Below are positions 1 to 64,000 of a stretch of 64,000 nt of DNA, in pieces; position 1 is the first letter of the stretch; each line of letters begins with the position of its first letter. Where the stretch lies: positions 101,033-165,032 of the forward strand of contig CALRDN010000001.1 in assembly GCA_943354965.1 (NCBI GenBank). The letters run 5' to 3'. The translations under genes and the position numbers were made by a program. The stretch is from Candidatus Peribacteria bacterium (GTDB lineage Bacteria > Patescibacteriota > Gracilibacteria > UBA1369 > UBA12463). The notes beneath the pieces were generated by a model. It saw nothing but the letters and a program-made list of their open reading frames with translations, was not told the origin of the DNA and made no database searches.

Positions 1-488
1 ATGAGGGCTGTTATATTTCCCGCTTTTTTGGTCGGTAAAATAACGAGATTTGCTGTTTTTATGTCTTTCTGCGAAGTGCCTTCATCGTGAAGTGCCTGAA
101 TTTGTCGCGCGGTACTGAGCAATATTTCGATGATGTATGGAATTTCGATTCCCCTGAGTGTTGCCGAGGCATTATCTATATTTTCTCCTATTATGCGTTC
201 TTCTAACCACCATTCATAATCATTATGAACTATTCGTGGCATGCCAAGTGTTGCTAATTTTTCCTGAATTTCTTTCATAATCAGATATGCCCTGTTCCAT
301 TCATCCCCTTCTTCTAATTGTCGATCTCCAAATGCATATCTTGAGTGCTTCATTTTTAGTATCAGGGGTTCGTTTGTTTTTGTATTTTTACAGGTAAAAA
401 TATCCCTTCTCCCTCGGTGTATCTTTGCTTCGATTTTGACAGTGAGATCTCCGGCCTGAATGGTATTTCCCTCCTGTATTTTGTTCAT
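1..488 (-). CDS. Protein kinase-like protein, truncated by the window edge
   Basis: Manual translation of the minus strand from ATG at 488: MNKIQEGNTIQAGDLTVKIEAKIHRGRRDIFTCKN...IQALHDEGTSQKDIKTANLVI. The last segment resembles the Hanks kinase catalytic loop (LHxxGxxHRDIKPxN). Open to the window edge, so absent from the ORF track. Confidence 0.6.
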   Translation of the reverse strand, partial: MNKIQEGNTIQAGDLTVKIEAKIHRGRRDIFTCKNTKTNEPLILKMKHSRYAFGDRQLEEGDEWNRAYLIMKEIQEKLATLGMPRIVHNDYEWWLEERIIGENIDNASATLRGIEIPYIIEILLSTARQIQALHDEGTSQKDIKTANLVILPTKKAGNITAL

Positions 489-906
489 ATTGTATTGTGC
501 AATGGGTGGTATTTTATGGTAATTTTCTATTTTTGTCAATATACGATGTCTACATAGGCACTAGTTTTTCAAAAATTGCGACTTTGACATGCTAATTTAG
601 AAGTTTATAATTATCTTATGCTCCAAAAATAGGATATTTTGAAGCTGAAAATTTCCCCGGGAGCTCTAGTAAGAGTTCACCTTGGGTGGAAATTACTTGT
701 CTAAAAGATAGAAATCAACTAAGTCAACAAGACTTCTATTTATGATAGCTTCTACAAGCCGTTATTTTCATGTTTAAACAACTGGGGCTTTTTTAGATGA
801 TGTTCATTGATATGTGAAAATTGAAGCTGGATTTCTTCACGTGAAGAAGTTTGAAGCTGGATTTTTACGGTTTCTGCGGAAATAATTTTCCCTTGATCGA
901 TCTGAA

Positions 907-933
907 TTAGCACTCTAAAATGGCAAGTGCTAA
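907..933 (+). promoter_or_regulatory. CIRCE element (HrcA operator) upstream of groES-groEL
   Basis: TTAGCACTC-N9-AAGTGCTAA, one mismatch to the CIRCE consensus TTAGCACTC-N9-GAGTGCTAA, about 30 bp before groES. Confidence 0.9.
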
Positions 934-963
934 TTTTCATATATTTACTAATTTTTACTTACC

Positions 964-1260
964 ATGAGCATGCAACTCAAACCTACGGAGGATCATATTA
1001 TCGTGAAGGCTGATGTCGGAGAGGAGAAGACGAAATCGGGGATTTATATTCCGGCGACGGCTTCCAAGGAGCGTCCGCAGATGGGTGAGGTAGTTGCTGT
1101 GGGTCCGGGCAAGATGACGGATGAGGGCAAGCGATTGGTTATGGAGGTTGCAGTTGGGGACAAGATCCTCTTTTCTAAGTATGGTCCAAGTGAGGTGAAA
1201 ATTGAAGGAGAGGAGCTTTTGATTTTGAATCAGGGGGATGTGTTGGCTATTGTTGGGTAA
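964..1260 (+). CDS. groES: Co-chaperonin GroES
   Basis: MQLKPTEDHIIVKADVGEEKTKSGIYIPATA... GroES family; next to groEL. Confidence 0.97.
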   Translation: MSMQLKPTEDHIIVKADVGEEKTKSGIYIPATASKERPQMGEVVAVGPGKMTDEGKRLVMEVAVGDKILFSKYGPSEVKIEGEELLILNQGDVLAIVG

Positions 1261-1314
1261 GGAATTTTTTGAAGAAAAATTTTGTATTTGTTTCCGTTTT
1301 TATTACTTACTTAA

Positions 1315-3431
<2,117 letters not shown>

Positions 3432-3562
3432 ATTTTTGTGGTTATGGATGTAACAGCTTGCATTATACGTGAATAATCTTTTTTGTACATTTGTTGAGAA
3501 TTTCTCTCAATGTGGTAAGATCGGATGGCTGTTCTTTTCTTTATATTCTTATTTTTTCTCTT

Positions 3563-4690
3563 ATGTCATTCATGATTAACACGAAAAAAGTATTGGCGAT
3601 TGGTATGGTTACGGCATTAGCGATTGGGTTGTCGGGTTGTACGTGGTTTTCTCCGAAACCGACGAAAGATCCTATGACGATGTTGCAGGCAGGTGTTACA
3701 AATCTTGCTTCGAAGATGTCAGGTGAGTATCAGGTAAAATTTGACGCAACGTTGCTTGGAAAGGATGCTGACGGGAAGGCTCAGAATGTGACGATTGATC
3801 TCGCTGCAAATGGTGATGCTACGAGCGATCCTCTTGTTCTCGCTTTGAATTCCAAGATTAAGGGAACTATGTCTGTTAATCAGGATAAATATTCACTTGA
3901 TACGGAGTTGCGCGCCAATAAGCAGTCGGTATTCGCTATTCTCAATGGTTTGACCGGTCCTGCAGCCGAAATTCCAAAGGAGTACGTTGCTCAGGCTCTC
4001 GGAAAATGGTGGAAGATTCCGCTTCCTGCGGCTCTTGTGAAGCCTTATATTGATTCTCTTTCTCCAACTCCTGCGCCAGTAGTGGCCGCTCCGGTCGTTG
4101 CTCCAGGGGCCAAGAAAGTTGTTCCTGTGGTTCCGGCCGCTCCAGTCGTTGCTGATAGTAGTGATAGTACTGTTCAGCGCTTGAAGGGTGCTGAAAATAT
4201 TTTCAAAAATGTAAGTGGTTATGTGAAGAATGTGACGTATGACGGATCTGATACTATTGGCGGACTAAATAGTTATAGATACGTTGCGGACTTGGACGCA
4301 GCGTATCTTAAGGATTTTATGATTCAGTACAACAAGGACAAGGGTACAGAACCAACACCTGAGGATCTCGTGAAGCTTGATGACTTTTTGACTCACTTTA
4401 CAAGTCGTTTGACGTTCTGGGTGTCGGTCGAGGGAGAGGTTTTGAATAAATTTTCTCTTATATTGAAGATGGATAAGATTTTGAGTGATGATGGAAAATC
4501 CAGCGGTAAAGGTGAGGTGAATTTCACTATGTCTTTCATGAATTTTGGAAAGGCAGTGACGACCGTTGAACCTACCGGCGCTACGGAATTTGATCTCTTT
4601 GGTATGTTGGGAGGCTTGGCCGGTGAAGAGACTCTCGGAGCTGATGCTGCGGCAGGAATTGTTGCGCCTGTTGTTCCGCCAAAGAAATAG
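3563..4690 (+). CDS. Putative lipoprotein
   Basis: Internal start MSFMINTKKVLAIGMVTALAIGLSGC gives a signal peptide with lipobox LSGC; Pro/Val/Ala-rich linker. Confidence 0.7.
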   Translation: MSFMINTKKVLAIGMVTALAIGLSGCTWFSPKPTKDPMTMLQAGVTNLASKMSGEYQVKFDATLLGKDADGKAQNVTIDLAANGDATSDPLVLALNSKIKGTMSVNQDKYSLDTELRANKQSVFAILNGLTGPAAEIPKEYVAQALGKWWKIPLPAALVKPYIDSLSPTPAPVVAAPVVAPGAKKVVPVVPAAPVVADSSDSTVQRLKGAENIFKNVSGYVKNVTYDGSDTIGGLNSYRYVADLDAAYLKDFMIQYNKDKGTEPTPEDLVKLDDFLTHFTSRLTFWVSVEGEVLNKFSLILKMDKILSDDGKSSGKGEVNFTMSFMNFGKAVTTVEPTGATEFDLFGMLGGLAGEETLGADAAAGIVAPVVPPKK

Positions 4691-4715
4691 TTCTTAGGTG
4701 TCAGAAAAATGTTAG

Positions 4716-4752
4716 GTCCCCATGGTAGCTTGCTTCTATGGGGACTTTTTTT
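4716..4752 (+). terminator. Rho-independent terminator
   Basis: GTCCCCAT...ATGGGGAC stem followed by TTTTTTT. Confidence 0.85.
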
Positions 4753-6147
4753 ATGGCTTTTTTCTGCGGGGTAGTTGGATGGTATTATGGTGTGTTTTTT
4801 GGCATGGTTGTGCTGTCCTGTGTGATGTTTTTTCTGATTCGATATGAATTGTTTGTTGATTTTTTGGTTTGGTCAAAGTGGAGAGTTGTTTTTATTTTTC
4901 TGGTGATGAGTTTTGGATTTGCATGTGGTTTGGTTCGGAGTGGCTGGGTGACAATGCGGCATGAGGATGCGGTGCGCGGGGTGATTGCGAGGGGCGTGGT
5001 TGAGTTGGAGGGCTCACTGAGTAACGATCCGAAGGTGGCGAGTTTGGGGCAGAGGGTGATGGTGGACATTGGCGGCGTGGGTGATGTTGAGATTTCTGTG
5101 CCCAATGGTGTTGAGCTGTGGAGAGGAGATAGTGTGAGGATGAGAGGGAAGATTGTGGAAGATGTGCGGTATGAGGTGAAGTATTTGAAAATGCAGCCGG
5201 TGAAAATTCTTTCCGTGGGTGAGCCGGTTGGGTTTTTTGGTATGCTGACGAGCGTGCGGAGGTATTTTGTGGTTCGTATGCAGGCGCTGTTTCCGGAGAG
5301 TGTTGGAGCTTTTATGGTTGGGATTTTGGCTGGAGGGGAGCGGGGATTGAGCGAAGAGGTAAAGGGGGATTTCCGGAGGACGGGTTTGTCTCATATCCTT
5401 GCGGTTTCCGGATATAACGTCTCGCTGCTGCTGCAGCTCGGCGTAGCGGTCATTCCTGTTCGGAGAAAATGGAGGTTCGCGGTATTTGGATTTTTACTCC
5501 TCGTATTTATTGGGTTTGTAGGATTTCAGGCGTCGGCGGTGAGGGCGGCGATAATGGGTTTTCTCGGCGTGTGGGCCGCCTCGCTCGGACGAGTAAAGGA
5601 TATGACGCTTATTCTCCTGTGGAGCGGATTTGCTATGGTTCTGTGGGATCCTACTATGTTGCTGTTTGATAAAGGTTTCCAGTTATCGTTTTTTGCTACG
5701 GTTGGAGTGATGTATGTTTCGCCGGTGGTTATGAGATGGTTTCCGGATAAGAAATCGGGGTTGATAGAGTCGTTTGTCGGAACACTTGCGGTGTATATTG
5801 CCCTGTTGCCCGTAACGATGTCGTTTGGGAAGTTGCCGCTGATTGGATTAATTACCAATTTGTTGTTTGTGTGGTTTATTCCGATCGCGATGACGATTGG
5901 TTCTGGAGTTTTTGTATTGAGCTTTTTGGTGTATCCGGTGGCTTTTGTTTTTGCTCGTGGGGTGAGTATGTTTGTATCGTGGTACTTCTTCGCTATTCAC
6001 TTTTTTTCGTGGCTTCCATTCAGCGTATTCGAGGTTCCGCCTATGTCAAAATATGTCGTAGTTGGATATTACGTTTTGTTGGCGTGGTGGGTATGTCGCA
6101 GTGAGCGGGCTGTCGTGTCGGTTATTACGTCGCAACGTCCAGACTGA
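4753..6147 (+). CDS. comEC: ComEC/Rec2-family competence protein (DNA uptake channel)
   Basis: Multi-TM; GILAGGERGLSEEVKGDFRRTGLSHILAVSGYNVSLL matches ComEC. The ORF track starts at 4738, but that ATG is inside the terminator stem; 4753 is the next in-frame ATG. Confidence 0.85.
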   Translation: MAFFCGVVGWYYGVFFGMVVLSCVMFFLIRYELFVDFLVWSKWRVVFIFLVMSFGFACGLVRSGWVTMRHEDAVRGVIARGVVELEGSLSNDPKVASLGQRVMVDIGGVGDVEISVPNGVELWRGDSVRMRGKIVEDVRYEVKYLKMQPVKILSVGEPVGFFGMLTSVRRYFVVRMQALFPESVGAFMVGILAGGERGLSEEVKGDFRRTGLSHILAVSGYNVSLLLQLGVAVIPVRRKWRFAVFGFLLLVFIGFVGFQASAVRAAIMGFLGVWAASLGRVKDMTLILLWSGFAMVLWDPTMLLFDKGFQLSFFATVGVMYVSPVVMRWFPDKKSGLIESFVGTLAVYIALLPVTMSFGKLPLIGLITNLLFVWFIPIAMTIGSGVFVLSFLVYPVAFVFARGVSMFVSWYFFAIHFFSWLPFSVFEVPPMSKYVVVGYYVLLAWWVCRSERAVVSVITSQRPD

Positions 6148-8698
6148 ACTTGTTATTATCGAGAAGGATGGCCTCGACAGCTTTTTGTGCCTCTTGCTTG
6201 GCTTGCTCCGAGAGACTTCCGCCTGTGATCCTGCTAACGATAGCGGCGGTGATCTGAGCTGATTGTGCCTTTGCTCGGTTCTCGAGTTTGGTACTGTCGA
6301 GCTGCTGACCGTCTTTGTCGATCATGTTGTATCGCTTTCCTCGTTGGGTCTCGTCGGTGATGAGTCGGTCCTCTTTGAGCATTTTCTTTTTCTGATGGAT
6401 CTGATCTCGGTTGAGGTTCTGGAAGTCGGTCATCTTGAAGACGACGGCATCTTGGGCGCGTCCGGTACGGCCGTCCACAACACTTTCGCCATCAGTATAG
6501 TCTGCAAAATCCTCTGAAAAGGCCTGGTCTTCCGCAGTGCCATGTAGTGCGCTGCGTTGGTCGAAGGTGCGCTCCTTCGTAAGTAACTCATGCTGTTTGA
6601 TATCGTGTGCCATACGGAGGTAGACGGCGTTTGCCTCGAGCTGATCTCTCATGGTGCTGTTTCCCTTTGCCTCGTCGATGGCTTTGCCAATCGACTCGGC
6701 ATTCGGACTCACCATGATCTGTAACTCTGCGAGACGTGCATTATTGATCTCATCTTCCGGATCGAGCTTGACGATGTCTTTGCGGATTTCGAACTCGGCT
6801 TGGAAGTTTTTTTGTCCTTCGAACTTCATGGCGTCTTCGAGTTTTACCTTTAACTCAGTTCTCTTCTGCATCTCGTCAATCTGGCTTTTTGCCTCCTGCA
6901 TGCCATTGAGGGAGCTCTTCAGGGCGCTTCCTCCATCTGGCAAAATAGTACAGAGGGTCTGAATACGTTCGGAGAGGTCTTGATTCATAAAGATTGATTC
7001 ATGCTTCTTTCGCTCGGATTCCGGGAGAGTCTCAAAGGTCTCCAGAACCTTATCACGGCGTGGATCGTCGAGATCGGAGTTTTCGAGCATCTCTTTCATC
7101 TCATCGGTTGTTTCCAGTGAGGCAAACCACTGTTGGTAGGCTTTGACGCTCTTTGGAGATAGGAGTCGTCCGTCGGCCATTTCCTGGACTTTGTCGTTAT
7201 ATTTTTCGCATAATTCTTTTCGCTCACGATTGTCGTTTTCGATGTTTTCTACCAATGCCACTCGATCACGGAGTCGCAGACTGTAGAACTCTTTGTGCTT
7301 TTGCTGATCACCGGCGGGGAGCTTGTTGAAGCGAGTAAGTGATTCCTTGCGTCGTGGGTCATCGAGGGTTGAGTTTTGGAGGGCTGCTTCTTTTTCCTTG
7401 ATAGTAGCTCCGGCGAACTTGTCTTTGTACTTCCCGGCACTGATCTCGCTTACTAGCTTGTTGCCTACGGCATCTTTGAGTTTGGTATCCCACTTTCCGA
7501 TAAGTTCCATGTGTTTTTCGCACTCTGTAGCGATTTCTTTCTTGCCTGGCTGACTGGTGGTTCCGGAAAAGTTTACATTATAGAAGTCGTATTGAGCCTG
7601 AACTTTGGCGGGAGCGGCTTTGAATTTTGCCTCGAAACCTTGCAGTGTTTTTTCTGCGGTTGGGATATAGGCAAGACTTGCCTCGAGCTTGGCGGCGTCT
7701 TTTTCCTCACCCATGTACTTGGCGTTAATGTTTTTTTCGAAAGGACTCTGGAGAGGGGAGGCGGTCCATTTTGCAATGGCCTCTTCACGTATTTCGCCCT
7801 TCATCTCTTCTACTATTTCTTTTTTCGCCTTGAGACCTCTGGCTTTTTTCAGTTTGGCTTCGAATTTCTTCTGACGTGGTTCGGAGAACTTCTTGAACTC
7901 GTCTTTCACGGATTTTACATCGCCATCTTTGAGCTCCTGTTCCATCTCGGCCAACATTTTTTTCTGGCCCTCCGGAGTAGCTTCACCGAAGCGAATTGAG
8001 AGACTTTCCAACTCATCATCATCGGAAATATCCGTTTTCTTCAGTTGTTCGAAGAGCTTTTTGAAGGCGGCCATATTGTCCTTCAGCCCGTCGACGTAAT
8101 CGACTTTTTCCTTCTCGGTCATTTTCCCGAAACGGTCCATGTAGACCTTGGCACCCTTGCCATCGCCGATTACCTTGATGAGGTTGTCGCGAATGCTTCG
8201 TAGGCTCTTCAGCTCACCATCTAATTTTTTCGTGCCTTCCTTCTTTCCATCTAAATTGGCTTCTTTGAACTCTTTTTTCTTGTCAGCAAGTGTGTCGATA
8301 TTGCGCGCTTTGTCTTTTCCAAAGAGGTCGGCGTTCTTGTCGAGCTGCCCTACATAACTTTGGAGGAGTTTGTGGGATGCGTCGATGTTTTGGTCGATAT
8401 CCTTTTTGATATCCGCGAGTCTGTTTGGGTCGCTCTTCATTCTTGCAGCTTCGAGAGCTTTTTCGTAGGCTTCCTTCTCTTCTTTTCCGAGAACCTGATC
8501 TTTGGCTAAGAGGTTGCGTATGTTCGTGTGAATCAGGCTCACATCCCTCGCCTCGTTTTTTATAGTTTCGGCATCTTTTTCTCCTTTTTTAAATTGATCG
8601 AACTGTTCGTCGCTTATGCCACTTTTTCTGTCAGTACCATCTTTTCTTTTTGGTCCGTCTTCGTACTGAGATGAGCTTTCAGGTCCGTATTTTGCCAT
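6125..8698 (-). CDS. Large hydrophilic coiled-coil-rich protein of unknown function
   Basis: About 857 aa from MAKYGPESSSQYEDG; Lys/Glu-rich, helical, no recognised domain. Confidence 0.75.
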   Translation of the reverse strand: MAKYGPESSSQYEDGPKRKDGTDRKSGISDEQFDQFKKGEKDAETIKNEARDVSLIHTNIRNLLAKDQVLGKEEKEAYEKALEAARMKSDPNRLADIKKDIDQNIDASHKLLQSYVGQLDKNADLFGKDKARNIDTLADKKKEFKEANLDGKKEGTKKLDGELKSLRSIRDNLIKVIGDGKGAKVYMDRFGKMTEKEKVDYVDGLKDNMAAFKKLFEQLKKTDISDDDELESLSIRFGEATPEGQKKMLAEMEQELKDGDVKSVKDEFKKFSEPRQKKFEAKLKKARGLKAKKEIVEEMKGEIREEAIAKWTASPLQSPFEKNINAKYMGEEKDAAKLEASLAYIPTAEKTLQGFEAKFKAAPAKVQAQYDFYNVNFSGTTSQPGKKEIATECEKHMELIGKWDTKLKDAVGNKLVSEISAGKYKDKFAGATIKEKEAALQNSTLDDPRRKESLTRFNKLPAGDQQKHKEFYSLRLRDRVALVENIENDNRERKELCEKYNDKVQEMADGRLLSPKSVKAYQQWFASLETTDEMKEMLENSDLDDPRRDKVLETFETLPESERKKHESIFMNQDLSERIQTLCTILPDGGSALKSSLNGMQEAKSQIDEMQKRTELKVKLEDAMKFEGQKNFQAEFEIRKDIVKLDPEDEINNARLAELQIMVSPNAESIGKAIDEAKGNSTMRDQLEANAVYLRMAHDIKQHELLTKERTFDQRSALHGTAEDQAFSEDFADYTDGESVVDGRTGRAQDAVVFKMTDFQNLNRDQIHQKKKMLKEDRLITDETQRGKRYNMIDKDGQQLDSTKLENRAKAQSAQITAAIVSRITGGSLSEQAKQEAQKAVEAILLDNNKFSLDVAT

Positions 8699-8728
8699 AG
8701 AGATTGTGTATATGTTGAGGAGAAACAA

Positions 8729-8757
8729 AACCCCGGAGCTACCATGAGCCCGAGGTT
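8729..8757 (-). terminator. Putative terminator downstream of nrdJ
   Basis: Minus strand AACCTCGG...CCGGGGTTTTGTTT; the stem contains a G-U wobble only when read as minus-strand RNA. Confidence 0.6.
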
Positions 8758-8828
8758 TGTTATTGTATCACTTTTTTTATCTTATGCAAGTTTTTAGGCT
8801 CATTCAGCTTTAAAATGCATTCACAAAT

Positions 8829-11159
8829 TTACACGCTACAGGCAGAGAATCCACAGCTGAGGCAGAGCATGCAGCCCTCGGCGATCTGAACCTGGCCTTG
8901 GCACTCCGGACATTCTTTGTCAGCCATGAGCTCATGCTTAGTCTTGATAGCTTTATGGGCTCTAGCGGTTCCATCTTCCGTAGGGACTGATCCTGCTCCA
9001 ACAGTTGCGTAGGTTGGGAGAGTTGGTTGAGTGACGGCTACAGGAGCAGCTGGTGGTGGAACGAACTCAGCGACACGCTTCTCGACTTTTGGTTCTTCTT
9101 TTTTATTTACCCTTCCGATGTTCAAGACCTGAGAGTCTCGTGAGCCATCTCTATAGATAGTTACTCCTTTGCAGTTGAGATCATAGGCGAGGATATAGGC
9201 GGTCTCGACATCCTGCATGGAGGCTTCATGGGAGAAGTTGATTGTTTTGGAAACAGAAGCACAAACATGTTTCTGGAAGGCGGCCTGCATACGGATGTGA
9301 TTTTCCGGAGAGATATCTTGAGCGGTAACGAATACGCGTCGAATATCAGCTGGAATTTCATCGACAAAGCCCTGGATAGATCCTACCTTTGCAATTTCAA
9401 GCATGAGATCCTTTGAGAAGAATCCTCGCTCTTTGGCTATCTGTTCGAAATAGGCGTTTGTATAGATGAGCTCGGTTCCGTCCATAACATTCTTGATGAA
9501 TGAGATAGCGAAGTTTGGCTCGAGTCCACCGCTCGCCTCGGCGATCATACCGATGGTTCCGGTTGGGGCGACAGTTGTGACGTAGGAGTTACGAATCTTG
9601 ATGCCCTTCTTCTCCCATGTTGAGCCCTTGTATGCTCCGAATGTTCCACGAACTTTGGCGAGGTTAATGGATTCTTCGATGGATTTATCACGGATGAATT
9701 TCATGAGTTCTTCACCTTTCTTGAGACCTTCTGGTGAGTCATATGGAATCATGATCTGGTAGAGTGCATCGGCAAAACCCATAATACCAAGACCGATACG
9801 TCGAGTATTGCGTGACATCTCGGCGATCTGGGGAATCGGGTAACTGTTCATGTCGATCACGTTGTCGAGGAAGTGCGTTGTCGTGAAGACGACCTCTTCG
9901 AGACGCTTCCAGTCGAAGTCTGTTCGAGCGGCGTTGATGAATCGGTTCACGGCGATAGATCCGAGATTACATGAGTCAAAAGGAAGGAGATCCTGTTCGC
10001 CACATGGATTGGTTGCTTCGATCTCACCCAAATGAGGAACCGGATTGGTAGCATTCATATTGTCGATGAAGACGAGACCTGGGTCTCCATTGAGCCATGC
10101 GTTTGAAATAATCAAATTAAAGACCTCACGTGCGCGGAGCTGCTTGCAGGCTACCTTTGTGCGTGGATTGATGAGATCATACGTCGTATCTTTCTTGAGC
10201 GCTTCCATGAACTTCGCGGTAATACCGACGGAGATGTTGAAGTTGGTGAGCGTTTTCATGTCGGCCTTGCAGACGATGAAGTCGAGAACATCCGGGTGAT
10301 CTACTCGGAGAATGCCCATATTGGCACCGCGTCGCTTGCCACCTTGCTTGATCTCCTGCGTAGCAGCGTCAAAGATTTTCATGAATGAGACTGGACCGGA
10401 AGAGACACCAGCTGTTGATTTCACCATGTCGTTTGATGGGCGTAGTCGTGAGAAGGAAAATCCTGTTCCGCCACCGGATTTGTGAATAATGGCTTGGTAT
10501 TTGAGTGAGTCGAAAATGCCCTCAATTGAGTCCGGGATTGGGAGAACAAAGCAAGCAGAGAGCTGCTGAATTTCCGTTCCGGCGTTCATGATCGTTGGAG
10601 TATTTGGCATGTACTCGAGGTTTGCCATCACATCGTAGAATTTTTTGGCTGTGGCCTGGTATTCTTCTTCGGTTGCTCCATAGTTCTTGTCGGCAAGAGC
10701 GATATTGTTGGAAATACGTTCGACGAGTTGCTTAGGAGTTTCCGTGATATTGCCATTTTCATCTTTCAAGAGATACCGTCGCTTGAGAACCTCGAGTGCG
10801 TTGTTGGAGAAGTTGAGTCGTTCGTCGGCATTACCCTTGCCGAGGATCGTCTCTGTCTGCTCGCGCTTCCGTGACTGCTCGGCTCTATACAAGATATAGG
10901 CTTTTGCGGTTTTGGCATGTCCACCCTCGATGAGGATCTTCTCCACGAGATCCTGAATCTGTTCCACGGTTGGAATGGCGTCCGGTCCTTTGAAAAAAAC
11001 TTCAATCACTGCCGCAACCTGATTGGCAATTTTGTCAGCAATGGTTCGGTCATCTCCCCCTACGGACTCTGCCGCCTTCCAAATGGCTTCTGCGACTTTT
11101 GATTGATCAAAATCAACGATACGACCATCGCGTTTCCTGATGTTTTTTGTTTGTGCCAT
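8829..11159 (-). CDS. nrdJ: Adenosylcobalamin-dependent (class II) ribonucleoside-diphosphate reductase
   Basis: N-terminal ATP-cone (KRDGRIVDFDQSKVAEAIWKAAE), CGEQDLLPFDSCNLGS, C-terminal CPECQG...CLSCGFSAC. Start MAQTKNIRKRDG. Confidence 0.93.
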   Translation of the reverse strand: MAQTKNIRKRDGRIVDFDQSKVAEAIWKAAESVGGDDRTIADKIANQVAAVIEVFFKGPDAIPTVEQIQDLVEKILIEGGHAKTAKAYILYRAEQSRKREQTETILGKGNADERLNFSNNALEVLKRRYLLKDENGNITETPKQLVERISNNIALADKNYGATEEEYQATAKKFYDVMANLEYMPNTPTIMNAGTEIQQLSACFVLPIPDSIEGIFDSLKYQAIIHKSGGGTGFSFSRLRPSNDMVKSTAGVSSGPVSFMKIFDAATQEIKQGGKRRGANMGILRVDHPDVLDFIVCKADMKTLTNFNISVGITAKFMEALKKDTTYDLINPRTKVACKQLRAREVFNLIISNAWLNGDPGLVFIDNMNATNPVPHLGEIEATNPCGEQDLLPFDSCNLGSIAVNRFINAARTDFDWKRLEEVVFTTTHFLDNVIDMNSYPIPQIAEMSRNTRRIGLGIMGFADALYQIMIPYDSPEGLKKGEELMKFIRDKSIEESINLAKVRGTFGAYKGSTWEKKGIKIRNSYVTTVAPTGTIGMIAEASGGLEPNFAISFIKNVMDGTELIYTNAYFEQIAKERGFFSKDLMLEIAKVGSIQGFVDEIPADIRRVFVTAQDISPENHIRMQAAFQKHVCASVSKTINFSHEASMQDVETAYILAYDLNCKGVTIYRDGSRDSQVLNIGRVNKKEEPKVEKRVAEFVPPPAAPVAVTQPTLPTYATVGAGSVPTEDGTARAHKAIKTKHELMADKECPECQGQVQIAEGCMLCLSCGFSACSV

Positions 11160-11341
11160 AGCGGAAGGGGGTAAGAGGAGAATAAAGAATGAAAGCGTGT
11201 CACTACAGAAGAACAATAGAAGTGAGTTACACATTCTGTACGTTTCTAGCGTGTCAGAAATGTTTCACCTTCTTGTAAGGCCTATCTTAGAAAAGTAGAG
11301 AGGCGTTGTCGATGGATAGTGCTACGATTTTCTTGTGGGGA

Positions 11342-11389
11342 TTTGGATATATAGTGTTACCCATTTTTTGGCACTACTACATGTAGTAT
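11342..11389. promoter_or_regulatory. Candidate paired NrdR boxes
   Basis: Two 16-mers resembling acaCwAtATaTwGwgt: tttggatatatagtgt and ctactacatgtagtat, centres 32 bp apart, between ferredoxin and nrdJ. Confidence 0.5.
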
Positions 11390-11566
11390 TTACGTTCATA
11401 AAAGTATACCTGATTTTTCTGGAATGAAAAGGATTGGTTGTCACAATCCGTTGACTTTGAATATGGTTTATTTTTATTACTTCTTTGTTTGATTTTTTCG
11501 AGTGGGTGCATGCGGTGGAATTTGTTTTCGACCGCGCGTCAAGTTTTTCCCTATTCTGATTTCGAA

Positions 11567-11845
11567 TTATTCTTGTGGATAAATTTGCTTGTTTTCTTTG
11601 TAGAGTTTGATGGCGAGAACGGGGCACGCTTCGGCCGCCATTTTGATCGTTTCTTCATCCGCAGAGTCGGTATCGACGATATAGGCCTTTCCCTCTTCTT
11701 CATCTAATTGAAAGACTCCCGGAGCGACCGCTACGCATGGTGCTGCGCCGATGCAGAGCTTGCGATCGACAACGATTCGCATGGCTGGAGTTGCCGATGT
11801 AGAACCTTCTGATTCGTCTCCTAATTGTACGGGCACGATTGGCAT
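11567..11845 (-). CDS. Ferredoxin (single Fe-S cluster type)
   Basis: MRIVVDRKLCIGAAPCVAVAPGVFQLDEEEGKAYIVD...AAEACPVLAIKL; CxxxxxC...CP pattern. Confidence 0.85.
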   Translation of the reverse strand: MPIVPVQLGDESEGSTSATPAMRIVVDRKLCIGAAPCVAVAPGVFQLDEEEGKAYIVDTDSADEETIKMAAEACPVLAIKLYKENKQIYPQE

Positions 11846-11986
11846 GGGATTTTTAATTAAGAATGTGCCTATAGTAGCGGCTGAATGAACATTCGTCCAG
11901 AGAAGTCCATGATGCTTTGTTTGCCGTTGTATGTTTTTTTATCTTTTGCTATTCTCATCTTCCGGTGACTTCTTTCTATTAGTACT

Positions 11987-12724
11987 ATGAAATCTCTGAG
12001 TATTATCAATGTTGCAGGACTCCTCATGGATGGAAAGAATGACGGTTTGGAGGCCGCGCTGCGCCAAAGAGTTACACCGGATTTTCTCCGAACTATTGCT
12101 CCAACTTCTCTTGATAGTGCCACCAAACATCCAAATGAAGCTATAGAACATGCTATTGTCATGATTCGTCGAGCTATGCAGGATGTTAAAGAGAGTACGG
12201 GCGATCCAAATATTGTTCTTGTAGGGAGATCATATGGTGCGTTTATAGCGCTTCTCGCTTCGATTAGAATGAATTTTCAAAATATAACTCGAGTTGTGTT
12301 GATCGAGGGTCCCCTCCATCCCGATGTTCTTGTGGCTCCCCCCATGCTTCTTCCTCCACTTATGATCTGTGATTCGCACTACCAGATGCGTCCCGTGTTA
12401 GCCAGAGAGGCAGTGGAACATTTATCGGCCCTAGGCACTTCGCCACTCGTCATTATTCAGGGACAGGCTCAAGATGATGTCGTTCCGATCGCTTCTCAGG
12501 TAATACCCGGAGATTTTCGGATTATGAATGTTGATAGGATGTTTTCTTCTCATCATGAGATAGATCACGATCGAGGTTCTGTTGTACGCCTACCTCGAAG
12601 TATTGGAGGTGAATGTCATGGCATGAAAAGAATCTTGCCTGATGGTTATCGTAATCATCTTTTTTGGAGTAAGGAAAAGATGGATATGATTTTGGATATA
12701 TTTGAGGCGACATTACGTGTCTAG
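11987..12724 (+). CDS. Putative alpha/beta-hydrolase
   Basis: IVLVGRSYGAFIALLAS resembles a GxSxG nucleophile elbow. Confidence 0.5.
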   Translation: MKSLSIINVAGLLMDGKNDGLEAALRQRVTPDFLRTIAPTSLDSATKHPNEAIEHAIVMIRRAMQDVKESTGDPNIVLVGRSYGAFIALLASIRMNFQNITRVVLIEGPLHPDVLVAPPMLLPPLMICDSHYQMRPVLAREAVEHLSALGTSPLVIIQGQAQDDVVPIASQVIPGDFRIMNVDRMFSSHHEIDHDRGSVVRLPRSIGGECHGMKRILPDGYRNHLFWSKEKMDMILDIFEATLRV

Positions 12725-13090
12725 TAATCTTATTTTTTTGGTGTGATTTTTAGCTTGGTACTTTTTTAATATTATCACACAATTGTCGCAAAAGATATAG
12801 TACGCGCTAATTCTAACGCTTTGAATGTGCTGGTCGTGGATATACTTTGCGAGCATATTCACTATTGACCATGTATATAATTTAAAATAATCATCACTCT
12901 GTTCCCTCATTTTCATTCCTCGATCCTCACTCGTGACAGGGTTGATGGATGGTTGATTAGGAAAGTCAATATCTCCACATTGTTGCTCCTTTAGTTTGTC
13001 GGGTAAATGCGGAATGTATTTTTCTATTACTGCGCCGTTTGTTTCTATACTTTTAATTAAAGCAGTAGGAGTTTCTATTTCTCCTAGCAT
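12713..13090 (-). CDS. Hypothetical protein
   Basis: 125-aa ORF with plausible composition; no recognised domain. Confidence 0.4.
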   Translation of the reverse strand: MLGEIETPTALIKSIETNGAVIEKYIPHLPDKLKEQQCGDIDFPNQPSINPVTSEDRGMKMREQSDDYFKLYTWSIVNMLAKYIHDQHIQSVRISAYYIFCDNCVIILKKYQAKNHTKKIRLLDT

Positions 13091-13173
13091 AATGAGAGGT
13101 GTTTTTATATTATCCTTTACCTTCCATTATAACATAAAATCATCAGACAGTCAATCGCCCAGGAATCAGTTCT

Positions 13174-13392
13174 TTACATTTTTTCAATTTCTTTCAAATC
13201 TTGATCGGGCAGGTATAGAATCACTAGACCGAGAGCAATTCCGAATAACGCTGTCCATAGATGACTACCGCCGAAAATCCATTTATCTAAAGCGTCAAGT
13301 ACATACCAGACACCTCGCCAAATTAAGACGAGCCCGATGACTACGAAGATATTTTTCGCTAGATAATTAAGTGTTAATTTATTTTTTGACAT
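13174..13392 (-). CDS. Small membrane protein, two TM helices
   Basis: MSKNKLTLNYLAKNIFVVIGLVLIWRGVWYVLDALDKWIFGGSHLWTALFGIALGLVILYLPDQDLKEIEKM. Confidence 0.65.
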   Translation of the reverse strand: MSKNKLTLNYLAKNIFVVIGLVLIWRGVWYVLDALDKWIFGGSHLWTALFGIALGLVILYLPDQDLKEIEKM

Positions 13393-13489
13393 GGTGTAAT
13401 TGGTTAGTTACGTATATTGTATTCGTTTTCTCATTGTAAATCCATCGCTCCTCGAACGAACTGGAGAAAATGTCATATTTCCTCTGCCA

Positions 13490-13680
13490 TAACGGAAAAA
13501 GAAATTTGAAATCTTTACCGTTAGGGCGAGAAACGGTTGCGTAACCGTTTTGGGTTTGATAAAATAGCAGCAGCCTTGAATGCTGAGGAGCGAAAAAGCG
13601 ATGAGTCTTTTAAAAAAAGCGCTTTGAAGCCATGAATCCGCATTAATTATAACCGGCTTTTACCGGCTTTTTTTGAGCAA
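13490..13680 (+). promoter_or_regulatory. Structured 5' leader upstream of the TerC gene (candidate riboswitch or attenuator)
   Basis: Successive hairpins including AAACGGTT-GCGT-AACCGTTT (13531-13550) and a terminator-like ACCGGCTTTTACCGGCTTTTTTT just before the gene. Confidence 0.5.
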
Positions 13681-13707
13681 CTTGTTATATCTATAATTCA
13701 TACACAC

Positions 13708-14628
13708 ATGGACGTCCAAACCAATTTATTTATCCTATTCAGTTTTGTTGTCGTTACCTTCTTAGTATTGGATCTCGCGTATTTCAATAGGCAAAACCAC
13801 AAAATCGAATTCAAGCCGGCACTGTACCAGTCGCTGTTCTGGGTCGCGGTTTCGTTGATTTTTGGTTTTCTGATTTCCATCTATATGGGTAATGAGATGG
13901 CTGTTGAATTTATCAGCGCCTATATCACGGAAAAAATGTTGTCGGTAGATAACCTGTTCGTGATTATGTTGATTTTTAGTTTTTTCAATCTTGAGGAAAA
14001 GTATCATCACAGGGTCCTGTTCTGGGGAATCTTGGGTGCTATCGTTTTTCGCGCGATCTTCATCGGAGTAGGTGCCTACATTATCAACCAATTTTATTGG
14101 GTGCTTTATATTTTCGGGATTATCCTGTTTTATACGGGCATCAAGTTATTGCGTGACAAGAAAGAGGAACATATAAATTTTCACGACAACAAGATCATCA
14201 AGGCTGCCCATAAATATCTACCGTTCACCGCCAACCACCATAATGGCAAGTTTTTTTGCCGAGAAAACGGAAAATTCATGTTTACATCCTTGTTTTTGAT
14301 AATGTTGCTTGTAGAGGGTACCGATATCGTTTTTGCGGTTGATTCCATACCTGCTGCTTTTTCTATTTCGCAGAATCTATTTATCGTGTTTACTTCCAAT
14401 GTTTTTGCAATTATGGGGCTACGAGCCTTATTTTTCTTGATCGAGAATATTCTGCACCGCTTTCACCATTTGCAGAAAGGCTTGGCAGTGATTTTGATAT
14501 TTATCGGTTTAAAGATGCTCTCTGGAATATTCGGACTGCACGTATCCGCCTTTGTCTCATTCGGCATCATTATATTTGCCCTTGGCTCGTCAATGATTCT
14601 ATCGGTTATATTTCCTAAAAAGATCTAG
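13708..14628 (+). CDS. TerC/Alx-family integral membrane protein
   Basis: Multi-TM; EYISAYITEKMLSVDNLFV-type and VEGTDIVFAVDSIPAAFSIS motifs. Confidence 0.93.
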   Translation: MDVQTNLFILFSFVVVTFLVLDLAYFNRQNHKIEFKPALYQSLFWVAVSLIFGFLISIYMGNEMAVEFISAYITEKMLSVDNLFVIMLIFSFFNLEEKYHHRVLFWGILGAIVFRAIFIGVGAYIINQFYWVLYIFGIILFYTGIKLLRDKKEEHINFHDNKIIKAAHKYLPFTANHHNGKFFCRENGKFMFTSLFLIMLLVEGTDIVFAVDSIPAAFSISQNLFIVFTSNVFAIMGLRALFFLIENILHRFHHLQKGLAVILIFIGLKMLSGIFGLHVSAFVSFGIIIFALGSSMILSVIFPKKI

Positions 14629-14720
14629 GATCCATACCAGGTCGTTCTTTTTCGTTCATAGTGGTTGCTTAAACTTTTTCGCCCCAATTATAAATGAAAA
14701 AAAGTGGGTAAATGTATTTT

Positions 14721-14798
14721 ATATAACGTTCGCGTTTATGCGATGTTGCATTAGCAATATGGGTGGAGCGAAGCGGAACCGCATACACGCTGTTAAGT
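14721..14798. repeat. attC-like imperfect palindrome
   Basis: Outer ATATAAC/GTTAAGT, inner GCGTTTATGCG/CGCATACACGC (10 of 11 pairs), central TTGC-ATTA-GCAA hairpin; 78 bp. Confidence 0.4.
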
Positions 14799-14829
14799 GA
14801 TGTAATTTTTTATCCTTATTATTATTTTC

Positions 14830-15900
14830 TCAATCTACTTTTTTCTTTTTTATCAATTCGTAAAATAAGTTTTTTCTGTTTTGGGCGAAGGGTAGAGGGG
14901 AATTAAAGGGGTGAATGCCCGAAGCCCAAAACTCCTTATATTGGAAAACGGCGAGTAATGATGGGTGTATAAGCCTTTTGTCCAGAAACATGTGGAAGCC
15001 ATTTGAGGTGATACCTGTTTTATTTTTTGATGGTTGTATAGGTTTTATTGCCTCTGGTGCATAAATCAAAATTGCCATATTTCTATCCTGAGTCATTTTT
15101 CTATCTTGCGCCCATCCGTCAAAATCAGACAAATAAGAAACTTGATCGACATCCCTTGTTGCGTCAAGTCCGTTTTCTTTCATTGCCAATTCTTCTCCAT
15201 CGTCTCCATCATGATGAATGGTAGTAAGAGAAGTGTGGTCTCTGTCGGTACCAGTTGAAAAAGCATGTTGCACTCTCTCTCTGTTGATAACTCTGATTTT
15301 TAACCCTTTTCTATAAAGACCTGCTTGTTGTAGTGAGTCAACGATATGCTGCGTTAAAGATTCACCCTCTTTGGGTAGTGAAAAATTTCTTATTGGCTGT
15401 TCTTTGGGTCTTAACATCGAACTAACAGCATCTATCAATTTTTGATTTTTTATTTCATTTAACTTTTTTACTGCATACCACGGATCGCTAATACTTCTAA
15501 TTTCCGTACTTTGAGTTTCATCTAATAATCCAATAACTGTTAACTGACTAACAAGTTCTTCCCTTTGTTTCAAATATTTCAAATGGCGAAGACAATAGCT
15601 TGGGTCGCGTTGTCTTAAATCAAATAAAACCGCTTCGTCTAATCCGTATCGCGGATTTTCCGACATTTCTTTAATTTTATTTTCTCGTTCTCTGATTTGT
15701 TTTATATGTTCCACACCCCATTCTGGAAATCTGCCTTTAATTTCGTCGGCGTACTCACGGGAAACTAAACCTTCTGATACTGCGGTTTCAAGTTGGCTAT
15801 GATATTGTTCTGGCGTTGTACGCTGGTTTTGTGAACCTCTAGAAAAAGGATCATCACCGAACTCATTTAATCCTTTTCCAAATTGTAATTTATCTTTCAT
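14830..15900 (-). CDS. Hypothetical protein, 356 aa
   Basis: Long ORF with plausible composition; no recognised domain. Confidence 0.65.
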   Translation of the reverse strand: MKDKLQFGKGLNEFGDDPFSRGSQNQRTTPEQYHSQLETAVSEGLVSREYADEIKGRFPEWGVEHIKQIRERENKIKEMSENPRYGLDEAVLFDLRQRDPSYCLRHLKYLKQREELVSQLTVIGLLDETQSTEIRSISDPWYAVKKLNEIKNQKLIDAVSSMLRPKEQPIRNFSLPKEGESLTQHIVDSLQQAGLYRKGLKIRVINRERVQHAFSTGTDRDHTSLTTIHHDGDDGEELAMKENGLDATRDVDQVSYLSDFDGWAQDRKMTQDRNMAILIYAPEAIKPIQPSKNKTGITSNGFHMFLDKRLIHPSLLAVFQYKEFWASGIHPFNSPLPFAQNRKNLFYELIKKKKVD

Positions 15901-15932
15901 AAAATTTTATTTATCACTATATTATAGCTTAT

Positions 15933-15960
15933 TTTAAGGTAAAATTCAATTCAATATTCT
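15933..15960 (+). promoter_or_regulatory. Weak promoter-like element for hairpin RNA 1
   Basis: TTTAAG-N16-TATTCT; -10 ends 8 nt before the hairpin. Confidence 0.35.
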
Positions 15961-15968
15961 GGCTTTAG

Positions 15969-16019
15969 AAAGGTCCTCGGCCAGTGGTTTATACACCACA
16001 CATTAGCGGAGGCCTTTTT
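15969..16019 (+). ncRNA. Candidate ~50-nt hairpin RNA, copy 1
   Basis: AAAGGTCCTCGGCCAGTGGTTTATACACCACACATTAGCGGAGGCCTTTTT: outer stem, inner GTGGT/ACCAC stem, terminal U-tract; paralogous to 16159-16207. Confidence 0.55.
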
Positions 16020-16121
16020 ATTTGTTTAAAAATAGTTCGCATAATAAGCAGATTCTTGTTGAATATGCGAAATTTGGCTGCATATACGCAATATATTACA
16101 CAGAATGTTAACTTTCTTGAG

Positions 16122-16150
16122 TTGACCGTGAGGGGCGATTTTGATATGAT
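16122..16150 (+). promoter_or_regulatory. Sigma70-like promoter for hairpin RNA 2
   Basis: TTGACC-N17-TATGAT; -10 ends 8 nt before the hairpin. Confidence 0.6.
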
Positions 16151-16158
16151 GTTTACGT

Positions 16159-16207
16159 AAAGATCTTCGGCCCGTGGTTTTCGTACCACACTTGCGGAGG
16201 ATCTTTT
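16159..16207 (+). ncRNA. Candidate ~49-nt hairpin RNA, copy 2
   Basis: AAAGATCTTCGGCCCGTGGTTTTCGTACCACACTTGCGGAGGATCTTTT: 10-bp outer stem, same inner stem, conserved CGGCC and GCGGAGG. Confidence 0.6.
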
Positions 16208-16210
16208 ATG

Positions 16211-16618
16211 TTATTCTGGAAAAAGGGAAATGAGGTATTTTTGGTTCGTTTTTGGGAGTTCCTTAATCTGCACTGTGAAGTAATAACCATCCTGCGTTCT
16301 TCCTCGAAATCGATGCAGAATTTCGCTTTTTTTGTTTGGATTTCTGCTAGATTCTGGTGGTTTTTTTGTCTTTTGAATGAGTTCAATTGCGGCACTAAAA
16401 TATTTCAATCTACGAAGCCTATCGCGTGGATTTTTGTTGTGCATATGCTCCCAGAAAAAATCAAGAAAAATCTTCTGCTTATTGAAATATACTGACCGAA
16501 TATGTGGTTTTCTCTTTGTTTTGTTTTTTAAAATTTTAAAGAAGCCATATGCCTTTGCGTAAATCTCTCTAAAATCCGTACCTGGCGTCCTCCCTGTTTT
16601 GGCTTGATAATACTGCAT
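16211..16618 (-). CDS. Small basic protein, possibly a PBECR/RelE-like nuclease
   Basis: 135 aa; C-terminus ILHRFRGRTQDGYYFTVQIKELPKTNQKYLISLFPE is reminiscent of phage-associated Barnase/EndoU/RelE-like nucleases. Recognised by pattern only. Confidence 0.4.
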   Translation of the reverse strand: MQYYQAKTGRTPGTDFREIYAKAYGFFKILKNKTKRKPHIRSVYFNKQKIFLDFFWEHMHNKNPRDRLRRLKYFSAAIELIQKTKKPPESSRNPNKKSEILHRFRGRTQDGYYFTVQIKELPKTNQKYLISLFPE

Positions 16619-16690
16619 TCTGGGAATGTATCATTCTTCGTAGGGAGTGTCAATCGTTTATGGCTTGTGCTAGCCATTTCCGTGTCATTA

Positions 16691-16731
16691 ATTTGTTATA
16701 AATTTGTTAAGAAAATGTCAGGGATTTGTTA
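16691..16731 (+). repeat. Three ATTTGTTA direct repeats upstream of the recombinase
   Basis: ATTTGTTA at 16691, 16702 and 16724, spacings 11 and 22 bp. Confidence 0.5.
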
Positions 16732-16783
16732 GATGGGCGTGGTAGTGTGGGGATTGGTTTTTTATTAATTATTTCTTGTTTGT

Positions 16784-17614
16784 ATGGATGAGCTGTTGAA
16801 AATGGCGGAGGAGGAGATGAAGTTAAGAAATTATAGTAGGCGGACGGTGAAGACGTATTTGGGATGCTTGAGGGGGTATTTTTTGTATTGTATGGGATTG
16901 CGTTTGGGGAAGGAGGCGTTGTCGGAGTGGAGTAGGGAGAGGGTTCGGGCGTTTTTGCTTTTGAAGATTGATGCGGGAAAGAGTTCGTCGACGGTGAATG
17001 TGTATTTGAATAGTATTTTGTTTTTGTATCGGGAGGTTTTGAAGGTGGCCGGAAAAGTGGATGTGAAGTTTGGGAAGCGCGAGCAGCGGTTGCCGGTGGT
17101 TTTGTCACATGGGGAGATTGTGAGAATGCTGGAGGGGACGGTGAATTTTAAGCATCGGGTGATGCTGGCGGTGGCGTACGGGGCGGGGTTGAGGGTGAGT
17201 GAGGTGGTGGGTTTGAGGGTGAGAGATTTGGACTTCGAGGGCGGTTTGATTACGGTGCGGCAGGGAAAAGGAAACAAAGATAGGGTGACGGTGTTGCCTT
17301 CGATGGTGGTTGGAGATGTGCGGAGGTTGATTGCGAGACGAGAGGCGGGGGATTTGGTGTTTGAGAGTAGTTGGGGCGGGAAGTTGAGTACCAGGAGCGC
17401 GCAGAAGGTTTTTGAGCAGGCTTTGGGGAGGGCGGGGATTCATGTGGTGGCGACGTTTCATTCGCTGAGGCATAGTTTTGCTACGCATTTGTTGGAGCAC
17501 GGAGTGGATGTGCGGTATGTGCAGGAGTTGCTGGGGCATAGCAATATTCGCACCACGCAGAGGTATACGCACGTGAGTAGGAAGGCGATCGGGGGAATTG
17601 AGAGTCCGTTGTAG
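16784..17614 (+). CDS. XerC/D-like tyrosine recombinase
   Basis: SAM-like N-terminus; GAGLRVSEVVGLRVRDLD, HSLRHSFATHLLEHGVDVRYVQELLGHSNIRTTQRYTHV supply the R-HxxR-H/Y residues. Lacks the extra IntI domain. Confidence 0.9.
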   Translation: MDELLKMAEEEMKLRNYSRRTVKTYLGCLRGYFLYCMGLRLGKEALSEWSRERVRAFLLLKIDAGKSSSTVNVYLNSILFLYREVLKVAGKVDVKFGKREQRLPVVLSHGEIVRMLEGTVNFKHRVMLAVAYGAGLRVSEVVGLRVRDLDFEGGLITVRQGKGNKDRVTVLPSMVVGDVRRLIARREAGDLVFESSWGGKLSTRSAQKVFEQALGRAGIHVVATFHSLRHSFATHLLEHGVDVRYVQELLGHSNIRTTQRYTHVSRKAIGGIESPL

Positions 17615-17624
17615 GCCGTATGGT

Positions 17625-18212
17625 TTAGAACCCAAACAGCATATCTCTGATCTCGGGTTTGACCTTGTCGGGGCCCCACGGTGGATCCCAGACGATTTGG
17701 ACGGAGGCGGAGGTGATTTCTGGGACGAGTTGGGGGAGGACGGTTTGGACCTGTTCCATGATCATGGGGCCGACGGGACAGCCCATGGATGTCAGGGTCA
17801 TGATTACCACGGCGTCGTAGGTGCCGTCAGGGAGTTTTTCGAGGTTGGCGCCGTAGATGAGACCGAGGTCGACGATGCCGATGCCGATTTCCGGGTCGAG
17901 AATTTCGTTGAGTGCGGCGCCGATTTTCTCCATCATCGGATTTTCTTTTCGGAGATCGTCGAATGTTTTTGTCATTTTTGGACCGTTGCCTTTGGCGTAG
18001 TCTATGCGCTTCTGGAGATCGGGGCCGAAGACGGATGGAGATGGTTTTTTTGTGGTGGTTTTTTCGGAAGATAATTTTTTTACCGGAAGATTTTTAATAA
18101 ACATTTTCCTCACGATGAGTTTCTTCGTGGTTGGTTTTTTTACAACTGATTTTTTTACAGTTGGTTTCTTCGTTGTGATTTTCTTTGTCGGGATTTTTTT
18201 ATTGGTGCTCAT
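17625..18212 (-). CDS. sufT: SufT/MIP18 (DUF59) Fe-S assembly protein with Lys/Thr-rich N-terminal extension
   Basis: LNEILDPEIGIGIVDLGLIYGANL...MTLTSMGCPVGPMI...VWDPPWGPDKV; N-terminus KKIPTKKITTKKPTVKKSVVKKPTTKK. Confidence 0.8.
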   Translation of the reverse strand: MSTNKKIPTKKITTKKPTVKKSVVKKPTTKKLIVRKMFIKNLPVKKLSSEKTTTKKPSPSVFGPDLQKRIDYAKGNGPKMTKTFDDLRKENPMMEKIGAALNEILDPEIGIGIVDLGLIYGANLEKLPDGTYDAVVIMTLTSMGCPVGPMIMEQVQTVLPQLVPEITSASVQIVWDPPWGPDKVKPEIRDMLFGF

Positions 18213-18586
18213 TGTGCTTGGTGTTTAAGGAGAATAATCGCTTTTTTGAGGAGGGTGTAGCCGAGGAGGGCGCATTTGACGCGGGCGGGGGAGATGGCGA
18301 CGCCAAGGAGTTTATAGAGTTCGTCTTTGGAGAAGCTTTCTGCGTCCGTGAGAGATTTGTGGAGAATTTCTTCGGTAAGGATAGACATGGCGGCCTGTGA
18401 TATGGCGCATCCGGAGCCGTCAAAACCGATTTCTTTGATGTGAGAATTTTCTACGGTCAGATCGAGAACGAGTTTGTCGCCGCAGAGGGGATTGGCATCA
18501 TCGACGGTGATGGTTGGTTTGTCGAGACGTCCGTGATTGCGCGGATTTTGGAAGTGGTCGAGAATGTTTTCTGCGTAGAGGTCCAT
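18209..18586 (-). CDS. sufU: Fe-S scaffold protein SufU/IscU-like
   Basis: ILDHFQNPRNHGRL...ANPLCGDKL...GSGCAISQAAMSILTE. Confidence 0.92.
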   Translation of the reverse strand: MDLYAENILDHFQNPRNHGRLDKPTITVDDANPLCGDKLVLDLTVENSHIKEIGFDGSGCAISQAAMSILTEEILHKSLTDAESFSKDELYKLLGVAISPARVKCALLGYTLLKKAIILLKHQAQ

Positions 18587-18588
18587 AG

Positions 18589-19839
18589 TTACGAGATGTT
18601 GAAGATTTTTTTTGCTTTCATGATGGCCTCGATTGCGATGTCGATATCTTCTTCGGTGTTGTACACAGAGAAGCTGATACGTGCGGTTGCGGGAACGGAG
18701 ATGCTTTCCATAAGTGGCTTGGCACAGTGGTTTCCGCCGCGGATGCAGACGTTTTCGCTGTTGAATATTTCAGCGATATCATGAGGATGAATGCCGCTGA
18801 TGGCGAATGAAATTACGCCGGTCATGTCAGTGTCATTTTTTGGAATATGTAATTTGAGATTTTTGATATTTTCTAGTTTTGCGCGCGCATAGCCGATGAG
18901 TTTTTGGTCGTGCTGTCGAACATTTTCCATTCCCAGGTTGGTGAGGTAGGTGATGGCTTCTTTGAAAGCAATTACATCGGCGATATTTTGAGTGCCCGCC
19001 TCGAACTTCCATGGGAGGTCGTTCCATGTCGCATCGCGCTGATGAACTTCGCGAATCATGTCACCACCGAAAAGAAATGGAGGCATTTCTTCGAGAAGAT
19101 TTTTTTTGCCGTAGAGGATGCCCACGCCAGTGGGCCCGAGCATTTTATGGCTAGAGAATGCGAAGAAATCGCAGTCGAAATCTTGGACGTCAATGGGGAG
19201 ATGTGCAGCAGATTGAGCACCATCGATGAGGATTTTGGCGGAGCCGAGCGAGTGCGCGAGCGAGGCTATTTCTTTTATAGGATTAATCGTTCCGGTGACA
19301 TTACTGGCATGCGTAATGGCAATTAATTTTACGGATTTATTTTCCGTAAGATATTTTTTTAACCACTCCATGTCGAGAAGATATGGAGTCTCCGGATTCC
19401 TTGAAAGAGGAATTACCTCAAGTCTTGCATTCTTCTTGATGGCTACCTGCTGCCATGGGATGAGATTTGAGTGATGTTCGAGAGCGCTCACAATGATAAT
19501 GTCTCCTTCGTGAATATTCTGCTCTGCCCACGTGTATGCTACGAGATTAATTCCTTCTGTCGTATTGCGCGTAAAAATAATTTCCTCAGTTGATTTGGCG
19601 TTGATAAATGTTTTTACTGATTCGCGCGTGGCCTCGTATGCAGCATCTGCTTCTTGTGCGATGGTATATACTCCACGATGAATATTGGCATTACTGTTTG
19701 CATAATAGTTCGTAATGGCATCAATGACGGACTGTGGTTTTTGTGATGTAGAAGCGCTGTCTAGATAGACAAGCGGCTTGTTTTCAATTACTCGTGAGAG
19801 GATTGGGAAGTCTTTTTTGACGAGATGTGGGTCAAACAT
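18589..19839 (-). CDS. sufS: Cysteine desulfurase SufS
   Basis: Aminotransferase class V; FSSHKMLGPTGVGILYGK, RGGNHCAKPLM. Confidence 0.95.
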   Translation of the reverse strand: MFDPHLVKKDFPILSRVIENKPLVYLDSASTSQKPQSVIDAITNYYANSNANIHRGVYTIAQEADAAYEATRESVKTFINAKSTEEIIFTRNTTEGINLVAYTWAEQNIHEGDIIIVSALEHHSNLIPWQQVAIKKNARLEVIPLSRNPETPYLLDMEWLKKYLTENKSVKLIAITHASNVTGTINPIKEIASLAHSLGSAKILIDGAQSAAHLPIDVQDFDCDFFAFSSHKMLGPTGVGILYGKKNLLEEMPPFLFGGDMIREVHQRDATWNDLPWKFEAGTQNIADVIAFKEAITYLTNLGMENVRQHDQKLIGYARAKLENIKNLKLHIPKNDTDMTGVISFAISGIHPHDIAEIFNSENVCIRGGNHCAKPLMESISVPATARISFSVYNTEEDIDIAIEAIMKAKKIFNIS

Positions 19840-19850
19840 TGTGAAAAATA

Positions 19851-20180
19851 TTATATGGATTCAGGTGTTTCTACCTCAGGAATATCAACAAATATTATGC
19901 CGTTTTCTATTTTCGTAGGATACGTTTTGAGGGGTTGAGTAGCAGGTAGACTCAGAACTTTTCCGTCACGGACGTCGAACATGCCACCATGAAGTGGGCA
20001 CTCGATGACACATCCCTCGAGGGTTCCTTCGCTGAGATCGGCGTCTGCATGCGAACAAATTCGCTGTACTGCATAGGCGACACCATTGATGTTTGCAATC
20101 ATGAGTTTGATTTCATTGATTTCAAACTTGGTTTTTTCTCCTGATGGAAGTGCTTCTATGGTAACGGTTGGCGTAAACAT
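19851..20180 (-). CDS. Rieske-type ferredoxin
   Basis: CSHADADLSEG...CPLHGGMFDVRDGKVL (CxH...CxxH). Confidence 0.9.
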   Translation of the reverse strand: MFTPTVTIEALPSGEKTKFEINEIKLMIANINGVAYAVQRICSHADADLSEGTLEGCVIECPLHGGMFDVRDGKVLSLPATQPLKTYPTKIENGIIFVDIPEVETPESI

Positions 20181-20207
20181 ACGGTGTCGAGTTAGAGAAA
20201 ATATACG

Positions 20208-20846
20208 TTATAAAAGGGTTGCCTGTAATGATTCTCTCACTTTTGTGGCTATCTTGTCATCGTTTATTTGTTCAAGGAGGCTTTCGAAAAATCCTTCTAT
20301 CATTAATTCTCGTGCCTGTTCTTCGCTGAGTCCGCGCGAGCAAAGGTAAAAAATAGTTTCTTCGTCGACCTGACCTACGGATGCGCTGTGTCCGGCCTTC
20401 ACGTCGTTTGCCTCTATTTCAAGCGCTGGAACAGACTTTGATTTTGCCTGTTTTGAGAGAAGCATCGTGTCATGAGAGAGGTGACCATCGGATTCGTGTG
20501 TATGTTTTTCTATGCGAATTAATCCAAAATAATCAGAAGTAGATTTGTCTTTGAGCATGGTTTTGATTTGCGCGTGGCCGTAAGTATTGTTGGCGTTGTG
20601 AATTGTCTGTGTCTCGAATTTGACCGTGTCGGAATTTTTCCCTGCAAAAAGTCCAATGATATTTACGCGTGCGTGATCACCATTGAGCTTGAACGTAATA
20701 ATACTTTTTTCCTCAGGATTTGAGTTTTTGAAAGAGAGCACATACTGGAGTTCTGCGCTTTCTTCCAGCGTAATCGTGTGTGACCCAGGTACATCTTGGA
20801 AGATGATCTGTTTGGCTGATTTCGGTATGGTGAGTAGTTGAGTCAT
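20208..20846 (-). CDS. sufD: Fe-S assembly protein SufD
   Basis: SufBD family: LEIEANDVKAGHSASVGQVDEETIFYLCSRGLSEEQARELMIEGF. Confidence 0.9.
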   Translation of the reverse strand: MTQLLTIPKSAKQIIFQDVPGSHTITLEESAELQYVLSFKNSNPEEKSIITFKLNGDHARVNIIGLFAGKNSDTVKFETQTIHNANNTYGHAQIKTMLKDKSTSDYFGLIRIEKHTHESDGHLSHDTMLLSKQAKSKSVPALEIEANDVKAGHSASVGQVDEETIFYLCSRGLSEEQARELMIEGFFESLLEQINDDKIATKVRESLQATLL

Positions 20847-20854
20847 AATGATTG

Positions 20855-22273
20855 TTATCCAACTGATCCTTCCATCTCCATCGAGATGAGGCGGTTAAGT
20901 TCTAAGGCGTACTCCATGGGGAATTCTTTTATGAGTGGTGCGAGAAATCCATTTACAATCATATTTGAAGCTTCCTGTTCGGAAAGACCGCGAGACATGA
21001 GATAAAATAACTGCTCTTGGGAGATTTTGGTAACGGTTGCTTCGTGGGCGATGGCGACGTTATTCTCGTCGATCTGCATGGTTGGATACGTATCGGTGGA
21101 GGAGTCTTCGTCGAGGAGGAGCGCGTCACAGGTGACGCGCGAACGGCTTCTTTCTGCGCCTGGAGCGACATTTAGCATGCCTCTATACGAGGTGCGTCCA
21201 CCATGAAGGCTTACTGATTTTGCATTAATAACGGACGATGTATCTGGAGCGAGGTGATAAATTTTTCCACCGGCGTCTTGGTGCTGGTCTTTGTTTGCGA
21301 GAGCGAGTGAGAGAATTTCTCCTCGTGCGCCTTTCCCTTTCAAATAAATACTTGGATACTTCATCGTGAGTTTCGAACCGATATTACAATCGAGCCACAT
21401 CATGGTTGCGTTTTCTTCGGCAACGGCACGTTTTGTAACTAGGTTAAATACGTTCTTTGACCAGTTCTGTACGGTGGTGTATTGCACGCGTGCGTCTTTG
21501 TGTACAATAATTTCCACAACGGCCGAGTGCAGTGAGTCCGTGGCATAAATTGGCGCAGTGCAGCCCTCGGTATAGTGAACTGATGAGCCTTCTTCTGCGA
21601 TAATTAATGTTCTCTCAAACTGTCCGGCGTTTTCTGCATTGATGCGGAAGTAGGCCTGTAGTGGTAGCTCTACATGTACCCCTTTTGGGATATATACAAA
21701 TGATCCACCGCTCCATACGGCGGAGTTTAGGGCGGCTAGTTTGTTATCTCGAATTGGCACAACGGTTGCAAAATATTTCCGAACGATGTCAGGATGTTTC
21801 TGCACGGCAGTATCTGTATCTGTGAAAATAACTCCTTTTTCTTCGAGATGTTTTTGTAATGAGTGGTACACCGTTTCGGATTCGTACTGTGCTCCTACAC
21901 CTGCGAGAAATTTCTTTTCCGCCTCGGGAATTCCTAATCGATCAAAGGTGTTTTTGATATCCGCAGGAACGTCTTCCCAGCTACGCGCCTTGCGATCTGT
22001 TGGTTTGATATAGTAGTGAATATTTTCAAAATCAATCTCTTGCAAGAAGGGACTACCCCACATCGGCATCGGCTTCTCTCGGTAGATTTTGTAGGCTTTA
22101 AGCCGAAAATCGAGCATCCACTGTGGTTCTTTTTTGTACGCAGAAATCATTCGCACGGTTTCCTCCGTCAATCCTTTTCCTGATTTAAACTCATAATCTT
22201 TTTCCGAATCATGAAATCCGTACTTGTAGTCGGTGAGCTCTTCCGTGATTTGTGATTGTTGTTTGGTAGCCAT
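20855..22273 (-). CDS. sufB: Fe-S assembly protein SufB
   Basis: 472 aa; [37 protein letters not shown]. Confidence 0.97.
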
Positions 22274-22276
22274 AAT

Positions 22277-23029
22277 TTATGCGTTTATAAATGCTTCATA
22301 TCCTTTTGTCTCAACCTCTTCCACTAATTCGCCTCCGCCGGTTTTGGCAATTTTTCCATCAACCATGATGTGAACGAAGTTCGGGGCGATGTAATTTAGA
22401 ATTCTTTGGTAGTGCGTAATGAGTAAAACACCACACTGCGTTTCTTTTGCGATGGCCATGGCACCCTTTGCGACGATTTTCAATGCATCCACATCGAGAC
22501 CTGAATCTGTTTCGTCGAGTATCGCGAATTTTGGCTCAAATACGGCCATTTGCAGGATTTCTGCACGCTTCTTTTCTCCACCGGAGAAGCCTTCGTTCAC
22601 GGCACGTTCCATGAAGTTTTCTGGAAATTTGAGCAATTTCATTTTTTCTTTCACTACTTTTACGAACTCGGGAATTTTGACCGGTGGTAATTTTTTGGCT
22701 GCTAGAAGTGCATTTTTCGCCTGTCGTAAAAAGTTTGGATACTTCACTCCCGGAACTTCTTGTGGATATTGAAAACTCAAAAATATTCCTAACTGCGCAC
22801 GCTTGTCCGGTTTGAGTGATGTAATATCTTCACCGTCGAGTGTGATTGAGCCGCTTGTTACCGTGTATTTCGGGTGGCCCATTAGTACATGGCAGAGTGT
22901 TGATTTTCCTGAACCGTTTGGTCCCATGATGGTGTGGATTTCTCCGGCATTAATCGTGAGAGTGATTCCTTTGAGAATTTCTTTGTCTTCCACGTTGGCG
23001 TGAAGATCTTTAATTATGAGCTGCGACAT
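22277..23029 (-). CDS. sufC: Fe-S assembly ATPase SufC
   Basis: GPNGSGKSTLCHVLMGHPKY, NEGFSGGEKKRAEILQM, ILDETDSGLDVDALK. Confidence 0.97.
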   Translation of the reverse strand: MSQLIIKDLHANVEDKEILKGITLTINAGEIHTIMGPNGSGKSTLCHVLMGHPKYTVTSGSITLDGEDITSLKPDKRAQLGIFLSFQYPQEVPGVKYPNFLRQAKNALLAAKKLPPVKIPEFVKVVKEKMKLLKFPENFMERAVNEGFSGGEKKRAEILQMAVFEPKFAILDETDSGLDVDALKIVAKGAMAIAKETQCGVLLITHYQRILNYIAPNFVHIMVDGKIAKTGGGELVEEVETKGYEAFINA

Positions 23030-23510
23030 GTAGAAGAGGGGTTAGCGGTTTTACTACTGGTAAATCGGGATCCCACCGCTGTTGCGGTGTGTTGAGAAAG
23101 TCTGCGAGTGTAATTCTATTCATGGACTGCTTCATATCTTCATTGAGCATATTGAGCGCTTTGCGGGAGTGGCAGCCGACCTCGTGTACTAAATTTTCTT
23201 TGGCGGTCATCCCTAAGCAGTGCATGACGGAGATTGGCCCTTCGAGTGCTTCAAATATTTCTTTTAATGTGATTTCTGTAGGTTTTTTTGAGAGGTAATA
23301 TCCACCTATTTTTCCTCTTTTAGCTTCGATGAGGCCATGTTTTCGTAAATCCATGGCTACTTTTTGGAGAAAAAGGAAGGAGAGGTATCTTTTTTTCGAG
23401 AGTGTACGAAGGGAAAGAGGGGATACAGCTTTGTTCATCTCAGGATTGCTCTCTGCCAGTTCGAGGAGCAAGACGAGCCCGTAGTCGATTTTTCTCGTTA
23501 AATGGAACAT
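23010..23510 (-). CDS. Rrf2-family transcriptional regulator
   Basis: MFHLTRKIDYGLVLLLELAE... winged helix; two conserved-looking cysteines (MHCLG, VGCHS). Overlaps the sufC start. Confidence 0.9.
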   Translation of the reverse strand: MFHLTRKIDYGLVLLLELAESNPEMNKAVSPLSLRTLSKKRYLSFLFLQKVAMDLRKHGLIEAKRGKIGGYYLSKKPTEITLKEIFEALEGPISVMHCLGMTAKENLVHEVGCHSRKALNMLNEDMKQSMNRITLADFLNTPQQRWDPDLPVVKPLTPLLHVAAHN

Positions 23511-23536
23511 TTTGAAGCTAAAGTAGTAATATTTTA

Positions 23537-23561
23537 ATTCATACTTGGTGAGTATGAATTA
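23537..23561. promoter_or_regulatory. Candidate Rrf2 operator upstream of the suf operon
   Basis: Perfect inverted repeat AATTCATAC-N7-GTATGAATT 27 bp upstream of the Rrf2 start. Confidence 0.7.
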
Positions 23562-23678
23562 GCTGAGTGCATGCAGTATCCCAAAATGGCTTCTTGTAGT
23601 CAAGGGTGGATTTTGATATAACGAATAAAGCAGTGCTATAGACATTTAGCTTTGCATGTGTTATAATGGCCTATTGAG

Positions 23679-24521
23679 ATGATAGGTCAAAACCAATACA
23701 AACATCGCATGCCTAAGGCTTTTTCAAAGAAATATACCGCTATCGTCCTGGGACTTCTCTCTCTGAAGTTGACCCTGATTGTATCTACCATGCCTATGGG
23801 TGGATTTTTTGCTTCGACGTTTCAGTTGAGTGATGTGTTCACGAGCGTTATTACGAGTGAAAAAATTGTAGAGTTAACAAATCATGCACGTGTGATTGAT
23901 AAAGTGAGACCGCTGAAGGTTTCTTCTAAACTTGAGGCAGCTGCGCAGAAGAAGGCAGATGACATGTTGGCAGAGCAGTACTTTTCCCATACCACTCCTG
24001 GCGGGAAGACTCCATGGAGTTTCATAAACTCGCAGAAGTATTACTATCTCTATGCTGGGGAAAATTTGGCGATGCAATATGATTCGGCGGAGCGCGTCGT
24101 CGAGAGTTGGATTGCGAGCGCGGCACATCGAGATAATCTCTTGAGCAAGCGGTTTACAGAGATTGGTGTTGGTACGGCTCATGGCCTATATCAGGGGACT
24201 CAGACTACGTTTGTTGTTCAAATGTTTGGAAGACCTTATGCGAATCCGGTTCAAGGTATGACTCTTGCCAAGCAGGGACGCGCGGCATCTATTTCCGATT
24301 CTGAAGGTGGTTACACTGACGATTATGGTACGGCTGGCAATAGCGCGTCACCGATGAATGGTCTCTCATTGGTGGCTACTATTTATTTCTATGCGGTTTT
24401 GCTTCTCATGGCGCATATTGCTTTCCGATATTTCTGGTTGCAGCATTACAAAGATCGCCGTTTGACGTTTTATACGCTTGGGACATTTGTTGTTTTGATC
24501 TCAACTATTACGTTATTCTAA
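23679..24521 (+). CDS. CAP/SCP-domain secreted or membrane protein
   Basis: LEAAAQKKADDMLAEQYFSHTTPGGKTPWSFI...YAGENLA...VVESWIASAAHRDNLLSKRFTEIGVG; TM segments at both ends. Confidence 0.9.
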   Translation: MIGQNQYKHRMPKAFSKKYTAIVLGLLSLKLTLIVSTMPMGGFFASTFQLSDVFTSVITSEKIVELTNHARVIDKVRPLKVSSKLEAAAQKKADDMLAEQYFSHTTPGGKTPWSFINSQKYYYLYAGENLAMQYDSAERVVESWIASAAHRDNLLSKRFTEIGVGTAHGLYQGTQTTFVVQMFGRPYANPVQGMTLAKQGRAASISDSEGGYTDDYGTAGNSASPMNGLSLVATIYFYAVLLLMAHIAFRYFWLQHYKDRRLTFYTLGTFVVLISTITLF

Positions 24522-24591
24522 CGCGGTGTTTTATTGACTTTTCGGCAGCCTTATGGGATTATCATGCCCTAGCGCTTTTTAGGTTTTTCCT

Positions 24592-27500
24592 ATGAATGTT
24601 ATGATGCAATTCTCGTTGAAACGTGCCGTTGTCAGTTTCTTTCTCATAGGATTGATAGTGATGCCTGTTGCGGCGCAGGATTTGCAGAGTATCCCATTTA
24701 TTGTCGAGGGGATTATTAGCGAACCTCATGTTGATGGGGAGGTCTTGGTGAAGTTCAAGGAGAAGAAAATTGATATGGATCAGGTGAGTGGCAGGGCCTC
24801 GTTGAATTCTTTTGTATATGCAAAAGGTTTGAAAAAAGAAGATTCGATTGTTCCACAAAATGTGATACTTCTTTCTTCGAAATCTGATGAGTCTACTGAG
24901 CAGCTAATTGATCGATTGCAGGATGATTCTCGTGTGGAGTATGTGGTTCCGAATTATTTGAGAAAAGTTTTTGATACTGCTCCGCTTCAATACGTTCCCA
25001 ATGATTCGTTTTTTGTAAATCAGTGGGGCTTGAATAATGCTTCGGACAAAGATATCGATGCTCCGGAGGCGTGGAATATTTTTAAGGGAAGTTCAAGCGT
25101 GATGGTAGGTGTTTTGGATACGGGGGCCGATTTGACGCATCCTGATCTTGTTGGAAATTTGTGGGATGGATCGATAGAGGCTGGCGGATGTAAGGATGAT
25201 AACGGTGTTGTTATCGAGGCGGGTTGTCCAAATCACGGATGGAATTATGTGACCGATATAGACCCTACGAATGATAACAATCCGATGGATGATCATGGGC
25301 ATGGTACGCATGTGACTAGTACCATCGGGGCCAAAGGGGATAACGATATTGGTATCTCCGGTGTGAGTATGAACGTCTCGTTGATGCCGATTAAGGTGGC
25401 TGATAGTGACGGTTTTCTTAGTTCTTCTGACTGGATTAAGGGGCTTAATTTTGCCAAACAAAATGGGGCAAAAATCGTGAATGCGAGTTTTGGAGGTTTT
25501 AATTATTCGCAGGCCGAGTACGATGCGATTCATGATTTTACGGGATTATTTATAGCGGCAGCAGGAAATAGTGGCTCTGATAATGATGATATCGCTACTC
25601 CGAATTATCCTTCGAATTATGATTTGAGTACTATTATTGCGGTGGCTGCGACGGATTCGTCGGATGCATTGGCCGGTTTTTCTAACTATGGCGTGACGAG
25701 TGTGGATGTCGGGGCTCCCGGTGTGAATATAGTAGGCGCGATTCCGGGGAGTGATTATATGGAGTCGAGTGGAACCTCTATGGCTGCTCCGCATGTGGCT
25801 GGTTTGGCGGCGCTGATTTGGGGCTATGATACGGCCTTAACGGCCGCTCAGGTTCGTGATGATATTCTGGCGACAGGGGATATGGATCCTCAATTATCCG
25901 GAAAAGTTTTTACCGGTATGCGAATAAATGCTTATAATGCGCTGAAAGGACTAACGACCGTACCGACTATTGTGAGTGCCGTAGTGGGGGATGATAATGT
26001 AAGTGGCAATGGGAAATTAGCTGTCAAATTTACCTTGAAGGATGCGATTGGGGGACTTCCGGTGACGCTGAAACAGTTCGAATATAGTGTCGATGGGGGA
26101 GTGACTTTTGTTGCCCCGACGAGTGGAGATATTTCTGTGGCGTTGAGTGTGAGTCCGGCGAATCTTCTGGATATAGAGGTGGCTTCGTGGAGCGCAAATT
26201 CTTATGTGACATCGGCACTGACTTCTTTGATTGCACCTATCGAATATTCTTTTTTTGTTGATTTAAATAGTACTGATTTGGCTGCACTGACTACACCTGT
26301 TCAACCTGATGTTCGTGTTCGATTTTTGGCAAATAATGGGGTGGTTGATAGTGATGTTGTTACGTCGAATGATGTGATTCCTTCTGTGGCTATATTGACG
26401 GGAGTGCCTAATTCCGTTGGATTTACCAAGGAAAAAACGGCTGCTATTACGGTAGCAGGCGATGGAGTAGTGAGCTATGCTTATAAACTTGATAGTGCGG
26501 TTTTGACTGATTATGTGAATGTTAGTAAGACTCTTGAATTCTCTGATGTAGCGGATGGGACTCATGTTCTTTCTGTGTATGGAAAGGATGTGAATGGTAA
26601 TGTGCAGCGTAGTCCAACAGTGGCGACATGGAATGTGGATGCTACTGCGCCAACTGGAACGATTGCAGTGACGACAGCGAGCCCGATGAAGACGAAGACG
26701 CCAGAGCTAGCCCTCACGGTGAGCGATGCGGGCGTGGGTGCTACGGGGGTGAAGGTGCAACTTTCTTGTAACGGTATTCATTTTTCCGATCCGATAGATT
26801 TTGCAGAAACAGTTACTACGTTCGATGTTCAATCAGGAAGTAATGCTTGTGGTCATTCTGATGGCGATAGAAATGTTTTTGCGCAATTTCAGGACTCGTT
26901 GGGAAATATTGGGCCGGTAGTGAAGACGGAATTATTCACGATATTTGCTGGTCCGATTGTGGCGCAGATTTTGACCAAGCCGTCTGCGATTTCTGCACCA
27001 GCGGTCACATTTACGATTGGTGGTACGTTCGTAACGGCCTATAAATATCGACTGGATGCGGTAAATGCGACGGGGGATTTTTCTCCTGAGACGCCGGTGA
27101 GTGCGCCACTTGTATTGAGTGGATCGAGCGCGCTGAGTAATGGAGCTCATAAAATTGAATTCATGGCGAAGGATGATGTTGGAAATTTTCAATCCGCTGA
27201 GACGGCAACAATATATTCGTGGACGGTAGACGCTACTCCACCGATATTTAGTTTGAGTGGTACGCCTGCGAGTGGAACGACCTCAACGTCCGCTACAATT
27301 ACGGTTGTAGGCAGTGATGTTACGGCCTATAAGTTCGCGAAGAATTCTGATGTATTTGGCTCTGAGGTAATTCTCGCTACTCCTATATCTTTGAGTTCGC
27401 TTGCAGTCGGATCCCATACGGTCAAAGTGATTGCCCGTGATTCTTTTGGAAATTACACTCCTGAGTCGAGTGCTATTACTGCTACATGGACAATTGCTGA

Positions 27501-27852
27501 ACCACCACCACCACCTCCTCCACCTGCTCCGGTCTTCACGCCACCACCTCCTGCTCCTGTTGTCTCAACTCCTGTAGTTGCTGTTTCGGTGATTGCCGTA
27601 CCTGTATTGGCTCCTGTAGTTCCCGTTCCTACGCCAAAGCCCGGTATTGTTCTTGGCGCCTCTACGGTCAACCTCGTAAACGGTATGGTGCTTCAACTCG
27701 AGGGACGTGGCCTGTATTACGTCATTGAAAATGGCAAGAGACGACCTATTCCGTATTCAACCTATCGTAAGAAATATTTCAAAACTTCACGAGCGATAAA
27801 ACTTTCATCTGCTCTTCTTAGGAAGATTCCGCAGTATAGGACGAGTAAATAG
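24592..27852 (+). CDS. Secreted subtilisin-like (S8) serine protease, large multidomain
   Basis: Asp VGVLDTGADLTHPDL, His DDHGHGTHVTSTIGA, Ser SSGTSMAAPHVAGLAALIW; Ig-like repeats, PPPPPPPAP linker, C-terminal module. Confidence 0.95.
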   Translation: MNVMMQFSLKRAVVSFFLIGLIVMPVAAQDLQSIPFIVEGIISEPHVDGEVLVKFKEKKIDMDQVSGRASLNSFVYAKGLKKEDSIVPQNVILLSSKSDESTEQLIDRLQDDSRVEYVVPNYLRKVFDTAPLQYVPNDSFFVNQWGLNNASDKDIDAPEAWNIFKGSSSVMVGVLDTGADLTHPDLVGNLWDGSIEAGGCKDDNGVVIEAGCPNHGWNYVTDIDPTNDNNPMDDHGHGTHVTSTIGAKGDNDIGISGVSMNVSLMPIKVADSDGFLSSSDWIKGLNFAKQNGAKIVNASFGGFNYSQAEYDAIHDFTGLFIAAAGNSGSDNDDIATPNYPSNYDLSTIIAVAATDSSDALAGFSNYGVTSVDVGAPGVNIVGAIPGSDYMESSGTSMAAPHVAGLAALIWGYDTALTAAQVRDDILATGDMDPQLSGKVFTGMRINAYNALKGLTTVPTIVSAVVGDDNVSGNGKLAVKFTLKDAIGGLPVTLKQFEYSVDGGVTFVAPTSGDISVALSVSPANLLDIEVASWSANSYVTSALTSLIAPIEYSFFVDLNSTDLAALTTPVQPDVRVRFLANNGVVDSDVVTSNDVIPSVAILTGVPNSVGFTKEKTAAITVAGDGVVSYAYKLDSAVLTDYVNVSKTLEFSDVADGTHVLSVYGKDVNGNVQRSPTVATWNVDATAPTGTIAVTTASPMKTKTPELALTVSDAGVGATGVKVQLSCNGIHFSDPIDFAETVTTFDVQSGSNACGHSDGDRNVFAQFQDSLGNIGPVVKTELFTIFAGPIVAQILTKPSAISAPAVTFTIGGTFVTAYKYRLDAVNATGDFSPETPVSAPLVLSGSSALSNGAHKIEFMAKDDVGNFQSAETATIYSWTVDATPPIFSLSGTPASGTTSTSATITVVGSDVTAYKFAKNSDVFGSEVILATPISLSSLAVGSHTVKVIARDSFGNYTPESSAITATWTIAEPPPPPPPPAPVFTPPPPAPVVSTPVVAVSVIAVPVLAPVVPVPTPKPGIVLGASTVNLVNGMVLQLEGRGLYYVIENGKRRPIPYSTYRKKYFKTSRAIKLSSALLRKIPQYRTSK

Positions 27853-27901
27853 TGTATTTTAAACCTGCTTTTCGAACGATAATATTTAATTTTCTCCACG
27901 T

Positions 27902-29332
27902 ATGAGACAAAAAAATAATTCCCATTATACCTTCCAGCAATTCATTGCCGGTTTCGTGGTTATCATTGGTCTTACTGTACATTTTCCGGCTTATGCTGAT
28001 GCTTTTTCCGATGTTGCTCCGAACGATTGGTACGCTACATATGTTCATAATCTTGCCACCTTTGGTATAATCGATGGCAATAGGCCTACTTTTGATCCTT
28101 CTTCTTTTGTGAATCGTGCACAGGCCGCTAAAATTGTGGTATTGGCTTCGGGCCGTACGAATTCTGACTTACTTACTCCTTTGACACCTACTTTCAAGGA
28201 TGTTCAAAAATCTTCATGGGCTTATTCTTATATCGAGACAGCTAAATCACTTGGAATTATTTCCGGATATGATGATAAAACTTTTGGACCGGAGCGTGAT
28301 GTGAGTAGGGCGGAATTTGCTACTATGATCACGAAAGCATTTGAATTGGAGAATGACAGTGATGCTGCGCCACATTTTAAGGACGTGAAGTCGACTCATT
28401 GGTTTTATAATGCCGTCGAGACAGTTTATCGTTGGTCAATTGTTGATGGCTATGGGACTGGTTATTTTAAGCCCTATAACCCTATAAATCGTGCAGAGAT
28501 GTCGAAGATGATTGTGAGTGCTATGGATCCTTCTCTTCGCGAGAGTGTACCTTTGGTTCCCTATATTGCACCAACTCCAACCCCAGCTCCTACACCCGTA
28601 CCAACCCCAACCCCAACTCCAGCGCCTACACCTGCGCCAGCGCCTACACCTGCGCCAGCACCTACTCCTACTCCTGTACCAACCCCAACTCCAACCCCAA
28701 CCCCTACACCAACTCCTGTCGTACATTCCTTTGTTGATGATTTTTCAGGAATTACGGTTCGGAATTACACTGATGGTGAAAGTTTTGGCTCATGGTTCAC
28801 GCAATTTGCTGGCTATGGAACGGTTGGTATCGAGCTTGATGGTTCCAACAAGCTTCTCCATTTATCTCCTCAGGCCGTTGATGCAGCGGGCAAGACGCAG
28901 TCGAGTCTCGTGACAGGTCCTGCCTATAACGGAGCAATACAATTTCAGAGTAAAATTTCTACCGTCGCGCAACTTCGCACCGGCTCAACTCCGAATCATT
29001 GGGAGGTTGCATGGGTGGTGTGGAATTATACTGATAACGCTCATTTCTACTACTTTATCCCTAAGCCTAATGGTTGGGAGCTTGGCAAGCGTGATCCTGC
29101 GTATCCGGGTGGTCAACGCTTCTTGGCTACCGGCTCCGACAAACTCTTCCCCATCGGCCAGTTTTACACCGTTAAGATTACCCAAGACGCCCAAAACCTC
29201 ATCACCGTCTGGGTGGATGGTGTACAAATCACCTCATTTACCGATACGGAAAGACCATATACATCAGGAAAAATCGGCCTCTACACTGAGGACGCCCATG
29301 TGCATGTGGATGATGTGAGTGTGGGGTATTGA
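27902..29332 (+). CDS. SLH-domain surface protein with Pro/Thr linker and LamG/ConA-like C-terminal domain
   Basis: Three SLH repeats ([42 protein letters not shown]), PTPTPAP linker, beta-rich C-terminus. Confidence 0.85.
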
Positions 29333-29335
29333 GAT

Positions 29336-29410
29336 TGGTAGCACCAAGGAGGATTGAACTCCTATCTCCACCTTGAAAGGGTAGCGTCCTAACCATTAGA
29401 CGATGGCGCC
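29336..29410 (-). tRNA. tRNA-Glu (UUC), CCA encoded
   Basis: GGCGCCATCGTCTAATGGTTAGGACGCTACCCTTTCAAGGTGGAGATAGGAGTTCAATCCTCCTTGGTGCTACCA; anticodon loop CTTTCAA, cloverleaf by hand. Confidence 0.95.
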
Positions 29411-29518
29411 ACATTGCGGGGTAAACCGAAATAGACTGGACTCAAGTATAGGGATTGTCGGTGGAAAGTCAACGGATGTAGCCCGGATTGGAGGTTAGGC
29501 CGGAAAGGGGATTTGAAG

Positions 29519-29866
29519 CTATTTTAGCTTTTGTTTCTTGCTGGTGACGTATTGTTTGGCTTCGGGGGCGGTCATTTCCTTTAATTTTGGAGTTTCTTCG
29601 ATGCCGCTGAAGGATTGGGACTCGTTGAGTTTGGTTTTGAGTTTTTCCTTTTCTACGCGTAGGTCTTCGTTTTGGTTTTGGAGGAGTTTGAGCTCGTAGC
29701 CCTTCTGAGAGGTGGCGCTGGTCATGGAGATAAATACGGCGCTCAGGATAATAATCATACCACCTAGGAGTAGGACCAGTGTTGTGATGATCTTGTTCGT
29801 TTGCTTGGAGAACGTCTCGCGGCTAAAGATTTTGGAGTTGCGTCTTGGGAGAATTACTTCGTTCAT
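29519..29866 (-). CDS. Small single-TM coiled-coil protein (FtsL/DivIC-like topology)
   Basis: Cytoplasmic N-terminus, one TM, then a coiled coil. Confidence 0.5.
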   Translation of the reverse strand: MNEVILPRRNSKIFSRETFSKQTNKIITTLVLLLGGMIIILSAVFISMTSATSQKGYELKLLQNQNEDLRVEKEKLKTKLNESQSFSGIEETPKLKEMTAPEAKQYVTSKKQKLK

Positions 29867-29887
29867 GGAGAGAGTATATCGTGAGTG

Positions 29888-30895
29888 TTATTCTGTCACA
29901 ATCTGGTATTCGATAGGAATGATCCCTTCGGAAGGATTAGCTAGTTCGGTGAAGGCTTTGCGCGTGAGGTCGAGACTGAAACTTGGGGTGTGCGGTCCAC
30001 GGTCATTTACGCGTACTTTTACTTTTTGTCCGTTTCGTAAATAGGTCACCTCGAGCTTGGTGCCGAATGGAAGAGTGAGGTGAGCGGCGGTGTATCCATT
30101 CTGGGTGTATTTTTCCCCATTCGTAGTGCCGCGTCCCTCGAAGAAGTCACTATAGAAACTTCCTCTGCCGAAGAAGTGTCCCGGCTCGCGCGTTCGCAGG
30201 GTCCGATACAGTAGATCCATGAACTCTCCGCGTGTCATGTCATCGTTAGGGTAGATGAGCTGCTTGGTGCTGTATACGAGGAGCGTCTTCTGTTGAGCGA
30301 GCTCGATATATGGAGCGAACCACTCGGTTCCCTTGACGTCTTTGAATGAACTTTTTTTGGATGTTGGAAGTTTGAGATTTTTATCTTTGATCATTTCCAC
30401 ACTCATCACTATTTTCACCGCCTCGGCGAGGTTGATTGTTTTTTCCGGTTGGAAGATCTTATCGTCTGTGTCTTTTTTCTCATATCCACTTACCACTCCT
30501 AACGTAGTGAGCTTCTCGACGGAGGCACGGGACCAGTGATCTTTTGGGAGGTCTGTATAATCGATTTCAGGTTTTTTCTTTGTGTCTGTAGGTATATCAA
30601 AATTGAGAAGTACCTTATCTATAGCCATTGCCGCTTCTGCGCGGTTGATGGTGTTTTTTGAGCGGAAGGTTCCATCTTCATACCCATTAATGAGTTTATG
30701 ATCTTTGAGATATTTCAACTGAACATAATACGATGAGCCAATATCAATGTCGTTAAATGGCTTCTGCTCGGTTTTCGCAGTGGCCTCGCCGGTAATTGGC
30801 TGTGGATCTGACGTTGCGACTTGCGCGTCTACGTTTATTCCTGGACTTATTACCGTAAGGGCGATGAATGGTAGGATAAGTAGTGCGCGCTTCAT
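29888..30895 (-). CDS. SLH-domain protein with RlpA-like double-psi beta-barrel
   Basis: SLH repeats plus RGSFYSDFFEGRGTTNGEKY...AAHLTLPFGTKLEVTYLRNGQKVKVRVNDRGPHTPSFSLDLTRKAF. Confidence 0.88.
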   Translation of the reverse strand: MKRALLILPFIALTVISPGINVDAQVATSDPQPITGEATAKTEQKPFNDIDIGSSYYVQLKYLKDHKLINGYEDGTFRSKNTINRAEAAMAIDKVLLNFDIPTDTKKKPEIDYTDLPKDHWSRASVEKLTTLGVVSGYEKKDTDDKIFQPEKTINLAEAVKIVMSVEMIKDKNLKLPTSKKSSFKDVKGTEWFAPYIELAQQKTLLVYSTKQLIYPNDDMTRGEFMDLLYRTLRTREPGHFFGRGSFYSDFFEGRGTTNGEKYTQNGYTAAHLTLPFGTKLEVTYLRNGQKVKVRVNDRGPHTPSFSLDLTRKAFTELANPSEGIIPIEYQIVTE

Positions 30896-31013
30896 ATTGT
30901 TCAGTGTTTATGTATGATATTATTTTTGGACCATTTCTGTATCATTATTGGTACATTTTTGGTACATTGTGTTTTTTTAGATAGTCATTGCGCCTGATCG
31001 GTGCTTCTATTTT

Positions 31014-31529
31014 TTATTCCTCTATCAGTTCCTTGGAACGAATAGTGAGCTGACGGAACTCGCCTTCGCCAACACTGACGGTTTCGAGATCGCTGAATTG
31101 TGGCTGCGTGAAGTGTACGTGGATAAGTCTTCGGAAGTATGGGGACATTGGTGGAAGACTCTGATTCTTGCGAGTTTTTCGAGCCTGTTCCGCCTTTTGT
31201 TCGGCCATTTTGATAATGTTTTCTTCCTGACGTTTGCGGTAGTTTTCGATATCAAGTACGAATCCAAATGACTCGCTGTCTGGACCTTTTCCTTTCTCCG
31301 CCTTTTGCTTATCAATTTCTCTCCAGAGGATGAGCTTCATGATGTGCTGAAGGGCGATGAGATTTTCTCCGTGATGACCGATGAGGGCGTTTACCTGGTC
31401 TTTTTCGACCTCCAGATTTACGCGGTAGGTGCCATCTTCGGACTTCGTGAGTTCCATGTTCGTTACGGGCAGATCCAAACGTTTTGCAAAGTCTTCAACC
31501 ATTTGAAGAATCATTCGTTCGAGTTCCAT
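31014..31529 (-). CDS. jag: Jag/KhpB-like KH-R3H RNA-binding protein
   Basis: LIGHHGENLIALQHIMKLI; C-terminal R3H-like region; next to yidC-rnpA. Confidence 0.85.
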   Translation of the reverse strand: MELERMILQMVEDFAKRLDLPVTNMELTKSEDGTYRVNLEVEKDQVNALIGHHGENLIALQHIMKLILWREIDKQKAEKGKGPDSESFGFVLDIENYRKRQEENIIKMAEQKAEQARKTRKNQSLPPMSPYFRRLIHVHFTQPQFSDLETVSVGEGEFRQLTIRSKELIEE

Positions 31530-31559
31530 AATAAGAGTGGTAAGAGAATAGTAGTGTGA

Positions 31560-32798
31560 TTAGGCTTTCACCTCGATAATCTGCTTAGGGCCGCCTGTTG
31601 TTTTTTCTGAGTCCTTGTTTACGACATACTGTTGTCCGATACCGAAGAGCGTTGATGTGGCCCAGTAGAGGCCGGCTGCGGCAGGTACAGATACCGTAAT
31701 GAATGCTACCATGACTGGCATAACATATACCATGGCGCTATTTGCCATATCCATGTCTGATTTTTTTCCTACCTTAGGGGTGTTTTTCTTCATCGTCATC
31801 TTCATCTGAACAAACTGCAGAAGTCCGACAATGAGAGGTAGTACAAATGTATTAGGCTTCGTGAGTTCGAGAATTCCGAGGAAGTTCGTATTGATCTCAT
31901 TAAATGCCACCGCTACGAATCCAGAATAGAGGAGATGGGCATGATCAGGATTGAGGCCGGACTCTACAACATAAAATAGGGCGATAAATACCGGAAACTG
32001 AATGAGAAGGGGGAGACAGCTGCCGAATGGATTGACCTTGTGTGTCTTCCAGAGCTCCATAGTTTCTACGGATATTCTCTGTTGATCGCCTTTGTGTTTC
32101 TCTTTGATTTCTTCTAATTTTGGCTGTAGCTCCTGCATTTTCTTCTGAGACTTGAGTGCTTTTTGTGATGGGACGAGGAGAATTATACGAATAATCATCG
32201 TCAAAAGGATGATCGCAAGTCCTAGGTCATGATAGGGGAGCTTGGCCGTGAGGAAGATGAGGACGTTATAGATAGGTTGATAAAAGAAGGCCATCCATAA
32301 CCATTTGAACATGTTCTGATCAACGACGGTGAACTCCGGAGACTCATACTGTTTGCCATCATCAGCCTTGATAGAGACTTTGTATCGACCGTTATTTCCG
32401 AAAAGAGCATGGTTCCAGTTATCAAAAGCAACCTTTAGCTGAGCCTTGGCCTTAATCGTGATAGTATTATTAAGTTCACCCTCGGAGGTTTGTATCCGAT
32501 CACTACATTGGATGTTTGGATTTGCCTGGATTTGCTTCCACTCACCACTACTATAGGTATAAACATTTAATGGTTCTCCCGGACAGTCGTCCGGAATAAT
32601 GATATCCTTATCGGTATTGTTCTCAATAGTCGCTGTGACGAGCGCTTCTTTGCCATATTCATTGTTGCTCATAACTACTCTCACAGGCTCGACTGCCGTT
32701 GTGGATGCCTGCTTTGGGACGAAGACTCCATATATATAGTTCACTATCAAAAAAATGACGAGGAACTTGAGGATATTGTTCAGCGTTTTTTTGTTCAT
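31560..32798 (-). CDS. yidC: Membrane protein insertase YidC/Oxa1
   Basis: LILLVPSQKALKSQKKMQELQPKLEEIKEKHKGDQQRISVETMELWKTHKVNPFGSCLPLLIQFPVFIALF. Confidence 0.95.
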   Translation of the reverse strand: MNKKTLNNILKFLVIFLIVNYIYGVFVPKQASTTAVEPVRVVMSNNEYGKEALVTATIENNTDKDIIIPDDCPGEPLNVYTYSSGEWKQIQANPNIQCSDRIQTSEGELNNTITIKAKAQLKVAFDNWNHALFGNNGRYKVSIKADDGKQYESPEFTVVDQNMFKWLWMAFFYQPIYNVLIFLTAKLPYHDLGLAIILLTMIIRIILLVPSQKALKSQKKMQELQPKLEEIKEKHKGDQQRISVETMELWKTHKVNPFGSCLPLLIQFPVFIALFYVVESGLNPDHAHLLYSGFVAVAFNEINTNFLGILELTKPNTFVLPLIVGLLQFVQMKMTMKKNTPKVGKKSDMDMANSAMVYVMPVMVAFITVSVPAAAGLYWATSTLFGIGQQYVVNKDSEKTTGGPKQIIEVKA

Positions 32799-33145
32799 TC
32801 GTTGGTTTTGTTAGGTTTCATAAGATGCTTGAGGACGTGCGCGAGTTCATCTTCTCTTTTTTTGTCATCCATGGCAATTAATCTCCCTGTCAGTAGTATC
32901 CCATAATCCGCTCCCGTTTGGTAGCTTGGTAGATCCTTCTCTATTTGGGCATATACTTGTCGCTTCAGGCGGTTGCGCTCTACTGAGTTCAGTTTATTGC
33001 CTTTGGCGAACATCACAGCAAATTTTGCCAGTGAAATGTTGTTTACGCGTCTTCGAATGGTTGCCAGTGGTGTACGAAAGGAGGCTCCTTTTTTAAACAA
33101 TAGGTCTATCTCCTTCGTACTAAGACGATTGAGCTTTGAAAGCAT
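32795..33145 (-). CDS. rnpA: Ribonuclease P protein component
   Basis: RnpA signature NSVERNRLKRQVYAQIE; between yidC and rpmH. Confidence 0.9.
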   Translation of the reverse strand: MLSKLNRLSTKEIDLLFKKGASFRTPLATIRRRVNNISLAKFAVMFAKGNKLNSVERNRLKRQVYAQIEKDLPSYQTGADYGILLTGRLIAMDDKKREDELAHVLKHLMKPNKTNE

Positions 33146-33147
33146 GT

Positions 33148-33276
33148 TTAAACAGTGAGACTCTTTCTACCCTTTCTTCGACGTGCTGCAAGCACTTTTC
33201 GACCTCCAACCGATTTTGATCGCTTGAGGAAGCCGTGAGTTCGAGCGCGCTTTCGTCTTTTAAGTTTCGCTAACAT
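33148..33276 (-). CDS. rpmH: 50S ribosomal protein L34
   Basis: Manual translation: [42 protein letters not shown]; below the ORF-track length cutoff. Confidence 0.95.
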
Positions 33277-33431
33277 AATAAAAAGTTGAGAATATTGCTT
33301 CCGTTACTGCCGTCGCAGCTTACCGTGGATTATTACGGGTGTCAATAAGAGTGCATCATTATGTTGAAATTGCTCAATACCGCGTGTATAGTTTGGCTTA
33401 GTTTTGCTTTGTATATCTAATAGTCTGCTTT

Positions 33432-35414
33432 ATGGCACTTAAAGCCCAATACGAGTTTTTGTTTGCGGGAAGAGACGAGGGAAGCTTCCTCGAAAATTAT
33501 GCTTATGAGGTAAATGAGCACAGAGGGGGAGCTGGTCACGTTTTTGTGTGCTTAGAGATTCAAAATAATCCTTCCGAAGCCGAGGCAATGGGGGAGGCGG
33601 TTTTTTCAGCTTTAAAAACAACGTTTTTTGCAGAAACAGAGCCCGGAGCGGAAAGTGAGGGGTATTTACGGTTTGAAAACTCATTAAAGGCGATTAATAG
33701 GGCTATTTCCGATTTCAGAAAAGGAAAATTGAACAAACATATTGGTACGGTTCATGCGATTGTTGCGGCCGTTGAGGGTAGCTCATTATATTTGAGCCAG
33801 TGCGGCGATAGTGAGGCGTACCTTATAAGGAAGAGATTTGTCAGTATTGTCAGCGAGGGGCTCTATGATCCTTCACAGAAGGATGGAGATTTATTTATGA
33901 GTATTGCGAATGGTGATTTGGAGCCGGGGGATTTTGTGCTTTTTTGTACGACACGGTTACTACGATATGTTACCAAGGTTGATTTATCCCGAATTGTGCT
34001 TCCAAGTAGTGTACAGAGAACGCTTTCTGATTTGCGAGATCAACTTTCAGGGGAAATTTTAGGGAGAATTGGATTTATTGGAGTGGGTATTTCTCTTTTG
34101 ACCGAGAGGAAGAGTTTGCAGGAAGAAGATAGCGAGGCGTTTCAGGATTTTGGAAATGATGAAAAAACCAGTGTCGTAGCCTCTTTTGGGCCTTTGATGC
34201 AAAAAGCTAAGAAGTATCATCATATTATGATGGAGCGAGTGCGAGGTGCGAAGATTTTTGAAAAGGACGGTATGATAAGTCATTTTGCCGATAGTATTCA
34301 GTATCGTCTTACGAGAGAGAAGGGTGTTACAAAGGATAAAATTCTTGCGCTATTCATTGTTGTTATCCTGCTTTTGTCTGCTGGTATTTGGTTTGTACGA
34401 AATGGACAGATGAAAAATGCAGAGCTCCTTTCGTATGATCAGAAGTTACAGACTGCGTCACAGATGATTAGCGATGCCGAAAGTCAGGTGCAAAGTGATA
34501 AAAAGGCGGCTGGTGCGATTTTGCAAACGGCTGAGGATAGGGCGAAGGAGGTTTTGAATTCGGGGCAGTATAGGGATAAGGCGCGAGAAATTTTGACAAA
34601 AATTTCGAGCGCACGTGATGATATGGATAATATTAAGCACGTTACGGCCATAGTGGCTGCGGATCTTTCATCGCAGGGCGTTTCTAGTGCGATAGGTATG
34701 GTCCCCGGCAAAGATCGTTATTTTGTTTTTGATGCGCAGAAGCTTTATCAGGTAATGCTCGATAAGGTTCAGGCTCCAATTAGTTTTGAGCAGAATGAAT
34801 CTATCATCTCCGGTATTTATTTTGACGAAAAGGATGAGCCGGCTTTTTTCTCTAAGAGTGGTAAGTTGTATGAGTTGAAGGATGGCAGTATTCGACAGAT
34901 GACAACTCAAGAAGGTGAGTTCCGCAAGGGTGTACAGGTTACTGATTGGGGTAGTAGACTTTATATTTTGGATCCTGCCGGCAATCAGTTGTGGAGGTAT
35001 CCTTATGTAAAAAGTAAGGACAGTTTTGGGGCGGCTGAGGGCTACAAAACTGATGGTACTATGACTAATGCCGTAGCTTTTAGTATTGATTCCAGTATCT
35101 TTGTTCTCAATAATGATGGTGTATTAGAGCGATATTACGGCGGTGCCAAACAGCCTTTACCAATCGACAAGGCTCCGTTCACTCCTATGACGAAGCCTAC
35201 GAAGATTTATACCGACTCAGAAATGAATCAGGTGTATGTTCTCGATGGATCGAGAGTTTTTGTGTACACAAAAGATCCGAAAACTCAGGGACTTATCTAT
35301 AATAGCCAGATTGTTGTAGACGGGCTCAGCGATATTCGCGATATATCCCTCGATAAGAGCACGGGAAAACTCTACCTCCTTGGTGCTCAGAAGATGTATA
35401 CCGTCACGCTCTAA
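33432..35414 (+). CDS. PP2C-like (possibly inactive) protein with TM helix and probable beta-propeller
   Basis: GTVHAIVAAVEGSSLYLSQCGDSEAYLIRKR and LEPGDFVLFCTTRLLRYV match PPM core strands; TM ILALFIVVILLLSAGIWFV; repeated beta motifs at the C-terminus. Confidence 0.65.
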   Translation: MALKAQYEFLFAGRDEGSFLENYAYEVNEHRGGAGHVFVCLEIQNNPSEAEAMGEAVFSALKTTFFAETEPGAESEGYLRFENSLKAINRAISDFRKGKLNKHIGTVHAIVAAVEGSSLYLSQCGDSEAYLIRKRFVSIVSEGLYDPSQKDGDLFMSIANGDLEPGDFVLFCTTRLLRYVTKVDLSRIVLPSSVQRTLSDLRDQLSGEILGRIGFIGVGISLLTERKSLQEEDSEAFQDFGNDEKTSVVASFGPLMQKAKKYHHIMMERVRGAKIFEKDGMISHFADSIQYRLTREKGVTKDKILALFIVVILLLSAGIWFVRNGQMKNAELLSYDQKLQTASQMISDAESQVQSDKKAAGAILQTAEDRAKEVLNSGQYRDKAREILTKISSARDDMDNIKHVTAIVAADLSSQGVSSAIGMVPGKDRYFVFDAQKLYQVMLDKVQAPISFEQNESIISGIYFDEKDEPAFFSKSGKLYELKDGSIRQMTTQEGEFRKGVQVTDWGSRLYILDPAGNQLWRYPYVKSKDSFGAAEGYKTDGTMTNAVAFSIDSSIFVLNNDGVLERYYGGAKQPLPIDKAPFTPMTKPTKIYTDSEMNQVYVLDGSRVFVYTKDPKTQGLIYNSQIVVDGLSDIRDISLDKSTGKLYLLGAQKMYTVTL

Positions 35415-35430
35415 TTGAGCACTTTCTGCT

Positions 35431-36642
35431 CTAGAGCCACTTCGAGAGCTCGGAGGCGAATGGATTTTTCTTTTGTTTTGCGTTTTTTGTAATGAGCTCT
35501 TGGTAGATTTTTTCAAACCGAGTGGCAACATGCGAGATAGTGAATTTTTTGGCGTTTCGTAGTGCTGCCTTGGACATCGCTTGAGCCTTCTTCGGATTCT
35601 TGAGAATGGTAATCATACATGAGGCTAATTCTTTTGGTGTTCCATTTTTACAGAGAAGTCCGTTGTCGCTGATGAGCTCAGGAATGCCGCGTTTGGCTAC
35701 GGCGACAATTGGGAGTCCGAATGACATTGCCTCCAGAAGGGACATTGGTTGATTTTCTGATGTAGATGCGGTTACGAAGAGCGTCGACTCTCGATATAGG
35801 GGCGAGGCGAGAAGTTTTTCGTATGGGATTTTCCCGGTGAGCGTGATGACACTCTGAAGGTTTTTCTTTTCGACGAGTTTCATAATTTTTTTCAGGTCAG
35901 GACCATTGCCGACGATGGTGAGTTTTGCATCGTGGATTTTTTGATGTACCAGGTCGAATGCTTCAATGAGTGCGGTTATATTTTTCTCTTTGCTGATGCG
36001 TCCAACATAGAGACATGTTTTTACGCGTTCATGCCGAGCTAGATCCTTCGGTGTACTTATTGGCACTGATATGCCGTTTGGAATGACCATTGATTTTGTT
36101 TTTATTTTATTTTTTATGAGCATTTTTTGCGTATAGATTGATGGTGAAGTTACGAGGTTCGCAGCATTATAGTAGAGGTTTGAGTATTTCCATCCTAATT
36201 TTACGAGAAGATTGGTCATGCCTTTTCCGCCTCGGTCGAGCCCCATAACTTTGAGATATTCGGGTTCCATGAAGTAGGTATGAAATGTTCCCACGATAGG
36301 TAGGCTCAGGAATTTTGCCGCTAAAATGCCGTCTGCACCAATAGGTAGGGGCGTATGAAAGTGTACGATATCAATCTTGTCCTTGATGAGCTGATAAACG
36401 GTTTTTGGGTAGACCGGCATAGCAAGTTTCACATCAGGATAGAAGAGACTGGGAATTGATGATGAATACGATACATTCACGCCTTCGAGCTCGGCTTTTG
36501 TGAGTTGTCCTTTTCTAATCTTTGGGGTGAATACTTTGACAAAATGTCCACGTTGAACAAGCTCTTTGCTGAGAAGGAGAATTGAGGAGGAGACTCCGTT
36601 GATGGATGGAGGAAAAACGTCAGTGAAAATTGCGATTCGCAT
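35431..36642 (-). CDS. Glycosyltransferase family 4
   Basis: MRIAIFTDVFPPSINGVSSSILLLSKELVQRGHFVKVFTP; YVGRISKEKN; EAMSFGLPIVAV. Confidence 0.93.
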   Translation of the reverse strand: MRIAIFTDVFPPSINGVSSSILLLSKELVQRGHFVKVFTPKIRKGQLTKAELEGVNVSYSSSIPSLFYPDVKLAMPVYPKTVYQLIKDKIDIVHFHTPLPIGADGILAAKFLSLPIVGTFHTYFMEPEYLKVMGLDRGGKGMTNLLVKLGWKYSNLYYNAANLVTSPSIYTQKMLIKNKIKTKSMVIPNGISVPISTPKDLARHERVKTCLYVGRISKEKNITALIEAFDLVHQKIHDAKLTIVGNGPDLKKIMKLVEKKNLQSVITLTGKIPYEKLLASPLYRESTLFVTASTSENQPMSLLEAMSFGLPIVAVAKRGIPELISDNGLLCKNGTPKELASCMITILKNPKKAQAMSKAALRNAKKFTISHVATRFEKIYQELITKNAKQKKNPFASELSKWL

Positions 36643-36651
36643 GGCTCTATA

Positions 36652-37365
36652 TTAACGAATATCGGGCATATTTGCCATAGTATCTGAGTGGTTTTTACTT
36701 GGATTCCACCACGTGTTGTAATAGAGCTTCATGTATCCGTAGAGGGTTTTGATGGAGGAGTCTTTGAAGCGACGAGCCGAGGTGTAAACGAGCAGATGTG
36801 GGACGAACAGTACTTTTCCTATCTTCATGAGCTTTTTGCAGAGGTCGGCGTCTTCGCATATATGAATGTCTGGATCGAAGCCGTTTGTTTCGTCATATGC
36901 GGTTTTTTTGACGGCGAGATTGCAGCCCGTGAACTGCTTTTTCTTGAGCCAGTCATTGATTTGGAAGAATGTTCGAGTACCTACTCTTGAGAGTAATTTT
37001 TTTATATTGCTGTTATCGTCGAGCGCGCTGATCCCGTATAGTGCAATGATGTTTTCGTCTTTGGTAAATGAATGATGTATTTTTTCGAGCCAGTTTTCCG
37101 GGAAGGTACAGTCAGCATCGGTTGAGACAATAATGTCTCCTTTTGCCTGTTCGAAGCCTTTTTTTCTTGCAGCTCCAACTCCTTTTTTTGGTTCGTGAAT
37201 GACGTGGGCGCCGTATTTCTTTGCTACTTCAGATGTTTTGTCGGTTGAGTTATTGTCCACGACGATAATTTCAAAATCTTGAAACGTTTGTTTCTTGAGG
37301 GATTTGAGGCAGGTTGGAAGATATTTTTCTTCGTTGTATGCGGGAATGACGACGGAGATTTTCAT
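36652..37365 (-). CDS. Glycosyltransferase family 2
   Basis: MKISVVIPAYNEEKYLPTCLKSLKKQTFQDFEIIVVDNNSTD; STDADC. Confidence 0.94.
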   Translation of the reverse strand: MKISVVIPAYNEEKYLPTCLKSLKKQTFQDFEIIVVDNNSTDKTSEVAKKYGAHVIHEPKKGVGAARKKGFEQAKGDIIVSTDADCTFPENWLEKIHHSFTKDENIIALYGISALDDNSNIKKLLSRVGTRTFFQINDWLKKKQFTGCNLAVKKTAYDETNGFDPDIHICEDADLCKKLMKIGKVLFVPHLLVYTSARRFKDSSIKTLYGYMKLYYNTWWNPSKNHSDTMANMPDIR

Positions 37366-37366
37366 A

Positions 37367-37906
37367 TTAAATCGTGTGGGCTTTGCTGACTTTCGGACTC
37401 TTGAATTTTGTATTTGGGCCGACCTCGACTTTTATTTTTGTTGATTTGAAGATATCGAAATTTTCAATGGTGTCAGGATAACCTTCTTGATAGACGACGC
37501 GTTTGATACCGGCAATAGCGACCATGCTGGAGCAGATACGACATGGATGTTTTGTGACGTAGAGCGTTGAGCCTTCGAGCGAAATGCCTTCTTTTGCTGC
37601 TAATGCTAGACACCATTGCTCAGCGCAAACACCATAACAGATTTCACGTCGGTGGCCGGATGGTATTTGCATTTCATTGCGGATACATCCGATTTTTGAA
37701 CAGTTGTACTCCTTGTGCCAGTCGTTGGTATGTTGAATGAGGATTTCTCCTTTTTTTACAAACATCGCGCTGATTTGTGCGCGAAGACAGAGAGCTTTTG
37801 GCTCTGCCTGATCAAGTATTTCGAGGAATTTTTTATCTTCACTATTAATCATCGTCATTATTGTAACAGAGGTTTGACGTGTTGTCATACGGCTTCGTGT
37901 CGCCAC
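37367..37906 (-). CDS. Cytidine/deoxycytidylate deaminase family protein
   Basis: CIRNEMQIPSGHRREICYGVCAEQWCLALAAKEG...TKHPCRICSSMVAIAGIKRVVY. Confidence 0.88.
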   Translation of the reverse strand: MATRSRMTTRQTSVTIMTMINSEDKKFLEILDQAEPKALCLRAQISAMFVKKGEILIQHTNDWHKEYNCSKIGCIRNEMQIPSGHRREICYGVCAEQWCLALAAKEGISLEGSTLYVTKHPCRICSSMVAIAGIKRVVYQEGYPDTIENFDIFKSTKIKVEVGPNTKFKSPKVSKAHTI

Positions 37907-37987
37907 TATTCATGGGCATTATACCTATGTCCAAATGTATAGCAAAAAGATAGCAAAAGCGACATAGGTACGCCAAGCGATGTTTTA

Positions 37988-38854
37988 CTAAATCTCATTA
38001 ACGAGCCACGGATAGACTATAGCGATGCGGTTTACGATGCTTTCTGGTTTGAAGATGCCAATCTCGGTGATGCAGCCGGTGATAATGTCAGGGGAGATGA
38101 TTTCAAAGGCCGGATTGAAGATGGTGACGCCCTTTGGCGGATTTTCCCAAACTTCTTTTGGATCGCGAAGTTCGATAACTTCTTCAAAACCCTGTATAGT
38201 TTGTGGGTTGAATTTCCATGTGTTTGTGCAGCAATATACGGGGATTCTGGCCTTGTTTGCGGCCTCGGCGAGCGCTTCAGTTCCGATCTTGTTGATCGTT
38301 TTTCCTTCGGATGAGAAGGAGTCACATCCATAGAAGAAGATGTCTGCTTTTTTCAGTGCGGTTCGTCCGGCGCTATCTACCATATGGACGACTTTTATTC
38401 CTGCTTTTGCAAGTTTGGTAGCGGTAATCCTGCCTTGGAATTTTGGACGGGTTTCGGTGTTGTATACGGTGAACTTCTTTCCCTGTTTATGGGCGAGAAT
38501 GAGAATATTTTCTACGGTAGAGGAGTGGCAGTGTGTGAAGACATTCATACCGTCGAGAATCTTTTTTGCTCCATATTCTGCTATTTTTTTCTGAGAGTCG
38601 GCAAAGTGTTTTTTGACTGTTTCTGCACAGTTTTTGTCTTTTTTGAAATTGGCTAGAACGTAATTAAGCCCGTTACGTAGCGCCGGTTCGGTGGCACGTA
38701 GTGAGATGAGCTCGTCGTAGGCACGTTGGATTTTTTTAGGATCGTGGGTCTGCGCGAGCACTTGTGCGAGCGCGTCAACGGCTGCGATAGCGATGTTTTC
38801 AGCGCCCTGAATTGTTAGATCCTTTATGCCTTTGGCGATGTCTTTGAAGGTCAT
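37988..38854 (-). CDS. Ribose-1,5-bisphosphate isomerase (eIF-2B family)
   Basis: FTHCHSSTVENIL...YNTETRPKFQGRITATKLAKAGIKVVHMVDSA...FYGCDSFSSEGKTINKIGTEALA; next to AMP phosphorylase. Confidence 0.88.
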   Translation of the reverse strand: MTFKDIAKGIKDLTIQGAENIAIAAVDALAQVLAQTHDPKKIQRAYDELISLRATEPALRNGLNYVLANFKKDKNCAETVKKHFADSQKKIAEYGAKKILDGMNVFTHCHSSTVENILILAHKQGKKFTVYNTETRPKFQGRITATKLAKAGIKVVHMVDSAGRTALKKADIFFYGCDSFSSEGKTINKIGTEALAEAANKARIPVYCCTNTWKFNPQTIQGFEEVIELRDPKEVWENPPKGVTIFNPAFEIISPDIITGCITEIGIFKPESIVNRIAIVYPWLVNEI

Positions 38855-38863
38855 CTTTTTGAG

Positions 38864-40339
38864 TTAAGAGATGATATATACTTTTGCTTTTGACTCTACA
38901 ATGGCGTTGCTGAGACGTTGTTTGTTTTCAGCATAAATTGTATAGAGTGTATCGCCCTTTTTTACCTTGTCTCCTAGATTTCTTTCAATGGCGATTCCCG
39001 CACCTGGATTTTTTGGGGCACCTGCCACGCGAGCGACGTGTGATATGAGTTTATTATCAACTCCTGTAATCTTTCCTGATTTTTCTGCTACAACGAGATG
39101 CGTAAGTTTACCTACTGGGGGCATTTTTTTGCGTCCCTGAGCGTCGATAATTTCATTCATTTTCTTCAAAGCTGCTCCCGATTCTATTAATTTTGCTGCA
39201 AGCTTTTTTCCTTCTCCTTTTTTACTTTTGCCACAAAGTTCCAATAATTCTCCTGCCATATAGATGGACTTCTTCAGGAGGTCTTTTGGTGCGTCTGGTT
39301 TATTTTCCAGGACAGACATAACGTCGATGGCCTCTAGCACAGGGCCGATACCACGTCCGATTGGTGCATCGCCACGAGTGGCAACTACCTCTACTTTCAT
39401 GCCAAGCATTTTTCCTAGTCGCTGAAAGTCCTTTTTTAACTCCATCGCGCTTGCGAGCGTGCTGGTTTTCACCTGAGGTCCATAAGGAATATCGATAAGT
39501 ACATGCGTTGATCCTACGGCGTATTTTTTGGCCATAATTGACGCTAGTAACATGCCTTTTGGGTCTAGGCTCATTGGATGTCGTACACGGATGAGACGAT
39601 CATCTGCTGCGGCTAAATCAACTCCACCTCCCCATGTAATAAATGCTCCAACTTTTTTCAAAATTTTCTGAAGTTTTTTGGCATCGTTTGTGACGTTGCA
39701 CATTACTTCCATCGTGTCTGCAGTTCCGGATGGGCTTGTGATGGCACGAGATGAAGTTTTTGGAATAGTAATTCCGGCTGCGGCAACAATAGGAATAACA
39801 ACCATAGTCGTACGATTTCCCGGCACACCTCCGATGCAGTGCTTGTCTGCTATGATTTTTTTATTGAGCTTAATTCTATTTCCGTGCTCTACGATTGACT
39901 TCGTGAGGTTTGCTGTTTCTTCGTTGGTTAGGCCGTTAATATAACAACCCGAGACGAAGTAGGTCATTTCAATATCGGAAAGGTCGTCATGCACGATGTC
40001 GCGAACAATTACGTCGATTTTCTCTTTTGATAATTCTTTTCCATCTAATTTTTCCCTGATGTAACGATTCGACTCCGGCTTCTCCGCCAAGGTGACGAAC
40101 ATCTTATCTCCTTTGTCAGCTTTGAGCTCGTTCCATGTTTCAACATAGAGGGCCGCTTCATTATCTTTGATATCATGTCCCTCGGTAATATCAACGATGC
40201 AGGTAATCTGCTTGGAACCATTTCTTACCGAAACACGATCAGATGGCTGAACATCTAACATGTGTGCAGTTTTTTCGTTTAGTACAACGATAAACTTGTG
40301 TCCTACCTTAACGGGAATTTTGACGGCTTTGAGAATCAT
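38864..40339 (-). CDS. AMP phosphorylase (archaeal-type thymidine phosphorylase family)
   Basis: 491 aa; N-terminal extension; DKHCIGGVPGNRTTMVVIPIVAAAGITIPKTSSRAITSPSGTADTMEV. Confidence 0.92.
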   Translation of the reverse strand: MILKAVKIPVKVGHKFIVVLNEKTAHMLDVQPSDRVSVRNGSKQITCIVDITEGHDIKDNEAALYVETWNELKADKGDKMFVTLAEKPESNRYIREKLDGKELSKEKIDVIVRDIVHDDLSDIEMTYFVSGCYINGLTNEETANLTKSIVEHGNRIKLNKKIIADKHCIGGVPGNRTTMVVIPIVAAAGITIPKTSSRAITSPSGTADTMEVMCNVTNDAKKLQKILKKVGAFITWGGGVDLAAADDRLIRVRHPMSLDPKGMLLASIMAKKYAVGSTHVLIDIPYGPQVKTSTLASAMELKKDFQRLGKMLGMKVEVVATRGDAPIGRGIGPVLEAIDVMSVLENKPDAPKDLLKKSIYMAGELLELCGKSKKGEGKKLAAKLIESGAALKKMNEIIDAQGRKKMPPVGKLTHLVVAEKSGKITGVDNKLISHVARVAGAPKNPGAGIAIERNLGDKVKKGDTLYTIYAENKQRLSNAIVESKAKVYIIS

Positions 40340-40441
40340 ATGGGGTATGTATATTGATATTTGTTAACTCGTTGTATTGTACCATGAAATACAGCTTTGT
40401 GCAAGCTCTACAGGCAAAAATCCAAAGCTAAACCTGCCAAT

Positions 40442-41116
40442 CTATAATAGAATCCATTTTAATTTTAATCGTGTTGCCAATCGCAAGGAAGATGATTGAA
40501 AAAGTCTGTCCAAGCTTTCAAAATCAATTCCTCTCCTATTAACGCTTGTGTATTTATCATGTTGCAATTCGTGACCGTGAGCCCCCAGGTCTACGAGGTA
40601 TGGTATGCCATCCTCGTTTACTATCATATTTTCTTCTTTGCTCCAATCACTGGGCATGAAGTGATTTCTGGCATGAACATTTTGTATGAGTTTTTTTATA
40701 TGTCGTGCAAGTTCAATGGCTTCTTTTGGTTCCGCTGAAGCTATATAGTCATGAAGGTTTTTCCCATCAATATAATCAATGAGAAGTCCGATAATGGTTC
40801 CTTTTTCATCATGGAATACTTCTTTGTATTCAGGAATTCCTTCGATACCTTTCAAATCGTTAAGTCCTTTGAGGTCACTTTTTAGTCCTAATGGAATTTG
40901 TGTTACTCGGAGGGCGTAGTCTTTCCCGTCAAGATTTATACGGAAAACAAGCGTCTGCGTACCTTCTTTAGGTGGCTCATCATAGAAGCGAATTTTTGGA
41001 TTATGCATGATAATCGCCCGCAGGGCGCGCATGTTTGCCTCTGATAGGTGAAATTCTGGAATAATTTTTTCATCAGCGAGTGTTACCTTGGATTGTATTT
41101 GAAGAGCCTGGATCAT
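40442..41116 (-). CDS. Kinase-fold-like protein
   Basis: LDGKDYALRV, LIDYIDGKNLHDYI, NHFMPSDWSKEENMIVNEDGIPYLVDLGAHG resemble a kinase core, catalytic loop and DFG-like LVDLG. Confidence 0.55.
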   Translation of the reverse strand: MIQALQIQSKVTLADEKIIPEFHLSEANMRALRAIIMHNPKIRFYDEPPKEGTQTLVFRINLDGKDYALRVTQIPLGLKSDLKGLNDLKGIEGIPEYKEVFHDEKGTIIGLLIDYIDGKNLHDYIASAEPKEAIELARHIKKLIQNVHARNHFMPSDWSKEENMIVNEDGIPYLVDLGAHGHELQHDKYTSVNRRGIDFESLDRLFQSSSLRLATRLKLKWILL

Positions 41117-42489
41117 ATTTGTTTTTGAATTATGTCTCTCTCTGTCAGCATTTTACTCATAAGCGTTATGGCATTTAGTGTATTTTCTATACGTCTTTTT
41201 CTATTTAATAATCGCTTCGTTTCTTCTATATTGTGATCAGAATATTTATCTTTCCGATTGTCTAGTACTGTATTAATACCATAAAGACCTCTTTCTAAAA
41301 AAACTATTACACCATCACTTGTAAAATTATTACATTTATTCAGTAATTTTAGGAAATCCTTTGATGATCCTGAGGGTGACGCTTGGTTTTGCTCACTGTA
41401 TGTTGCAAGTAGCCGTCTCAGAATATCTTCACACTCTTTTAGAACTATATCTGCCCTGTCAAATTCATCATCTCCATCAATTATTTTTATTTTTTCAAGT
41501 TCCTTAAAAATTAATTTCCAATATGGATTCATCGTCAGCCTCTTAACTATTTTCCTTGCTTTTACTTCGAGCTCCATTTCTTCATTGGCTTGAATAAGCC
41601 GCACCACAGAAACATTAGAAAATGTATTAATAAACTCCTTAAAACTAATGTACATTCGCAAGCGCAATGTGTCGTGTGGATTAATAATTTCCATTTGTTG
41701 CTGCTCAAAGGAAACGTTTTTAATGGCAAAAGCATGTTGGTTCATGAAAAAACTCTCTGGATCCATATAGTATTTCCTTTCGCCATCTGATGATACTTTT
41801 GTATATGGCGTAACTCTATTTACCGGCGTATTTCCGACTACGATATATTCATTTGGCTTCTCTGAAACTTTTTTCAGCAGATCGATACTTTCTTGTCTAT
41901 CTCGTGGTTTTTCACTGAGTGTTTTTTCATTATAGGTGGCATATGAACACTCCTGTATGCAGATATCTCCGAGCAACATTTGTAGTGGTTCATGAGAAAA
42001 GCCTCCTTCCATAGCTCCAAATGTTTCATGAATTGCCTGTTGCTTATTTTGTCCCATCTGCTTCCTTTTTCTTCCAAAAGCACGCTCAAGAATCACATCA
42101 CCTTTTGCTCCAGAAATTGAAAGTTTGTGAATCATTTTTCCTTTTTTCTTATCCCACACCTCTTGTCCCCCAAGATCTTCTGGACGGATTTGTATTTTTT
42201 GATTTTCCGGATCTCCGAGAAAACAAACTTCCCATCCTTCATCGTTTTTTGTTATCGTTCTGCGAATAATTCGCTCAAATATTGGATTTTGTTTGAGCTG
42301 ATATAATGCGGCTACAAAATAGCAGTTACCGGTATTTCTTTGTTTGACTTCATGGTTGTCTATTTGACCAAGGCTCTTCTGGGGATAGAGCTCGTCAAAT
42401 ACATCTTCCGTTGGTGGCGGAGTGCTTGCGCGCGTTTCTCTTAAAATAAAATTCATCAAAGCACCTGCTCCTTTTCTGACATGCTTCAT
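41113..42489 (-). CDS. Calpain-like (family C2) cysteine protease
   Basis: QRNTGNCYFVAALYQL (Cys), MNQHAFAIKNV (His), EIINPHDT (Asn) in calpain order; overlaps the kinase-like gene by 4 bp. Confidence 0.6.
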   Translation of the reverse strand: MKHVRKGAGALMNFILRETRASTPPPTEDVFDELYPQKSLGQIDNHEVKQRNTGNCYFVAALYQLKQNPIFERIIRRTITKNDEGWEVCFLGDPENQKIQIRPEDLGGQEVWDKKKGKMIHKLSISGAKGDVILERAFGRKRKQMGQNKQQAIHETFGAMEGGFSHEPLQMLLGDICIQECSYATYNEKTLSEKPRDRQESIDLLKKVSEKPNEYIVVGNTPVNRVTPYTKVSSDGERKYYMDPESFFMNQHAFAIKNVSFEQQQMEIINPHDTLRLRMYISFKEFINTFSNVSVVRLIQANEEMELEVKARKIVKRLTMNPYWKLIFKELEKIKIIDGDDEFDRADIVLKECEDILRRLLATYSEQNQASPSGSSKDFLKLLNKCNNFTSDGVIVFLERGLYGINTVLDNRKDKYSDHNIEETKRLLNRKRRIENTLNAITLMSKMLTERDIIQKQI

Positions 42490-42653
42490 TATTCCGTATT
42501 CATCTTTACTGCCAGGCGCATCATCATTTTCAGGAAGTAAAGGTATAACAATTGGTAAGGGGGGGTTGATTATTTCCGCCTTTTGAAAAGTCGCTTTTCG
42601 CTCTTTGAATTTGAATATTATTCATTCCTCATTGTACCACTTTTTCGTTCTTT

Positions 42654-43943
42654 TTACAATTCAGCTTTATTGAGCCTCTTAAGCATGCTTTCTCCGGCAA
42701 GATAGCCGGTGGCCCACGAAGCTTGAAGGTTGAATCCACCGGTAAAGCCATCGATATCGAGTACTTCGCCTGCAAAATAGAGGTTTGGGCATATTTTTGA
42801 CTCCATGGTGTTGGTATCCACTTCCGGTAGTGGCACGCCACCAGCGGTTACGAACTCTTCACCAGGACTTCTGCCTGTTATGGTGAGTGGAAATGCGTGT
42901 ATGAGTTCGGCCGTTTCTTTCTTGAGTTCGGCGTTCATCTGTCCTGCATGTATTGAATTTGAAGGTAGTTTTTTTCTCTTCATGAGCTCTCTCGCCATTA
43001 CTTCGCATAGAGATTTTGGGAGGAGTATATCGAGGAAGTTTTTGAATTCTTTTTTCCCGTGCAGGTTGGCTTCTTTCTGTAGTTTTTCGAGAAGTTCTGC
43101 TTTTGTAAGATGAGGAAGGAAGTTAATGGTGAGGTGGTGTGGTTCTTTTGCGCTGAAATTTTCATAGGCAGCCATGCTGGAAATAGCAAAGATTGCCGGA
43201 CCGCTTATGCCGCGGTGCGTGAAGACGAGTGGGCCTTTTCGGGTGTAGGATTTTTTCTCACTATTTGAGTCGAGTGTTATTTCTGTCTGCGTGAAGGAAA
43301 CGCCAGCCAGGTCTTTTGGATAGTCTTCTTTTGTCATAAAAGAGCTAAGGGAGGGGGCAAGTTTGGTAATGGTATGACCGAGCGATTGTGCGAATGCATA
43401 GCCATCGCCGGTCGATCCAGTTTGTCGATAGGTATTACCGCCTGTGGCAATCAAGAGGTAGTCGGCAGTGATGGTTTCTTTCTTCGTAGTGATAATGAAT
43501 CCGGTTTTTTTGGTAATGTTTGTTACATTTGTTTTCAGGTGGAGGTGTATCGTAACGTTTGGATTTTGTGTAATGGTTTTTTCAAGAGCACTGACGATAT
43601 CTTTTCCGTTGTCGGATTTTGGAAAGACGCGAAGGTCTTCTTCTGTTTTGAGCGGTATGCCGTGTGACTCGAACCACTCCATGACTTTTGGTGGAGGAAG
43701 TTTATACATGGCGGACATCAGGAATTTGGCTCCTCGTGGGTAGTTTTGGAGGAGTTGCTTGATGTCGTGGATGCCGGTTGTGACGTTGCATCGTCCGCCA
43801 CCGCTAATAATTACCTTTGCTCCGAGGTGATCGTTTTTATCGAAGAGGTGAATGGTAATATTCTTGTCTTTTGCGGACTCGGCTAAGTGTGCGGCGGCCA
43901 TCAGGCCTGCTGCTCCTCCTCCTATAATTGCTATGGTTTTCAT
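42654..43943 (-). CDS. NAD(P)/FAD-dependent oxidoreductase, HI0933/YhiN family
   Basis: IAIIGGGAAGLMAAAHLAE...KVIISGGGRCNVT...FAGEVLDIDGFTGGFNLQASWATGYLAGE. Confidence 0.93.
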   Translation of the reverse strand: MKTIAIIGGGAAGLMAAAHLAESAKDKNITIHLFDKNDHLGAKVIISGGGRCNVTTGIHDIKQLLQNYPRGAKFLMSAMYKLPPPKVMEWFESHGIPLKTEEDLRVFPKSDNGKDIVSALEKTITQNPNVTIHLHLKTNVTNITKKTGFIITTKKETITADYLLIATGGNTYRQTGSTGDGYAFAQSLGHTITKLAPSLSSFMTKEDYPKDLAGVSFTQTEITLDSNSEKKSYTRKGPLVFTHRGISGPAIFAISSMAAYENFSAKEPHHLTINFLPHLTKAELLEKLQKEANLHGKKEFKNFLDILLPKSLCEVMARELMKRKKLPSNSIHAGQMNAELKKETAELIHAFPLTITGRSPGEEFVTAGGVPLPEVDTNTMESKICPNLYFAGEVLDIDGFTGGFNLQASWATGYLAGESMLKRLNKAEL

Positions 43944-45074
43944 CTACAGCAGTTTGGCTGAAAGCTGAGCAATATGCAACTCTTCGTTGGTTGGGATGAT
44001 GAATGTTTTGAACTTGTTGAGGTGGGCGAGTCTACTCAAAATGTCCTTGTGCGCATAGGTTGCGTTTTCTCCGATGCCTGCCGTGAAGACGAGGGCGTCG
44101 AGGCCGCGCAACACCGAAGTATACGCTGCAATCTGCTTCGCTGTCCGATCAATAAATATCATATATGCCAGTTGCGCGGCCGCATTCATTTTTGTCGCCT
44201 CGATATGAATTGTCCGCATATCGCTTGATAGTCCCCCAGAGACTCCTTTGAGTCCGGATTCTTTATTGAGAAGGTCTACCACTTTTTCTGCTGTTACTTT
44301 TAGTTTCTTCGCTAGATATGGAACCAATGCCGGATCAATAGATCCCGATCTTGTTCCCATGGGAATGCCTTCTAGCGGTGTGAATCCCATACTGGTATCC
44401 ACTGCTTTGCCTCCGAGCGATGCCGTGATACTGCATCCATTTCCTAGATGGCATGAGATAATTTTTACATTTTTTTGTTTGCTGAAAGAGAGTATTCCTT
44501 TCATTTTCTTCAGCGCCTGTTGCGTTACGTATTCGTGGCTAATCCCATGAAATCCGTATTTTCGTACGCCAAAATGTTTGTACCACTCAATAGGAACGGG
44601 ATAGAGATAGGTTTCTATCGGGAGATCTTTGTAATACTGCGTGTCGAAGACGGCAATCTGCGGAAGACCTTTGAACATTTTTTGCGCTGCCTGAATGCCT
44701 TCTATGTTCGGAGGATTATGGAGTGGTGCGAGGCTCGATAGTCTCACTATTTCTTTCAATACTTTTGGAGTAATGAGACATGGTTCCGTGTATTTTTCTC
44801 CACCATGTACGACGCGCTGGCCTATGCCAGTTATTTTTTCCTTTCCAAAAATCTTCTGACTGAATAGCATCTCCGTTGTAATTTTCATCGCCTCCGTAAT
44901 CGATTTTACTTTTGGATGGAGTGAAAGCGTTTTTTTGCCTACTTCCATGCGGAATTCACATTCTTTTTTTCCTATTCTGTCGACGATTGATTTGAATAGT
45001 GCCTTCCCACTCTTGGTGTCAACGAGTTGGCACTTGAGGCTTGATGATCCGGCATTGAAGACGAGAATGAGCAT
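43944..45074 (-). CDS. ackA: Acetate kinase
   Basis: LVFNAGSSSLKCQL; HLGNGCS; DTSMGFTPLEGIPMGTRSGSIDP; FTAGIGENA. Confidence 0.97.
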   Translation of the reverse strand: MLILVFNAGSSSLKCQLVDTKSGKALFKSIVDRIGKKECEFRMEVGKKTLSLHPKVKSITEAMKITTEMLFSQKIFGKEKITGIGQRVVHGGEKYTEPCLITPKVLKEIVRLSSLAPLHNPPNIEGIQAAQKMFKGLPQIAVFDTQYYKDLPIETYLYPVPIEWYKHFGVRKYGFHGISHEYVTQQALKKMKGILSFSKQKNVKIISCHLGNGCSITASLGGKAVDTSMGFTPLEGIPMGTRSGSIDPALVPYLAKKLKVTAEKVVDLLNKESGLKGVSGGLSSDMRTIHIEATKMNAAAQLAYMIFIDRTAKQIAAYTSVLRGLDALVFTAGIGENATYAHKDILSRLAHLNKFKTFIIPTNEELHIAQLSAKLL

Positions 45075-45094
45075 GTGATGAGGTGAGGGTTATA

Positions 45095-46108
45095 TTACTT
45101 CGTCGATCCATAGTCTATCGACATTGCTTCGCAGGCGGTGACGGCTGCGGTATATACGATATCCATCCACGAGCATCCTCGTGAAAGATCGTTTACGGGC
45201 TTGCGTAAGCCCTGCAATATGGGTCCAATAGCGTTGGCTTTTGCGAGACGTTCGCATAGTTTGTATCCGATATTGGCGCTGTTGAGATCCGGAAATATGA
45301 GTACGTTAGCATTTCCTTTTAGTGGCGAGTCCGGATACTTTTTCTTCGCTACTTCAGGAACGATAGCGGCGTCTAGCTGGATCTCTCCATCAATACATAA
45401 GTCGGGTCGGCGATCGCGGGTAATAGACACGGCTTCTCGGACATGATCGAGCGATGGATCTTTTGATGAGCCATGCGTAGAAAATGCGAGAAATGCTATG
45501 CGTGGTTCTATGCCGAATCTCTTGGCGGTTTCGGCGGTATCGATGGCCGTATCGGCTAATTCATGGGTGCCAGGTGTTACTTGCACCGAACAGTCGGCAA
45601 ATAGCATGAGCTTTTTTTTCATCACCATGAAAAATACTCCTGATACTTTATGAAATTTTTCTTTGGTTCCAATAATTTGAAAAATAGGCATCAAAAAATC
45701 ACTTGAGTGAGAATTTGCTCCTGATACCATTCCATCCACGTCATCAAAATGTGTCATCATACAGCCAAAATAATCCGGCATGCGAATCCATTTTGCGGCG
45801 TCTTCCAATGTCATTCCTTTTTCCTTTCTGAGTGAGAAAAGTTCTTGGGTGTATTTTTCTAATCGTTCTTTTGTCTCTGCTCCGTCAATATCGATAACCT
45901 CTATACGCTCCAGAGGAAGTTCTATTTTATTCTTTTTGGCTGTTTGATTTATTTTTTCTTTGTTTCCGATTAATATCGGTACGACGATTTTGTGCTCGTT
46001 CAGATAGGCGACCGCTTTTAGTGTTCGGGGATCATCGGTCTCGGCAAAAACAATCCTTTGTGGATGTTTCTGTGCTTGATCGACGATACGAGCGAGGAGG
46101 TTTTTCAT
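45095..46108 (-). CDS. pta: Phosphate acetyltransferase
   Basis: VFAETDDPRTLKAV...MVSGANSHSS...ANVLIFPDLNSANIGYKL...GPILQGLRKPVNDLSRG. Confidence 0.95.
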   Translation of the reverse strand: MKNLLARIVDQAQKHPQRIVFAETDDPRTLKAVAYLNEHKIVVPILIGNKEKINQTAKKNKIELPLERIEVIDIDGAETKERLEKYTQELFSLRKEKGMTLEDAAKWIRMPDYFGCMMTHFDDVDGMVSGANSHSSDFLMPIFQIIGTKEKFHKVSGVFFMVMKKKLMLFADCSVQVTPGTHELADTAIDTAETAKRFGIEPRIAFLAFSTHGSSKDPSLDHVREAVSITRDRRPDLCIDGEIQLDAAIVPEVAKKKYPDSPLKGNANVLIFPDLNSANIGYKLCERLAKANAIGPILQGLRKPVNDLSRGCSWMDIVYTAAVTACEAMSIDYGSTK

Positions 46109-46114
46109 AGGATT

Positions 46115-46861
46115 CTATTTCTTTTGTCGTGAATCGTTCTTAGGGTAACATTTTTTTACTGAAGATGTAAGACTTCTGAACTGCCACGGTATATCAAATT
46201 TGATTATCATCTCTATGGTGATTTTTAGGAACTCTTTGAGGGTGAGTGGCGTAGTGTGTATTTCAATTTTATTATGCAAAATAGCATCACGAATAGATGG
46301 CCAGTTTTTTTCCGCATCTACAAGCGTATATCCTTGGTCAAAATATTTTAATAGATGATTATCAGACGTTGCTATAAGTGGTTTGCGATGAAGTTTTGCC
46401 ACTTTTTCCGCGTTCTTGTTGAACTGATTTAGGCAATTCATGAAGAACCATGAATATTCAACGGCATCAAATAGATTAATATTTTGTAGTAGTTTCTCGT
46501 GTAGACAGAACCCCCGGGGAAAGTACGGATGCGGCGCAATTATGAGGCAGTCCGGATGTGCTTTTTTGTACTTCGAGAGATCGTAGAATGTAGATATTTT
46601 TTCTATATCCGGTGTGGCATTGATGATGAGTACATGCCTTCTTTCTATAGTTCTTTCTATGCCGGGAATAAGTAGTATTCCTAGTTTTTCCGCGTATGCG
46701 AAGATTTCTTCATTGAAAAAATAACCATCATGATGCGTGATAGACACCACATCATATCCTTTTGATGCGGCAAAATCGAGCATCTCTTTTGCCGTGTGTT
46801 TTGGCTTATCTAAGGGATCGTCCTTGGTATGGACGTGGAACTGAACTTTGAGGGGTTTCAT
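46115..46861 (-). CDS. PHP-domain protein
   Basis: KVQFHVHTKDDPLDKPK...SITHHDGYFF...IPGIERTIERRHVLIINA; start MKPLKVQFHVHT. Confidence 0.85.
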   Translation of the reverse strand: MKPLKVQFHVHTKDDPLDKPKHTAKEMLDFAASKGYDVVSITHHDGYFFNEEIFAYAEKLGILLIPGIERTIERRHVLIINATPDIEKISTFYDLSKYKKAHPDCLIIAPHPYFPRGFCLHEKLLQNINLFDAVEYSWFFMNCLNQFNKNAEKVAKLHRKPLIATSDNHLLKYFDQGYTLVDAEKNWPSIRDAILHNKIEIHTTPLTLKEFLKITIEMIIKFDIPWQFRSLTSSVKKCYPKNDSRQKK

Positions 46862-46871
46862 GAGATGGGGG

Positions 46872-47117
46872 CTAGTTTTTGAGCTCCTTCTGGAGATCTC
46901 CAACTGCGTTGACGACGTTTTCTATTTTTTGAATTTTTCGGTCGACACTATCTTTTGCTTCTATGAGATTTGTCTGTATCTTTTCCGCTTCCTTCTTTAC
47001 GTTGTTGGCGCTTTTGGTAAAATCTCCTGTGATCTGATCAATAATCGTGCAGCCTGAAAGTACAAGCAAGCTTGATGCAAACAGTGTAACGAATTTGATT
47101 GAGAGGGATGTATTCAC
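46872..47117 (-). CDS. Small lipoprotein with coiled-coil tail
   Basis: SIKFVTLFASSLLVLSGC lipobox; 81 aa. Confidence 0.75.
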   Translation of the reverse strand: MNTSLSIKFVTLFASSLLVLSGCTIIDQITGDFTKSANNVKKEAEKIQTNLIEAKDSVDRKIQKIENVVNAVGDLQKELKN

Positions 47118-47162
47118 GTTGTAATCATAGCACTGATTATTTCGCGAAGAAAGATTTTTAGA

Positions 47163-48746
47163 TTAGATCTTTACCTTTCCTAGTCGTTCGATGGTTTCTT
47201 GTTTTCCTAGTGCCCACATTACCTCGAATACACCTGGCGAGAACTGTTCGCCGGTAAGAATGGCTCGGAGAGGCCAGAAGATTTGACCGTTTTTGAGACC
47301 CGAGGAGGCGACCACGCCGACGAGGGTTATCTTGATGTTTTCTTCGGTCCAATTTTCTTCTGAGATCTCAGTGAGAGCTGAAATCGCTTCGGGAAGAATC
47401 TTTTTTACGATCTCAGCGTCCACTTTCATCTTCTCGCTGTAAACGATTTCCGGCTTGAACTCCGGACGTGTGAAGTAAAATCCTATGTCATCTTTTATGT
47501 TATCTTTTCTTGATTTTTCAATTTCTTCAGTCGTCATTATTCTATTTTCTATATTTTTTATAAATTCCTTTTCTCCCGGATGCGTGTAAACGATTCCTTG
47601 AATTTTTTCTTCTCTTGTCACTAGGCAGCGATAAAGGTAATTTAAATCACTTTTCCATTCAGTTGGTATATATTTGTCACAAATCGCTAATATTTCTTTT
47701 CCTCTATTCTCCGTCGTTCTTCCTACTATTGATAGTCTTTCTTCCATCTTTTTTTTAGCCCATTGCAAGTTATACCAGTCGAGCTTTTCCAAGTTAAATA
47801 TGGCGCCTGATTTGTGAACGCCTTCTAGCGAGAAGGCTTGAATGAGCTCATTCATTGCATATATCTCCTGTTCGCTTCCTTTTCCTGGATGCCAGCCGAG
47901 GAAAGCTATGAAGTTAATGATGGCTTCTTGCATATATCCTTTTTGAATATATTCCTCGACGGCTACATCACCCTGGCGTTTGGAGAGTTTCGTTTTGTCA
48001 GCATTGAGTAGGAGTGGGAGGTGGGCATATTGCGGTGGGGTCCATCCAAAGGCTTCATGGAGCCAAATATGTTTCGGGGTTGATGGTAACCACTCTTCGC
48101 CACGGATGACGTGAGTAATCTCCATGTCATGATCATCGACGACGTTCGCGAGATGGTAGGTAGGGAATCCATCTGACTTGATGAGAACTTGGTCGTCGAT
48201 TGTCTTGGAGTCGAAACGGACTTTTCCTCGAATCATATCTTCGACAATGAGCATGCCCTCTGGAATTTTTTGACGAATAACAAATGGCATACCGGAGGCT
48301 TTTTTTGCATCTATTTCTTCCTTGGAAAGAGAGAGACACTTGCGGTTGTACATAGGGGCTTCGTGTCGTGCTTCTTGCCTCTTGCGCATCTCGTCGAGCT
48401 CTTCTTGCGTGCAGAAGCAGGTATAGGCGTGGCCTTTTTCTATAAGTTCGTTGATGCCCTTTAGATAGAGTTCTGTTCTCTCTGATTGGACGTACGGTCC
48501 GTGAGGTCCGTTTATGTCCGGTCCCTCGTCCCATTCCAGTCCGAGCCATTTCAGGGATTTCATGAGACTCTCTCTTGCGCCTTCTACGAAACGTTTCTGA
48601 TCGGTATCTTCAATACGAAGCAGGAACTGACCACCTTGTTTTTTGGCGAAAAGGTAGGCATAAAGCGCTGTTCGGGCGCCTCCGACGTGGAGGTAGCCGG
48701 TAGGGGAGGGGGCGAAGCGGGTTCGAATGTTCATGTTCCTATTCAA
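47163..48746 (-). CDS. gltX: Glutamyl-tRNA synthetase
   Basis: RFAPSPTGYLHVGGARTALY; LSKRQGDVAVEEY (KMSKS-like). Confidence 0.96.
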   Translation of the reverse strand: MNRNMNIRTRFAPSPTGYLHVGGARTALYAYLFAKKQGGQFLLRIEDTDQKRFVEGARESLMKSLKWLGLEWDEGPDINGPHGPYVQSERTELYLKGINELIEKGHAYTCFCTQEELDEMRKRQEARHEAPMYNRKCLSLSKEEIDAKKASGMPFVIRQKIPEGMLIVEDMIRGKVRFDSKTIDDQVLIKSDGFPTYHLANVVDDHDMEITHVIRGEEWLPSTPKHIWLHEAFGWTPPQYAHLPLLLNADKTKLSKRQGDVAVEEYIQKGYMQEAIINFIAFLGWHPGKGSEQEIYAMNELIQAFSLEGVHKSGAIFNLEKLDWYNLQWAKKKMEERLSIVGRTTENRGKEILAICDKYIPTEWKSDLNYLYRCLVTREEKIQGIVYTHPGEKEFIKNIENRIMTTEEIEKSRKDNIKDDIGFYFTRPEFKPEIVYSEKMKVDAEIVKKILPEAISALTEISEENWTEENIKITLVGVVASSGLKNGQIFWPLRAILTGEQFSPGVFEVMWALGKQETIERLGKVKI

Positions 48747-48817
48747 GAGGAAATATAGGGATTTGGCAAGTCGAATGAGAGCTTGAGTAAGCCTACTTTT
48801 TCAATTATACTTCGCCC

Positions 48818-51247
48818 GTGGCTCGAAAACGAAAATCATCAGGCTTGGGTATTAGGGGACGGACGGGTCGCGAGAGACGCGGACGTACTACTCGAAGCAA
48901 AAAAGGACTAACTCCTCTTTCATTTGAGGTGAAGTCACATGTGGCGCGAGATATATCGGCGACCATGTACTTTTTGTTGGCCGCGGTAATGATTTTGAGC
49001 TTACAGGGAAACTTCGGTATCGTCGGTAGCGAATTTATCGGAATCTTTAGGCCGATACTTGGATATGGAATCTATGTTATTCCTTTGGTTTTTGCTTTTA
49101 TATCAGCCATGCTTTTCTTCTCAAAGGCTGTTCGATTTGGAGCGGCAAGGGTTGTTGGATTGATCACTATTATGGTTTCGTTCTTAAGTATCCTTCATTT
49201 ATCGGTAGATATTAATGAGCTCTATTCCGTGGCAAGTGCCGGAAAGTTTGGTGGATATGTTGGATTTGTATCGAACTTCCTCCTACGTGAAGCACTTCAA
49301 ATTGGGCATATTGGTGCCACTATCGTATTCGTAGCAACATTCATTATTGGAGCGATGCTCGCGTTTGAATTATCGCTACGCCAAATCGCCAGCTTTTTCC
49401 GATCTACTATTGCCCTGAAGAGAATCATGATAGAAACGGCTGACGAGGAAGAGGATAACGGCATGGATGGCGAGGAGCCGGAATTATTTATACGCAAGAA
49501 TCAGATGGAGGATGACGCGCTCGCTGAGCTCGCGCGCCAAGTTGTCAGTGGAGCTTATACCAAGAAAGATACCGCTCGTTCCCGTCGTGAAAAAGACGAG
49601 GAGGAGAATGAGGAGGAAGAGGAGCGATTGAAGACATTGAGCATTGAGATGAATCAGCACAGAGGAGAAGAAGATATAGTTTTGAAGGAGCTGAAGCCCG
49701 TAAAGGCAGATAAGAAAATTGAGATTAATCAGGAGACGGGGGAGGTTGTGGAAGAAGAGGAGGCGGTTAGTGATGAAGTAGAGGAAGAGTTTTTCTGGGA
49801 GTTTCCTTCGTTGGACTTGCTTAATCCTGCCGTGAAGACAGGCAAAATTGATGAAAATGTTTTGAGGGAGAAGGCTGAAAAAATAAAGAGCAAGTTCAAG
49901 CAGTTTGATATTGATGTTCAGATGAATGAGATAAATGTCGGACCGACCGTTGTTCAATATACGCTCAAGCCGCATGAGGGTGTGAAATTGTCGAAGATTA
50001 CGAATTTGAAGAATGATATCGCATTGGCTCTGGCCGCGAAGTCCATTCGTATTGAGGCGCCGATTCCAGGTAAGTCCTTGGTTGGTATCGAGATTCCAAA
50101 TGATAAGCGTACGGCGGTTCACCTCCGTGAAATCTTGGAAAGCCGTGAGTTTGGAGAGATTGATTCTAATTTGAGATTTCCGATCGGACGTGATGTTTCC
50201 GGTAGGCCGGTGGTGGGGGATTTGGCTTCTATGCCACATCTTTTAATCGCAGGTAGTACGGGTTCCGGTAAGTCCGTTGGAATGAATGCGTTGTTGATGT
50301 CGTTGATTTATCAGAATGGTCCGGAAGATTTGAAGTTGATTATGATTGATCCGAAGCGCGTCGAGTTGGATTTATATAATGGAATTCCTCATTTATTGAC
50401 TCCGGTTATTACCGAGCCGGAAAAGGCGGCTATCGCTTTGCGATGGACGGTGGCCGAGATGACACGACGATATAAGTTGTTGTCGTCTGCTCGTCAGAGA
50501 AATATTGCCGACTATATGGCTGCGATGGGTCCAGACGATGTTGGTGAGCGATTGCCAAAGATTGTCGTGGTGATTGATGAGTTGGCGGATCTCATGATGA
50601 CAGCGAAGAGCGAGGTGGAGGCATCGATTTGTAGAATTGCGCAGATGGCCCGTGCGGTCGGAATTCACTTGGTTATTGCGACACAACGTCCAAGCGTTGA
50701 TGTTATTACTGGTTTGATTAAGGCAAATATCCCTTCAAGAATTTCGTTTGCCGTTAGTTCTCAGATTGATTCCAGGACAATTTTGGATGCGATTGGAGCC
50801 GAGGACCTGTTGGGCCGAGGCGATATGTTGTACCTCCCTGGCGGCATGTCCAAGCCACTACGCGTACAGGGAATCTTCGTCTCTACCGAGGAGATTGAGC
50901 GCGTGACGAACCACGCCAAGGTAACGATGCCGCCACAATACGACGAAGGCATTACAAACCGCAAAATGGCCGACGAATCTGTCATGGGCGTTCCTGACTC
51001 TAAATATGCAACCGATGATGCCGACATGGATGATGATGCCATGGTCAAGGAAGCAATCAAGCTCGTTGTCGAGAGTCGAAAGGCTTCTGCCAGTCTTCTC
51101 CAGCGACGTCTAAAGGTAGGCTACGCTCGCGCCGCTCGCTTGCTCGATGTTATGGAGGAACGTGGTTATATTGGCCCTTCTCACGGCGCCAAGGCTCGAG
51201 AAATCTACGTCAACGACGTTCCGTCAGATGTTCCGGAAGAGCTCTAG
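48818..51247 (+). CDS. ftsK: DNA translocase FtsK/SpoIIIE
   Basis: N-terminal TMs; LIAGSTGSGKSVGMNALLMSL; IDELADLMM; C-terminal gamma domain. Confidence 0.96.
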   Translation: MARKRKSSGLGIRGRTGRERRGRTTRSKKGLTPLSFEVKSHVARDISATMYFLLAAVMILSLQGNFGIVGSEFIGIFRPILGYGIYVIPLVFAFISAMLFFSKAVRFGAARVVGLITIMVSFLSILHLSVDINELYSVASAGKFGGYVGFVSNFLLREALQIGHIGATIVFVATFIIGAMLAFELSLRQIASFFRSTIALKRIMIETADEEEDNGMDGEEPELFIRKNQMEDDALAELARQVVSGAYTKKDTARSRREKDEEENEEEEERLKTLSIEMNQHRGEEDIVLKELKPVKADKKIEINQETGEVVEEEEAVSDEVEEEFFWEFPSLDLLNPAVKTGKIDENVLREKAEKIKSKFKQFDIDVQMNEINVGPTVVQYTLKPHEGVKLSKITNLKNDIALALAAKSIRIEAPIPGKSLVGIEIPNDKRTAVHLREILESREFGEIDSNLRFPIGRDVSGRPVVGDLASMPHLLIAGSTGSGKSVGMNALLMSLIYQNGPEDLKLIMIDPKRVELDLYNGIPHLLTPVITEPEKAAIALRWTVAEMTRRYKLLSSARQRNIADYMAAMGPDDVGERLPKIVVVIDELADLMMTAKSEVEASICRIAQMARAVGIHLVIATQRPSVDVITGLIKANIPSRISFAVSSQIDSRTILDAIGAEDLLGRGDMLYLPGGMSKPLRVQGIFVSTEEIERVTNHAKVTMPPQYDEGITNRKMADESVMGVPDSKYATDDADMDDDAMVKEAIKLVVESRKASASLLQRRLKVGYARAARLLDVMEERGYIGPSHGAKAREIYVNDVPSDVPEEL

Positions 51248-51272
51248 TAAGAGTTTCCCGAGGAGGGGAGAT

Positions 51273-51707
51273 TTAGATAACTTCTAATGTTTCTACCCTT
51301 AGCTCTAATTTTTCGAATTCTTCTTTTTTGACAAAATCTTGCTGCATCGTGGCATAAAGGTCGAATATTTTGTCATTCATTCTTCCTTGTTCTTTTTTGA
51401 TATCGTGAATATCACCTTTGATATCAACGATGTCACCCTGAATACTAACGATATCACCCTTGATGCCAATAATATCACCCTGAATACCAACGATGTCACC
51501 CTGAATACTAACGATATCACCCTTGATGCCAATAATATCACCCTGAATACCAACGATGTCACCCTGGATACTTTTAATGTCATTTTTTATACCCCCAATT
51601 TCATCTTTTATCTCATCTTTAAACTCAGTTAGTATGCCTTTCATGACATGCTTCATTTGAGTAAGCGTTACGGCGCCTTCGCGTTTTCGAGTTTTGGTTT
51701 GTTTCAT
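51273..51707 (-). CDS. Coiled-coil protein with tandem 7-aa repeats (xxIxGDI)
   Basis: IQGDIVGIQGDIIGIKGDIVSIQGDIVGIQGDIIGIKGDIV... Confidence 0.7.
   Translation of the reverse strand: MKQTKTRKREGAVTLTQMKHVMKGILTEFKDEIKDEIGGIKNDIKSIQGDIVGIQGDIIGIKGDIVSIQGDIVGIQGDIIGIKGDIVSIQGDIVDIKGDIHDIKKEQGRMNDKIFDLYATMQQDFVKKEEFEKLELRVETLEVI
51441..51566 (-). repeat. Two identical tandem 63-bp units, each three 21-bp subunits
   Basis: AATACTAACGATATCACCCTTGATGCCAATAATATCACCCTGAATACCAACGATGTCACCCTG starts at 51441 and again at 51504. Confidence 0.9.
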
Positions 51708-51838
51708 AATGGAAATTTAGGATAGTAAATGATTGTTGTGCTTGCAAGTAACTCATCTTGCTATGGCGGGGTATTCCTATTCTACCTCAGCGTTTTAACA
51801 TTTTTCTGACATCTTGAGGTTTATTTGAGCTTTAGTGT

Positions 51839-52855
51839 ATGATTATCGCGATGAAACATCATATTCTTGTTACGGGTGGCGCAGGTTATATTGGTTCGCA
51901 TGCCGTGAGGGCGCTTCTGGCTGCTGGTTATGAGGTGACGGTCGTTGACTTTCTCAAACGTGGACACCGCGAGTTTGTGCATCCGGATAGCCATTTCTTT
52001 GAGTGTGATATTGGTGATACGGCGATGATGAGAGGTATTTTTCAGCAACAAAAAGACGCAGGGACTCCTATTGATGCGGTAATACATTTTGCGGGAAGAA
52101 TTGAGGCGGGGCTTTCTGCGGCCGAGAGAGACGACTTTTTCTATAATAATGTTGCCTGCGGAGAGCGCTTGCTGATGCTCTGTGAGGATTTTGACATACA
52201 ATATTTTGTTTTCTCTTCTACGGCGGCGGTGTATGGCGAGCCGGAAGAGGTGCCAATCCGGGAAGACGCAGCTCTTCGGCCGGTCAATTATTATGGTATG
52301 ACGAAGTTGGAGTTTGAAAAGAGATTGGAAATTGAGGCCAGCAAACCGGATCGAGGATTTTCTTATGTAGCACTACGCTATTTCAACGCAGCCGGGGCTC
52401 ACGAGTCAGCCGAGATTGGCGAGTGGCATCCACATGAGTCACATCTCATTCCGCGAGTACTGCAGGCTGCAAAGGGCGAAATTAAGCGTTTGGATATCTA
52501 TGGAACCGATTATCATACAAAAGATGGAACATGCGTGAGAGATTATATTCACGTACAGGATTTGGTCGATGCGCATTTGCTCGCATTGGAGTATCTTTTT
52601 GCCGGTGGAAAAAGTGATGTGTTTAATCTAGGAAATGGAAATGGTTTTACGGTAAAAGAGGTTATTCGGGCGGCTGAGGATATTACAGGGAAAACACTTA
52701 ATGTCATCGAGGATCTCAGGAGAGAAGGTGATCCGGCTGTATTGGTTGCAGATAGCTCAAAGGCGCAATCTCTCCTCGGTTGGACTCCGAAACATCCGGA
52801 CTTGAAGGATATTATCCAGTCCGCTTGGAAGTGGGAGCTCAATAAAAAAGTGTAA
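51839..52855 (+). CDS. galE: UDP-glucose 4-epimerase
   Basis: ILVTGGAGYIGSHAVRALLAAGYEVTVVD; YYGMTKLEFE; GTDYHTKDGTCVRDYIHVQDL. Confidence 0.94.
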   Translation: MIIAMKHHILVTGGAGYIGSHAVRALLAAGYEVTVVDFLKRGHREFVHPDSHFFECDIGDTAMMRGIFQQQKDAGTPIDAVIHFAGRIEAGLSAAERDDFFYNNVACGERLLMLCEDFDIQYFVFSSTAAVYGEPEEVPIREDAALRPVNYYGMTKLEFEKRLEIEASKPDRGFSYVALRYFNAAGAHESAEIGEWHPHESHLIPRVLQAAKGEIKRLDIYGTDYHTKDGTCVRDYIHVQDLVDAHLLALEYLFAGGKSDVFNLGNGNGFTVKEVIRAAEDITGKTLNVIEDLRREGDPAVLVADSSKAQSLLGWTPKHPDLKDIIQSAWKWELNKKV

Positions 52856-53422
52856 TTATTCTACGAGCTTAAGGGTGCTTAGCGCTAATGGGAACTCTTC
52901 ATATCCGTCACGTTTCATGAAGTGTCCGGCATGGTGAATCATGAATAGCTCGGCATTTTCTCCGAGTTGATGCTGATAGTAGGGGCCGGTTTCCGCGCTG
53001 ATATACGGATCATTATCGGAAAATATCAGGATAAATTTTTTGCAGTTTTTTTTAATATTTTCAAAATCAAGAGGTGCGGCGAAGTAATTTTTTATCTCTT
53101 CCGGATGTGAATCCTGGCTTGTGGATGCTACTATTATCGCCATATCAATAGGCTGTTTCCAGTTTTGTTCGAGCATTCGTAGAACGAGGCTTCCGCCTAG
53201 GCTGTGGCCGATTAGTACTCTTTTTTCCTCTGAGGATTCTTGTAGATTCCATAAATCGAGTAGCGCAGGAAGTTGCTCTGCGAGTTTTGGTTCGTCGGTA
53301 TTCGGAAGGTTCGGTGCCGATACATCCCAATGTAATTTTTCGAGTTCGGCTTTTAGCCATGGGAACCAGTTTCCATGATTTGTTCCACCGTATCCATGAA
53401 TGATGAGAGCTTTGGTATTCAT
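52856..53422 (-). CDS. RBBP9/YdeN-family serine hydrolase
   Basis: IIHGYGGTNHGNWFPWLKAELEK; VLIGHSLGGSLVLRMLE; HAGHF. Confidence 0.88.
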   Translation of the reverse strand: MNTKALIIHGYGGTNHGNWFPWLKAELEKLHWDVSAPNLPNTDEPKLAEQLPALLDLWNLQESSEEKRVLIGHSLGGSLVLRMLEQNWKQPIDMAIIVASTSQDSHPEEIKNYFAAPLDFENIKKNCKKFILIFSDNDPYISAETGPYYQHQLGENAELFMIHHAGHFMKRDGYEEFPLALSTLKLVE

Positions 53423-53428
53423 AATGGA

Positions 53429-56056
53429 TTATGAGGCTTCTCCATGGCACTTCTTGTATTTTTTCCCGCTACCACATGGGCAAGGTTCATTTCGTCCTGC
53501 CGCCGGTTCGTTGATAACGGTTTGTGCTCCAATGATGAGCGGCTGTCCGGAGGCATCTTCTTTTGTCTTGTGTCCTGACAAAACAGATTCGATCTGTTCT
53601 TCATTGGTCATGATATTTTTTGGAGGTTGTTCAACTGGTTGTGGCTGTGTATTGATGGATATTTCCACCTTGTATAGAGTGTTTACCGTATTGAAACGAA
53701 TGTCTGCGAGAAGTTTCTCAAACGCGAGGAAGCCTTCTTGTTTGTACTCGATCAACGGATCGCGCTGCGCATAGCCACGTAGTGAGATTGCCTCACGTAC
53801 GCTGGACATGTTTTCGATGTGTGCCATCCAGAGGTCGTCCAAGATTCTCAAGCTGATGCCGTGTTCGACATTTCTCATGATATCGGCATTTGGAAGCTTC
53901 TGTTCGCGTCGTTCGTATTCCTTGAAGAGAAATTCTTTCACTTTTTCTACGAGTTCCTTGGTGCTCATAGCCTCGGCGACATCTGAAATACTGAGCTCTA
54001 CGCCATTTGTTCCATTGAGAGCGTTAATTTCTTGAACGATTCGTTCCATGTCCCAATCCTTTTTCTCTCTGGCCGCGGTGAAATTCTCTACTACCATTCG
54101 TGCCACCTCGCTAATACTTAACATGATGTCGGACTTGATGTCTTCACTCATGAGGATTTTTCTTCGTCGGCTGTAGATGATTTCTCGGTGCATATTCATC
54201 ACATCATCGTATTGAACGAGATGTTTTCGAATATCGAAGTGGTGACCTTCAACTTTTTTCTGTGCACTCTCGATGGCTTTGCTAATGAGACCATTCTCGA
54301 TAGGCATGTCCTCAGGAATATTTAGCGCATTCATCATTTTCTGCACTCGCTCTGAGCCGAAGAGGCGCATGAGGTCATCTTCCATGGAAACAAAGAACTG
54401 ACTCGTACCAGGGTCACCCTGACGTCCTGAACGACCACGGAGCTGATTATCGATACGTCGGGACTCGTGACGCTCTGTGCCGAGCACGAAGAGGCCGCCG
54501 AGATCTACTACGCCTGCGCCAAGTTTGATATCTGTACCACGACCGGCCATGTTGGTGGCGATCGTAACCGCTCCGCGTTGACCTGCATTCTTTACAATTT
54601 CCGCTTCACGCGCATGATTTTTCGCATTCAATACATTGTGAGGAACTCCCTCCATCTTGAGGAGTTCGCTTAATAATTCCGACTGTTCGACAGAAATAGT
54701 ACCCACTAATACCGGCTGACCTTTTTCATTTAGCTCCTTGATCTTGGCTACAGCGGCGAGGAACTTACCTTTTTTATTTCTAAAAATGGCATCGGCGTTA
54801 TCTGAACGGGCAATTTTCCTATGTGTTGGAATGATAATTGTTTCGAGTCCATAAATCTGGAGAAATTCTTCGGCTTCCGTTGCCGCTGTACCTGTCATGC
54901 CTCCAAGTTTATTGAAAAGTCTGAAGAAGTTCTGGAGGGTAACTGTAGCCAATGTTCGGCTTTCTCTCTTAATTTCTACACCTTCTTTCGCCTCGATCGC
55001 CTGGTGAAGTCCATCAGAATATCTTCGACCTGCCATGAGGCGTCCGGTGAACTCATCGACGATCATAATTTCTCCTTCTTTCACAACATAATCCACATCG
55101 TTCCTGAATGCGGCGTGGGCCTTCAGGGCTTGTTCGAGGTGATGAACTTCCGTGAAACCGGCATCAGTATAAATATTATCAACATCAAGTAACTTCTCTA
55201 CCTTTGAAATTCCTGCGTCGGTCAAGAATGCTGTTTTCACTTTTTCATCCAAAATATAATCTACGCCTTTTTCTAATTGGCGTACGAGTTGTGCATATTT
55301 TACATACTTCGAAGTTGACTCTTCTGCAGGAGCGGAAATAATCAACGGTGTTCTAGCCTCATCGATCAAGATCGAATCTACCTCATCAATAATGGCATAA
55401 TTCAGACCACGCTGAACCATATAGTCTTTGTTGGTGGCCATGTTGTCGCGTAGATAGTCGAAACCGAACTCGTTATTGGTTCCGTAGGTAATATCTGCGG
55501 CATATGCGGCTTTTTTCGCATCGTAATCTTGTCCGTGCTTGATGGATCCTACCGTGAGACCCAGGAATTTGAAGAGTCCACCCATCCACTCGGAGTCACG
55601 TTGCGCGAGGTACTCGTTGACGGTTACAACCCAAACGCCTTTGCCTGTAAGGGCGTTGAGATACACGGCGAATGTTGAGACGAGCGTTTTACCTTCACCG
55701 GTTTTCATCTCGGCGATTTTTCCTTTGTGGAGAACGGTTCCACCGATAATCTGTACGTCAAACGGGACCATATCCCACTCGATTTCATTTCCAGAGACCT
55801 CCCACTTGTGGCCGACGAGCTTTCTACAAGCGGCTTTTACGAGCCCAAATGCTTCCGGTAATATTACATCTAATGGTGTTCCATCGGCAATTCTTACCTT
55901 GAACTCTTCTGTTTTTTTTGCAAAATCATCATCTGTCTTCAGCTCTTCCGTCAGTCGCTTCTCCCACATATTTACTTCATCAACCATCGGGAGAATGGAT
56001 CGAATTTCTTTTTCATTGGGGTCGCCGAGAATGGCTGTGATAATTTTTCGTAACAT
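53429..56056 (-). CDS. secA: Preprotein translocase subunit SecA
   Basis: [55 protein letters not shown] zinc motif [14 protein letters not shown]. Confidence 0.97.
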
Positions 56057-56169
56057 AAATAGGTGTATAAACTCATAAAGATTGCTCGTGCATCTTACGC
56101 GAAATGAAGCTAAAACACAAGGAGTTAGCCTCATCTCCTGAGGTAGTTTTTAGCTTTGAAATGACAAAA

Positions 56170-56727
56170 TTAGAGCCCCATCTCCTCGTGAATCCCTTGC
56201 ATAGCCTGGAGACAGATTGCTGCCACTTCCTCGACTGACATTCCCAGCATTGTTTGGGACTTCTCCACGATGCTACGATTTACGCCCCCGGCGAACTTCT
56301 TATCTTTCCATTTTTTTACTATAGATGAAACGCCCACATCCGCTAACTTCTTTGTCGGCTGCATAAGCGTCACCGCTACGATAAATCCAGTCATCGATTC
56401 GGTTACGTACAGTGCTTTTTCTAAAAGTGTCTCCGGTTCTATCTCTAGCATGTAGTTATGTTTTTTGATGGCGGTACGCATTTCTTCGTCCATATCTTCA
56501 TGTTGTAACATGTCGTATCCTACGATGCCGTGTTTATGAAGCTCGTGTTTCGTGATGTCCAGATCAAGGTCGTGCAGTAGGCCAGTGATGCCCCAGCGGT
56601 CTTCATCTTCGTTGAATTTCTGTGCCAGGGCACGCATGAGCGCTTCCGTAGCGAGTAAATGCTTCTTGGTATTATCGGTGGTGACGTGTTGCCTGATGAG
56701 TTCGAGAGCGTGTTCGTGTGTGATCAT
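56170..56727 (-). CDS. HD-domain hydrolase
   Basis: HLLATEALMRALAQKF...WGITGLLHDLDLDIT. Confidence 0.88.
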   Translation of the reverse strand: MITHEHALELIRQHVTTDNTKKHLLATEALMRALAQKFNEDEDRWGITGLLHDLDLDITKHELHKHGIVGYDMLQHEDMDEEMRTAIKKHNYMLEIEPETLLEKALYVTESMTGFIVAVTLMQPTKKLADVGVSSIVKKWKDKKFAGGVNRSIVEKSQTMLGMSVEEVAAICLQAMQGIHEEMGL

Positions 56728-56763
56728 GGTGATGAATAATTATCGATATAAAGAGTGTAGTAC

Positions 56764-57555
56764 TTATGCTTCTTTGGTTTCTATGACACTTTTCCAGAAG
56801 GTGTTCCATGCTTTTCTGCTCTTTTCTATGCCCGTTAGAACGCTTTGCTTATCTTCTTCTGAAGTGTTGTCTATGGCGGCCGAGACGTACATAGATGGCA
56901 TATAGCCTGCGGAGAATGACATTCGCGCTTCTGGGAAAAGCCATGGATGGGTACGGCTCATGGGTCGTGCCGCGAGTTTATGTAAGTCTTCTTTCCCATA
57001 TCCATTTACCATGAATACAAAATCCGGAAACCGCGATAGCCAGTTGGTCATGGCTCCAAAACCTTCGGCTGGATTTCTCGCGATCATTTGCTGATGGGTT
57101 CTGAGAAGCTGCTCCACTCTCGGATCTTTGAAATCATGTGGCTGTAAGTCAAAATACTTACGGAATTCTCTGCGTAATACATGATGAGGTGGAACGGGAA
57201 CTCCTTGAATGGTTCCATTATCTGTTTCGTCGTGGGTAATTTTTAACGATGCTACGTATAGGTTATCTTTCTTTTCTGGATTTTTTTCTTCCAGCGCTTT
57301 TGCTAACATCTTGAATAGTTCCGTTTCTTGTTCATCGACTTCTAGGCGAATATCGACGGCATCATTGATTTGTGATCGCGTGGTTCCTCGGATCAGAAAG
57401 AACTCCTTCATGGCTTCTAGTTCATCACTTCGGTCGTCTGTGGCTACCCATGGATTATATCCTGGGCCCTCTGAACTCTGCACATGAACCTGTAGCTGAT
57501 TACGTACGATTCGCATGAAATTCTCTTGCGGCTTTGGAAGATCCGTTGATCTCAT
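56764..57555 (-). CDS. Hypothetical protein, 263 aa
   Basis: Long ORF, divergent from the TrmB-family regulator. Confidence 0.65.
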   Translation of the reverse strand: MRSTDLPKPQENFMRIVRNQLQVHVQSSEGPGYNPWVATDDRSDELEAMKEFFLIRGTTRSQINDAVDIRLEVDEQETELFKMLAKALEEKNPEKKDNLYVASLKITHDETDNGTIQGVPVPPHHVLRREFRKYFDLQPHDFKDPRVEQLLRTHQQMIARNPAEGFGAMTNWLSRFPDFVFMVNGYGKEDLHKLAARPMSRTHPWLFPEARMSFSAGYMPSMYVSAAIDNTSEEDKQSVLTGIEKSRKAWNTFWKSVIETKEA

Positions 57556-57564
57556 ATGGTGGTT

Positions 57565-57646
57565 GTTAATATATACTGACCTTGTGTTTTACTCTTTACA
57601 GCATTGTTTTCCCCGTGTAAAACATATGATGTTAATATTTACTGAC
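57565..57646. promoter_or_regulatory. Candidate operator region between the hypothetical gene and the TrmB gene
   Basis: GTTAATATATACTGAC (57565-57580) and GTTAATATTTACTGAC (57631-57646) flanking TGTTTTAC/GTAAAACA. Confidence 0.55.
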
Positions 57647-57656
57647 AACAAACTCT

Positions 57657-58400
57657 ATGACCGCATTTACAGAGAGACTTATGAAATTAGGATTTTCAGA
57701 AAAAGAAGCGGTGGTGTATTTGGCGCTTCTCGAGCTCGGTCAGCAGCCGGCATCGGTTGTAGCACGGAAGACTGGGTTTCCTAGGCCGACGATACTCTTT
57801 CTTTGTGAGGGGTTAGTGAAGAGGGGATTTGTCAGGAAGTCTCGTCGTGGACGTGCACAGTTTTTTTATGCTGATCCAAGTGATTTGAAGAAAATCATTG
57901 AGACAGAAATGGTACAACGACAGGAGACACTTGATGAAATTCTCCCGCTTTTCAATGAGGTGCGTAGTCCGCTGACCTCGCCACCGCGTGTAACCTTCTT
58001 CGAGGGTATTGATGGCTGCAGAAAAGCATATTCTCTGCTACTAGAAAGTAAGACTGAGGTTTTAGAATTTGCGGCACATGAAGATTTGGTGAAAATGGGC
58101 GAGCCGTTTATGAAAAAATTTGTGGAGCAGCGCGTCAAACATGGTGTACATATCAGACCTATTTGTCGCAATACTTCACTCCATCGAATGTTTAAAAATC
58201 TTGATAAAAAGCAGCTAAGGAAGTTACGCATGTTTCCCCAGTCTCAAGGGGAGCTCTACTCTTCGATCGATATGTTCGAAAACAAGGTTTTGCTTCTTAA
58301 TCTGTATCATGATCCTTTTGCGATCCTGATCGAAAATAAGGAGTTTGCCGATACGCTTAGGACGATTCATGGTCTTGTATGGAGGTCGCTTGCTGCTTAG
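57657..58400 (+). CDS. TrmB-family transcriptional regulator
   Basis: LMKLGFSEKEAVVYLALLELGQQPASVVARKTGFPRPTILFLCEGLVKRGFV, plus TrmB-like C-terminal region. Confidence 0.88.
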   Translation: MTAFTERLMKLGFSEKEAVVYLALLELGQQPASVVARKTGFPRPTILFLCEGLVKRGFVRKSRRGRAQFFYADPSDLKKIIETEMVQRQETLDEILPLFNEVRSPLTSPPRVTFFEGIDGCRKAYSLLLESKTEVLEFAAHEDLVKMGEPFMKKFVEQRVKHGVHIRPICRNTSLHRMFKNLDKKQLRKLRMFPQSQGELYSSIDMFENKVLLLNLYHDPFAILIENKEFADTLRTIHGLVWRSLAA

Positions 58401-58401
58401 A

Positions 58402-59880
58402 TTATTCCTTGTATCCTCGTAGAACGATGAAAATAGTTTTGAAGAGAATTTTGATATCGAGATCGAGTGACCAGTTTTGGATGTAGTAGGTGTCGAGGCG
58501 GATTTCTTCTTTGAAGTCGAGGTCGGAGCGGCCAGAGGTTTGGGATATGCCGGTGAGGCCGGGTTTCACCTCGAGAACGAATTTTTCACTGGCAGTGTAT
58601 TTCGCGACTTCTTCGGGAAAGTGTGGACGTGGGCCAACGAGGCTCATATTACCAATCAATACATTCCATAATTGAGGGAGCTCATCGATAGAGAATCTTC
58701 GAAGAAATTTTCCTACGTGAGTGATTCGGGGATCGTTTTTTATTTTTACAAGAGGGGAGTCTTTACGAATGTTATGTTCTGCGAGTTTGTCGTATCGTAA
58801 CTGATGCGTGTTTGGATACATTGTACGGAGCTTGTAGAATTTAAATGTTTTTCCGAACTGGCCTACACGTAGTACCGGATTTCCGTTATCAAGTTTTGTG
58901 AAAAATATAGGTCCTGACGAATCGAGTTTAATGGCTATGGCGGCTAGTATTATGATTGGTGTAGCAATGATTAATCCGAAAATGGATCCGATAATATCGC
59001 ATATACGCTTGAGAATTTTCCCCCAACTGTCGAGCGGAGTCGGTTTGAGTTCTATGACGGGGATTCCACGAACGGTCGAGATTTCTATGTTGGTTTTTTG
59101 TACCTCGAGGAGGCTTGGGACGAAAGAATACTTCACGTGATTTTGCCTGCAGATAGCGAGAATTTCAGGACCCCTTCCGCTCATTTCTGAGGCTTGAATA
59201 ATCTGTTCGATTTGAAATATATGAATTATTTTTTCTAAATTTTCTAATGTTCCAAGATATTTTTCACCGTCATGTTGTTCTTTTTCTAAAATATATCCTA
59301 TGAATTTGTAATCGAGATGTTTCTGAATTTTTTTGGTAAAATCTTTTGCAAATGCTCCATCGCCAATAACTGCAACTCGATATTGTCCTATCCCTCTGCG
59401 GAAAAGTGCCTGTCGAATATAGTGAATGATAATGCGATAGATTGAGAGAAAGAGTGCTGTGAGTATGGTCGCATAGACAAGAACGAGACGGGAAAAGGGG
59501 AATGTTCGTACGACGAAATAATAGGCGATGATTACCATCATCCAAGAAAATATGACGAAGAGAAGTTTGGCCAATTCGCGTGATAATGCGCGATAGGTCT
59601 TCAGGATGTACATCTGATTCACGGCAAACACGGCCACTAAGAGCGCGGCACTTTTGAGGGTGAAGTAGAAAAATGCCGACGAGTTTGGGAGTGTGGTTAT
59701 ATCAAATGGAGTCTGGATGGACGGGAGGAGACTTGGGATGGTTCTGAGCTTGAGCGCTACATAAAATGCCGCTATGGTGAGCAGAAAATCGAGGGGGACT
59801 TTGATAATGCCGAAGAAGAGACGGATGGGTTTCATGCGTCGTAATGGTAATGGAAAACCGTGAGGAATGGAAGTTTTCAA
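58402..59880 (-). CDS. Polyprenyl-phosphate sugar-1-phosphate transferase (WbaP/WcaJ-like)
   Basis: N-terminal TMs; KRICDIIGSIFGLIIATPIIILAAIAIKLDSSGPIFFTKLD...RRFSIDELPQLWNVLIGNMSLVGPRPHFPEEV. Confidence 0.95.
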   Translation of the reverse strand: MKTSIPHGFPLPLRRMKPIRLFFGIIKVPLDFLLTIAAFYVALKLRTIPSLLPSIQTPFDITTLPNSSAFFYFTLKSAALLVAVFAVNQMYILKTYRALSRELAKLLFVIFSWMMVIIAYYFVVRTFPFSRLVLVYATILTALFLSIYRIIIHYIRQALFRRGIGQYRVAVIGDGAFAKDFTKKIQKHLDYKFIGYILEKEQHDGEKYLGTLENLEKIIHIFQIEQIIQASEMSGRGPEILAICRQNHVKYSFVPSLLEVQKTNIEISTVRGIPVIELKPTPLDSWGKILKRICDIIGSIFGLIIATPIIILAAIAIKLDSSGPIFFTKLDNGNPVLRVGQFGKTFKFYKLRTMYPNTHQLRYDKLAEHNIRKDSPLVKIKNDPRITHVGKFLRRFSIDELPQLWNVLIGNMSLVGPRPHFPEEVAKYTASEKFVLEVKPGLTGISQTSGRSDLDFKEEIRLDTYYIQNWSLDLDIKILFKTIFIVLRGYKE

Positions 59881-59882
59881 GT

Positions 59883-60313
59883 GCTGGAATGCTCCTTATA
59901 AGCCGAGTTCTGTGAGATGTTGCCATCCGATGATTATCTCTCTAGGCGTGCCCTCGCGGACACGCTCATGCAGTGGAGAAGAGGAGGACGGTCGGAACCG
60001 ACGTTTGGAGCACTTGCGTACACGTATCCTTTCTTCCCAGCCACCTTGCACCACCTAGGGTTTGCCACTTTGAGGGTTTTACGCCCCAAATCCCGACTTG
60101 ATCGGGCTTTTCACCTTTCACCTCGGCCTTGCGGCTGAAGCTAGTATTGTCTCTGTGGTACTTTCCCTTGCCCTACATTACTGCAAGACCGGCAGGCGTT
60201 ACCTGCTAAGCGTTCCGATGGTGCTCGGACTTTCCTCCATGACGTAGTCGGGGAGCGGGTACAAATGCACTCGCTTCGCTACGTGCACGGCAATCATCAA
60301 AGAACATTCCAGC
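59883..60313 (-). ncRNA. rnpB: RNase P RNA (bacterial type)
   Basis: Minus strand GGAGGAAAGTCCGAGCACC near the 5' end, GGGCAAGGGAAAGTACCACAGAGA, and ACAGAACTCGGCTTATAAGG at the 3' end; P1 helix GCTGGAATG/CATTCCAGC sets the boundaries. Confidence 0.93.
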
Positions 60314-60507
60314 TAGGGGATTATGGCATAATTTGTGCGCACGCACAAGCTAGAACATAAGGCTGGCTTTGCGGAAGGGTAATTCGCGCGAATCGCGCGG
60401 AGCAGCATGTTTCCTCTTTCCAAGGAGATATATACAAATATATACACAAACAGTATACAAAACGTATACCACTCTCAAAAAAAGAAATCATTTGCAGGGG
60501 TCTCTAG

Positions 60508-60759
60508 CTACTTCGCGAACTTGTTGTAGAGCCAGGCCAGTAGAGCACCACCTATGGCACCATCGATGAAGCCGGCTACAAGTCCGATGAAAGCTCCTCC
60601 TACAGTTATGTCAAACCAAGGGTAGAAACCGACAAAGAGTTGAAGCATGCTTGAACCCCATTCCAATCCGAGCAGTGCCACTAAAAGTGTCCAAAGGAAG
60701 AGACAGACACCCCAAAGAATACCCATGGAAAGTGCAAGACCTTTTACGGAAAGTTTCAT
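60508..60759 (-). CDS. Small Gly-rich membrane protein (holin-like)
   Basis: MKLSVKGLALSMGILWGVCLFLWTLLVALLG...GGAFIGLVAGFIDGAIGGALLAWLYNKF. Confidence 0.6.
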   Translation of the reverse strand: MKLSVKGLALSMGILWGVCLFLWTLLVALLGLEWGSSMLQLFVGFYPWFDITVGGAFIGLVAGFIDGAIGGALLAWLYNKFAK

Positions 60760-60826
60760 AGAGAATGAGAATTATGAAATACTTATCTCTATAAGACCAT
60801 ATGTTTTGCATGAAGGCAAATAATGC

Positions 60827-61441
60827 CTATTGCTCCATCTGCTTTTTGATCTTTGCGTATTCTACGGAGAAGAATTTTACGGCATTGAGACATTCGAGGG
60901 CTTTTTCGTTGTCGGGGTCGAGGACGAGGACTTTTTTGAACATAAGTCCGGCGCGGTCGAAGTTTTTCTCGTTCATATAGAGGACGCCTAGGTCTGTGAG
61001 GATGAGGGTGTCTTCGGAGGCGAGATTCAGGGATCGTTCGAGTAAGATGAGTCCACGCTGTTTTTGACCGTCGTGGTACATACTCCATCCGAGACATCGG
61101 AGGATCTCAGGGTGATTTGGAAAGAGCTCATCAGATCGTTCGAGATAATCAATAGAGACCTTCCACTTTCCCATACAGGAGTAGACGAAGCCCATGAGAT
61201 AGTTGGCGTTTGGTGATGCCGGATCGAGGACCATAGCTCGGTCGAGCGCGCGCTTTGCCTTCTGATATTCGCGGAGTGTTAAATAATTATCTGCAATTTC
61301 TTCGTATGCCTCTGCGGCATCAAGATCGTAGTGCAAAATACTTTCACAGATTTTAATAGCCTCCTGGTGCTGACCACGTTGCTTTTTCTTTTCGGCTTCT
61401 TCGAGGAGAACATTGACCTGTGTATCGGTATCGTACAACAT
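60827..61441 (-). CDS. TPR-repeat protein
   Basis: Repeated TPR signatures, e.g. AAEAYEEIADNYLTLREYQKAKRALDRAMVLDPASPNANYLMGFVY. Confidence 0.9.
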   Translation of the reverse strand: MLYDTDTQVNVLLEEAEKKKQRGQHQEAIKICESILHYDLDAAEAYEEIADNYLTLREYQKAKRALDRAMVLDPASPNANYLMGFVYSCMGKWKVSIDYLERSDELFPNHPEILRCLGWSMYHDGQKQRGLILLERSLNLASEDTLILTDLGVLYMNEKNFDRAGLMFKKVLVLDPDNEKALECLNAVKFFSVEYAKIKKQMEQ

Positions 61442-61540
61442 AGGATGGTTTGTTTTAGTTTTTATTTTTGGGGATACGATTTTTACGTATCAGAGTAGTA
61501 TAGCAGATTTAGCTTTGTTTTTCAAGTCTATATGCCAACC

Positions 61541-62812
61541 CTAAACTTTTTGGTAGTTTATGGTTTTTAGGGCTATTTTTGCCAGGTGTTCATAGCCTTC
61601 TAGGTTGAGATGAAGCGCAGATTGGCTGTTTACAAATGCTCCGTCTCGTTGTTTTGGGTTGTTTTTGTCAGCAACGGCGCCGTAGGAATCTATTATGCGA
61701 AATGTTCCTTTGCTTGCCTCGGCTTTTAGCCATTCATTATAAGCAAGTCGTGTGACTAGATTTATGGGTTTATTAGTAGGTGGCATCAGGAGACCTACAT
61801 ATATGGGAGCCGATTCATTGAGGGTTCGCACTGCCTTGATCAGTGTTCTCAGAGCATCCTGCATATCTTTCAGGCTATATCCTTGGACAATATTATTCCC
61901 TCCGCACTGCAAAATGATACTGTCGGAAGATGCTATATTATTTCTGAGCTCTGTGTTTTTCTTGTTATCGATTTTTTTGGCAATGTATTCAATTCTTTTT
62001 CCTACAAATCCTGCTGCGAATATTCCGTTGTCTCTCATTTCCTTTGAGAGACCTATTCCTTGCGCCTGGGAGTCGCCAATGATGACGGGCCGGTGCGATA
62101 CCCCAACTTCTTTTTTTTCTGGCTCTGGTACTCGAGGTGGTATTGGGGGTGGGACTTGAGGCTTTTTCGAAACATCTTCTTTTAGGGCTTTTGCTTCGGC
62201 TTTTGATGTATCTTCGACTTTTTCCGCCTTTGCTTCTCCCTTTTTTTCTGTTGCTTCCATTTGCTGTGCTTGTGCGCTGTTTGTTGTGAGGATGTCTTTG
62301 TAATCGATGGAAAGTTTTGTGCCTGTGTAGCTAGCGATATAATTTTGCTCTTCTGATTGATATTCACGGCCGTTTGGTCCGATAGATCTGGTTCCTTGGG
62401 TTGATTCGGCATCTGCTTTTTTTGTGATTTTTTGTACGTTTGGCGGGAGCATGTCGCCTGCGCCGATGGCTCTCTCTTCTGCAAAGGCGAGGTCGCCAAA
62501 ATCGAAGGTGATTTCTAGTCCTGTTTCGCCAAAATCAATATTTTTTCCAATAATTGCGAAGAGTTTTACGCGATCAATTGCGCGTAGTTTGGCTTTTTTA
62601 TCATCATCGGAGAGTGTGGTATCTGAGTCTATTTTTTTAATTTCATCATGGGTTTGTTTTTCTTTTGCAGGATCTTGTCGAATTTCCATAACTTTATTGA
62701 GGAATTCGCGAAAACTTCCGCTTTTAAGTACGGGAATGGTATCAAGTTTTTCAATTCCATTGAGACCAGGAATTTCTGTTGGTCTAGTTGTGCCTGTTGT
62801 CTCAACTCTCAT
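61541..62812 (-). CDS. SGNH/GDSL-hydrolase-domain protein
   Basis: VIIGDSQAQGIGLS (block I), IILQCGGNNI, SALHLNLEGYEHLA (catalytic His block). Confidence 0.75.
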   Translation of the reverse strand: MRVETTGTTRPTEIPGLNGIEKLDTIPVLKSGSFREFLNKVMEIRQDPAKEKQTHDEIKKIDSDTTLSDDDKKAKLRAIDRVKLFAIIGKNIDFGETGLEITFDFGDLAFAEERAIGAGDMLPPNVQKITKKADAESTQGTRSIGPNGREYQSEEQNYIASYTGTKLSIDYKDILTTNSAQAQQMEATEKKGEAKAEKVEDTSKAEAKALKEDVSKKPQVPPPIPPRVPEPEKKEVGVSHRPVIIGDSQAQGIGLSKEMRDNGIFAAGFVGKRIEYIAKKIDNKKNTELRNNIASSDSIILQCGGNNIVQGYSLKDMQDALRTLIKAVRTLNESAPIYVGLLMPPTNKPINLVTRLAYNEWLKAEASKGTFRIIDSYGAVADKNNPKQRDGAFVNSQSALHLNLEGYEHLAKIALKTINYQKV

Positions 62813-62842
62813 GTAACTGGTTTGATATAATGTATCTTGCCA

Positions 62843-63841
62843 TTATACCACAGAATGTCCTATATCGGAAATGGCATTTCTCGTCGTCTGTATCGTATTT
62901 TGCGCAGGATCCGGTCGTAATTTGAATATTTGAGAACTCATAATTTCCGGCTTACTTCCCCTTTTTTCCGGTATGAATATCATTTTTCCTTCTTTTATTT
63001 CAACTTTACCCCGAGCCACCTCAAAATATCCTTTTCCTGAATCGTCTTTGGTAGATATGGCGAAATCGAGCTCTGCTTCTCGTACCAGTTTTCTCCAGGC
63101 GTATGGGGACTTATAGATGATATAATAATTTTCACCTTCTCCATCGCCTCCTTTTGATACCTCTTTCACCCAGTACGGTTCTTCTTCCGGAGGAATACAG
63201 AGCGTAGTATGGGTAAAATACTCTCGTAATTCTTTCTCAGCGAGAATGATATTAGGGGGAAGTTTTGCAAAATCAATATTTCTTCTTTCTCCAATGGGAA
63301 GCCCCGCCGCATGGTTTTTTAACGGTCTGATATTAGGAAGATTGCGTATGTGGGGCTGTATCGTATAGGGTGTTTTTTTGTCCCTCACTTTTCGCTGATT
63401 TATCTCATTGAGATAGTTTGTGTCGTATGAGCGAAATGCGATCCATGTACCTTTTTGATTCTTGGGTGGGCAGCACATGATTCCCGTGAATTCTGCCGGG
63501 CTCATAATGATACCTGACCGTACGCCTGCAAATTTTTCGGCTATATCGGCTATGATAATGACGGGTTCCACGAGGAAGGTTTCACGATTCCGCAAATAAA
63601 GTGTAATTTTCTGGTTCAAATGCATCGTGGCCTTGTCTTCGTGTATGCCATTTTCCGCAAAAATATTATGAAAAAAATCTTCCGCTTTTTCGCAATAGGG
63701 GTGATCCGGAAAGGCAGAGAGGAGATCGTATTTTTGACCGCTTTTTGTTATTTCCGTCTTCTCCGAATGTCTGGAATGGGTGACTATCTCAAATCCATCA
63801 GGTAACTCTATCCTGTTATTATGATGTGGAGGCGCGTCCAT
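62843..63841 (-). CDS. Hypothetical protein, 332 aa
   Basis: Long ORF, plausible composition; no recognised domain. Confidence 0.65.
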   Translation of the reverse strand: MDAPPHHNNRIELPDGFEIVTHSRHSEKTEITKSGQKYDLLSAFPDHPYCEKAEDFFHNIFAENGIHEDKATMHLNQKITLYLRNRETFLVEPVIIIADIAEKFAGVRSGIIMSPAEFTGIMCCPPKNQKGTWIAFRSYDTNYLNEINQRKVRDKKTPYTIQPHIRNLPNIRPLKNHAAGLPIGERRNIDFAKLPPNIILAEKELREYFTHTTLCIPPEEEPYWVKEVSKGGDGEGENYYIIYKSPYAWRKLVREAELDFAISTKDDSGKGYFEVARGKVEIKEGKMIFIPEKRGSKPEIMSSQIFKLRPDPAQNTIQTTRNAISDIGHSVV

Positions 63842-63888
63842 AGAAGTCTTCGAGTTAATAGCGGAATCTCTGTGGCTAAAACAGCTAC

Positions 63889-63912
63889 TTTTGCTCTATA
63901 GTAAGAGCAAAA
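63889..63912. terminator. Perfect hairpin, candidate bidirectional terminator
   Basis: TTTTGCTC-N8-GAGCAAAA. Confidence 0.4.
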
Positions 63913-64000
63913 TATCCCATTTTTTATAATGTTATGATAAAAAAAATGTCCCGTATGTAAATCTTTGGAGACAAAAAAGGACGGTCAAAGGAACGGAAAA

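Follow-up and report, generated by a model that had tools for sequence, protein, structure and literature searches.

Two hairpin RNAs and a convergent protein gene

The window analysed here is a 64,000-nucleotide stretch of contig CALRDN010000001.1 from a Candidatus Peribacteria bacterium, and it contains two short plus-strand hairpins, each preceded by a promoter-like element (Table 1). A preliminary description, made from the sequence alone, had reported two hairpins with a common layout, and both their positions and the shared pattern were reproduced. The pattern TCGGCC-N-GTGGT-N6-ACCACAC-N-GCGGAGG has two matches in the window and none in 100 shuffles. A near-identical pattern is found solely at these two sites in the whole 1.16-Mb genome, and a covariance model adds two copies on other contigs. 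The folding energies are -20.1 kcal/mol for copy 1 and -21.8 kcal/mol for copy 2 (z of -3.9 and -4.9 relative to shuffles). Rfam covariance models gave nothing in the region at the gathering score, and nothing when relaxed to E<=5, in keeping with the earlier remark that no known family could be recognised.

Table 1. Features of the locus (positions within the window)
Feature	Position	Strand	Basis
Promoter-like element of copy 1, weak (TTTAAG 15933-15938, N16, TATTCT 15955-15960)	15933..15960	+	Sequence
Hairpin RNA copy 1	15969..16019	+	Fold compared with shuffles; covariance model R1, 79.0 bits
Promoter of copy 2 (TTGACC 16122-16127, N17, TATGAT 16145-16150)	16122..16150	+	Family-wide promoter at the same position
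Hairpin RNA copy 2	16159..16207	+	Fold, pattern count; covariance model R1, 74.7 bits
135-aa protein gene, convergent with copy 2	16211..16618	-	Homologues; hairpin linkage; AlphaFold model
Promoter-like element of the 135-aa gene (TTGACA-N17-TACATT, 6 nt before ATG)	16625..16653	-	Sequence; leaderless mRNA predicted
Tyrosine recombinase with Phage_int_SAM_4	16784-17614	+	Profile match

Copy 2 has a 10-bp outer helix (AAAGATCTTC/GAGGATCTTT), GC/GC pairs, an asymmetric internal loop, a GTGGT/ACCAC inner helix and a 6-nt loop, with a U-tract at its 3' end. The outer helix of copy 1 has 9 bp and one bulged T. Beyond the outer helix, both copies have a G.G mismatch and two further pairs (GC/GC), followed by the internal loop. 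The outer stems pair as originally described, including the bulged T in copy 1, but the real helix is longer than the stem that was given. The -10 hexamers end 8 nt ahead of each hairpin, and the element of copy 1 is weak where that of copy 2 is good, both as first noted. Copy 1 is an additional, solo copy: no family gene lies directly 3' of it. It has a syntenic counterpart in a genome of the same genus (L008:2098-2154), in which the TATTCT -10 hexamer is retained.

The 135-aa gene had been overlooked; only 3 nt separate its stop codon from copy 2. A Shine-Dalgarno-like GGAGG in the hairpin, ahead of an ATG at 16208, was considered as a coding start and rejected, as it is not kept in copy 1; the plus-strand frame from that ATG is merely the antisense of the real 135-aa gene. 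Just beyond copy 1 lies a 356-aa ORF (14830-15900, minus strand), for which no homologue was found at the other loci of this type and no match at a meaningful score in Pfam, NCBIfam or PHROGs. TTTGTTA-like motifs are repeated at 16690-16735, in the interval separating the 135-aa gene from the recombinase, and similar TTTGTTA/TTTGTCA repeats lie upstream of the family gene at another locus (L006); these are possible regulator sites.

Structure, strand and promoter of the RNA family

Searches of related genomes with covariance models, proposed as a check in the preliminary description, returned homologues: the RNA recurs in many Patescibacteria with compensatory base-pair changes. Pairing statistics were taken from 46 RNA copies (45 distinct). 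In this alignment 97.9% of cells are paired, falling to 47-59% when the 3' strand was slid as a control, and changes on both sides occur at 10 of 17 pairs, the inner helix included, compared with 5.1 in shuffles; fitting the alignment to the structure flatters these pairing and covariation counts. Most apical loops read UYAUAN, and the internal loop usually has C or CC on its 5' side. Mean identity between hairpins is 74%, equal to that of the second codon positions of the gene (0.74 each). Third codon positions reach only 40%, and the 45 nt upstream only 31%.

There are 78 G-U pairs and five A-C mismatches, and therefore the plus strand is the structured strand. This bias would suit both RNA and single-stranded DNA; it is the promoter that argues for RNA. 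TTGACA/TATAAT-like hexamers occur upstream of the RNA across the family, with a mean of 9.8 of 12 matches compared with 6.5 in shuffles, at a near-fixed distance from the hairpin, and the sequence in between is not conserved.

These data bear on the possibility that the hairpin is a shared bidirectional transcription terminator and nothing more, as its GC-rich stem, flanked by an A-tract on one side and a U-tract on the other and placed between convergent units, could suggest. We consider this extremely improbable. A promoter a few nucleotides upstream leaves nothing else to terminate, the apical and internal loops are conserved, the inner helix has compensatory changes, and solo copies exist. 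Comparison gives good support to the original proposal of tiny RNA genes with promoters of their own, belonging to no known family and not acting as simple terminators: there are homologues with compensatory changes, a strand-specific G-U bias, a promoter at near-constant distance, solo copies and no Rfam match. The word autonomous is only half correct, since the RNA makes up a two-gene locus together with the convergent 135-aa gene at 16211-16618.

It is also very unlikely that the hairpin acts as a folded single-stranded DNA site (attC- or REP-like) handled by the adjacent tyrosine recombinase. That enzyme adjoins the unit, is divergent from the 135-aa gene, and carries Phage_int_SAM_4 along with a below-threshold match to the TIGR02249 integron integrase (its best NCBIfam match, 210.6 bits against a cut-off of 265, in two split stretches). 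However, among the further units examined, recombinases of this type lie near only a few (L010, L090, L097 and L159), on varying sides, while the promoter is conserved and the partner protein is unlike any transposase. The recombinase is perhaps a housekeeping Xer. An integron attC/IntI arrangement, suggested by the layout, was likewise rejected, as the recombinase scores below the IntI cut-off and is near few other units. REP/RAYT systems resemble the present one in having small gene-linked hairpins as well as solo hairpins elsewhere in the genome. Here, in contrast, the partner does not match Y1 transposases, every hairpin has a promoter ahead of it, and the hairpins are few, whereas REP hairpins number in the hundreds.

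The partner protein and its linkage to the RNA

The 135-aa protein is basic, and its AlphaFold2 model is confident (pLDDT 94.7), as is that of a divergent family member (pLDDT 92.6). The predicted fold is alpha/beta, a set of helices leading into four strands. All 42 of 42 sequences retain H58 (helix 53-60) and S/T131 (strand 126-134, the last one), and K49, W56 and R70 are likewise invariant. A common configuration of BECR RNases combines a His in the helix with a Ser/Thr in strand 4 (PMC5512222). The family has the BECR pattern of a helix and four to five strands with a helix His and a strand-4 Ser/Thr, judged by the order of elements only. Among the best matches of Foldseek searches against the PDB were RelE, RelE2, HigB and a CDI toxin (E >= 0.04, TM ~0.3), intermixed with unrelated folds such as PTP1B, and searches against BFVD returned phage polyvalent/MuF-C proteins (best E 6e-4). 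The likeness to BECR RNases (RelE/HigB toxins, PBECR/MuF-C) comprises a helix followed by four strands, an invariant helix His, a Ser/Thr in the last strand and weak Foldseek similarity; unlike them, the family has no detected sequence or profile similarity to the group, and its partner is an RNA rather than an antitoxin protein. No match was obtained when the family was compared with a Mu MuF-C alignment using hhalign. Searches of Pfam, NCBIfam, PHROGs, PADLOC and PDB sequences with 35 members gave no consistent family, no curated toxin family (Pfam, NCBIfam, PADLOC) matched the 135-aa protein at threshold, and the protein profile found no relative among IMG/VR viral contigs. From the predicted structure, it can fairly be inferred that the protein is RNase-like with a BECR-type fold.

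The gene-side promoter is near chance across homologues (7.8 compared with 7.6), the start codon of many homologues lies 6-9 nt after a -10-like element, and a Shine-Dalgarno-like 4-mer is present in just 10% of them. Together, these features make weak, leaderless expression of the gene likely.

Of 89 genomes of the order, 23 carry gene homologues, with one to five copies each, as do 28 of 380 genomes sampled across the phylum. A GTDB survey yielded 79 loci with gene homologues from Peribacteria, Peregrinibacteria, Magasanikbacteria, Uhrbacteria, Moranbacteria, Doudnabacteria, Saccharibacteria and others, as well as one match labelled Nitrospirae, possibly through a binning error. The surveyed genomes are mostly MAGs, and the GTDB and order surveys have some species in common and are not independent. 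At the GTDB loci, a covariance model built on these hairpins places the RNA convergently, on the strand opposite the gene and shortly after its stop codon (mostly 0-20 nt), at 81 of 82 homologous frames, and the sole frame without it is a 56-aa N-terminal fragment. In the order, the RNA is present at all 36 full-length genes (35 and one degenerate copy). The RNA is usually a single hairpin, and a few loci have a second, separate copy.

The converse does not hold. The order has 64 RNAs, of which 35 lie by a full gene, seven by a fragment and 22 alone, and some solo RNAs (L082, L097 and L090) adjoin remnants of a deleted gene. Dissociation is thus one-way, with genes lacking the RNA rare to absent and RNAs lacking the gene common. 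This fits a protein that is harmful, or useless, in the absence of its own RNA. At two loci (L197 and L199), the family gene has an in-frame stop (TAG) and the hairpin RNA alongside is intact. An empty-site comparison of two genomes of the same genus showed differing flanks and no readable boundary.

Protein similarity and hairpin similarity are correlated (Mantel r 0.50, with none of 1000 permutations as high), a correlation to which shared descent contributes. More telling are L200, L201, L192 and the fragment L202, the homologues that diverge most. They have no clear covariance-model score and yet carry a promoter, a two-part hairpin and a U-tract at the same place with a different sequence; in L200, L201 and L202 the 3' side of the predicted internal loop is again the heavier one. 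The hairpin of L192 is extended to ~75 nt, with the promoter TTGACA-N18-TATACT.

Proposed working and comparison with known systems

We judge it somewhat probable that the locus works as a toxin-antitoxin-like module, with a short RNA that binds an RNase-like protein directly and thereby inhibits it. It would be a compact two-gene module, with the gene for a basic protein of ~135 aa and an opposite-strand hairpin RNA arranged tail-to-tail. The RNA of ~50 nt would be made from its own promoter and end in its own U-tract. Strongly promoted, it would bind the weakly promoted protein via the internal loop and the UYAUAN apical loop and hold it inactive; if the RNA supply were lost, the protein would be freed and would cleave cellular RNA. 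Computation shows the anatomy of the RNA gene, its conserved structure, its strand and promoter, the near-obligate linkage, the one-way dissociation and the co-divergence; we infer that the RNA is transcribed and binds the protein, and that the protein is a toxic RNase which the RNA inhibits. Direct neutralisation of the type III kind is favoured by the expected excess of RNA over a weakly made protein, by co-divergence and by one-way dissociation, and the multi-copy, patchy distribution, as in toxin-antitoxin modules, supports the toxin-antitoxin reading.

One-way dissociation would also be expected if the protein merely required the RNA to function. The RNA might serve a non-toxic RNA-binding protein as cofactor, guide, substrate or regulator, with the pair doing some other job; we regard this as rather unlikely. 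Near-obligate linkage and co-divergence would suit any protein-RNA pair, and the evidence for an RNase fold is weak. Promoter-bearing solo RNAs and broken genes beside intact RNAs are, however, easier to explain with a harmful protein, and the multi-copy, patchy spread and the His/Ser pattern suggest a toxin.

The proposed module resembles type III systems (ToxIN, CptIN, TenpIN and AbiQ) in the proposed direct neutralisation of an endoRNase by a small structured RNA, and in the proposed excess of RNA over protein. Type III systems are defined by an RNA and a toxin in one operon under one promoter, with the RNA upstream and a terminator between them (PMC8167048). Here, in contrast, the RNA is encoded opposite to the gene and downstream of it, and has a separate promoter; it is one hairpin rather than an antitoxin of tandem ~36-nt repeats, no pseudoknot was seen, and the 135-aa protein has no match to the ToxN, CptN or TenpN families. 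Differing in orientation, promoter layout, repeats and toxin family, the module is outside type III by the published definition.

The best-known architecture with this layout is the antisense arrangement of type I par (Fst/RNAII), which likewise has convergent genes and an intervening hairpin that could terminate both transcripts. By analogy, the convergent RNA could pair with the toxin mRNA at its 3' end, where overlap in cis is possible, and block its translation or stability. The convergent layout with a shared hairpin resembling a bidirectional terminator, as in par (PMC8167048), agrees with this, and the RNA could base-pair with any mRNA running through the hairpin. We nevertheless consider such a mechanism improbable. 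Pairing in cis needs no sequence conservation between loci, whereas here the RNA keeps both its structure and its loop sequence from locus to locus, and the hairpin is as conserved as second codon positions; par-type antisense leaves this conservation unexplained. G-U drift is confined to one strand, and cognate complementarity to the translation start was not found (p 0.17). The partner is moreover a basic, well-folded protein of 135 aa, predicted to be RNase-like, and not a small hydrophobic membrane peptide.

The open-licence papers searched contained nothing relevant on small RNAs or RNA antitoxins in Patescibacteria, nor did they describe a structured small RNA with a linked protein partner from the Candidate Phyla Radiation. 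There is a plausible case, falling a little short of even, that this is a new Patescibacteria-specific RNA-controlled toxin-antitoxin (or other protein-RNA) module, composed of new protein and RNA families in convergent orientation with separate promoters. As the RNA is compact and recurs across many lineages, and its protein partner has been identified, an RNA-protein toxin-antitoxin mechanism is directly testable. If true, it would add a convergent, single-hairpin design to RNA-antitoxin systems, and an unannotated protein family would gain a function.
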